Part shown: positions 1 through 34,103 of the stretch, piece by piece
Position numbering within the stretch: position 1 is the first letter of the stretch
Layout: the number at the start of each line of letters is the position of its first letter
DNA from: a virus
Virus record (IMG/VR): IMGVR_UViG_3300048033_000157
Location: 1-34,103 of that record
Direction: 5' to 3' (one strand)
DNA length: 34,103 bases
Made by a program: the position numbers and the translations under genes
The notes under the pieces: generated by a model
What the model was told of the DNA's origin: nothing
Database searches by the model: none
The model's input: only the letters and a program-made list of their open reading frames with translations

Positions 1-55
1 CTTGAGTGCGCAGGTATCGAAGTATGGCCTGATCGGCAGGAGTTAGTTCGCTCAC
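1..55 (-). CDS. Partial small helix-turn-helix-like protein (N-terminal part, cut by window edge)
   Basis: A GTG codon at 55-53 overlaps the TGA stop of the upstream leftward gene (GTGA overlap) and opens a frame reading M-SELTPADQAILRYLRTQ before the window ends. A G-rich stretch just upstream could serve as a ribosome site. The frame is helical and looks protein-like. Another leftward frame enters from the right edge (33951-34103) and has a helix-turn-helix-like segment. If the window is a closed genome, the two pieces could be one gene of about 70 residues. Joined directly they are out of frame, so two bases (or 2 modulo 3) would have to be missing. The call rests on a short fragment. Confidence 0.45.
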   Translation of the reverse strand, partial: MSELTPADQAILRYLRTQ

Positions 56-144
56 CACCACCCCCACACAATGCCTGCGATCCATGCGTTTGCAGCGACA
101 AACGCGCTGATGATAATTACATAGTCTTCCCAATCAGCCTTCAT
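52..144 (-). CDS. Small single-pass membrane protein (30 aa)
   Basis: The ATG (144-142) overlaps the stop of the 72-aa gene upstream, with AAGGA placed 8-12 bases before it inside that gene. The 30 residues begin MKADWEDYV and continue into one hydrophobic segment (IIISAFVAANAWIAGIV), ending GWW at the stop. This is a plausible inner-membrane anchor with a short charged N-terminus. The next gene starts with GTG overlapping its TGA, so three leftward genes are chained by overlaps. No family is recognised. It resembles in layout the small membrane gene at 33595-33705, which also overlaps the end of a soluble gene. Confidence 0.5.
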   Translation of the reverse strand: MKADWEDYVIIISAFVAANAWIAGIVWGWW

Positions 145-352
145 CTGTCATTTCCTTCAGTAACTGCTCAAAATTTTTGCGGGTTGCAATTGCGGTTTGC
201 AACATGGCTGCTTCCATTCCTATGTCGGCGCTGGCCGATGATGATCGGACACCTTCTCCATAATATTTTTTTAGTTCGTCAATGACCTTTAATTTATTGT
301 CAATGAAACTGGTCTCTTTGGCAATTGCGGATTTGATTTCGTCTATTGTCAT
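134..352 (-). CDS. Hypothetical 72-aa helical protein, first gene of the leftward operon
   Basis: The gene starts with ATG at 352-350 behind a good ribosome site (AGAGGAGAG about 6 bases upstream on the minus strand). The product is charged and helical (MTIDEIKSAIAKE... ending LLKEMTDEG) with no cysteines, membrane segment or recognisable motif. It is the first gene leftward of the divergent control region at 353-490, so its expression is probably set by the palindromic operators there. No function can be assigned. Small early proteins in this position are often host-modifying, but nothing in the sequence proves that. Confidence 0.7.
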   Translation of the reverse strand: MTIDEIKSAIAKETSFIDNKLKVIDELKKYYGEGVRSSSASADIGMEAAMLQTAIATRKNFEQLLKEMTDEG

Positions 353-388
353 GTGGCTCTCCTCTTGCTGTAAGATTACATTAAATGC

Positions 389-477
389 TTGCTAGCAACT
401 TTGCAATACCTTTGCTAGCAAAAAATTACACTTGATAAAAATAATTGCTAGCACTATGTATGGTGAACGACTAGCAA
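389..477. promoter_or_regulatory. Array of four TTGCTAGCAA-type operators in the divergent promoter region
   Basis: Two perfect copies of the palindrome TTGCTAGCAA lie at 389-398 and 412-421 (the second extends to TTTGCTAGCAAA). A 9/10 copy (TTGCTAGCAC) is at 445-454 and a 7/10 copy (CGACTAGCAA) at 468-477. Their centres are 23, 33 and 23 bp apart, close to 2, 3 and 2 helical turns, so all would face the same side of the DNA. The array sits between the leftward gene at 134-352 and the rightward gene at 491. This suggests binding by a dimeric repressor or activator controlling both operons. The binding protein is unknown; the 60-aa product at 491-673 is the nearest candidate. Confidence 0.75.
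432..460 (+). promoter_or_regulatory. Candidate rightward sigma-70-like early promoter
   Basis: TTGATA (432-437) is followed 17 bp later by TATGTA (455-460). The -35 box is good and the -10 box only moderate. The third TTGCTAGCA operator copy lies in the spacer and the fourth near the expected start, where a bound protein would block transcription. A leftward counterpart is less clear: TTGCAA followed 17 bp later by TAATGT on the minus strand is the best I can see. Confidence 0.4.
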
Positions 478-490
478 CCCTGGGGGAACT

Positions 491-673
491 ATGAAACAGA
501 AGAAAGAGCAGTGGAACCACCGCATCAAGTGTGAGCTTGCTGACGGCATGCGCGTTCTGCAAGAGAACCGTGCAAAGATGGATGGGCAAGACCCAACCCT
601 GCGCGATCTAACTGAAGAAGCAATCTTCTTCTTTCTTAACTTCAACGGCATCAAGATCCGAGATCAAGCATGA
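491..673 (+). CDS. Small 60-aa protein, possible ribbon-helix-helix-type regulator
   Basis: ATG at 491 follows GGGGGA at 482-487 and the operator array. The product is basic at the N-terminus (MKQKKEQWNHRIKCEL), then polar, then a C-terminal helix LRDLTEEAIFFFLNF. A short N-terminal strand candidate, two helices and the LTEEAI...FL pattern resemble small Arc/ParD-like ribbon-helix-helix proteins, but the resemblance is loose and the glycine turn is not obvious. Its stop overlaps the next start as ATGA, so it is translationally coupled to the RuvC-like gene. As the first rightward gene beside symmetric operators, autoregulation is reasonable but inferred. Confidence 0.7.
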   Translation: MKQKKEQWNHRIKCELADGMRVLQENRAKMDGQDPTLRDLTEEAIFFFLNFNGIKIRDQA

Positions 674-1140
674 CAGTCTTTGTCGGCATAGACCCAGGCT
701 TCACTGGTGCGATTGCATTCTACTGGCCCGACAGCAACAGCGTCGAGGTGCATGACATGCCGGTCTATAAAAACATCAAAGGCAAGACAGAGCTGAACCT
801 GTATGAGCTGCACGAAATCTTAAAGCCAGAAGGTGATGAGCCGCACCACGTTATATTGGAGCAGGTCAGTGCCGTCAGAGGCAACGGTGTCAGTAGCATG
901 TTTAGATTCGGCCAAGCCTACGGCGCCACGCAGATGGCAATCGCAGCACACAAGCTGCCGATGACATTGGTAACGCCGGCCAAGTGGAAGTCATACCTCG
1001 GTCTTAACAAAGACAAAGGTCTCAGCAGATCACTTGCCAGCCAGAGATGGCCTGCACAAGCTGACTTGTTTAAACGTGTCAAAGACGATGGCAGAAGTGA
1101 AGCCTGTCTTTTGGCCCTTTTTGGAAAGCTAACAGCATGA
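670..1140 (+). CDS. RuvC-like Holliday junction resolvase
   Basis: This 156-aa protein has the RNase H-like fold signature of phage RuvC-type nucleases. The opening strand VGIDPGFTGAIAF carries the first catalytic aspartate (D8). VILEQVSA carries the glutamate (E64). The C-terminal helix DDGRSEACLLALFG supplies the remaining acidic residues (D139/D140 and E144). The family cuts four-way and branched DNA. In phages it resolves recombination or replication intermediates so that concatemers can be packaged. The length fits the family. It overlaps its neighbours on both sides by four bases (ATGA), in one operon with a PD-(D/E)XK nuclease and the primase-helicase. Confidence 0.88.
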   Translation: MTVFVGIDPGFTGAIAFYWPDSNSVEVHDMPVYKNIKGKTELNLYELHEILKPEGDEPHHVILEQVSAVRGNGVSSMFRFGQAYGATQMAIAAHKLPMTLVTPAKWKSYLGLNKDKGLSRSLASQRWPAQADLFKRVKDDGRSEACLLALFGKLTA

Positions 1141-1886
1141 ACGGTTTTGAAAAACACGGCATCAAGCACCTGTCAGCATCATCAATAAACCTCTGGGCCA
1201 ACGCGCCAGACGTTTGGGTTGCGTCATACCTATTTAAGAAGCGAACACCTATGGGCGCCGCTGCCATGCGTGGCATCTGCACAGAGGATGCTGTCGCCAA
1301 CACATTGACCGGCAAGCTGCACAAATCCGGCGCGCTGGATCAGGCATTGGAAAAGTTTGACAGCATGTTCTTCATGGCTGACGAAAAGATAACCAAAGAG
1401 CGCGCCATGATTGAGCCGTGCATGGAGCTAACACTCCAAGAGCTTGAGCATTACGGCAAGCCCGAGTTCCCTGAAGACGGGCAAACAAAGATCAGCATCA
1501 CAGCCAAGACAGATGACTTTGAGATCCCTGTGATCGGCTACCTTGACTTTGTGTTTCCCGATCACGGCGTAGTGATTGATCTAAAAACAACGGGACGCAT
1601 CCCAAGCAAGATGTCCCCAGAGCATCAACTGCAACGCGCGATCTATCAGAAGGCCCGAGGCAACCAGGTGGTCAAGTTTCTTTATGTGTCATCAAAGAAA
1701 ACAAACATGCTTGAAGACGGCGATCCAACAGAGATCCTTGGCAAGGCCAAGAAGCAGATCGCTCGGCTAGAAAAGTTCCTGCGCTCCGGCAGCGCAGAAG
1801 ATATTAGAGAGGTCATACCCGTCAACCCTAACACGTTCTATTGGAACGGGGCAGAAGATCTACGGGAAGAAATGTATGGCATCTAA
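1137..1886 (+). CDS. PD-(D/E)XK nuclease, Cas4/RecB-like exonuclease
   Basis: The 249-aa protein has the ordered motifs of the Cas4/RecB branch of PD-(D/E)XK nucleases. An N-terminal LSASSINLW is typical of the opening helix, and a conserved RG..xE region lies near E50. GYLDF (D137) is followed by VIDLKTT with D148 and K150 of the active site. HQLQRAIYQKA (Q164 to Y170) is the QxxxY-type motif. Such enzymes degrade or resect double-stranded DNA ends. I do not see the four cysteines of an iron-sulphur Cas4. Adjacent RuvC-like and SSB-like genes suggest a recombination or end-processing set, possibly also supplying nucleotides from host DNA. Confidence 0.85.
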   Translation: MNGFEKHGIKHLSASSINLWANAPDVWVASYLFKKRTPMGAAAMRGICTEDAVANTLTGKLHKSGALDQALEKFDSMFFMADEKITKERAMIEPCMELTLQELEHYGKPEFPEDGQTKISITAKTDDFEIPVIGYLDFVFPDHGVVIDLKTTGRIPSKMSPEHQLQRAIYQKARGNQVVKFLYVSSKKTNMLEDGDPTEILGKAKKQIARLEKFLRSGSAEDIREVIPVNPNTFYWNGAEDLREEMYGI

Positions 1887-1946
1887 TCCCAGCGCAGGGT
1901 TACGCGCACAACAACTCCAACAAGCAAACAACGTAAAGGATACAAA

Positions 1947-2567
1947 ATGTTTGAAATAGATCTAGGGGAATCAGGCTCCGATGTTAACACCTTCCTGCAA
2001 TGGTCAGCTCGTGGCACACAGGACGGCGCTGTCCGCGCAAAGCAGTTCTACACCCGTGACGGTGGAGCGAAGGTTGAGTTTGAAGCTGCAAGCACAGCCG
2101 GTTTTATTCTTGACTTGCAAAGCCTCAAGACAGGTTGGCAGAGGTCAGAAGGTATGGCAGGCGTGGCGCCCGAATGGAAGTGGAACCCAACAGTCAATGA
2201 AATGATGCGCAAGCCTGGCGATGATTACAAGAAAGGCTTTTCGGTCAAGTGTGCTATCGGTGGCGGCAAGGTCGCCGTGTGGGAGCAGGCAGGCGCCGGC
2301 GTTTGGGATGCTCTTACAAGCCTTGCGCCAGAGCTTTCTAAAATTCCAGAAGGCAAAGCAGTTAAGCTGAAACTAATTGATGCAAAAACTGTTAAGTATA
2401 CTAAAGGCGGTACATGCGTGCCAATTTTTCAGGTCAGTGCTGTAGACAAACCAGACAGCCTGAAAGAAGGTGTCGCCGCAGGAATAGCAGTCGAAGAAGC
2501 TGCACCCGCGCCCGAGACCAAGCCTGACCCAGCTCCTGCACCAGCCCCAGTTGACGCAGAGTTTTAA
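1947..2567 (+). CDS. Putative single-stranded DNA-binding protein
   Basis: ATG at 1947 follows AAAGGA. The 206-aa product has a strand-rich body of about 165 residues with many aromatic and basic positions. A disordered Pro/Ala-rich linker follows (APAPETKPDPAPAPAP), ending in the short acidic tip VDAEF. Body plus Pro/Ala linker plus acidic, Phe-terminated tip is the architecture of SSB proteins and of T7 gp2.5-type proteins. I cannot confirm an OB fold by eye, so the name is an inference from architecture and from the position between recombination nucleases and the primase-helicase. An annealing or other replication accessory protein is the alternative. Confidence 0.5.
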   Translation: MFEIDLGESGSDVNTFLQWSARGTQDGAVRAKQFYTRDGGAKVEFEAASTAGFILDLQSLKTGWQRSEGMAGVAPEWKWNPTVNEMMRKPGDDYKKGFSVKCAIGGGKVAVWEQAGAGVWDALTSLAPELSKIPEGKAVKLKLIDAKTVKYTKGGTCVPIFQVSAVDKPDSLKEGVAAGIAVEEAAPAPETKPDPAPAPAPVDAEF

Positions 2568-2570
2568 ATG

Positions 2571-2600
2571 AAAAAAGCCCAGCGGTCATAGCCGCTGGGC
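2571..2600 (-). terminator. 9-bp hairpin upstream of the primase gene; terminator-shaped on the minus strand
   Basis: GCCCAGCGG (2577-2585) and CCGCTGGGC (2592-2600) form a perfect stem with a six-base loop. Six A residues precede it (2571-2576), so read leftward it is a stem followed by six U, a classic intrinsic terminator. Read rightward it has no U tract and lies 6 bases before the GGGGAGG ribosome site (2607-2613) of the primase-helicase. There it could act as a leader hairpin or mRNA stability element. It may stop antisense transcription. Confidence 0.5.
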
Positions 2601-2618
2601 AGTTCAGGGGAGGAATCA

Positions 2619-4808
2619 ATGAAAATGGAAGTGGAAGAACAAATGGAAATGGCTCCCAAAACCGAAATCATTACGCAGTTCATAGCACAGATCACAGAAA
2701 ATTGGAACACTGTAGGCCAACCGCTCATAGAGATACGTTCTATATCGCAATCTGGATCAGCAAACGCCGCAAGATTTGCACTAAAAAACATCGACGATGC
2801 AGCACAACATGCCGAGGCAATGAACGCTGCCAAGCAAAACATATACATGTGCATCAATCCAATTGACCCAATCATAGACATACCAGCAGGCCAAGCCGCC
2901 AAAGATACAGACATCCTCGCCGCATTCTATTGCTTTGCAGACGCAGACACTGCGGGCGCAATGGAAAACATCCTGTCTTTCGCCGGCCCAAAGTTTACAA
3001 TGTCGATCAAGACAGGAACAACGCCATTCGCAAGAGGCCACGCATACTGGCAGCTCGAAGAGCCAGTGCAAAACATGCAAGCATGGCGTGATGTACAAAA
3101 AGCAATCGCCGCCTCACTCCAAACAGATGCAGCAGTCGTTAACCCATCACGCATCATGCGCGTGGCAGGCACAGTCTCATGGCCCAACCAAAAGAAACAA
3201 GACAAAGGATATGTCCCAGAGCTGGTCACAATGCGGACAGAGTTCTCAACAGACAGAGAGCCTGTCGAATTTGAACGCATGATGCGCGCATTCCCAAAGG
3301 CAGAGCCACAGGCTGCTAGCACAATGAGCATAGACCTCGGCCAGCAAGCAATGGACAGGCAACTGGCAGTCCAGAACGTGCTAGCAGGCGAGGATTGGCA
3401 TCACAATATGGTGCGCCTGGTTGGATCATACGTTAACAAAGGCTTGGCAGACGAAGAGATCCACGCGATCACAGATGGCTTCACCTTGGGCGGATACACA
3501 GTGGACGAAACAAGGGCAGAGGTGCAGAAGGCAATCGACGGAGCCAGAGCAAAAGGCTGGACGCCACCGCCAGACCCAGCAGCCGAGCGCATGGAGCAGC
3601 AGAACCAGACACTGCAAATAGCCACAGAGCCAACACAGAGCTACACAGAGGCCGATACAGGCAATGAATGGCCCACGCCTTACGAAATGTTTGATGCGCT
3701 CACACTGCCCCGCAGAGAGTGGGTTTATGGATACGACTACATCAAGAAGTATATCAGCGTCACAGCATCAGCCGGCGGCATAGGCAAGACATCAGCAATC
3801 ATTGTGGAAGCACTGGCAATATCGACAGGCAAAGACCTGCTTGGCGTAAGGGTCAAGGAGCAGTGCAACACATGGGTCATCAACCTAGAAGATCCTATCT
3901 CAGAACTTCAAATGAGAACCATAGCAGCCATGCAGCACTATGGCCTCAAGCCAGATGACATCAAAGGCAAGCTGTTCATGGATGGTGAGGACACCATGCA
4001 GATCACGCTGGCAGCAGAAGGCAGGGACGGCCTGATCCAGAACGATGAGCTGCTGGCATTTATGATCCGCAAGATCAAAGAGAACAACATAGGTGTCGTA
4101 ATATTAGATCCATTCATATCAGCCCACTTGGTCAATGAGAATAATAATGGCAGCATCCAGGCAGTCGTATCAATGCTCAGAAAGCTGGCAAGAGACACCA
4201 ACAGCTCAGTACAGCTTGTGCATCACATCCGTAAAGGCAACGGAGAAGACGCAACGGTTGATTCAGTGCGCGGTGCAGGCAGTCTGATCGGTGCAGCAAG
4301 AGCGGCAAGAGTGATAAACAGGATCACTCCAGAAGACGCAATGGCACTCGGGGTGGACGAACAAGAAGCACTCGGCATATTCCGCCAGGACGATGGAAAA
4401 CAAAATCTCGCACCACCATCAGACAAAGCAACATACCGCCGCATGATCTCAGTCGAAATAGCAAACGGTGAGCACATAGGCGTAGCAACAGAGTTCAAAC
4501 TGCCTGACCTGTTCGACGGCGTGACAGCCAAAGACCTCTACGATGTCCAAAGAACAGTTGGCAAGGCAGAGGAGAACGACAAGGCATACCGATCAGACAT
4601 CAGAGCAAAGAACTGGATCGGCAATGCAGTCGCAGAACAGCTCGACCTCGACACAGAAAAGCCAGGGGACAAAGCAAAGGCAAAGGCAATCGTCAAGAAG
4701 TGGATCAGCACAGGCAACCTCAAAGTCGCAGAGATAAGAGACAGCCGAAGCGGAAGAGATGTGCCGTGCGTAGTGGTCGGCGAATGGATCAATTGGGAGG
4801 AAGTTTGA
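2619..4808 (+). CDS. Bifunctional primase (AEP/RepB-like) and RepA-type hexameric helicase
   Basis: ATG at 2619 follows a strong GGGGAGG site. The N-terminal part of the 729-aa protein resembles RepB-like archaeo-eukaryotic primases: FADADT near residue 108 (acidic metal site), GHAYWQ near 140, and SRIMRVAGT near 177. A linker rich in Gln/Glu leads to a RepA-like AAA_25 ATPase. It has Walker A SAGGIGKTS near 383, Walker B VVILDPF near 495, VHHIRKG near 533 and the SVRGAGSLIGAARA segment. The C-terminus is basic and may bind DNA. It would unwind and prime the phage genome. No DNA polymerase gene follows, so a host polymerase is presumably recruited. The candidate origin lies directly downstream. 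Confidence 0.85.
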   Translation: MKMEVEEQMEMAPKTEIITQFIAQITENWNTVGQPLIEIRSISQSGSANAARFALKNIDDAAQHAEAMNAAKQNIYMCINPIDPIIDIPAGQAAKDTDILAAFYCFADADTAGAMENILSFAGPKFTMSIKTGTTPFARGHAYWQLEEPVQNMQAWRDVQKAIAASLQTDAAVVNPSRIMRVAGTVSWPNQKKQDKGYVPELVTMRTEFSTDREPVEFERMMRAFPKAEPQAASTMSIDLGQQAMDRQLAVQNVLAGEDWHHNMVRLVGSYVNKGLADEEIHAITDGFTLGGYTVDETRAEVQKAIDGARAKGWTPPPDPAAERMEQQNQTLQIATEPTQSYTEADTGNEWPTPYEMFDALTLPRREWVYGYDYIKKYISVTASAGGIGKTSAIIVEALAISTGKDLLGVRVKEQCNTWVINLEDPISELQMRTIAAMQHYGLKPDDIKGKLFMDGEDTMQITLAAEGRDGLIQNDELLAFMIRKIKENNIGVVILDPFISAHLVNENNNGSIQAVVSMLRKLARDTNSSVQLVHHIRKGNGEDATVDSVRGAGSLIGAARAARVINRITPEDAMALGVDEQEALGIFRQDDGKQNLAPPSDKATYRRMISVEIANGEHIGVATEFKLPDLFDGVTAKDLYDVQRTVGKAEENDKAYRSDIRAKNWIGNAVAEQLDLDTEKPGDKAKAKAIVKKWISTGNLKVAEIRDSRSGRDVPCVVVGEWINWEEV

Positions 4809-4814
4809 TGCGCG

Positions 4815-4970
4815 TTCCACACTTCCACAGTTGTTTTTCTGAACTGTGGATGAACTGTGGAACTGTGGAAGAAAAGGCCACAAATACTTCCACCACAGTA
4901 GTTGTATGTATATGCATACTACTGTGGTGGAATGTGGATTATATGAAACTGTGGTGAATGAACTGTGGAG
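4815..4970. repeat. Candidate replication origin: cluster of CTGTGGA/TCCACAG repeats
   Basis: This gap between the primase-helicase and the SSB-tail gene is packed with one word in both orientations. AACTGTGGA occurs at 4842-4850, 4853-4861, 4861-4869 and 4961-4969; AACTGTGGT at 4947-4955; the reverse complement TCCACAGTT at 4824-4832. TGTGGATGA (4845-4853) and TGTGGATTA (4933-4941) each differ by one base from the E. coli DnaA box complement TGTGGATAA. A large inverted repeat is embedded at 4888-4932. Iterons or DnaA-like boxes beside a replication initiator gene are typical of origins. The function is inferred. Confidence 0.6.
4888..4932. repeat. Perfect 15-bp inverted repeat with 15-base loop inside the candidate origin
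   Basis: TTCCACCACAGTAGT (4888-4902) and ACTACTGTGGTGGAA (4918-4932) are exact reverse complements, separated by 15 AT-rich bases that could pair further (ATG with CAT). It could extrude as a cruciform or form a stable RNA hairpin. The arms contain the CCACAGT/ACTGTGG core of the surrounding repeats. There is no U tract, so a terminator is less likely than a protein-binding or origin structure. Confidence 0.75.
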
Positions 4971-4976
4971 ATGATG

Positions 4977-5564
4977 ATGAATACGCAGAAGCCCAAGAGG
5001 CCAAGGCGCCAAAAGAAGGCAGACAGAATATTCAACCCGCAAGCACATAAGGATCAAATCATGTGTGACTATGCAATCGCACCAATGGATCGGCTGGCAA
5101 TACAAATGGACACAAAGTGGGGCATCGACATGCTGCCAGAATTGGTAAGCGTTGAGACAGCGCAGAAGTATGGATCAGCAATGGCAAAGATGAACAAGGC
5201 TATCGAAGAAAACAATCCAGAAGAATGTAAGGTCAGAGCAGAGGTCGTCGTAAGAGGCCTCAAAGCAATGGATGCAGAAGCAGAGCGCCTTGGAGCACAG
5301 AGAGCCTCAACAGACATCTGGGAGATGGAACTGGATGGCGAGACCTTTGGCATTATGAAAGACGGAAGGTCGTGGCAGAAGATCAAAGAACAACGGCCAG
5401 ACCTAGAGCTGCTGACGCTCAGAGAGGTGGCACTCGCATACCGAAACTTCCGAGACCACAACGCAGGAGAGTTCGAGAAGGCAGTCAAAGAATCCTTCCC
5501 AGCAGCAGAGATGATCGACATCCGAGCAAAGCCAAAAGTGTTTGATGATGACATCCCATTCTGA
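4977..5564 (+). CDS. Replication-module protein ending in an SSB-type DDDIPF tail
   Basis: Several in-frame starts exist (GTG 4965; ATG 4971, 4974, 4977). ATG 4977 is chosen because GGAG at 4967-4970 lies exactly six bases upstream, giving 195 aa. The N-terminus is very basic (KPKRPRRQKK), the body is helical and charged, and the protein ends KVFDDDIPF. That tip is the same as the tail of bacterial SSB, which binds host replication and repair proteins (for example PriA, RecQ, RecO, exonuclease I, the polymerase III chi subunit). No OB fold is evident, so this looks like an adaptor or mimic rather than an SSB. Repeats of the candidate origin flank the gene on both sides. The body matches no family I recognise. 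Confidence 0.8.
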   Translation: MNTQKPKRPRRQKKADRIFNPQAHKDQIMCDYAIAPMDRLAIQMDTKWGIDMLPELVSVETAQKYGSAMAKMNKAIEENNPEECKVRAEVVVRGLKAMDAEAERLGAQRASTDIWEMELDGETFGIMKDGRSWQKIKEQRPDLELLTLREVALAYRNFRDHNAGEFEKAVKESFPAAEMIDIRAKPKVFDDDIPF

Positions 5565-5580
5565 TAAAAAGTAATTGCCC

Positions 5581-5614
5581 GTTGAGCTGCTTCCACCTGT
5601 TTCCACAGCTCAAC
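5581..5614. repeat. Hairpin with TTCCAC words downstream of the SSB-tail gene
   Basis: GTTGAGCTG (5581-5589) pairs with CAGCTCAAC (5606-5614) around a 16-base loop. The loop and right arm carry TTCCACCTG and TTTCCACAG, the same word family as the origin repeats at 4815-4970. It may be part of a larger origin region or a first hairpin ahead of the terminator at 5626. Confidence 0.55.
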
Positions 5615-5625
5615 ACTCAACAACT

Positions 5626-5655
5626 GGCCCAGCATTATTGCGCTGGGCCTTTTTT
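5626..5655 (+). terminator. Rho-independent terminator ending the replication operon
   Basis: GGCCCAGC (5626-5633) and GCTGGGCC (5642-5649) form a perfect 8-bp GC-rich stem with an 8-base loop, followed by six T residues (5650-5655). It lies 62 bp after the stop of the SSB-tail gene and just before the packaging block, a sensible end for early transcription. Confidence 0.85.
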
Positions 5656-5665
5656 GTGCTATGAT
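5638..5665 (+). promoter_or_regulatory. Candidate extended -10 promoter for packaging and structural genes
   Basis: TGCTATGAT (5657-5665) is an extended -10 element: TG, one base, then TATGAT, which matches TATAAT at 5/6. A weak -35 (TTGCGC, 5638-5643) sits 16 bp upstream, inside the terminator hairpin. Transcription would start near 5672, before the small terminase gene. The back-to-back terminator and promoter suggest separate timing of early and late operons. Confidence 0.5.
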
Positions 5666-5688
5666 CCCAAAAAACAGATGAGGCACAC

Positions 5689-6153
5689 ATGGCTAAGAAA
5701 CCAGTAAAAATTAACGCCGAGCTGATGCACAAGATCGCTGACCGCTTGGCAGTAGGCGAAACACTCAAAGACATACTCAAGACAGCAGGCATGCCAACCT
5801 ATCAAGGCGTCATGCAAGCCGTGCTGCGTGACGATGATCTGTATGAGGTCTACCGCAGAGGCAGAGTGATGCAGAGCGAGTACCACACAGACCAGATCAT
5901 CAAGCTCGCACAAGAGCCGTTACCTTCACTTGAAGACAATAGGCTAGCCAATGCAGAGGTGCAGCGGCGTAGGCTTGAGATCGACAGCTTGAAGTGGACG
6001 CTAGCACGCAACATGCCGTGGGGTGTACGAGACAAGAAAGAGGATCAACCACAAGCCCAGACGTTTACAATCAGTTGGGCTGGTGGGGATGTCGAGGTCA
6101 ATACCACTGAGGTTGTGCCTGACCAAAAGGAAGAGAGAGTAACAAAGCATTGA
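5689..6153 (+). CDS. terS: Terminase small subunit (Sf6-like)
   Basis: The 154-aa protein has the helical layout of Sf6-type small terminases. An N-terminal helix-turn-helix region (ELMHKIADRLAVGETLKDILKTAG) is followed by MPTYQGVMQAVLRDDDLYEVYRRGR. A helical oligomerisation segment with RRRLEIDSLKWTLARNMPWG comes next, then a polar C-terminal tail. The protein would form a ring that recognises phage DNA and hands it to the large subunit. GAGG precedes the ATG. The gene keeps the A-rich codon style of the replication block (22 A against 8 T at 5761-5820), unlike the large subunit downstream. The gap of about 500 bp to the large subunit is unusually big for this phage. Confidence 0.8.
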   Translation: MAKKPVKINAELMHKIADRLAVGETLKDILKTAGMPTYQGVMQAVLRDDDLYEVYRRGRVMQSEYHTDQIIKLAQEPLPSLEDNRLANAEVQRRRLEIDSLKWTLARNMPWGVRDKKEDQPQAQTFTISWAGGDVEVNTTEVVPDQKEERVTKH

Positions 6154-6458
6154 TGTCGGATCTTGTGTATACAACACATCCTGTCGTTGACAGCTACGCG
6201 CGTGAGGCCGGCATGCTGAGACACCTCGGCGCCAGGTCGGCGAGGCAGGGTAGGCACAACATCTTGTGGTTTGCGTTTGCTGCATGGCAGTCGCGGATAA
6301 AATCTACAGCGACAACAATGCCTTACGTTCTATTTAACATAATAGTTATTATGACGCTACGGTTAAGCCATGCGTTTTGCGCAAACCGACCCCCCCACCC
6401 CCCGCAAAACCGCGCGCCCTTATACCTCTATATTACACCGGAGCTAGAGACACTTTGA
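6153..6458 (+). CDS. Uncertain 101-aa reading frame between the terminase genes
   Basis: ATG at 6153 overlaps the small terminase stop (TGATG), a layout that usually means coupled translation. The first 55 or so residues look protein-like (VVDSYAREAGMLRHLGARSA; ILWFAFAAWQSRIKS). The second half runs through an AT-rich palindrome and a C-tract, giving a proline-rich, unconvincing tail (RPPHPPQNRAP). It could be a real small gene with a variable end, a remnant, or a chance frame over a packaging site. No family is recognised. Confidence 0.35.
   Translation: MSDLVYTTHPVVDSYAREAGMLRHLGARSARQGRHNILWFAFAAWQSRIKSTATTMPYVLFNIIVIMTLRLSHAFCANRPPHPPQNRAPLYLYITPELETL
6338..6353. promoter_or_regulatory. 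AT-rich palindrome upstream of the large terminase
   Basis: CATAATA (6338-6344) and TATTATG (6347-6353) are inverted around two bases. TATTAT on the + strand matches a -10 box at 5/6 but has only a poor -35 (TTACGT with 18 bp spacing). It may be an operator or weak promoter for the terminase large subunit operon. Confidence 0.3.
6374..6410. other. C-rich tract flanked by GTTTTGC/GCAAAAC; possible packaging signal
   Basis: Seven C (6390-6396), one A and six C (6398-6403) form a striking tract. It is flanked by an inverted repeat, GTTTTGC (6374-6380) and GCAAAAC (6404-6410), with a GCGC-rich edge on both sides. It sits between small and large terminase, where pac or cos sites are often found, and where base composition changes. 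The packaging role is inferred; homopolymer lengths here could also suffer sequencing error. Confidence 0.4.
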
Positions 6459-6649
6459 CTTACTCCCTGTCGCCTTCGCAACAAGCCATGCTAGGCCACT
6501 TGGAGGCCTTGAGGGATACTGTTGTTACTGGCCGCAGCGTGTCTGAGCAGATTGAGTCGGCAATATTGCTTATTGATTTGTACGAGGCTATCCTTGAGAG
6601 TAACGAAATATTGATATTCAGAGATCAGAAGAGGGTTACGGAGCATTGA
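6455..6649 (+). CDS. Small helical protein (64 aa) before the large terminase
   Basis: The frame is open from 6377, but the upstream part crosses the C-tract. TTG at 6455 is the most sensible start (GGAG at 6440-6443 and AGAGA at 6446-6450 upstream), giving MTYSLSPSQQ. ATG 6488 is the alternative. The product is acidic and helical (LSPSQQAMLGHLEALRDTVV; EQIESAILLIDLYEAILES). It ends with a TTGA overlap into the large terminase. It could be a packaging accessory, but I recognise no family. Confidence 0.6.
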   Translation: MTYSLSPSQQAMLGHLEALRDTVVTGRSVSEQIESAILLIDLYEAILESNEILIFRDQKRVTEH

Positions 6650-7923
6650 CGCACATTGAGATTCCTTATGAGCCGAGGGAGTTACAGCTACGGTTGCACA
6701 ATGAGATGTCTCAAAAGCGTTGGGGCGTTGTTGTTTGCCACCGCCGCTTTGGCAAAACGGTCTGGGCGATCAACCATGTTTTACGCGATGCCTTGATGTC
6801 TGGGAAAGAGAACCCCCGGTATGCTTATATGGCGCCCACCTATCGTCAGGCAAAGAATGTTGCTTGGGATTATATAAAACAGTTTGCTGGCAAGATCCCG
6901 AATGTTCGGTTTCACGAGACTGAATTGCGTTGTGATTTGCCGAATGGCGCTAGGATCAGCTTGCTTGGCGCTGAGAATCCAGACAGCTTGCGTGGGATTT
7001 ATCTTGACGGTTGTGTTATGGATGAGGTTGCCGACATGCCTGAGAATGTTTTTCCTGAAGTGTTGAGGCCGGCGTTATCTGATCGCAAGGGTTGGTGTGT
7101 GTTTGTCGGGACGCCGAAGGGTCACAATGCTTTTTTTGATAAGTATGAGGAGGCGGCTTCTAATCCTGATTGGTTGGCTGCGGTTTACAAGGCGAGTGAG
7201 ACAGGCTTGCTGGACGATGAGGAATTGTCTGCTGCCAAGTCTATGATGACGCATGACCAGTATCAGCAGGAATTTGAGTGTTCTTGGAATGCGAATGTTC
7301 CTGGTGCTGTTTATGGCAAGGAGATGGAGGTTGCTCAGTTGGATGGGCGGATTTCCAATGTTCCTTATGACCCGAGTGTGCGTGTTGACACTTGGTGGGA
7401 CTTGGGTGTTGGCGACAGCACAGCGATATGGTTTACGCAATCGGTTGGTCGTGCTATACATGTGATAGACTTTTACGAGGCCCGTGGTGAGGGGTTGCCT
7501 CATTACTGCAAAATTTTAACGTCTAAGAACTATTTGTATGGCGACCACAATGCGCCGCACGACATTGAGGTTCGGGAGTTAGGATCTGGGAAGAGCCGGC
7601 GTGAGGTTGCTTGGGACTTGGGTTTGAACTTTCGAGTTGTTCCTAAGTTGCCGATTGAGGATGGCATACATGCGGGTCAGATGTTGATCCCGCGTTTATG
7701 GTTTGACAGGGAGAAGTGCGGGCATGGTTTGGAGTGTTTGCGTCAGTATCATAGAGCGTATAACGAGCGCACTAGGAGCTTTAGGTCTTCGCCTGTCCAT
7801 GATTGGTCGAGCCATGCAGCGGATGCTTTTAGGTATTTGGCAGTTGGTTTGCGAGAAAGCAGGGATCGCATGGCGGTTTCTCAGAAAATGGCGGTAATGG
7901 ATTATGATCCATTTGCGGCGTAA
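6646..7923 (+). CDS. terL: Terminase large subunit
   Basis: The 425-aa packaging motor has an N-terminal ATPase with Walker A HRRFGKT (32-38). An APTYRQAKNVAW segment follows, then Walker B ending VMDE (126-127) and the coupling segment GTPKGHNAFF. The C-terminal RNase H-like nuclease has VDTWWDLGVGDSTAIWF with its first metal aspartate and ends with HAADAFRYLAVG. It cuts and pumps DNA into the prohead through the portal. The start is TTG at 6646, overlapping the previous stop. The first ATG would be residue 21 and would remove the conserved PRELQLRLHN region before the P-loop. Codons here are G- and T-rich, unlike the upstream block. Confidence 0.93.
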   Translation: MTHIEIPYEPRELQLRLHNEMSQKRWGVVVCHRRFGKTVWAINHVLRDALMSGKENPRYAYMAPTYRQAKNVAWDYIKQFAGKIPNVRFHETELRCDLPNGARISLLGAENPDSLRGIYLDGCVMDEVADMPENVFPEVLRPALSDRKGWCVFVGTPKGHNAFFDKYEEAASNPDWLAAVYKASETGLLDDEELSAAKSMMTHDQYQQEFECSWNANVPGAVYGKEMEVAQLDGRISNVPYDPSVRVDTWWDLGVGDSTAIWFTQSVGRAIHVIDFYEARGEGLPHYCKILTSKNYLYGDHNAPHDIEVRELGSGKSRREVAWDLGLNFRVVPKLPIEDGIHAGQMLIPRLWFDREKCGHGLECLRQYHRAYNERTRSFRSSPVHDWSSHAADAFRYLAVGLRESRDRMAVSQKMAVMDYDPFAA

Positions 7924-8368
7924 GTATAGGGAAGCGTCTTCTTTAGACGCTGCGGCTGTGACTGATTTGGCGCAGCAATTTCATTCTCAGTCTTACCAGC
8001 GCGTTATTGATTTCAATTGGGACAAGATGTGCGATTGGGTTGATGACCGTATTTGCAGCGATGATAGTTTAGTTTTGGGGTGTTGGTCTGGCAAAGACCT
8101 TGCCGGCTGCATTATTGGCATGACGCTCAAGCAGCCATATAGCGACACTCTAGTCGCTGCCGATTATATATGGTATGTCAAGCCTGAATATAGAGGCGGC
8201 ATGATTGGTGTCAGGCTTATGAAGATTTTTGAAGATTGGGCGCGGGACGCTGGTGCAAGTCAAATTTTGACAGGTGCGACTTCTGGCGTTAACACTGAAA
8301 GGGGCGCTGCCTTGTTGGGGCGCCTGGGTTATGTTTCTGCGGGAACTTTAACATATAAGGATGTTTAG
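7904..8368 (+). CDS. GNAT-family N-acetyltransferase
   Basis: The 154-aa protein has the GNAT layout. An N-terminal helix is followed by strands LVLGCWSGKDLAGCIIGMTL, then the acetyl-CoA motif YVKPEYRGGMIGVRL (91-105), then an amphipathic helix (FEDWARDAGA). The final strand region ends ALLGRLGYVSAG. In the pyrophosphate loop, RGGMIG has methionine where R-x-x-G-x-G/A expects glycine. The start overlaps the terminase gene by 20 bases. The substrate is unknown. Its place between terminase and portal suggests late expression, so it might modify a virion or host protein. It need not be part of packaging. Confidence 0.82.
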   Translation: MIHLRRKYREASSLDAAAVTDLAQQFHSQSYQRVIDFNWDKMCDWVDDRICSDDSLVLGCWSGKDLAGCIIGMTLKQPYSDTLVAADYIWYVKPEYRGGMIGVRLMKIFEDWARDAGASQILTGATSGVNTERGAALLGRLGYVSAGTLTYKDV

Positions 8369-8370
8369 TT

Positions 8371-8964
8371 ATGGGTGGTCTTTGTGGTGGTGGTGGAAGT
8401 TCTCAACCAAAAAGCGGCAAGAGCCAAGGCGGCGGCGGGAGTGTGTCGGATCTTCCTAAGAACAGTGCGACTGACACTCTTTTAATGGACTTGGGCATTA
8501 AAGAGCAGAATGCTTCTTATCAACGAGACCTGGCTGGTAGGCAAGCGAGAGCAAACGCTGCTACCGCAGACATGATGAAGAACGACAACAATGATTCTTC
8601 TGTTACTGCTGCAACGACTGCTACTACGACTGACACCACAACTGATACAGGCACAGACACAACCACCACGCTTGATACCGGAACTGACACTGATTTGACA
8701 AATGTTGAAACGACCAGCGAAACTACGTTTGGCGGTGGTGACTTTACTGGCAATGCTGGTTCTGGCGCGTCTGTTGGCACTGCTAGTGGTGGTGAGTCAC
8801 AGGCTGCTGCTGCGAGTGCGACTTCTGTTGGCGCTGCTGAAGATGAAGCGATTGACCTTATGAAGAAGGGGCGCCGATCAACTATTCTCACGACACCTGG
8901 CGGTTTGCTTGGGGTTGGTGAAGAAGATGGCAAGACGCGCCGCCGCCGTTCTTTGATTGGATAG
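8371..8964 (+). CDS. Low-complexity Thr/Asp- and Gly-rich protein of the packaging/head operon
   Basis: The 197-aa product starts MGGLCGGGGSSQPKSGKSQ, has a short helical stretch, then a Thr/Asp run of about 40 residues (TTATTTDTTTDTGTDTTTT). A Gly/Ser/Ala-rich part follows, then a conserved-looking basic C-terminus with GRRSTILTTPGGLLG and RRRRSLIG. I remember the STIL..PGG pattern from small phage proteins near the terminase and portal genes, but know no function. The disordered middle and the two small ordered ends suggest a flexible linker or minor virion component. It follows the acetyltransferase by two bases. Confidence 0.7.
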   Translation: MGGLCGGGGSSQPKSGKSQGGGGSVSDLPKNSATDTLLMDLGIKEQNASYQRDLAGRQARANAATADMMKNDNNDSSVTAATTATTTDTTTDTGTDTTTTLDTGTDTDLTNVETTSETTFGGGDFTGNAGSGASVGTASGGESQAAAASATSVGAAEDEAIDLMKKGRRSTILTTPGGLLGVGEEDGKTRRRRSLIG

Positions 8965-8968
8965 AATT

Positions 8969-9184
8969 ATGCTTATTAAGAAAAAGAAACTTGGCAACAT
9001 TGCAGGGATTATGGGCGGTAATGCTGCCCAGCCTGCTGCGTTGATGGGGCAATCGACTGTAGATCCTTTGGAGCGCGCGCAGCAAAAGATGGCTGGTCGG
9101 ACGCAAGGCGGTGCGGTTGAAGGCGTTAAGGACTCCAAGTCGCGTCCTAAGCGCACACTGATGACAAGTTATGGGATGAAATAA
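8969..9184 (+). CDS. Small basic protein upstream of the portal (71 aa)
   Basis: The frame could start at TTG 8957, but ATG 8969 avoids overlapping the previous stop and has a weak GGA upstream. The product is basic (MLIKKKKLGNIAG, SKSRPKRTLMTSYGMK) with an Ala/Gly/Gln-rich middle and no recognisable domain. Its stop overlaps the portal start (TAATG), so it is coupled to portal translation. A minor head protein is plausible but not shown. Confidence 0.65.
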   Translation: MLIKKKKLGNIAGIMGGNAAQPAALMGQSTVDPLERAQQKMAGRTQGGAVEGVKDSKSRPKRTLMTSYGMK

Positions 9185-10785
9185 TGGCAGAAGTAAAACC
9201 CTTAGTCGCTCGGTTAGATAAGCGATACAAGACGTTACAAAGCCAGCGATCCAATTGGGAGTCTCACTGGCAGGAGCTTGCTGATTTTATGTTGCCTCGT
9301 AAGGCAGATATTACCAAGAAACGAACCCAGGGCGACAAGCGCACTGAGATGATTTTTGACGGTACGGCAATTCACGCTGTTGAGTTGTTGGCCTCTTCGT
9401 TGCACGGCATGTTGACTTCGCCAAGTACTCCTTGGTTTTCAATGCGTTACCGCGACACTGCCTTGCAGCGTGACGATGCTGCGAATGAGTGGTTAGAAAT
9501 TTGCATGGATCAGATGTACCAGCATTTCAATCGCTCCAACTTCCAGCAAGAGATCCATGAGCTGTATTATGATTTGGTTGTTTTTGGCACGGGGTCTTTT
9601 TACGTTGAGTCTGAAGGCGATGGCTTGCGGTTTGCGTGTCGCCACATTGCCGAGGTTTGCATAAGCGAAGATCCTAGTGGTAGGGTTGATACTGTTTACC
9701 GCAAGTTCAAGCTGACGGCTCGGGCGATTGCCATGCAGTTTCCTAATGTTAAGATGCCTCGCCAGATAGAAAAAGACTTGAAGGATGATCCATACAAGGA
9801 GCATCAAGTCATTCATGCTGTCTTTCCGCGCGCAGAGGCGTCTGGCAAGTTAGCTAAGAACAAGCCTGTTGCGTCTGTTTATTATTTGGCTGACAATCGT
9901 GAGCTGCTTTCTGAGGGTGGCTTTGACGAATTTCCGTTTATGTGTCCGCGCTTTGTAAAAGACAGCGTTTCTACTTACGGCAGATCGCCGGCGATGACTG
10001 CCTTGCCTGACGTTAAGATGTTGAACAAGATGTCTGAAACCACGATCAAGGCGGCTCAAAAGCAGATTGATCCACCTTTGATGGTTCCAGATGACGGTTT
10101 TATGATGCCTGTGCGTACTACACCAGGCGCGTTAAACTTTTACCGCTCGGGGACACGGGATCGCTTGGAGCCTTTGAACATTGGCGCGAACAATCCTTTG
10201 GGCTTAAACATGGAAGAGCAGCGCCGAAATGCAATCCGTCAAGCTTTTTATGTAGATCAGTTGCTGTTAGGCCAAGGCGCCAACATGACAGCGACTGAGG
10301 TATTGCAGAGGAACGAGGAGAAAATGCGTTTGCTCGGCCCTGTTTTGGGGCGTTTACAAGCCGAGCTTCTCCAGCCGCTGATCGACCGTTCCTTTGCTTT
10401 ACTTCTTCGAGCTGGCTTGCTTCCAGAGCCGCCTGAAGAGCTGCAAGGCAAAAGCATTGATATTGAATACGTTTCTCCACTTGCTAAAGCTCAGAAGCTT
10501 ACAGATCTGCAAGCGATGCTGCGTGGGTTTGAGATCTTGCTGCAAGTTAGTGAGGTTGCGCCTGTTACTGATTACTTGGACGGCGACAAGATGGTTCAGT
10601 ATTTGGTTGAGACAGCAGGCTTGCCGGCTCGGGTCATCAGGGGTTCTGATGAGGTTGAGCAGGTTCGCAAGGAGCAGGCCGAGCAGGCCCAGGTTCAGGA
10701 GCAGATGCAGCGTGAGATGATGGCGTCTGAGGCTGCTGGCAATGTTGCGCCTTTGGTTAAGGCTACTCAGGGTGGTGGTCAATGA
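9184..10785 (+). CDS. Portal (head-to-tail connector) protein
   Basis: At 533 aa this is the length of T7 gp8-like connectors (PF12236-type family). It begins with VARLDKRYKTLQSQRSNWESHWQELADFMLPRKADI, typical of the family: an aromatic, charged first helix, then PR. FDGTAIHAVELLASSLHGMLTSPSTPWFSM follows, another hallmark. The C-terminal third is helical and Gln/Glu-rich (EQVRKEQAEQAQVQEQMQRE), as in the connector crown. It would form the dodecameric vertex through which DNA is packaged. It overlaps the next gene by ATGA. I am confident of the family; the T7-like assembly role is from homology. Confidence 0.92.
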   Translation: MAEVKPLVARLDKRYKTLQSQRSNWESHWQELADFMLPRKADITKKRTQGDKRTEMIFDGTAIHAVELLASSLHGMLTSPSTPWFSMRYRDTALQRDDAANEWLEICMDQMYQHFNRSNFQQEIHELYYDLVVFGTGSFYVESEGDGLRFACRHIAEVCISEDPSGRVDTVYRKFKLTARAIAMQFPNVKMPRQIEKDLKDDPYKEHQVIHAVFPRAEASGKLAKNKPVASVYYLADNRELLSEGGFDEFPFMCPRFVKDSVSTYGRSPAMTALPDVKMLNKMSETTIKAAQKQIDPPLMVPDDGFMMPVRTTPGALNFYRSGTRDRLEPLNIGANNPLGLNMEEQRRNAIRQAFYVDQLLLGQGANMTATEVLQRNEEKMRLLGPVLGRLQAELLQPLIDRSFALLLRAGLLPEPPEELQGKSIDIEYVSPLAKAQKLTDLQAMLRGFEILLQVSEVAPVTDYLDGDKMVQYLVETAGLPARVIRGSDEVEQVRKEQAEQAQVQEQMQREMMASEAAGNVAPLVKATQGGGQ

Positions 10786-10991
10786 AGCAAATAGACGATC
10801 TGAAGTTAGCTTACCGGCGCACCTTTAATACAGAGGATGGCGCAAAAGTTTTAAGTGATCTCAAATCCAGGTTTGGATATGAGACAACCACGTTTTCGGA
10901 CAATCCTTATGAAACTGCATTTAATGAAGGTCAGCGCGCAGCGGTGCTGCTGATTGTCCGTATGCTGACTGAAGAGAAGGAAAAACAATGA
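10782..10991 (+). CDS. Bbp19-like small phage protein
   Basis: The 69-aa protein MKQIDDLKLAYRRTF..EDGAKVLSDLKSRFG...NEGQRAAVLLIVRML fits the short Bbp19-like family of podoviruses (named after Bordetella phage BPP-1). That family has a tyrosine-rich first helix, GxxVLxDL, a variable loop, and an EGQR/EGRR-aVvL helix. Members usually lie between portal and scaffold genes, exactly as here. Their function is not known to me. Both ends overlap neighbouring genes as ATGA. Confidence 0.75.
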   Translation: MKQIDDLKLAYRRTFNTEDGAKVLSDLKSRFGYETTTFSDNPYETAFNEGQRAAVLLIVRMLTEEKEKQ

Positions 10992-11797
10992 GCGAAGAGG
11001 CAATCCAAGACACTGGATCTCAAGAAGTCGCAGGGGGTGCAGAAGCTGCGCCTGTAGGATTTTTGGACAGTTTACCAGAGGATTTGCGTGGCGAGCCGTC
11101 ACTGCGGACGTTTACAGACCCAGCCAGCTTGGCGAAAAGCTATGTAAACGCGCAGCGCATGATTGGCGCTGATAAAATTGCAAAGCCTGGTAAGAGCTGG
11201 ACAGATGACCAGTACAATGAGTTTTATAATTCTGTTGGCCGGCCAGACAGTGCTGACGCTTATGAAATTAACTTAGGCGATGGCATGAACGAAGATGCTA
11301 TCTCTGGCCTTAAACAGGCTATGTGGGAAGCGGGGCTACAGCCGCGGCAGGTAGATCGCATTGCCAAGTTTATCAATGAGACAGGCGAGACATCCAAGGC
11401 AGATGCTCAGAGCCGCTCTGAGAGCGCCGTATATGAGTCAGAGCAAGCTCTGCGGCAAGAGTTCGGCCAAGCGTATGAACAGCGCATAGGAATGGCTCAG
11501 AGCGCCGCTAGGACGCTATTGGGCGAAAAGGGCATGGACATGTTCGAGGATGTGCAGCTTTCGGATGGCCGCATGCTTGGAGATCTCCCAGAAGTTATAA
11601 AAATGTTTTCTGCCTTGGCAGATCAGATTGGAGAGGACAATTTGGTTGGCGAACCAACCGAGCTTGTAATGACCCCAAATGAGGCTCAGTCTCGAATTAC
11701 AGAGATGACTAGACGGGACGGCCCATATTTTGATAAGATGCACCCAGAGCATAGCACATACGTTGAAGAAGTGCTAAGGCTTCGCGAGTATCTTTAG
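10988..11797 (+). CDS. Capsid scaffolding/assembly protein (T7 gp9-like)
   Basis: This 269-aa acidic, helical protein lies directly before the major capsid gene. It has the pattern of podovirus scaffolds: FLDSLPEDLRGEPSLRTF followed by LAKSYVNAQRMIGADKI and KSWTDDQYNEFYNSVGRP. A long Glu/Gln/Ala-rich helical middle comes next, and a C-terminus likely to contact the coat (YVEEVLRLREYL). Scaffold guides prohead assembly and leaves before maturation. The start overlaps the previous stop (ATGA). Confidence 0.85.
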   Translation: MSEEAIQDTGSQEVAGGAEAAPVGFLDSLPEDLRGEPSLRTFTDPASLAKSYVNAQRMIGADKIAKPGKSWTDDQYNEFYNSVGRPDSADAYEINLGDGMNEDAISGLKQAMWEAGLQPRQVDRIAKFINETGETSKADAQSRSESAVYESEQALRQEFGQAYEQRIGMAQSAARTLLGEKGMDMFEDVQLSDGRMLGDLPEVIKMFSALADQIGEDNLVGEPTELVMTPNEAQSRITEMTRRDGPYFDKMHPEHSTYVEEVLRLREYL

Positions 11798-11925
11798 TGG
11801 ATAACCCTTTGGCCCACGACATCAAACCTGTGAGGCAGGTGGACTAACTGGCCTAAGCAGTAGCACGGCCCCGCCAGGGACAACCAAGCGCAGTAACATT
11901 AACTGAACAAAGCTAGGAGGACATC
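11798..11925 (+). promoter_or_regulatory. Structured non-coding leader of the capsid gene
   Basis: There is no substantial gene here. ACCTG and CAGGT pair around five bases (about 11826-11840), and a CCC/GGG mini-hairpin occurs near 11870-11880. A 16-codon frame starting with GTG at 11797, overlapping the scaffold stop, encodes VDNPLAHDIKPVRQVD. It might be a leader peptide or a remnant. The region ends with the best ribosome site in the window, AGGAGG at 11915-11920, five bases before the capsid ATG, fitting a need for very high expression. Confidence 0.5.
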
Positions 11926-12792
11926 ATGTCCACACAAGTAACCACAGCTTTCGTCAATCAGTTTTCGTCAAATATCCAAATGCTGTCTCAGCAAATGGGT
12001 TCTCTGCTGCGCAACGCAGTGGATGTCGAAAGCGTAAACGGCGAAAAAGCATTTTTCGATCAAGTTGGAGCAGCTGCTGCTGTTCTGCGTACAACTCGTC
12101 ACTCAGACACGCCTTTGATTGATACGCCGCACTCACGGCGCATGGTAACTATGGCAGACTACGAATATGCTGACCTGATTGACGATCAGGACAAGGTTCG
12201 TATGCTTGTCGATCCAACGTCCACATATTCCCGTGCCGCTGCGGCTGCTATGGGTCGGGCAACGGATGATGTTATTATCGCTGCGGCTTTGGGCGACTCG
12301 CTCACAGGCAAAGATGGTTCGACAACTACAGGGTTTGACACAACAAACAATCAAATCGCTGCTGGCGCTGCTGGCTTAACATTGGCGAAATTGATTGAAG
12401 CCAAGGAAATCTTGGATTCTGGAAATGTTGATCCATCTATCCCACGTTACATTGCTTGTTCACCTAAGCAGGTCACTGATCTGTTGAACAACACAACTGT
12501 AACTTCAAGCGATTACAACACTGTAAAAGCTTTGGCGATGGGCGAAATCAATACGTTTGTTGGTTTTAACTTTATTGTTTCAAACCGCTTGGGCGTTGAC
12601 TCTTCTTCTGACCGCCGTTGCTTTGCATGGGCTGAAGACGGCATCAAAGTTGCTATGGGTAAAGAACCTACAGCGCGCATTGATGAACGTGCCGACAAGT
12701 CTTACGCAACTCAAGTTTACTACTGCCAAACTCTCGGTGCGACACGCATGGAAGAGTCTAAGGTTGTTGAGCTTTTGTGCGTAGAATCATAA
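11926..12792 (+). CDS. Major capsid protein
   Basis: This 288-aa protein follows the scaffold and a perfect AGGAGG ribosome site, as expected for the most abundant virion protein. It begins TTAFVNQFSSNIQMLSQQMGS with a charged helix, then HSRRMVTMADYEYADLIDD. An Ala-rich helix follows (YSRAAAAAMGRATDDVIIAAA), then an insertion, and a C-terminal domain with CFAWAEDGIKVAMGKEP. This fits the small HK97-fold coat family seen in podoviruses (Phage_capsid_2-like). No N-terminal delta domain for proteolysis is obvious. The hairpin at 12795 follows immediately. Confidence 0.88.
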   Translation: MSTQVTTAFVNQFSSNIQMLSQQMGSLLRNAVDVESVNGEKAFFDQVGAAAAVLRTTRHSDTPLIDTPHSRRMVTMADYEYADLIDDQDKVRMLVDPTSTYSRAAAAAMGRATDDVIIAAALGDSLTGKDGSTTTGFDTTNNQIAAGAAGLTLAKLIEAKEILDSGNVDPSIPRYIACSPKQVTDLLNNTTVTSSDYNTVKALAMGEINTFVGFNFIVSNRLGVDSSSDRRCFAWAEDGIKVAMGKEPTARIDERADKSYATQVYYCQTLGATRMEESKVVELLCVES

Positions 12793-12794
12793 GG

Positions 12795-12822
12795 TTTAAG
12801 GGGCGGTTCGCCGCCCCTTAAA
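12795..12822 (+). terminator. 12-bp hairpin with TTCG loop right after the capsid gene
   Basis: TTTAAGGGGCGG (12795-12806) and CCGCCCCTTAAA (12811-12822) pair perfectly around TTCG, two bases after the capsid stop codon. Only TT follows the stem, so complete termination is unlikely. A partial terminator or 3'-end stabiliser of the capsid mRNA fits better. T7 likewise has its T-phi terminator just after the capsid gene. Confidence 0.75.
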
Positions 12823-12841
12823 TTCACATGGAGAAAGCAGA

Positions 12842-13168
12842 ATGCCTGAGTTTGAGCCTTTTGATCCAAGCAAGCACACTGCGATTGATTTGCCTGGTGG
12901 CCGCAAAGCCACAGAATATTTGGCGTCTGAAAAGTCTCCAGAGGGCAAAGCTTGGAACATTCCACAGATATGGTTTGACACAGAAACAGGTAAGCCGAAA
13001 TTTTTTAAAGGTGACGCGGCCTGGAACGCTGCTCAAGACTATGAAGAAAGAACAGGAAATAAGTTCCCCAGGTATGACACAATTTCCAATGCAGTTAGTG
13101 CTGCAAAGAATATGTCCAACTCTGGTGGTGCGTCAAAGAAAAGCCTTATTAATAGGGGTAGCCAATGA
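12842..13168 (+). CDS. Hypothetical protein between capsid and tail tube A (108 aa)
   Basis: ATG at 12842 follows GGAGAAAG with suitable spacing; a second frame starting at 12828 is rejected. The product (MPEFEPFDPSKHTAIDLPGG, IPQIWFDTETGKPKFFKGDAAWNAAQDYEERTG) is polar with many aromatics and a Ser/Asn-rich tail. The position between capsid and tail tube suggests a head decoration or head-completion protein. No homology is recalled. It overlaps the next start by ATGA. Confidence 0.7.
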   Translation: MPEFEPFDPSKHTAIDLPGGRKATEYLASEKSPEGKAWNIPQIWFDTETGKPKFFKGDAAWNAAQDYEERTGNKFPRYDTISNAVSAAKNMSNSGGASKKSLINRGSQ

Positions 13169-13770
13169 CCAGTACGGTTGATATTGCAAACTACGCGCTG
13201 AACAGCTTGGGTGCGAACAACATTTCAAGCTTTGAGGAAAACAGCAAGCCAGCGCGCTTAATCAACCAGAGGTTTGATAGTGTCCGCGACAGCGTGTTTC
13301 GTGCGCATCCTTGGAACTGTCTTTTGCGCCGCGCAGAGCTGGCAAAGGAAAGCGATTCCCCTCCTTTCGGATATGCAAATCAGTTTGCTTTGCCGACAAA
13401 TCCATACTGCCTTAGAGTTCTAGAGTTTAGCAACGGAAATTTGTCATACCCGCAGGACAACATGTTTAGCAACACAGGTGGCCCTGTGTTCGTTATTGAG
13501 GGGCGAAAGCTGCTTTCTGACGAAGGCGTTGCCAAAATTAAATATGTTGCTCGGGTCACAGACCCTCAAGAGTATGACGCCAATCTAATTGACACTTTGG
13601 CAGCGGCTATAGCGTTTGAGGTCAGTTACGCTATTACTGGCTCCAACACTGTCAAGCAAATGATGGCGGCAGAATACTCTGACAAATTAAAACAGGCTGC
13701 ATTTGTTGACGGCACTGAAGGCGCGCCGCAGCGCCTAGAAGCAAGCGAATTTATTGAGTCGAGGTTCTAA
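13165..13770 (+). CDS. Tail tubular protein A (T7 gp11-like adaptor)
   Basis: The 201-aa protein matches the gp11/gp4-type adaptor pattern. NYALNSLGANNISSFEENSKPARLIN is the starting helix-turn region. RDSVFRAHPWNCLLRRAELA is the diagnostic RD..LR.HPWN.A..RA.L motif. YANQFALPTNPYCLRVLEF follows, then an Ala-rich C-terminal helix. It forms the ring connecting portal and tail nozzle. The length is close to T7 gp11 (196 aa). It overlaps the previous gene by ATGA and the next by TAATG. Confidence 0.9.
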   Translation: MTSTVDIANYALNSLGANNISSFEENSKPARLINQRFDSVRDSVFRAHPWNCLLRRAELAKESDSPPFGYANQFALPTNPYCLRVLEFSNGNLSYPQDNMFSNTGGPVFVIEGRKLLSDEGVAKIKYVARVTDPQEYDANLIDTLAAAIAFEVSYAITGSNTVKQMMAAEYSDKLKQAAFVDGTEGAPQRLEASEFIESRF

Positions 13771-15779
13771 TGGCGCGATCAGCTCCAGCGATTAGCACAT
13801 TCACAGCCGGTGAGATTTCTCCACGTCTTGAGGGGCGCGTTACGATTGAGAAGTACCGCGAAGGCTTGTCCGAGCTTACAAACATGATAGTGCAGCCTCA
13901 TGGGGGCGTTACGCGCCGCCCAGGCACAGAATACTTGGGCCAAGTAAAGGATAGCTCAAGCATTACCCGCTTGATACCTTTTGAATTTAAAACAGCCGAC
14001 ACATACGCGCTAGAGTTTGGCGATCAGTACATGCGGGTTTTCCGCAATGGTTTGCAAGTTTTGGTTGATAGCGAAAAAAGTGTTTCTTCTATTACGCAGG
14101 CAAGCCCTGGCGTTTTTACCAGCTCTAGCCACGGCCTTAGCGATGGAGATGAAGTTTACCTTTACAACGAAGGTGGCGATATGACCGAGCTAGTCGCTCG
14201 AAATTATCTTATTGCTAACTCTACAGCTAACACGTTTACGCTGACTGACTTGTTTGGCAATGCAATTGATACCACAGGTTTTACAACCTACACTGGCTCT
14301 GGCGTCAGTGTTGACAAATTGTTTGAGGTTGCAACACCCTACACATCCGCGCAGGTAAGTGATGTGCGTTTCGCACAGTCTGCGGATGTTATGTATTTGG
14401 TGCATCCAAGCCACGCTGTCCGCACATTGTCTCGCACCGATCATAATGCTTGGACGTTTGACACTCCTAGTATTAACGAGAACAACACGCCAGTTCTCAC
14501 TAGCGCCGACAATTACCCTAGTGTTGTCACGTTTTTTGAACAGCGGTTGGTTTTTGCGGCAACTAACAACAATCCTCAGACGTTGTGGTTTTCTAAAAGT
14601 GCTGACTATTTAAATTTTCACACTGGCACTGCTGACAATGACGCTCTGATCTACACTATTGCGTCCAACAAAGTAAACGCAATCCGTTACCTGTCAGCTA
14701 CTCGAATACTTAACATTGGTACGTCTGGTGGTGAGTATGTGCTGACAACAACTAATGGTGGGCCTGTGACGCCTACGCAGACAGTGATCCGCAAGTATTC
14801 TAACTACGGTTGCATTGACAGCGAAGTTGTCCAGGTTGCTGACGTTACATTGTTTGCCCAGCGCGGTGCGCGCAAGGTTAGAGAGTTTCGTTATATTGGT
14901 GAAGTGGATGTTGCAGGCTATGCAGCCCCAGACATTACAATCCTATCCGAGCATTTGACTGAGGGCGGCATAAAAGAATTTGCGTACCAACAAGAGCCTG
15001 AAAGCATAATCTGGGCGCGCCGCACTGATGGCACTTTGCTTGGATTGACCTACCGGCGTGAGGAAGAGATTGTTGCTTGGCACAAGCACATTATCGGCGG
15101 GGAGTTTGAGAGCGGTCAGGCTAAAGTTGAAAGCATCATCACCTTGCCGACAGACAGCGGTGAAGATGAGCTTTACATGATTGTTAAGCGCACAATCAAC
15201 GGCGTGACCAAGCAGTATGTCGAAGTGATGAAGGCATTTGACTTTGGCAGCGACACGACTGCTGCTTTCTTTGTGGACAGCGGTTTGGTCTACTCAGGGT
15301 CTGCAACCACAACTCTTTCTGGCTTGTATCACTTAGAGGGCGAAGAGCTTTCGATACTAGCTAACGGCGCCACACATGCTGGAAAGACAGTTTCAGGCGG
15401 CGGTGTGACGTTAGATTTTTCCGCTACAACAAGCGCCGTTGGGTTCGGCTACACCAGTGAAATGCAAACACTGCGCTTAGAGTCTGGATCTCAGGATGGC
15501 ACTTCCCAAGGCAAGCCAAAGCGCATACACGACATCACTGTTCGATTCCATGAAACGGTTGGCGCTGAAGTGGGTAGCGACTCAGAAAGTGCGGATAGAA
15601 TATTTTTCCGCGACAGCTCTATGAATATGGACGAAGCTGTGCCATTATTCACGGGAGACAAGGAAATCGAGTTTGACGGCGGTTTCGTTGACGGTGATCG
15701 CATTTATGTGCGGCAATCACAGCCCCTGCCAATGACTGTTCTGGCGCTATATCCGCGCATGAACACATTTGATTTGTGA
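13770..15779 (+). CDS. Tail tubular protein B (T7 gp12-like nozzle)
   Basis: The 669-aa protein starts with STFTAGEISPRLEGRVTIEKYREGLSELTNMIVQPHGGVTRRPGTEYL, the signature of podovirus nozzle or stabilisation proteins: T.GE.SP.L.GR.D...Y..G...L.N....P.GG..RRPGT. The remainder is rich in strands, with PFEF..ADTYALEFGDQYMRVF and repeated ring domains. It would form the tail nozzle below the adaptor and bind the tail fibres. It is somewhat shorter than T7 gp12 (794 aa). Confidence 0.9.
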   Translation: MARSAPAISTFTAGEISPRLEGRVTIEKYREGLSELTNMIVQPHGGVTRRPGTEYLGQVKDSSSITRLIPFEFKTADTYALEFGDQYMRVFRNGLQVLVDSEKSVSSITQASPGVFTSSSHGLSDGDEVYLYNEGGDMTELVARNYLIANSTANTFTLTDLFGNAIDTTGFTTYTGSGVSVDKLFEVATPYTSAQVSDVRFAQSADVMYLVHPSHAVRTLSRTDHNAWTFDTPSINENNTPVLTSADNYPSVVTFFEQRLVFAATNNNPQTLWFSKSADYLNFHTGTADNDALIYTIASNKVNAIRYLSATRILNIGTSGGEYVLTTTNGGPVTPTQTVIRKYSNYGCIDSEVVQVADVTLFAQRGARKVREFRYIGEVDVAGYAAPDITILSEHLTEGGIKEFAYQQEPESIIWARRTDGTLLGLTYRREEEIVAWHKHIIGGEFESGQAKVESIITLPTDSGEDELYMIVKRTINGVTKQYVEVMKAFDFGSDTTAAFFVDSGLVYSGSATTTLSGLYHLEGEELSILANGATHAGKTVSGGGVTLDFSATTSAVGFGYTSEMQTLRLESGSQDGTSQGKPKRIHDITVRFHETVGAEVGSDSESADRIFFRDSSMNMDEAVPLFTGDKEIEFDGGFVDGDRIYVRQSQPLPMTVLALYPRMNTFDL

Positions 15780-15790
15780 GGTGATTGAGT

Positions 15791-16306
15791 ATGTTTGAGA
15801 TCTTAACGCTAGGGGCAACAATCCTTGGTGGCATGAGCGCAAAAAGCTCTGCAAACAAAGCTGCTGCTGCCGCTGCAAGAGTTGGCGAGTTTAACGCCGG
15901 CTTGATTGAACGCGACATTGAATTACTTGAAAAGCAACGTGAGATCATTAACCGCAATGCAGTTTTGCAGGAGCGCGTTGATCGGTTTCGTTTTAGAGAA
16001 GCTCAGGGTTCTGTTGTCGCTCAGTATAGCGGAGCTGGCATAGACATATCTCACGGCACTCCGATGCGAGTTATGCGTCAGGCTGCGCGAGAGTTTGAAT
16101 ATGACCAGGCTATCAATGACTTTAATAACACGGTCACAAACATGCAGATCAACGATCAGCAAGAAAGTTCTAGGCTAAGTGCTGAATTGTCACGCATGGA
16201 AGGCGGGGCGCAGGCTGCTGGTCTAAGAGCGCAAGGCACAACTAGCTTGATCCAGAGTTTTGGAACGGCAGGCCGGTTTGCTTCCTCTAGTGGAATGTTC
16301 GCATAA
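15791..16306 (+). CDS. Internal virion protein (T7 gp14-like)
   Basis: ATG 15791 is chosen over an upstream TTG (15785) because GAGGTG at 15778-15783 is correctly spaced only for the ATG. The product is 171 aa. A hydrophobic, small-residue N-terminus (ILTLGATILGGMSAKSSANKAAAAAARV) could insert in the outer membrane. A long helical segment follows with the recognised GAGIDISHGTPMRVMRQAAREFEYD region (sGv..ssGSp pattern). Proteins of this type are ejected first and start the trans-envelope channel. It overlaps the next gene by TAATG. Confidence 0.8.
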   Translation: MFEILTLGATILGGMSAKSSANKAAAAAARVGEFNAGLIERDIELLEKQREIINRNAVLQERVDRFRFREAQGSVVAQYSGAGIDISHGTPMRVMRQAAREFEYDQAINDFNNTVTNMQINDQQESSRLSAELSRMEGGAQAAGLRAQGTTSLIQSFGTAGRFASSSGMFA

Positions 16307-18087
16307 TGAGAATACCAGTTTATAGATCACAGGGCCGTCCAACTTCTGAAGCCCCTGGCGCCCGCATCACAGCTAGGATGAATGCCCAGCCTTTTGTCCA
16401 GGCTGAATTGCAGAAGGGCGCGATTGCAACAGAGGTTGCGAACCAAGTTGGTGAGTATGCCAACATGCGCTATAAGATGATTACCGAGACACAAAAGAAC
16501 GAGGCGATCTTTTCAGCCAAAGAAGGCTTGATGGCTTTGTCTAGCCAGTTGGAAAAAGACAGGGATGTCGGGAACATTTTTGACGGTGAGCTTAAATATG
16601 CGCAGGGCGTCAAAAGCGTTTATGATACGATGCGATCTACTGTCGGCAAAAACAAATACGCGCTGCAAGACTTTGACAACAGCTTCCGCCAAATGGAAAT
16701 ACCTATCAAGTTTAGGCTGCAAGAGGTTGTTGACCTAAAGATTGAAAAGCGCAGGCAGGCTGCACTGAAGGCTCGGGAAGACCAGCAGGTTTCTATTTAC
16801 TCTAATCCCTTCCTGGATATTACATCTGATGAGCTTGCTATGGAGCAGTCTCAATTACAGTCTATGGTTGAGCAAGCTGTTAGAAACGGCGGCGTGAACC
16901 CAGAAATTATGGGCAATGTTACCCAAAAGGTTTTATCTAAGGCTTTTAAAAACCTTGTTCCAGCATACGCAGGAACTGACCTAAACAAAGCAATAGGCCT
17001 TTCATCGGTTTTAAGCCAGATTCAAATGGTGCGTAGTGGTAAAATGAGCGCGGAAGACATGGTTGGTATTTCCACCTTGCCGCCTCATGTTCTGAATATG
17101 CTAATGGCTGTGCCAGCGGAAGAGGCCAATGCAGTTGTGCAAGACACAATACAGATGGCCTCTACGTTCTTTACCGCTCAAGAAAAAATAGACGATGAGC
17201 GGGAAGAGGAAGCAGGTAAATCAAACACAAAGGCTTTCAATCTTGTTGTTTCTTTAGACAGCACAGACACTGTGTCTGGGGCTACGCTGCGGCAGGTACT
17301 AGACCCCATTGATATGAAAAAGATTGACGACAATTTTCAATCGGTGCGCGGACCTGGGGAAGATTTGATATTGTCAGGATCTCAGGCTCAAGTAATTTTA
17401 TATGAAGGGCTAATGCGCCAGATGTGGGCCACTCCTGCGCAGCAAGAAGCGATGGAAGAGGCTATGTCAGTTTCTGAAGCACCTAAAGTTTTTAGGCCTG
17501 CCGGCAAAGGTGATGCAGTTGTCTATAGTGAGCTTTATGGAACGGCAGAAAATGGCATGCTGACAGTTGCAGATCTTAATGCTAAAAGAAGCTCTTTGGA
17601 CGTAGGCCAGTACAACGGCTTGCGGACAAAGATTGCAAATGAGGCGGATGAGGGGCTGTCTGTAGGTTCAGGACTGCTTTCGCGGCATTTCCGTTATAAT
17701 GCCCAAATGGCAATTGGAAGAGATGACAGGCTTGCTCAAGCATCTAAAGCAGCTTTTGAGAATGCTGACTTTGCTTTAAGGGATGAGTTTAGCCGCAGAG
17801 AGTCTGAAGGTAACCCCATGACGCTAGCGGAAATTCGTCAGTTTGCTATGGAAAAAAGAGATGAGTTTGACGTTATTTATAGGGAAGAGTTGAGAGCTGA
17901 GTATTTATCTTTTCTTGAAGCCACTTCGTTGGCGGGATTTACTCCCGACATTAATGACCCTTTCGGCTCCGTAGATGCTTGGTACGAAGGTTTAGACGCG
18001 GAAAACCAGAATAGAAGCAGAAACCCTTATACTGTTTTTAAATCAACTATAAGATCTAGGTTCGCTAATCAAGGATTGTTCGATTAA
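16306..18087 (+). CDS. Internal virion protein (T7 gp15-like)
   Basis: The 593-aa, mostly helical protein lies between the gp14-like and larger ejection proteins, as T7 gp15 does. It begins with IPVYRSQGRPTSEAPGARI, followed by helices rich in Glu, Gln, Ala and Met, without membrane segments or catalytic motifs. By position it would form the periplasmic part of the ejection tube. Family membership is inferred from order, size and composition rather than from motifs. Starts and stops on both sides overlap by one base (TAATG). Confidence 0.7.
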   Translation: MRIPVYRSQGRPTSEAPGARITARMNAQPFVQAELQKGAIATEVANQVGEYANMRYKMITETQKNEAIFSAKEGLMALSSQLEKDRDVGNIFDGELKYAQGVKSVYDTMRSTVGKNKYALQDFDNSFRQMEIPIKFRLQEVVDLKIEKRRQAALKAREDQQVSIYSNPFLDITSDELAMEQSQLQSMVEQAVRNGGVNPEIMGNVTQKVLSKAFKNLVPAYAGTDLNKAIGLSSVLSQIQMVRSGKMSAEDMVGISTLPPHVLNMLMAVPAEEANAVVQDTIQMASTFFTAQEKIDDEREEEAGKSNTKAFNLVVSLDSTDTVSGATLRQVLDPIDMKKIDDNFQSVRGPGEDLILSGSQAQVILYEGLMRQMWATPAQQEAMEEAMSVSEAPKVFRPAGKGDAVVYSELYGTAENGMLTVADLNAKRSSLDVGQYNGLRTKIANEADEGLSVGSGLLSRHFRYNAQMAIGRDDRLAQASKAAFENADFALRDEFSRRESEGNPMTLAEIRQFAMEKRDEFDVIYREELRAEYLSFLEATSLAGFTPDINDPFGSVDAWYEGLDAENQNRSRNPYTVFKSTIRSRFANQGLFD

Positions 18088-20669
18088 TGGCAGATTTACT
18101 AGGAAACGACACCGACTACGAAATCGACAAATACCTTGAGGCTAACCTTATTTCCGAGGCTGGCATCAACCCTGCTATTGAAAAGAACAAGAAGAGCGTC
18201 TTTAACACCGAGACCAATACCCACGACATCCTTCTGCCTATGTCTCAAGGCGGGTACATAAAGATTGGTGAAGAGGGCGAAACGGTAGACCCTCCAAGAT
18301 CTATATTGATCGAAGGCATGGAGTTTGGCCCTGAAACACCTGAGTTTCAACGCTACTACCCAACGCCGCAGCCAGAGGTTATGGAGACAGCTCCTGCTTC
18401 TCTTGTGGCTCCGACAGCGGAATCGGCTCCAGTAGAGGGCGCTGTTTCTTTTGCCAATGAGCGCAAAGCAGCCACCGGCGCCATGCCAACTATGGAAGAC
18501 TTTGATGCTGCCGGCTACACACCTGACGTTGTAGAAGCCGCCGGTCTTATGGGGCCGCAGGAAGACTTAACTTTATCTCCAGAGGAAATAACCCAAAAGC
18601 TAGCGAGCGGAGAGCCGTTGCTTGTTTTTGGCGAGGGTGATCCTACGATAAGAGAAGCAGGGACTAGGTTTGTTGAAGACCTTGCCGTGCGGCTTTCAAT
18701 TGAGGGGATGCGAACAGAGCTGTTAGAGGAGCAAGGGGTTAGCCTTAGCGTCATTCAGGAAGCGGCAAATATAAGGGCTTCTGTAGAAGACGAAACTGAT
18801 CCTAGTGTCATACAAGAGGCTGAACAAAGGGCAAGGGCTTTAATAGAGCAAGATGCGGCGCAGCGTAATGCTAAAGTAAATTTCCGCACTATTGACGAAA
18901 CAATTAGAGCGGCCACTGGAGCTATGAGAAGCTCTGCAAGCGTGTACTCTAACGCACTATTCGGCACGGGAGAGACAAATCCTTTAGAGGTAGGTGTTGC
19001 GGATTTTGCCACTTTCGGGGCTTTGGACATTCAAGAAGGTTACCGAATGTTTAGCCAAAGCAATCAAAGCGTTCCTATTAGCCCTCTTTACGCGACAACG
19101 GGTTTAGCACTCGACGCCGCATCTTCCATTGCGTCAGCGTTTGGATCGGGTGATGGAGATAGTGGAAGCTTTCAAAGATTGATGGGGCTGGGACTTATGA
19201 CAGCAGGCGTTGCCGAGGCCACTGCTGTTGGCAAAGCATTTTCAGTTCTTATGAAAAAGGGCTTTAAAATGTTAGAGCCTTCTTTAATCAAGGCAGGCGC
19301 ACAGGCCGAGCAGCGCATAGCGCAAGAAGGCTCGACAATGTTTAGCAACCCTGTCGGGCCTATAGTAGATCGCGGCCTTGCTGCGGCTGGTAGATTGGCT
19401 GCTCCAGATGTGACTGATGGATTGCCTGGGCGAATTTCAACCAGACTTCCTACGGCGAAAGCGTCAACAGAAGACCCAATGGCAGGGGATCTGATTGTTG
19501 GCCTAGAAGAAATGAAGGCTGATCCAAAACTATATGAGTTTAATGTTAACATCACTAAAGATTATCCCAACATGAAAGTCGTTGAGGGTGAAGGAGTTGA
19601 CGAAACATCTGAACGCTTCATAGCTCATGTAACAGACAACTTGCTTCACCTTCACGATCAAGTCCCTGAAGCGACTAGGGTGAGGAGTCAGAAGTGGTAC
19701 GATGGGGCTAGAGCGATTACTGATCGCTGGTCAAGCGAGTACAACGTGCCTGACACATCTATTGCTGGCGCGCTTGCAGCCTTGTCGCCTCAAAAAGATT
19801 GGTATCAAAACGTCAGCTTGGCGCAGCGAGTTCTTGATGTTTCCGTAAAACAGAGAGACTTTAAATTTGCTGATGACATGGAGCAAACATTCAGATCGTT
19901 GCCATCTTTAAATAAACCAAAATATGAGCCTATGTTGGAAGCTATAAAAGGCAAATCTTACGCAGAAATTGTTGACGAAGATCCCGCAGTCCAATCAGGA
20001 TTACGCGCTTTATTTGTTAGGCTTTACGATCAAACCTACAATTCACCAGACTACAAAATTGTTGGCCCTGAAGGCGAGTTCTTGCAAACGGCCACTAATG
20101 CTGATGGCCGTCCTAGCAAAGCAGCTTGGGGGTCGCTAAACGAGATTGGCAAAGCTGTTGCTTCGATTGACGTTAACGGGGATGTAAGCACGATCTCTAG
20201 GTTAATGGGTGAGCGGCATAAGGTAAGAAACTTTTACAACAATATATATGATCCCAACTCTCCGTTTGGTGATGTAACAATTGACACTCATGCTGTGGCT
20301 GCTGGCCTTTTGCGCCCATTGTCAGGAAACTCTCTTGAAGTTGACCACAACTTTAAAAACATGAGCGTTAAAGGAAGAGGGACAACAAAAGGGTCTAGCA
20401 AAACAGGCGTTTCTGGAAACTACGGACTATATGCGGAAGCGTATAGACGGGCAGCGGCTGAACGTGGTATCCTGCCACGGCAGATGCAATCAATAACTTG
20501 GGAAGCGGTACGCGGATTATTCACAGATAAATTCAAGCAAAGCGCAAAAAATGTCTCTGATGTTAATGCAATCTGGCAAAGATACAAAGACGGCGAAATT
20601 GATTTGAACGAAACGAGGAGGTTGGTAGATGAACGAGCAGGCGGAGTTAACCCCCCAACTTGGGAATGA
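18087..20669 (+). CDS. Large internal virion protein with C-terminal HhH-glycosylase-like domain
   Basis: The 860-aa protein has a polar, Glu/Pro/Ala-rich N-terminal half and a Gly/Ala segment near 345-420 that may touch membrane (SIASAFGSGDG, LMTAGVAEATAVGKAFSVL). Its C-terminal domain spans about 535-840. That domain contains IAGALAALSPQKDWYQN, then KVRNFYNNIYDP, then VTIDTHAVAAGLL (D733, H735), then YGLYAEAYRRAAAERG and QMQSITWEAVRGLF. The order ALSP...N...DTHA recalls HhH-GPD DNA glycosylases, where an aspartate in a DTH context is catalytic. As part of the ejection cluster it may enter the host cell. Catalytic activity is inferred. Confidence 0.7.
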   Translation: MADLLGNDTDYEIDKYLEANLISEAGINPAIEKNKKSVFNTETNTHDILLPMSQGGYIKIGEEGETVDPPRSILIEGMEFGPETPEFQRYYPTPQPEVMETAPASLVAPTAESAPVEGAVSFANERKAATGAMPTMEDFDAAGYTPDVVEAAGLMGPQEDLTLSPEEITQKLASGEPLLVFGEGDPTIREAGTRFVEDLAVRLSIEGMRTELLEEQGVSLSVIQEAANIRASVEDETDPSVIQEAEQRARALIEQDAAQRNAKVNFRTIDETIRAATGAMRSSASVYSNALFGTGETNPLEVGVADFATFGALDIQEGYRMFSQSNQSVPISPLYATTGLALDAASSIASAFGSGDGDSGSFQRLMGLGLMTAGVAEATAVGKAFSVLMKKGFKMLEPSLIKAGAQAEQRIAQEGSTMFSNPVGPIVDRGLAAAGRLAAPDVTDGLPGRISTRLPTAKASTEDPMAGDLIVGLEEMKADPKLYEFNVNITKDYPNMKVVEGEGVDETSERFIAHVTDNLLHLHDQVPEATRVRSQKWYDGARAITDRWSSEYNVPDTSIAGALAALSPQKDWYQNVSLAQRVLDVSVKQRDFKFADDMEQTFRSLPSLNKPKYEPMLEAIKGKSYAEIVDEDPAVQSGLRALFVRLYDQTYNSPDYKIVGPEGEFLQTATNADGRPSKAAWGSLNEIGKAVASIDVNGDVSTISRLMGERHKVRNFYNNIYDPNSPFGDVTIDTHAVAAGLLRPLSGNSLEVDHNFKNMSVKGRGTTKGSSKTGVSGNYGLYAEAYRRAAAERGILPRQMQSITWEAVRGLFTDKFKQSAKNVSDVNAIWQRYKDGEIDLNETRRLVDERAGGVNPPTWE

Positions 20670-20811
20670 CGACAGTGTTGTCGCGCTGATGAAAAAGTTT
20701 GGCTTGCCTATGACGCGAGACCAATACCTTGAATTGGCTTTTATGGGCGAAACAGTAGAATTGGGCGCAGAAGAAGAAGTCGGAATCCCTGAGCAGTTTC
20801 AAGAGAAGTGA
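20629..20811 (+). CDS. Small acidic protein overlapping the ejection-protein gene (60 aa)
   Basis: ATG 20629 has an excellent ribosome site (GAGGAGG, 20615-20621, seven bases upstream). It lies within the end of the previous gene, overlapping it by 41 bases in another frame. The product MNEQAELTPQLGNDDSV... is very acidic (ELGAEEEVGIPEQFQEK) and helical, without a known motif. The strong signal argues that it is really made. It sits between two large ejection-protein genes and may be a chaperone or minor internal protein. Confidence 0.7.
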   Translation: MNEQAELTPQLGNDDSVVALMKKFGLPMTRDQYLELAFMGETVELGAEEEVGIPEQFQEK

Positions 20812-20816
20812 AGTAA

Positions 20817-23800
20817 ATGGCATTTGATCCAAACCAGGTAGCACAAGAGCAAGAAGCCAAGCAGCGCATCACTGCGGTTGGTCAGCCAACTGAGTTTGCC
20901 CAAGGCCCAGAGCAAGAAGGTGTGCAGGTTGCCGGCGTTGGCAAACTGTTTGAGCTTCTGAACAAGCTTGAACCAAGTGTGCGGCCTGCGCCTCCTAAGC
21001 CCAATCCTGTCGGCCCTGAAGCTGCGCGCGTGATGACGCCTGACGAAATTGCGGCTACGCCTGCATTTGATCCGACTGTTGCCCCTCGCATGCCGACTCC
21101 GCAAGAGGCAGGCTTGGTTCCAGATCAAGGCGCCTTTTCAGAAAGCGCAACTAAGCGCGCTCTTGCCGGCCAGGTTCTTAGCCCACAAGGCGTGGCAAAG
21201 TTTGAAGAGCGAGGCCTCAAGGCGCCTGGAATTAACGAACAAGCTCCAACAGATGTGCTGCAAGACGCGCAAGCTGCTTTGGCTAATGACGCTGCCGAGG
21301 CAGAGCTAGCAGCAACTAATATTGCCGAGGATGCAAAAAAAGCTCTTAACGCAGAAGTTAGAGGATTTAATGCTGAAACAGGCACTGCTTCTGATGAGGT
21401 CGCCCAAGCAGTTCTAAGTCGCCTTGATGTAAAAGCAAATAACATTAAATCCCTGCAAGACGGCGGTGATTTCAACTTTGATTACATTGACACTTCTGAT
21501 GATGTCTTGGCTGTAATTACAGCAATTGGTGATAACTTTAAGGGCGAGACAGCCACTATAACCCGAGGCACTGTCTCTAATAAGGAAACAGCCAGAGCCG
21601 CTGCGGGGCTGGTTGCTGATGAGATTGGCCTGACGCGCAGCCTTCTTACTCGCAGAATAGGCGAAGGCGGCATGACGGCAGAGATGTTTGTTGCATCTCG
21701 GGAGCTTCTTGTAAGAAGTGCGACGAAGCTTGAAGAGCTGGCAACGCTAATCAAAACAGGCCAAGGCACAGACGCAGACAGGCTTCGCTTCCGCAGGCAG
21801 CTTGCCATTCACAGCGGTATTCAGTTGCAGCTCAAGGGCGCTCAAACAGAAGCAGCTCGGGCATTACAGTCATTTCAAATCCGAGTTGATGGGGAGTTGG
21901 ACGCAACTCGATTTGCAGAAGAGGCCACAAGGCTGCTTTCTGAAAGCGGAGCCGCGGGGGCTACAGACGCATTGGCTTCTGCTTTATTAAAATCTGCAAA
22001 AGAAAATGGTTTGCAGGGCGTCAACCAGGTTGCCAATGTTGGTAAGTACGCAAAAACAAAACAGATGGTGCATGAGGCTTACTTGGCCGGCTTACTGTCA
22101 TCACCAGCCACGCAAATGAAAAACGTGATTGGCACTACTTCTTTTATGTTGTTCCAGCTACCAACGGAAGTTATGGCTGGAATGTACGGCAGTGTTGTCC
22201 GAGCAGCGCGCAAGCCTTTTGGCGAGGCGTACATGCCCATCAGTGAAGATCAAATTTATATGGAAGACGCTCTTCTTCGCCTGAAGGGATGGTCGGATTC
22301 TTGGGGTGACGCAATGAAGGCGGCGTCAATTGCTTGGCGAACCGAAATGCCTTCTGGGGCAAGCAAGTTAGACATTGAGAATTACGCAGCCACTTCTGGG
22401 TCTGACAGCAGTTTCTTTGGCAGGTCTCTTGATGAGCTGGGCAAACGGATGCGGATACCATTCCGTTTGTTGCTTTCGGCTGATGAGTTCACCAAAACAA
22501 TTTCTCAACGCGGCGAGTTTTACACATCTATCAATAAGCGTTATCAGCATGCACTTCGCAGGGGGATGAGTGAGCAAGAGGCTTTGGATGAGGCCGGCAT
22601 GATGCTGCTTGACCCTGGCTCAGTTGCAGACGATTTAAATTACAAGGCAAAGTTTGACACTTTGCAATCTGATCTGGGGACTTTTGGTGAAGTTGCTGGA
22701 AAGTTGCAACGCACCTTACTAGGCAGATTTATTATGCCATTTGTAACGGCTCCAACGAATGCGTTGCTGCGTACAATGGAATATGTCCCAGGCATGCCAA
22801 CCAAATCCCTGACAGACTTGCTCGGCAAAAACGGGCCACGCGCACAGCAACTTGCTGCCGGAAGATACACTGTTGGAAGCGCGGTTATGTTTCAAACGTC
22901 TCAATACGCAATGGATGGTCGTATCACCGGCGGCATGCCAAGCGATCAAAAGTCTCGGGACGCCCTGCCGCCTGGTTGGCAACCTTACAGCTTTGTCCTA
23001 AAAGGCGAAGGGTTCCCAGAGGATATGCCGCTTTACGATCCTTTTGGAGCGCCAAACGGCCCCTTATTGTATGTAAGCTTCCAAGGGTTCGAGCCTGTTG
23101 GCGGTTTGCTTGCGATTACGGCTGACGCTGTTCAAAGAGCAAACATGACAAACGATCCTGAGTTGCAACAGAACTATTTGCAGGCAGCGGTTTTATCAAC
23201 AATGGATTATTACAAAGAGCTGCCCATGTTGCAGGGGGTTGCTGATGTGACTGCCTTTATGGATGGTTACGATGCGGCCAAAATTTCACGCAGTTACGCA
23301 GAAAGCGCAAGCCCAATTGGCGTTCCAAACCCACTAAGCTCATTGCAGCGTATGTTTGCGCGGCTTGCTGATCCAACAAGGGTCAAGCCTAGAGAAGATA
23401 TTGAGTATTACACAATCGAAGATGTAAAAAAGATTGTCATTGACGAAGATGGAAACGAGTCTTTTGCATACTCACTTGCAGACGGGACGCCAAACTATGC
23501 TATTGTCGGGACGCCGAAGGGCGACCTGGGGACGAAGTTTCAGGAATATGTCACAGAGATCAGCGCGCTACAATCCAAGGACAGCTTCATTCGGGATGAG
23601 CGCGACTTAAACGCTGTTGTCTATGATACACTAGGCAACGCAAAAGGATCGGACGAATTTAGCTTTGCCGTCAACCCAGTAGCCGCGTTGTTTAGCAACA
23701 TATTAGGCTTTCGATTGAAGCGTGGTGAGGAGCTGGAAGATTATGAAAAAGAGCTGATCCGATTGCAGCGCATAACAAACAAATGGCCTTTGACTAACCC

Positions 23801-24107
23801 ACAAAAAATGGGCCAAATCAAACTCAGCTACGGCATGCAGTCTGACTTGGTAAATCTGGCAAAAAATGAAATTCGCATCAACACACCTGGTTTCGGAGTA
23901 TTAGATTTCAGGCAAACAATCATGGCCGTAACTGGATCTAGCCAATATAAAGGCATCCCAGATAAAGCCAAAGTAACGATGCTTCGTTCAATAAACCAAA
24001 AATTTATAGAAGCAGGGTTCTTAGCGTTGCTTGAAAACCCAGAATATGCAAATATGCGGCAAGCATATGAGCAGGTCGAGCAGTTAAAAAACGAGGGTCG
24101 TAGATAA
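20817..24107 (+). CDS. Very large internal virion (ejection) protein, T7 gp16-like by position
   Basis: The 1096-aa protein starts MAFDPNQVAQEQEAKQ. It has a Pro/Ala-rich segment with AARVMTPDEIAATPAFDPT, then long Ala-rich helices. A more hydrophobic central part contains HEAYLAGLLSSPATQMKNVIGTT and TTSFMLFQLPTEVMAGMYG. The C-terminal part includes GVPNPLSSLQRMFARLADP. I recall the SSPATQ.KN..G region from large virion proteins of marine podoviruses. No lytic transglycosylase motif is seen, unlike T7 gp16. Its size and location, before the tail fibre, suggest the inner-membrane part of the ejection machinery. It overlaps the tail-fibre start by one base. Confidence 0.75.
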   Translation: MAFDPNQVAQEQEAKQRITAVGQPTEFAQGPEQEGVQVAGVGKLFELLNKLEPSVRPAPPKPNPVGPEAARVMTPDEIAATPAFDPTVAPRMPTPQEAGLVPDQGAFSESATKRALAGQVLSPQGVAKFEERGLKAPGINEQAPTDVLQDAQAALANDAAEAELAATNIAEDAKKALNAEVRGFNAETGTASDEVAQAVLSRLDVKANNIKSLQDGGDFNFDYIDTSDDVLAVITAIGDNFKGETATITRGTVSNKETARAAAGLVADEIGLTRSLLTRRIGEGGMTAEMFVASRELLVRSATKLEELATLIKTGQGTDADRLRFRRQLAIHSGIQLQLKGAQTEAARALQSFQIRVDGELDATRFAEEATRLLSESGAAGATDALASALLKSAKENGLQGVNQVANVGKYAKTKQMVHEAYLAGLLSSPATQMKNVIGTTSFMLFQLPTEVMAGMYGSVVRAARKPFGEAYMPISEDQIYMEDALLRLKGWSDSWGDAMKAASIAWRTEMPSGASKLDIENYAATSGSDSSFFGRSLDELGKRMRIPFRLLLSADEFTKTISQRGEFYTSINKRYQHALRRGMSEQEALDEAGMMLLDPGSVADDLNYKAKFDTLQSDLGTFGEVAGKLQRTLLGRFIMPFVTAPTNALLRTMEYVPGMPTKSLTDLLGKNGPRAQQLAAGRYTVGSAVMFQTSQYAMDGRITGGMPSDQKSRDALPPGWQPYSFVLKGEGFPEDMPLYDPFGAPNGPLLYVSFQGFEPVGGLLAITADAVQRANMTNDPELQQNYLQAAVLSTMDYYKELPMLQGVADVTAFMDGYDAAKISRSYAESASPIGVPNPLSSLQRMFARLADPTRVKPREDIEYYTIEDVKKIVIDEDGNESFAYSLADGTPNYAIVGTPKGDLGTKFQEYVTEISALQSKDSFIRDERDLNAVVYDTLGNAKGSDEFSFAVNPVAALFSNILGFRLKRGEELEDYEKELIRLQRITNKWPLTNPQKMGQIKLSYGMQSDLVNLAKNEIRINTPGFGVLDFRQTIMAVTGSSQYKGIPDKAKVTMLRSINQKFIEAGFLALLENPEYANMRQAYEQVEQLKNEGRR

Positions 24108-26395
24108 TGACAGTATCGAGCAGCACAAACCGAGCAAGTTATAGCGGCAATGGATCGCTTGCGACCTTTGCGTATGGCTTCAAGGTTTTCGACCAGAGCG
24201 ATCTGACGGTTATCCTTCGCGCCGCCAATGGCACAGAGACCGTGCAGACGATTACAACGCATTACACTGTGACGGGCGTGGGTTCGGCAAGCGGCGGCAA
24301 CGTAGTGTTTGGAACTGCACCGGCGTCCGGCGTCACTGTTGTTATTATTCGAGAGCAGCCCCTCACCCAAGGACTTGACCTGGTTCCCAATGATCCGTTC
24401 CCTGCTCAGTCACTGGAAGAGAGCTTGGACAAGCTTACATTTGTTGACCAAAGATTGAGTGAGTCTATAGATCGCGCGCTGACTTTCAGTGTCGGTGACT
24501 TTGTTACTGACGCGACATTGCCTTTTAAAGAGCAGCGTGTTGGTAAGGTTTTAGCATTTAACGAAACAACCGGAAACCCAGAGGCGGGTCCAACGATTGC
24601 GGATACGCAGTCCATTGCAAATGTTTCAGCCGACATTGCGTTGCTTGCTGACATCCAAGACGGAACTACAGCGACTGACGCAATTACAAACGTAAATACA
24701 ATCCGCACTGATGTAACTACAGTTTCGGGCATATCTGCTAATGTAACAACTGTTGCTGGTGTGTCTGCCAATGTAACTACGGTGGCGGGTGTCTCAGCGA
24801 ATGTCACAACGGTAGCTGGTGTATCAAGCGAAGTGGCAACTCTTGGCCCAATCGCAACCGACATTACAGCAGTGGCGTCAAACAACACTAATGTGACAAC
24901 CGTTGCAACAAACATTAACGCAGTAAACACTGTTGCTTCCAACATTACCAATATCAACACAGTGGCTAACGATTTGTTAGAGGTTGTGTCGGAGATTGAA
25001 ACTGTTGCTAACGATCTTAACGAGGCGACAAGCGAGATTGAGGTTGTTGCGAATAACATTGCTAACGTAAATACAGTCGGGACAATCAGCGGCAACGTGA
25101 CCACAGTGGCGGGAATATCCGCAGACGTTACAGCCGTGGCGGCAGATGCAAGCGACATTGGTGTCGTGGCGACAAACATTGTGAACGTAAACGCTGTTGG
25201 AGGTATCTCCGGCAATGTAACAACTGTAGCTGGTATTAGCTCTGATGTAACAACTGTAGCTGCGATTAGTGCCGACATTAGTACGGTCGCCAACACAGAC
25301 TTAACTGCGGTAATTAATAACTCAGCAAGCATTGCAACGGTAGGGACTAACATTGCTAACGTAAACACGGTGGCAACCAATGTTTCTTCAGTCACAAACG
25401 TAAGCAACAACATAAGCTCAGTTAATAGTTTCTCTTCTCAGTACACTATCTCAGCCTCTGAACCCTCTTCTCCTAATGAGGGATTGCTTTGGTTCGACAC
25501 ATCAACAGACACGATGAAGGTCTACAACGGCAACTCGTTCCAAAATGCTGGTAGTTCTGTAAACGGTACAAGCTCACGCGGTTCCTTCACAGCAACGGCA
25601 GGGCAGACTTCGTTTGCAACTACAGGATACGATAGCGGTTACATTGATGTGTATTTGAACGGCGTGAAGCTAATCGAAAGCACTGACTTTACTGCTACAG
25701 ATGGCGTTAACTTTGTTCTGACTACTGGCGCTGCGCTTAACGACACTCTGGACTACGTTGCTTACGGAACATTTAATCTTGCAGACGTATATACCAAGAC
25801 AGTTTCTGATGCTCGCTACTTACCACTGACAGGCGGTACGGTATCAGGTGGTTTGGTCGTAAGTGGCAACCTAACCGTTTCAGGCACTACCGTAACTGTA
25901 AATAGTACAACCCTTGATGTCGCTGACAAGAACATAACCATTGCTAACGGCGCGTCTGACGCCACTGCGGCTAATGGTGCGGGCCTTACTGTTGATGGGG
26001 CTAGTGCTACGTTTAACTATGCGGCTACTGGTGACAAATGGACAATGAACAAGCCGCTTGATGTAACTGGTACGGTCAACGCTACTGCATTTACAGGTGA
26101 TGGCTCTGGCCTAACAGGCGTAGGCTTTACGACAAACGTAGTCACCACCAGTACAACAGCGACTAAAGACAACCACTACTACCTCAACGGTGCAACACTG
26201 ACACTTACACTTCCAGCCTCACCTAGCGTGGGCGATGAGGTTCGCCTCAGTGAAGTAGCTGGCAACACAGATTGTATTGTAGGGCGCAACGGCAGCAACA
26301 TCATGGGTGATGCTTCAGACTTAACAATAGATTCAGCCTATCTCGTACTGTCCTTGAGATATGTCGATGCAACTATCGGCTGGGCATTCTCATAA
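24107..26395 (+). CDS. Tail fibre with T7 gp17-like N-terminus
   Basis: The 762-aa protein begins with the virion-binding domain of T7-like fibres: NRASYSGNGSLATFAYGFKVFDQSDLTVILR, then HYTVTGVGSASGGNVVFGTAP and SLEESLDKLTFVDQRL. Next comes a stalk of short repeats (TTVAGVSANV type, about residues 200-440). A segment SSPNEGLLWFDTSTDTMKVYNG follows, then TSDAR-type YTKTVSDARYLPLTGGTVSGGL, and a C-terminal head ending VDATIGWAFS. It would trimerise and bind the nozzle. The repeats share DNA sequence and could expand or contract. Confidence 0.88.
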   Translation: MTVSSSTNRASYSGNGSLATFAYGFKVFDQSDLTVILRAANGTETVQTITTHYTVTGVGSASGGNVVFGTAPASGVTVVIIREQPLTQGLDLVPNDPFPAQSLEESLDKLTFVDQRLSESIDRALTFSVGDFVTDATLPFKEQRVGKVLAFNETTGNPEAGPTIADTQSIANVSADIALLADIQDGTTATDAITNVNTIRTDVTTVSGISANVTTVAGVSANVTTVAGVSANVTTVAGVSSEVATLGPIATDITAVASNNTNVTTVATNINAVNTVASNITNINTVANDLLEVVSEIETVANDLNEATSEIEVVANNIANVNTVGTISGNVTTVAGISADVTAVAADASDIGVVATNIVNVNAVGGISGNVTTVAGISSDVTTVAAISADISTVANTDLTAVINNSASIATVGTNIANVNTVATNVSSVTNVSNNISSVNSFSSQYTISASEPSSPNEGLLWFDTSTDTMKVYNGNSFQNAGSSVNGTSSRGSFTATAGQTSFATTGYDSGYIDVYLNGVKLIESTDFTATDGVNFVLTTGAALNDTLDYVAYGTFNLADVYTKTVSDARYLPLTGGTVSGGLVVSGNLTVSGTTVTVNSTTLDVADKNITIANGASDATAANGAGLTVDGASATFNYAATGDKWTMNKPLDVTGTVNATAFTGDGSGLTGVGFTTNVVTTSTTATKDNHYYLNGATLTLTLPASPSVGDEVRLSEVAGNTDCIVGRNGSNIMGDASDLTIDSAYLVLSLRYVDATIGWAFS
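24716..25437 (+). repeat. Tandem short repeats encoding the fibre stalk
   Basis: Degenerate units of about 27-42 bases encode variants of GVSANVTTVAGVSANV and TNINAVNTVASNI. Successive copies with ACTGTTGC, ACGGTGGC or ACGGTAGC variants are clearest at 24730-24840 and 25200-25270. Codons differ between copies while the peptide is kept, which fits selection on a beta-helical or coiled trimer stalk. Confidence 0.7.
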
Positions 26396-26412
26396 TTAGA
26401 AGGTGATATAAA

Positions 26413-27516
26413 ATGGGTACAACAAGTTCTTTCTTTGGCGGTGGCGGCGGTGGTAGCCCTCTTCCTCAACCCGAATGGCTGTTTCAAAAGTCTAGCTATA
26501 CTTACACGTTCCCTTATGACGGTACGGTAATAGTTCATGTCATTGGTGGGGGTGGTTCTGGCGCAGCACAGAGCAACGGATATGGTTGCACGGGTGCGGG
26601 TGCGGGAGGTTATTCTCGTAAACAATTTTCTGTAACATCTTCAACTACTGCAACTGTTACAACAGGTATTGGTGGAAAAAGTGTAGGCAACAATGCAACA
26701 GAAGCGGAGGGCATTACAGGTACGTCAAGCTCTTTTGTTTTAGGGTCGGACACTCTATCGGCCAACGGTGGTGTGGGAGGGAACCGGTATCCTAACGCAA
26801 ATGTTTTTGCCGCTGGTGGAACTGCCTCTGGTGGAGATATTAACTATCAAGGCGGAAGGAGTGGCAAACTTGCTTATGATTGGAATGAAATACTTAATGT
26901 TACTACAGGCGGCGGTGCTGTCAGTTTGTTTGGATTATCAACGAATGCAGTAAGAGCAGGAGACATTACGGCTCAAGCAAATAGATCAGCTACGGGCGGC
27001 GGCGGCGTTGGTGGCAGGGGTGGCGATATTAATGTTTCTATTACCCCTGGTGCATCTGGCGCTGGTGGATCGGCTGGGCCGGGCGAAGACCTTGATAGCC
27101 CCGGCAATGAAGGATACCGAACGTCTGCGGGTGGCGCTGGTGGATCAAGATTATTTTTATTTAACGGCCCCTTTTTGGACGGTATTGGTGGCCGAGGTTT
27201 GTTTTCTAGTATGAACAATTCTACTGGTAAAAGCGCAATCCCGAGTTTTGGTACTACGGGGATCGGTGCTGGTACTGGTGGGTATGTACAAGAAGAGCAA
27301 TCTCAAACTAACGATGGAGATTTGCAACCCCCAACGGCTGGGCTTTTCGGTGGCGGAGGCGGTGCTTCATCTAACAGTAACACTGGCTTTGCTGGACACG
27401 CCTCTTTGGGAGGAGGTGGAGGCGGCATTACCTCTTATACGAGTAGTAGTATGAAACGCCAATCGGGCGCTGGTGGCGACGGTGTTGTTATTATTGAATA
27501 TATAGAGCGGAGTTAA
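26413..27516 (+). CDS. Glycine-rich adhesin or fibre-tip protein
   Basis: ATG 26413 follows AAGGTG. The 367-aa protein starts MGTTSSFFGGGGGGSPLPQP, followed by a strand-rich TYTFPYDGTVIVHVIGGGGSGAA. Long glycine runs then alternate with short polar segments (ATGGGGVGGRGGDI, GLFGGGGGASSN, LGGGGGGITS), ending GAGGDGVVIIEY. The YTF...DGTv.v...GGGG....GGGG...V.I.Y pattern is the glycine-rich phage domain. By analogy with polyglycine adhesins such as phage S16 gp38 it could form a polyglycine II helical bundle at the fibre tip. The receptor is unknown. It sits directly after the gp17-like fibre. Confidence 0.75.
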   Translation: MGTTSSFFGGGGGGSPLPQPEWLFQKSSYTYTFPYDGTVIVHVIGGGGSGAAQSNGYGCTGAGAGGYSRKQFSVTSSTTATVTTGIGGKSVGNNATEAEGITGTSSSFVLGSDTLSANGGVGGNRYPNANVFAAGGTASGGDINYQGGRSGKLAYDWNEILNVTTGGGAVSLFGLSTNAVRAGDITAQANRSATGGGGVGGRGGDINVSITPGASGAGGSAGPGEDLDSPGNEGYRTSAGGAGGSRLFLFNGPFLDGIGGRGLFSSMNNSTGKSAIPSFGTTGIGAGTGGYVQEEQSQTNDGDLQPPTAGLFGGGGGASSNSNTGFAGHASLGGGGGGITSYTSSSMKRQSGAGGDGVVIIEYIERS

Positions 27517-27519
27517 GTT

Positions 27520-30500
27520 ATGACAAAAGCAAGAGACTTAGCAAACCTAATCGCAGCGGGTAATCCTCTGGATGATGGGGCTATCAGTGTTGCAGAGATT
27601 AGTGACCTCACTGCATCGGCGGCTGAAATCAACAAGCTGGATGGCCTTGTGGCCTCTGCGGCAGAGCTAGATAATGTTGTTGGCACGACTAGCGCACTGC
27701 AAACACAGCTAGACAACATCAGCGTCACATCTGGTAGCCTTACCAAGTCATTCGCTTCTGGTGAGACTGCAAGCATTACTCTGGCCCAAGCTATCAGCCC
27801 AGCGCCTGTGGTGTCTGCCACTAAAGAAGTGCCGCAAGTGGGTATTGTTTCTAAGGGTGCTTGGGATGTAAATGCTTCTGCGTCTAACTATGAACTGCAT
27901 AACACTGCGTATGCTACTACGTTGATTGCTAGTAGCGTTGGGTATAATTTGTCTTTAGTTTCAAATGACAATAAAGCCGCCACTTATAACGGACAAGATC
28001 TATACGCTCAGAAAATTGCATTTAGCACAGATGGGACTAAGTTTTATCTATCTGGAAACTCTCCACGATACATATATCAATATAATTTAACTACTGCGTG
28101 GGATATAAGTACCGCAAGTTACAGCAATAATTATTACGATTACCAAACAAATTCTGGTGGGGCCAACGATATAAGTATGTTGGCGTTTAAAGCCGATGGT
28201 ACCAAAATGTATGCGGGTAGCTATGGTGATGACACCATATATGAGCACGATTTAAGTACGGCTTGGGACATATCTACTGTAACTTACAATTCTGTTAGTA
28301 GAAGTATAAGTTTTGCCTCAAGCCTTCCAATGGGTTTGTCTTTCAAACCAGATGGTACTGCCGCATTTAGTATGGATATGACCAATAATTTAGTCATTAA
28401 GTATAACTTATCTACGGCTTGGGACATATCTAGCATTTCTGGTTCTAATTCTTTTAATTCTGGATACGGTAGTGGCTCAGCGGCTAGGGAAGTTGAGCTT
28501 AGTAATGACGGCACTAAGATGTATATACTTTTTGATGGTTCGTCACTTGAGACTATAAAGGAATATGCTTTATCGACAGCTTGGGATATTACAACTGCAA
28601 GTATAACATCAAATGAATGGGTGTATTCAAGTGATGTAAGTACTAATGTTCCCAGCTTTGTTTTTAAAGACGATGGCACTAAATTATATATTATGAATAA
28701 TGGTCACTCCACTCCTCGGCTTGAGCAATTTAGTACTTCCTCTTCTGCCCTTGTCCTTGGCACAGGCTCCTTTGCATCTACAGACGTAGGTAAGCGCATA
28801 GTCGGCAACGGCGGTGATGTCACACTAACAAGTACCGCTGGTGCGTATGACACTACAGGTGGCTCAGCCTTTACTGATAGCAGCACTATTGCGTCAGGCT
28901 CTTGGTCTATGCGTGGGCTGAAGTCAGCGGGTGATGCTGATGGGATTGGGTTTACTGGGTCTGTTCAAGCGGGAACATTAAGCACGGTTGATGTCTTCTC
29001 AGATTCTAGCGCCATCTCTTTGCATACCCTAGACAACACATTGCATGATGCTGGAGGGAGTTATAACGCATCTGGGAGTTCGGCTTTTTCATCTACTGTA
29101 AAGAAATATGGCACCCATTCTTGGACAGCGGGGTCGGGAAATGATTTTACAATTCCCTACAACCAACCTAACAACGGTACATGGTCTGTATCTTTTTGGT
29201 TCCGATTACACACTACAGGCTTTCTTTCTGCTAATAATAGAATGGTAGACTTCAAAGAGAATGTTAGTACTTATGGTACTACAATTTCTTGGGAGAGTGA
29301 TAATCAATTTCATTTTATACTTCGCCGGGACGAAGGTGGTTACGGATCAATACCGCTAGGAAATGTTACAGATGGTAATTGGCATCACATTGTTTGTGGC
29401 TCAGTAAACGGTACAGGTCAGCGCCCTTTTTTGTTTGTTGATGGAGCGGAAATAACAGCTAGAACTAACAAAATTAGAAGTGATAGCCACGAACAAAATG
29501 GCATTTTGTTTGGCACAGGATATGGAGGCCACGTTTCAAATTCTACCTACGATCAAGTTCGTATTTTTAATAAGAACCTGTCGGCTTCTGAAGTTGCCAC
29601 TCTTTATGCTGAATCTTTAAATAGTTTTGTTCTACCCACATCCCAATACCACATAGCCACCACTAACTCAGGCGGTCAGATTGATACGTCTACATGGCTC
29701 GACATAAACACTATGGTAGCAGACCAAGATGCGGGTGATGGCACAGTACACTACGCAGTTTCTACAGATGATAGAACCACATGGTCAGTCATCAAGGAAG
29801 GCTCTGGTGTGCGTCCTATCGTGCGGGATAACAGTGGTACATGGCAGTATAATAGTCAAGCTACTACAGACTACTACAGCCTTGCTACTGCAAGCTATGA
29901 CAGTAAATCTGTATCAACATCTGGTGTAGCATCTAATTTAAGAGAAACTCATTTCTCTACTGATGGTACAAAGATGTACGTTCTTGATGATAATTCAGAT
30001 AGAATATGGCAGTATAACTTATCTACTGCTTTTGACATTAGCACAGCTACTTACCCCGGCTCTCAAAGTTTCGGTCTTGGAAGTCAAATGACTGGCCCAC
30101 AAGGTTTCTGTTTTAATAACAACGGAACTAAGATGTATGTTGTTGGTGAAAATAACGACACTGTTTATCAGTACAGTTTATCAACAGCTTTTGATATTAC
30201 TACAGTTTCCTATGATAGTGTTAGCTTTAGTGTTACAAACCAACAAGCTATACCGGGAACTATTGTTTTTAATAACACAGGAACAAAAATGTTTCTCTGT
30301 GGTGAAAGCGCAAATAGTATATATCAATACTCTTTAAGTACGGCTTTTAACGTAGGTACAGCATCTCTAGCTTCAGGTACTTTAGATCACTCAACGCAAA
30401 CTAACTCAGTAACAAGTATGGCTTTCAATGATGACGGGACAAAACTGTTCCTTGCAAGTAGAGCTAGTGAAAGTGTGATATATCAGTATACACTATCGGC

Positions 30501-31014
30501 AGCATATGATGTAAGCACTGCATCCTATGACAGTGTTAGTTATGATGTTTCAGGCCAATTAGCTGCAACATTACAAGGCATTGTGTTTAGCGACGATGGA
30601 AGCAAGTTATATGTAACCGATAATGGTGGTTATGTTTTGCAATATAGTACAACTGGTGACGCATACAGCACCTTGACCACATGGACTAATGCCACAACTA
30701 ACGATGAGTTCTATGCGCTACAGCAAGCACTAGGTGCTACATCTGTGAACCGCATGGACAAGACGCAGCTGGACGCAGTGACTGACCCTAACCACTACAC
30801 ATTAGGTGATACGCTTGATCTGGCTATTGCTCTGCGCATGGATACTGCATCAGCTTCAACACCAACGGCTGACGGTGTAAGCATTAACTACGATGCAGCG
30901 TCACTTAATCAGGGTGCGGTGTTAGGTACTGACTATGATTATGATTTCCCTGACAGCACAACAGTTAGGGTTACATCTAATGCAGCACAGAATTTGAAGG
31001 TAAGGGTTGTTTAA
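27520..31014 (+). CDS. Giant tail-fibre/receptor-binding protein with LamG-like and propeller-like domains
   Basis: The 1164-aa protein starts with MTKARDLANLIAAGNPLDDGAI and LTASAAEINKLDGL, a common phage fibre attachment sequence. Next is a five-repeat propeller-like array (about 165-410; FS.DGTK.Y......IY.YNLSTAWDISTASY units). A linker follows with DVGKRIVGNGGDV, then a LamG/concanavalin-like domain (about 535-700; WSVSFWFRLH, GNWHHIVCG, DQVRIFNKNLSASEVATLY). A second five-repeat array spans about 787-1045. A C-terminal segment (TNDEFYALQQALGAT ... NLKVRVV) ends the protein. Sugar or surface-protein binding is likely. The second array interrupts a sequence that is otherwise usually continuous (TWQYNS ... 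TWTNAT), which suggests insertion of the domain. Confidence 0.82.
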   Translation: MTKARDLANLIAAGNPLDDGAISVAEISDLTASAAEINKLDGLVASAAELDNVVGTTSALQTQLDNISVTSGSLTKSFASGETASITLAQAISPAPVVSATKEVPQVGIVSKGAWDVNASASNYELHNTAYATTLIASSVGYNLSLVSNDNKAATYNGQDLYAQKIAFSTDGTKFYLSGNSPRYIYQYNLTTAWDISTASYSNNYYDYQTNSGGANDISMLAFKADGTKMYAGSYGDDTIYEHDLSTAWDISTVTYNSVSRSISFASSLPMGLSFKPDGTAAFSMDMTNNLVIKYNLSTAWDISSISGSNSFNSGYGSGSAAREVELSNDGTKMYILFDGSSLETIKEYALSTAWDITTASITSNEWVYSSDVSTNVPSFVFKDDGTKLYIMNNGHSTPRLEQFSTSSSALVLGTGSFASTDVGKRIVGNGGDVTLTSTAGAYDTTGGSAFTDSSTIASGSWSMRGLKSAGDADGIGFTGSVQAGTLSTVDVFSDSSAISLHTLDNTLHDAGGSYNASGSSAFSSTVKKYGTHSWTAGSGNDFTIPYNQPNNGTWSVSFWFRLHTTGFLSANNRMVDFKENVSTYGTTISWESDNQFHFILRRDEGGYGSIPLGNVTDGNWHHIVCGSVNGTGQRPFLFVDGAEITARTNKIRSDSHEQNGILFGTGYGGHVSNSTYDQVRIFNKNLSASEVATLYAESLNSFVLPTSQYHIATTNSGGQIDTSTWLDINTMVADQDAGDGTVHYAVSTDDRTTWSVIKEGSGVRPIVRDNSGTWQYNSQATTDYYSLATASYDSKSVSTSGVASNLRETHFSTDGTKMYVLDDNSDRIWQYNLSTAFDISTATYPGSQSFGLGSQMTGPQGFCFNNNGTKMYVVGENNDTVYQYSLSTAFDITTVSYDSVSFSVTNQQAIPGTIVFNNTGTKMFLCGESANSIYQYSLSTAFNVGTASLASGTLDHSTQTNSVTSMAFNDDGTKLFLASRASESVIYQYTLSAAYDVSTASYDSVSYDVSGQLAATLQGIVFSDDGSKLYVTDNGGYVLQYSTTGDAYSTLTTWTNATTNDEFYALQQALGATSVNRMDKTQLDAVTDPNHYTLGDTLDLAIALRMDTASASTPTADGVSINYDAASLNQGAVLGTDYDYDFPDSTTVRVTSNAAQNLKVRVV
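28020..28720 (+). repeat. First five-unit propeller-like repeat array
   Basis: Five units about 155-165 bases apart carry DGTK-type turns near 28030, 28194, 28353, 28509 and 28674, each followed by a YxYxLSTAWDIS strand. Units are diverged in DNA but alike in protein. Five blades would make a small propeller. Confidence 0.75.
29950..30660 (+). repeat. Second five-unit propeller-like repeat array
   Basis: Five units with DGTK, NGTK, TGTK, DGTK and DGSK turns lie near 29964, 30121, 30282, 30435 and 30596, spaced about 155-160 bases. Each is followed by QYNLSTAFDIS-type strands. Compared with the first array, TAWDI has become TAFDI, so the arrays diverged after duplication or came from separate sources. 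Confidence 0.75.
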
Positions 31015-31016
31015 CT

Positions 31017-31211
31017 ATGGACAAACGTACAGTAGCATCTGCTCACGAGCGGATTGATGGCTTAGAGAAAGAGGTGATTGCCATGCAAACAGAAATGCGA
31101 ATTCAATTCAAAGATCTGTTTGGCCGCGTCAAGCGCATGGAAGCAATCATGATTGGTACAACAGGCTTTATCATTGCACTCTTAGTGGCAGTGCTGACAA
31201 AGATGGGCTGA
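31017..31211 (+). CDS. Small coiled-coil plus membrane protein, XhlA-like possible holin component
   Basis: The 64-aa protein has a charged, heptad-like N-terminal two-thirds (ERIDGLEKEVIAMQTEMRIQFKDLFGRVKRME) and one C-terminal hydrophobic segment (IMIGTTGFIIALLVAVL). This is the layout of XhlA-type haemolysin/holin accessory proteins. It begins two bases after the fibre gene, at the head of the lysis cassette. The function is inferred from topology and context. Confidence 0.7.
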   Translation: MDKRTVASAHERIDGLEKEVIAMQTEMRIQFKDLFGRVKRMEAIMIGTTGFIIALLVAVLTKMG

Positions 31212-31215
31212 CAAA

Positions 31216-31689
31216 ATGATTGACCCTGTAACAGCGGTCGGTCTAGCCACCAGTGCGTTTAATATTCTCAAGCAGGGTATAAGTGCTGGCAAAGACATAC
31301 AAGAAATGAGCGGAACCCTAGCTAAATGGGGCTCCGCTTTTTCTGATTTTCAGTACGCTGAAGACAAAACAAAAAACCCTCCTTTTTATAAGATGATGTC
31401 TGACAACAGCTCTAATGCTATTGAGATCTTTGCTCATAAAAAAAAGATGGAGGCTATGCGTAAAGAGATTAAGGATCATATCTCATGGACGTATGGCCCC
31501 TCCGCGTGGGAGGAGGTTCTTGCTATAGAGGGTGAGATGCGCAAGATACGCAGGGAAGAGGCTTACAAAAAACAAGAGATGATAGACAACGCTATCAACT
31601 ATACCCTCGGAACTATTATATTTGCCATTGCGGGGGCGGGGATTGTGACAGGCTTTTATTATCTTGGGCGCTATCAGGGTAAGTGGTGA
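31216..31689 (+). CDS. Membrane-anchored conserved phage protein (157 aa)
   Basis: The N-terminus MIDPVTAVGLATSAFNILKQGISAGKDI is amphipathic to hydrophobic. It is followed by charged helices (KMEAMRKEIKDHISWTYGPSAWEEVLAIEGEMRKIRREEA). A C-terminal transmembrane segment follows (LGTIIFAIAGAGIVTGFYYLG). I recall very similar proteins (M-DPVTA...AF..IK.GI..G.DI) in marine podoviruses and cyanophages, where no function is established. Given the lysis neighbourhood, a holin or spanin-like role is possible. It overlaps the next gene by one base (TGATG). Confidence 0.72.
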   Translation: MIDPVTAVGLATSAFNILKQGISAGKDIQEMSGTLAKWGSAFSDFQYAEDKTKNPPFYKMMSDNSSNAIEIFAHKKKMEAMRKEIKDHISWTYGPSAWEEVLAIEGEMRKIRREEAYKKQEMIDNAINYTLGTIIFAIAGAGIVTGFYYLGRYQGKW

Positions 31690-31853
31690 TGTGGTTTTTA
31701 GTTTGGTTTCAAGTTATGAACAACAACATTGAGCATTATCAACTCAATCAGTTTCCCACTGAGAACGAGTGCGAGGAAGCTCTTGAGGATGCAAAGGTTT
31801 TAATAACCACAAGTCAGACGACGGTTTATTGTTTTGAGGTTATACCAAAATAA
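31689..31853 (+). CDS. Small phage protein (54 aa) MWFLVWFQVM type
   Basis: ATG at 31689 overlaps the preceding stop (TGATG). The product starts with a short hydrophobic strand (MWFLVWFQVM), then HYQLNQFPTENECEEALEDAKVL, and ends VYCFEVIPK. The F.T...C..AL pattern with two cysteines recalls small phage proteins in lysis regions. The hydrophobic start is too short for a membrane helix. Function unknown. Confidence 0.65.
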   Translation: MWFLVWFQVMNNNIEHYQLNQFPTENECEEALEDAKVLITTSQTTVYCFEVIPK

Positions 31854-31956
31854 AAAGGGTGATTACGTTATATATGACAAAGACGGAAAAGTTGTTATAA
31901 TAACGCATCACAAGCACTACGCGATAGCGCATGCCAGGAGTTTAGAAGATGACTGA
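31834..31956 (+). CDS. Tiny TTG-started protein (40 aa), overlapping both neighbours
   Basis: From TTG 31834 the frame reads MRLYQNKKGDYVIYDKDGKVVIITHHKHYAIAHARSLEDD up to TGA 31954-31956 (residues given as two parts: MRLYQNKKGDYVIYDKDG and KVVIITHHKHYAIAHARS). It overlaps the previous gene by 20 bases and the next by 8. Strand-turn-strand with DKDGK followed by a His-rich helix looks like a genuine folded peptide. No ribosome site is clear. TTG starts are used elsewhere in this phage (large terminase). No family is known. Confidence 0.5.
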   Translation: MRLYQNKKGDYVIYDKDGKVVIITHHKHYAIAHARSLEDD

Positions 31957-32248
31957 CTATGATCTGAATCAGAACGGAAAGATCGACGCCGACGAGCGAG
32001 AGCTTATGCTTGAGGATCGTCGCTTGCGCATGGAAGATGCGGATCACAAGCGAGATGCTCAACTTAGAATGACTTGGTTTGCTTTGTTTGGGTTGCTGAT
32101 TTATCCGGTCGGCATTGTTGCGGCAGATATGTACGGATACGACACAACAGGGCAGCTTCTTGCTGACATCGCACCCACATACTTCATAGCAATCAGCGGG
32201 TTGGTTGCTGCCTTCTTTGGGTTCAGTGCGATGGGGGCTAAGAAATGA
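31949..32248 (+). CDS. EF-hand plus two-transmembrane holin-like protein
   Basis: The 99-aa protein opens with a canonical EF-hand loop, DLNQNGKIDADE (D5, N7, N9, G10, I12, D13, E16). A charged helix follows (RELMLEDRRLRMEDADHKRDAQLR). Two hydrophobic segments come next (FALFGLLIYPVGIVAADM and FIAISGLVAAFFGFSAMGA), ending KK. Two helices, a charged soluble part and neighbours in the lysis cassette suggest a holin or holin regulator. The loop could bind calcium, an uncommon feature in a lysis protein. It overlaps the next start as ATGA. Confidence 0.75.
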   Translation: MTDYDLNQNGKIDADERELMLEDRRLRMEDADHKRDAQLRMTWFALFGLLIYPVGIVAADMYGYDTTGQLLADIAPTYFIAISGLVAAFFGFSAMGAKK

Positions 32249-32589
32249 TTGGTCAAATAGTAGGATCGCTTGGCAGTTTGGCTGCTAGTTATATTGATGG
32301 GAAGACTGCCGTCAAAAAGGCTGAAGCTGAGACCAAGATGAAAATCGCCACTGGTGAGATAGGCTGGGAGCAAGCTGCGATACAAGCCAGTAATAATTCT
32401 TGGAAAGATGAGGCATGGACCATAGCCTTTATAGCTATAATTGTATGCTCATTCGTGCCTCCGCTTCAGCCCTATATGAAAGAGGGCTTCGCTAATATTG
32501 AAGCTGCGCCTCAGTGGTTTCAATGGAGCTGTTATGCCAGTATAGCTGCCAGCTTTGGAATTAGAACAATGAGAGGATTCAAACGATGA
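32245..32589 (+). CDS. Putative holin (three-helix type)
   Basis: The 114-aa protein begins with a weakly hydrophobic segment (IGQIVGSLGSLAASYI), then a charged helix. WKDEAWTIAFIAIIVCSFVPPLQPYM follows, and a last hydrophobic segment (WFQWSCYASIAASFGI) before a basic tail (RTMRGFKR). The WKDE..t..f..p...F.P pattern with W..w......s.G resembles phage holins of the GTA/3TM type. It lies directly before the endolysin and overlaps it by ATGA. It would permeabilise the inner membrane at the end of infection. Confidence 0.75.
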   Translation: MIGQIVGSLGSLAASYIDGKTAVKKAEAETKMKIATGEIGWEQAAIQASNNSWKDEAWTIAFIAIIVCSFVPPLQPYMKEGFANIEAAPQWFQWSCYASIAASFGIRTMRGFKR

Positions 32590-33041
32590 GTTACAAGTTA
32601 GGCAAGCGCAGTCTTGATAGGCTGATTGGTGTTGATGAGCGTATGGTTGCTGTTGTTAAGTATGCAATCAATGTTACCAAGCAAGACTTCTCTGTGATAT
32701 GTGGGCTGCGCACCATCGAAGAGCAAAGGGCTCTTGTTGCTAAGGGGGCTAGTCAAACAATGAAGTCAAAGCATATTGATGGCCTGGCTGTAGACCTTAT
32801 GGCTTACGTTGACGGTGGTCGGTGGGAGCTTAATCTTTATGACGAGATTGCTGACGCTATGTCAGAGGCCGCGCGTGAGGTGGATGTTCCTATTCGTTGG
32901 GGTGCGGCCTGGTCTGTGCCTAACATTGCTCAGTACGATGAGGGCAATATGGAAGATGCAATGAATAGTTATATTGATTTGCGTAGGTCGCAGGGTCGCA
33001 GGCCATTCATTGACGGCCCCCACTTTGAACTAATGACATAG
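32586..33041 (+). CDS. Endolysin, M15-family peptidase
   Basis: The 151-aa protein has zinc-peptidase motifs of the M15 family: SKHIDGLAVDL (H63, D70 as metal ligands) and DGPHFEL (D144 as general base region, H146 as third ligand). VICGLRTIEEQRAL precedes them as usual. Members of this family, such as the phage T5 endolysin, cleave the L-Ala-D-Glu bond of peptidoglycan. There is no signal peptide or SAR anchor, so export depends on the holin encoded immediately upstream. The protein has only the catalytic domain, typical of phages of Gram-negative hosts. Confidence 0.9.
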   Translation: MSYKLGKRSLDRLIGVDERMVAVVKYAINVTKQDFSVICGLRTIEEQRALVAKGASQTMKSKHIDGLAVDLMAYVDGGRWELNLYDEIADAMSEAAREVDVPIRWGAAWSVPNIAQYDEGNMEDAMNSYIDLRRSQGRRPFIDGPHFELMT

Positions 33042-33052
33042 GAGATAGAGAC

Positions 33053-33223
33053 ATGGCTAAAGATGGTTTGTACTCAAATATTCACAAAAAGAAAAAGCGG
33101 ATCGCCGCTGGATCTGGAGAGAAGATGCGCAAGCCCGGTTCACCAGGCGCACCAACTGCCCAGGCCTTCAAGGACAGCGAGAAGACCGCGAAGAAAAAAA
33201 CCATAATGACCAGTAAGGCTTAA
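33053..33223 (+). CDS. Small basic protein (56 aa)
   Basis: ATG 33053 follows GGAG eight bases upstream. The product is strongly basic: MAKDGLYSNIHKKKKRI, then AAGSGEKMRKPGSPGAPTAQAF and KTAKKKTIMTSKA. I recall near-identical small proteins (GLY.NI..K..RI..GSGEKMRKPG) in many marine phages, without function. DNA or RNA binding is plausible from the charge only. It lies 11 bases after the endolysin. Confidence 0.72.
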   Translation: MAKDGLYSNIHKKKKRIAAGSGEKMRKPGSPGAPTAQAFKDSEKTAKKKTIMTSKA

Positions 33224-33224
33224 C

Positions 33225-33437
33225 ATGAGCAGGCCACCAGAAAGAACCGGCAACAGTGGCCGGCGTGCAGCGTTCCTGCAACGCATGGGGAACATGCCTG
33301 GGCCGACAAAGAAGAAGGACGGTACAGACACACCGCTCCTTAAATCTTTGAAAGCTTGGGGCGCATCATCGAAGGGCGAAGCCGTTGCAAAAGGCAAGCG
33401 AATTTCCATGATGAATAAAAAGAAAAACAGCGCATAA
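33225..33437 (+). CDS. Small basic protein (70 aa), last rightward gene
   Basis: ATG 33225 lies one base after the previous stop. The product is basic and flexible (MSRPPERTGNSGRRAAFLQRMG, TKKKDGTDTPLLKSLKAWG, GKRISMMNKKKNSA). It shares its composition with the 56-aa neighbour, so both may be DNA-associated or virion-associated small proteins. Its stop codon lies inside the hairpin at 33428-33463, which marks the end of the rightward operon. Confidence 0.62.
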   Translation: MSRPPERTGNSGRRAAFLQRMGNMPGPTKKKDGTDTPLLKSLKAWGASSKGEAVAKGKRISMMNKKKNSA

Positions 33438-33463
33438 AAAGCTTGAAGCAATTTTATGCGCTG
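33428..33463. terminator. 12-bp hairpin overlapping the last rightward stop codon
   Basis: CAGCGCATAAAA (33428-33439) and TTTTATGCGCTG (33452-33463) are perfect inverted copies with a 12-base loop. The A and T runs lie inside the stem, so it is not a textbook U-tract terminator. Its place between convergent operons fits a bidirectional terminator. Confidence 0.6.
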
Positions 33464-33476
33464 CTATAAATCTCTG

Positions 33477-33588
33477 GTGAGTGGCTATCATCACAATACA
33501 AATCGCTTTGTCCCAATTGGGCGGTTGTTTACTCGGATGACGTTGCTGCCAAAAGGCGCCAATCTTTTAAATATCAACGGCCACTCAC
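33477..33588. ncRNA. Possible structured RNA or inverted-repeat element between convergent genes
   Basis: GTGAGTGGC (33477-33485) and GCCACTCAC (33580-33588) could close a 112-base element. Inside, ACAAA/TTTGT (33498-33511) makes a hairpin with loop TCGC. CCC/GGG (33512-33521) stacks directly on it, and GCC/GGC with loop AAAA (around 33548-33557) makes another. No reading frame fits. An RNA domain, a protein-binding site or a leftward 3' end are all possible. No tRNA-like T-arm or CCA end is present. Confidence 0.35.
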
Positions 33589-33594
33589 ACGACT

Positions 33595-33705
33595 TCAAAA
33601 TATTACAGCGACTAGCGCCATGAGGCCGGCTCCAGAAACAAATCCTACAAGGGCGCCGACCAGGCCAGCTATGTGGATCTCATGTTCTGTGAATTTACTT
33701 TTCAT
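33595..33705 (-). CDS. Small single-pass membrane protein (36 aa)
   Basis: ATG (33705-33703) lies within the end of the upstream leftward gene, overlapping it by 11 bases. GGGAGATGATG upstream on the minus strand supplies a ribosome site. The product starts MKSKFTEHEIHIAGL, continues in one hydrophobic helix (VGALVGFVSGAGLMALVAVIF) and ends with it. Small-residue motifs (GxxxG-like) suggest helix packing. It mirrors the small membrane gene at 52-144 in layout. Function unknown. Confidence 0.6.
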   Translation of the reverse strand: MKSKFTEHEIHIAGLVGALVGFVSGAGLMALVAVIF

Positions 33706-33964
33706 TTGTCATCATCTCCCCTGCCAATGCAGCATAACCGCAAATATCTGTCCATGTATCATCTTTGCTTGGTGACGTTAATGTACGCTGCACCTTGCTC
33801 AGTATATACATATTGGCAACGTCCATAGGGCTGACAGCCACATCAAGATAAGATGTCCAAAGTTGAGCAATGCGCTTGAACGATTCATCTGCCGGCCCAT
33901 AATCGTCCGCCCTTTCGGTGCTGATTATGCGCGCGGCTTCTTTCAGTATTTCATTTCTTGTCAT
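33695..33964 (-). CDS. DUF6378-like phage protein
   Basis: ATG 33964-33962 follows GAAAGAAGG seven bases upstream; a longer in-frame extension to 34036 overlaps another gene and is rejected. The 89-aa product (NEILKEAARIISTERADDYGPADESFKRIAQLWTSYL, PMDVANMYILSKVQRTL, DTWTDICGYAALAGE) shows the ERAddYG...f..iA.lWs.yl, D......lK..R and D...D..GYa......E pattern of a widespread phage family I know as DUF6378. Its acidic residues recall all-alpha nucleotide pyrophosphatases (MazG-like), a possible but unproven function. It is in the leftward set. Confidence 0.8.
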   Translation of the reverse strand: MTRNEILKEAARIISTERADDYGPADESFKRIAQLWTSYLDVAVSPMDVANMYILSKVQRTLTSPSKDDTWTDICGYAALAGEMMTNEK

Positions 33965-34103
33965 TTTTAAACCTTCTTTCGATCCCGTCACGCGGTAGAT
34001 TGTATTGCTTGACGGCCCGATCATAAGCGATCTCACTTATGTGCAGAACGTCCATGATTTGTGATTTTTTCAAGTCTAACTTGAGCAGGTAATTAACAGA
34101 CCA
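33951..34103 (-). CDS. Partial helix-turn-helix-like protein (C-terminal part, cut by window edge)
   Basis: A frame enters from the right edge and gives 50 residues, ending at TGA 33953-33951, 14 bases into the next gene. It contains LKKSQIMDVLHISEIAYDRAVKQYNLPRDGI, a helix-turn-helix-like pattern (residues split here as LKKSQIMDVLHISEI and AYDRAVKQYNLPRDGI), and a basic end (RRFKNDKK). It is probably a small DNA-binding regulator. The piece at 1-55 would supply the N-terminus if the genome closes on itself. The start is not in the window. Confidence 0.6.
   Translation of the reverse strand, partial: WSVNYLLKLDLKKSQIMDVLHISEIAYDRAVKQYNLPRDGIERRFKNDKK

Follow-up and report, generated by a model that had tools for sequence, protein, structure and literature searches.

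Where a phage begins to copy its DNA, and which protein recognizes the starting site, are questions raised by a short, repeat-filled gap between two genes in the viral DNA analyzed here (IMG/VR uncultured-virus record IMGVR_UViG_3300048033_000157; the whole stretch of 34,103 nucleotides is referred to below as the window). In relatives the two ends of the window lie ~370 bp apart, and the map is therefore circular and the window nearly complete. The original prediction, drawn from the sequence alone, was that repeats behind a primase-helicase gene form a DnaA-like or iteron-type replication origin recruiting host machinery in a phage without a polymerase of its own. The premise agrees with our scan, which detected no DNA polymerase family among the open reading frames examined, barring the primase-helicase's own match to a primase/polymerase PHROG. 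Of the proposal itself, the iteron-type origin is well supported because the array is conserved, syntenic and co-varies with the helicase's DNA-binding domain, whereas the DnaA component is not, the DnaA-box-like sites being lost in several classes of relatives. Comparisons among these relatives indicate that the array is very probably a phage replication origin read by the helicase's own C-terminal winged helix.

The iteron array and its neighboring genes

The array starts 6 bp past the stop codon of the primase-helicase gene (4808) and occupies the gap up to the next gene (4974/4977), so that the repeats do crowd directly behind this gene, within ~155 bp, as had been claimed. Exact copies of AACTGTGGA occur five times in the whole 34,103-base record, all within positions 4824-4969 (four on the plus strand, one on the minus strand), and the array interval holds 7 copies if at most one mismatch is allowed and 10 if at most two are; the predicted count of "six or more" thus holds with one mismatch allowed but not for exact copies. 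In 60 first-order simulations of the window, scored per 160-bp stretch to give the chance expectation, no stretch exceeded one exact or two one-mismatch copies, and the clustering of short direct and inverted repeats next to the putative initiator gene is accordingly beyond chance. Cumulative GC skew, proposed earlier as a check, was uninformative: it rises nearly monotonically from a minimum at 431 to a maximum at 33,484, positions that flank the contig junction.

Table 1. Positions of the array, its repeats and hairpins, and the flanking genes in the window
Feature	Position	Strand	Basis
Iteron array, putative replication origin	4815..4970	.	repeat counts, simulations, folding, relatives
Inverted iteron TCCACACTT, one mismatch	4816..4824	-	sequence
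Inverted iteron, exact	4824..4832	-	sequence
Direct iteron, exact	4842..4850	+	sequence
Direct iteron, exact	4853..4861	+	sequence
Direct iteron, exact	4861..4869	+	sequence
Degenerate iteron GAATGTGGA, two mismatches, just 3' of hairpin 2	4930..4938	+	sequence
Direct iteron AACTGTGGT, one mismatch	4947..4955	+	sequence
Direct iteron, exact; GGAG within it overlaps the next gene's likely ribosome-binding site	4961..4969	+	
Hairpin 1, two inverted iterons opposite two direct iterons (arms 4815-4832/4853-4870)	4815..4870	.	
Hairpin 2, iteron-sequence stem, 5' bulge and TA-rich apex; candidate priming site	4888..4932	.	
Primase-helicase, 729 aa: AEP-like N-terminal part, RepA-type (AAA_25) helicase, C-terminal winged helix	2619..4808	+	
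C-terminal winged helix, residues 631-729, putative iteron reader	4509..4805	+	co-variation, model
Codon of residue 662 (R), candidate reader of base -1	4602..4604	+	co-variation
Codons of residues 710 (R) and 711 (S), wing tip, candidate readers of N2 and N1	4746..4751	+	
Downstream gene, 195 aa, conserved, ends in SSB-tip-like FDDDIPF	4977..5564	+	

The upstream gene product is a RepA-type hexameric helicase, matching Pfam AAA_25 (E 5e-31) and RSF1010 RepA (1g8y, E 7e-7) in sequence, and 1nlf/1g8y in a Foldseek search with its structure model (E 9e-5). Its primase part has no match to a Pfam primase; it matches the AEP PrimPol 6zp9 (E 1e-3 and 1e-4) and, in a Foldseek search on an N-terminal model of low confidence, RepB' (3h20, E 0.0095). 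The elements of the winged helix are modeled with confidence (H637-652, H667-674, H682-697, E701-707 and E714-720). No RepC-like gene is present among the family matches of the window's open reading frames. The primase part is modular among relatives: it is of Prim-Pol/PriCT-2 type in L180 and L182, and in L188-L190 Toprim is encoded by a separate gene, but these swaps leave helicase, winged helix and array in place (L180, L182, L206, L188-L190).

The product of the downstream gene belongs to no known family, and a fold search with it returned nothing with E below 0.001. Nearly all relatives end this protein with DD[DP]IP[FW], which resembles the DDDIPF tip of bacterial SSB (PMC5872125). The terS gene lies ~0.7 kb downstream of the array, and the large terminase is closest to those of HTVC010P-type pelagiphages (~57% identity); the annotation of HTVC010P lists no such primase-helicase.

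Elsewhere in the window, several TTGCTAGCA / CTAGCAA repeats at 387-480 precede a 60-aa open reading frame (491-673) and overlap a sigma-70-like TTGATA-17-TATGTA read by eye, which perhaps represents an early promoter with operators; TTGCTAGCC also occurs at the left edge of arrays of the AGGTGTGG class described below (e.g. L034, L045).

Hairpins within the array

As single-stranded DNA, the array region folds far more stably than its shuffles (z = -8.0), and it contains two iteron-built hairpins that were absent from the original description. The arms of hairpin 1 span 18 nt and are 94% complementary, and hairpin 2 has a perfect 15-bp stem (arms 4888-4902/4918-4932). In all 22 distinct hairpins of the second type that were parsed, with bulges sought equally on either side, the 5' bulge (2-4 nt) is longer than the 3' bulge (0-1 nt). 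The sequence of the apex stem varies (TGTATA/TATACA, TCCTATA/TATAGGA, TGCATA/TATGCA, CTATG/CATAG, CCCCCC/GGGGGG). Because the MAFFT alignment of the hairpins is not structure-aware and misaligned bulges of 2 and 3 nt, pair counting was replaced by a shuffle test, in which the apices pair better than the same letters do in shuffled order (ten representatives, combined p 5e-15, an optimistic value because related sequences are not independent).

A bulged hairpin with a paired apex would be expected of an element that folds as a single strand, and would be unneeded for inverted sites bound as double-stranded DNA. The RSF1010 primase begins synthesis on the 3' side of a hairpin of this kind (PMC4434180); by this analogy, we give hairpin 2 an even chance of being the primer site.

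Conservation of the array among relatives

Approximately 90 distinct related phage loci or contigs were read. In nearly all relatives of sufficient length, down to ~50% identity, the array stands directly before the same downstream gene, and in loci where the primase-helicase is followed by an inserted gene of PAPS-reductase-like or methylase-like type, the array is found behind the insert. What changes is the sequence of the iterons. A class switch hits all copies of an array at once, stems included, giving the classes AACTGTGG, AAGTGTGG, AGGTGTGG and AGGTGAGG, the further classes AGGTGGGG (L090) and AGGTGCGG (L180-L182), and the more distant CAGTGGCGC (L083, L088, L173), all within the common frame nnTG-NN-G[AC]. 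Across these classes, one and the same iteron base is T, A, G or C in different lineages. Loss of the repeats in close relatives, which would have spoken against the original prediction, is therefore not what is seen: position and layout are kept while the letters change together. Arrays mixing two classes occur in some loci (e.g. L055, L157), and AATGTGG of the degenerate iteron is retained in nearly all relatives of the AACTGTGG class.

The same helicase is encoded by alphaproteobacterial phage-plasmids and prophages, in which arrays also lie behind the helicase, each with its own iteron: GGTGACGCA in Rhodoplanes, GGTGGGGCA in Microvirga and Mangrovicoccus, GGTGGAGCA in Rhizobium and Bradyrhizobium, CTTGCGGAA in Caenibius, as well as GGTGCGGCA, GGTGATGCA, CACTGGGGCA, CATGGCGC and others. 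These distant iterons fit nnTG-NN-G[AC] as well. At a dozen distant prophage loci no array was seen within 450 bp, and single-protein scans with L083, L166, L180 and L182 brought few extra relatives. One scan, confined to the AACTGTGG class, yielded no clear case of a satellite carrying the array without the helicase; the unrelated contigs it retrieved have 2-4 copies and no such helicase.

Several observations were made alongside these comparisons. Insertions recur at the junction of primase-helicase and array, with the array staying with the downstream gene (L009, L020, L023, L033, L041, L048, L054, L068, L072, L076, L081, L136, L160, L161, and also L022, L026, L042, L046); the inserts are PAPS-reductase-like genes in many loci and a methylase-like or other short gene in others. 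L050, L075 and L079 carry the usual iteron classes in a longer, rearranged array (~350-400 bp) with extra hairpins. In four AT-rich phages lacking this helicase (L201, L211, L218, L220), TTCCACAGTTCCACAGTTCCA(C) is present in an intergenic stretch that precedes AT-rich DNA, and these are perhaps other iteron origins of convergent sequence, and L225 has dense tandem GGAACTGT(GGAACTGT) and ATCCTCACAG units at ~6460-6700, with this helicase not nearby. L191 (NZ_CP081845.1, Caenibius sp. WL plasmid p1) is a 38-kb circular "plasmid" that carries a terminase gene and a distant homolog of the downstream gene and shares the gene order, and it is a possible cultured model.

Two explanations other than replication bear on this layout. 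The single gap ahead of the next gene is taken up by the array, whose last iteron overlaps the likely ribosome-binding site, as might be expected of an operator or regulatory region from which the winged helix or another regulator represses that gene. However, a consensus scan of 4500-5400 gave no promoter- or terminator-like site, the conserved bulged hairpin is unexpected for a plain operator, and other genes may stand between helicase and array; we assign this explanation a slight chance only, although operator function could be an additional role of the array. Strong hairpins on one strand and compensatory changes would also suit an element acting as structured RNA and not as DNA, for instance an attenuator or a regulatory RNA. 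Yet no Rfam family reached the gathering score and none came near it, and the direct iterons outside the hairpins change together with the stems and with the DNA-binding domain, which an RNA model does not need. The probability that we attach to an RNA element is minimal.

Co-variation of the iterons with the helicase winged helix

Across 85 loci, residues strongly associated with iteron class are confined to 631-729, the highest value being 0.96 at residue 711 in the wing tip, and no column among residues 1-630 exceeds 0.6. On trees of 64 full-length rows, the winged helix needs 3 class changes and other helicase segments of ~100-130 aa need 8-13. Proteins encoded elsewhere gave similar contrasts on matched rows: RuvC 7 changes vs 2 for the winged helix, the exonuclease 10 vs 2, the SSB-like gene 11 vs 2 and TerL 6 vs 3. 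Of the proteins and segments tested, the C-terminal winged helix of the helicase is the only one that tracks the iteron switches (2-4 vs 6-13 changes). The downstream gene was considered as the source of the iteron reader and rejected: despite its start right behind the array, its tree requires 12 changes in the 64-row set, and the columns of highest association lie in the array itself, upstream of the gene start.

The same comparison bears on whether the small terminase recognizes the array as its packaging (pac) site. In some phages, pac sites typically have repeats close to terS, and the array does lie between early and late genes. The TerS tree, however, is out of step with the iteron classes (10 changes, with the winged helix needing 4 in this set of 57 rows), which leaves a pac site very improbable.

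Linkage is a serious alternative explanation for part of the co-inheritance, given that the coding sequence of the winged helix adjoins the array. In loci with a gene inserted between helicase and array, the iteron class changes 4 times on the tree of the insert and twice, the minimum, on that of the winged helix; this control points in the right direction on a small sample of 12 loci.

A DnaA-dependent origin, in which host DnaA would bind near-DnaA boxes and open the array, can also be weighed here. The two DnaA-box-like sites noted earlier are indeed present, each one base off (4845-4853 and 4933-4941), and RSF1010-like and iteron plasmid origins often have DnaA boxes. The window nevertheless has no perfect DnaA box, and the one-mismatch boxes, ~2 per array in AACTGTGG relatives, fall to 0.05 in the GGTGAGG class and to 0 in the GGTGGGG and CAGTGGCGC classes, in which the array is kept nonetheless; the switches, moreover, track a phage protein domain. 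A DnaA-dependent origin was rejected on the lack of a conserved box, and its probability is very low. The reader of the iterons is most likely the phage's own RepA-type helicase and not DnaA, because only the winged helix follows the switches and likeness to the DnaA box is lost in several classes.

A possible correspondence between residues and bases

The co-variation suggests that three winged-helix residues track three iteron bases, namely residue 662 with base -1, 710 with N2 and 711 with N1. Among the distant loci, all 16 with G at -1 have Q at residue 662, which immediately precedes the second helix, and the 8 others all lack it there. Where N2 is G, 10 of 12 distant loci have R or K at residue 710, compared with 2 of the 12 in which N2 is another base. 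Both counts come from loci of partly shared ancestry. In independent pairs on the near-family tree, agreement is 6:0 for residue 662 (2 ties) and 5:0 for residue 711. The Mangrovicoccus loci L101 and L102 encode near-identical winged helices that diverge mainly at the wing and at a few residues ahead of the first helix; between their iterons, NN differs.

The code hypothesis was read from these same data, so a blind case matters: L206, a distant phage, was fetched by AACTGTGG array DNA alone and encodes a 37%-identical helicase with another primase type, and its residues R662, K710 and S711 are those expected for AACTGTGG out of sample. Exceptions also exist, namely AAGTG iterons with R662 in L049, L052, L084 and L172, and AGGTGTGG iterons with a AACTGTGG-like wing in L030; the code, if real, is therefore incomplete.

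A working model and its relation to known origins

The retained array and its layout, the predicted folding, and the specific co-variation between iterons and winged helix are observations at the sequence level, and from them we infer binding, opening, priming and recruitment of host proteins. In the model that we favor, the C-terminal winged helix of the phage primase-helicase would bind the iterons through the frame nnTG-NN-G[AC], and this binding would load the RepA-type hexameric helicase onto the array. The loaded helicase would open the DNA and expose hairpin 2, which, with its conserved 5' bulge, would act as a single-strand initiation site where the fused primase makes the first primer. 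A host polymerase would then extend the primer, recruitment of host proteins perhaps being aided by the SSB-like tip of the downstream product.

The closest mechanistic parallel is RSF1010 oriV with its RepC, RepA and RepB' proteins (PMC4434180, PMC4234260). A RepA-type hexameric helicase, matching in sequence and fold, is common to both, and so is the combination of iterons with hairpins, which here would serve as single-strand initiation sites; a primase likely of AEP type and extension by a host polymerase would be further parallels. Unlike RSF1010, in which three proteins share these tasks and RepC reads the iterons, the window encodes a putative primase, helicase and candidate winged-helix reader in one polypeptide, and the putative origin lies directly 3' of its gene. 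As the family matches include no separate RepC and the helicase's own winged helix follows the iterons, we do not regard the array as a member of the RSF1010 oriV type; it may instead work like an RSF1010 system condensed into one protein and sited as in SaPI, SCC and pRN1.

Other systems share individual features. In the SaPI Rep-ori and SCCmec Cch2 systems, the initiator helicase uses its C-terminal domain to bind short iterons lying just behind its own gene (PMC7581432), as proposed here, but their helicases are of other families and no iteron-stem hairpin with a conserved bulge has been described there. In pRN1 (ORF904) and phage BIP-1, too, a single protein joins a primase and a helicase to a C-terminal winged helix, and the stem-loop 3' of the gene is conserved in structure, variable in sequence and, in pRN1, essential (PMC4234260); the helicase there is of SF3 type, however, and iterons are lacking. 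The alpha protein of phage P4 is a multifunctional primase-helicase with a winged helix that binds origin repeats (described in PMC4234260), but it has a Toprim-type primase and a helicase of a different family. The PrimQH AEP primases, compared in domain order only, resemble the window protein in the succession of primase, P-loop ATPase (some RepA-type) and winged helix, for which origin recognition was suggested without an origin or evidence of recognition (PMC5862659). Finally, co-variation of an initiator's DNA-binding domain with iterons among close relatives is known from PLE RepA/ori (PMC8263062) and geminivirus Rep (PMC12548392), and in both cognate specificity was shown experimentally (PMC8263062, PMC12548392). 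Those initiators are unrelated to the present one, and PLE has two module types with ~30-bp iterons, whereas here a graded, base-by-base series unfolds within one frame.

Implications for phage replication

As far as the papers searched show, what is new is the proposed origin itself, its wide spread with RepA-type helicases, the concerted base-by-base diversification and the candidate residue-base links. It is tempting, if somewhat less than an even bet, to see in these arrays a large and undescribed class of origins read by RepA-type helicases through a positional code (662 to base -1, 710 to N2, 711 to N1), in which array and reader are rewritten together and every lineage has an origin of its own, a plausible driver being satellites or rival relatives that would use or attack origins. 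Satellite pressure is one possible cause of the diversification, by analogy with what has been shown for PLE and its origin-directed nuclease.

For these phages and prophages, no earlier origin was found in the literature searched. The array and the primase-helicase provide a concrete putative origin and initiator for marine phages whose packaging genes are pelagiphage-related, and for alphaproteobacterial phage-plasmids and prophages. With all four bases represented at one iteron position, set against a few residues of a small domain, the natural iteron series makes the evolution of initiator specificity directly testable, and it suggests that origins in uncultured viruses may be predictable from protein sequence.
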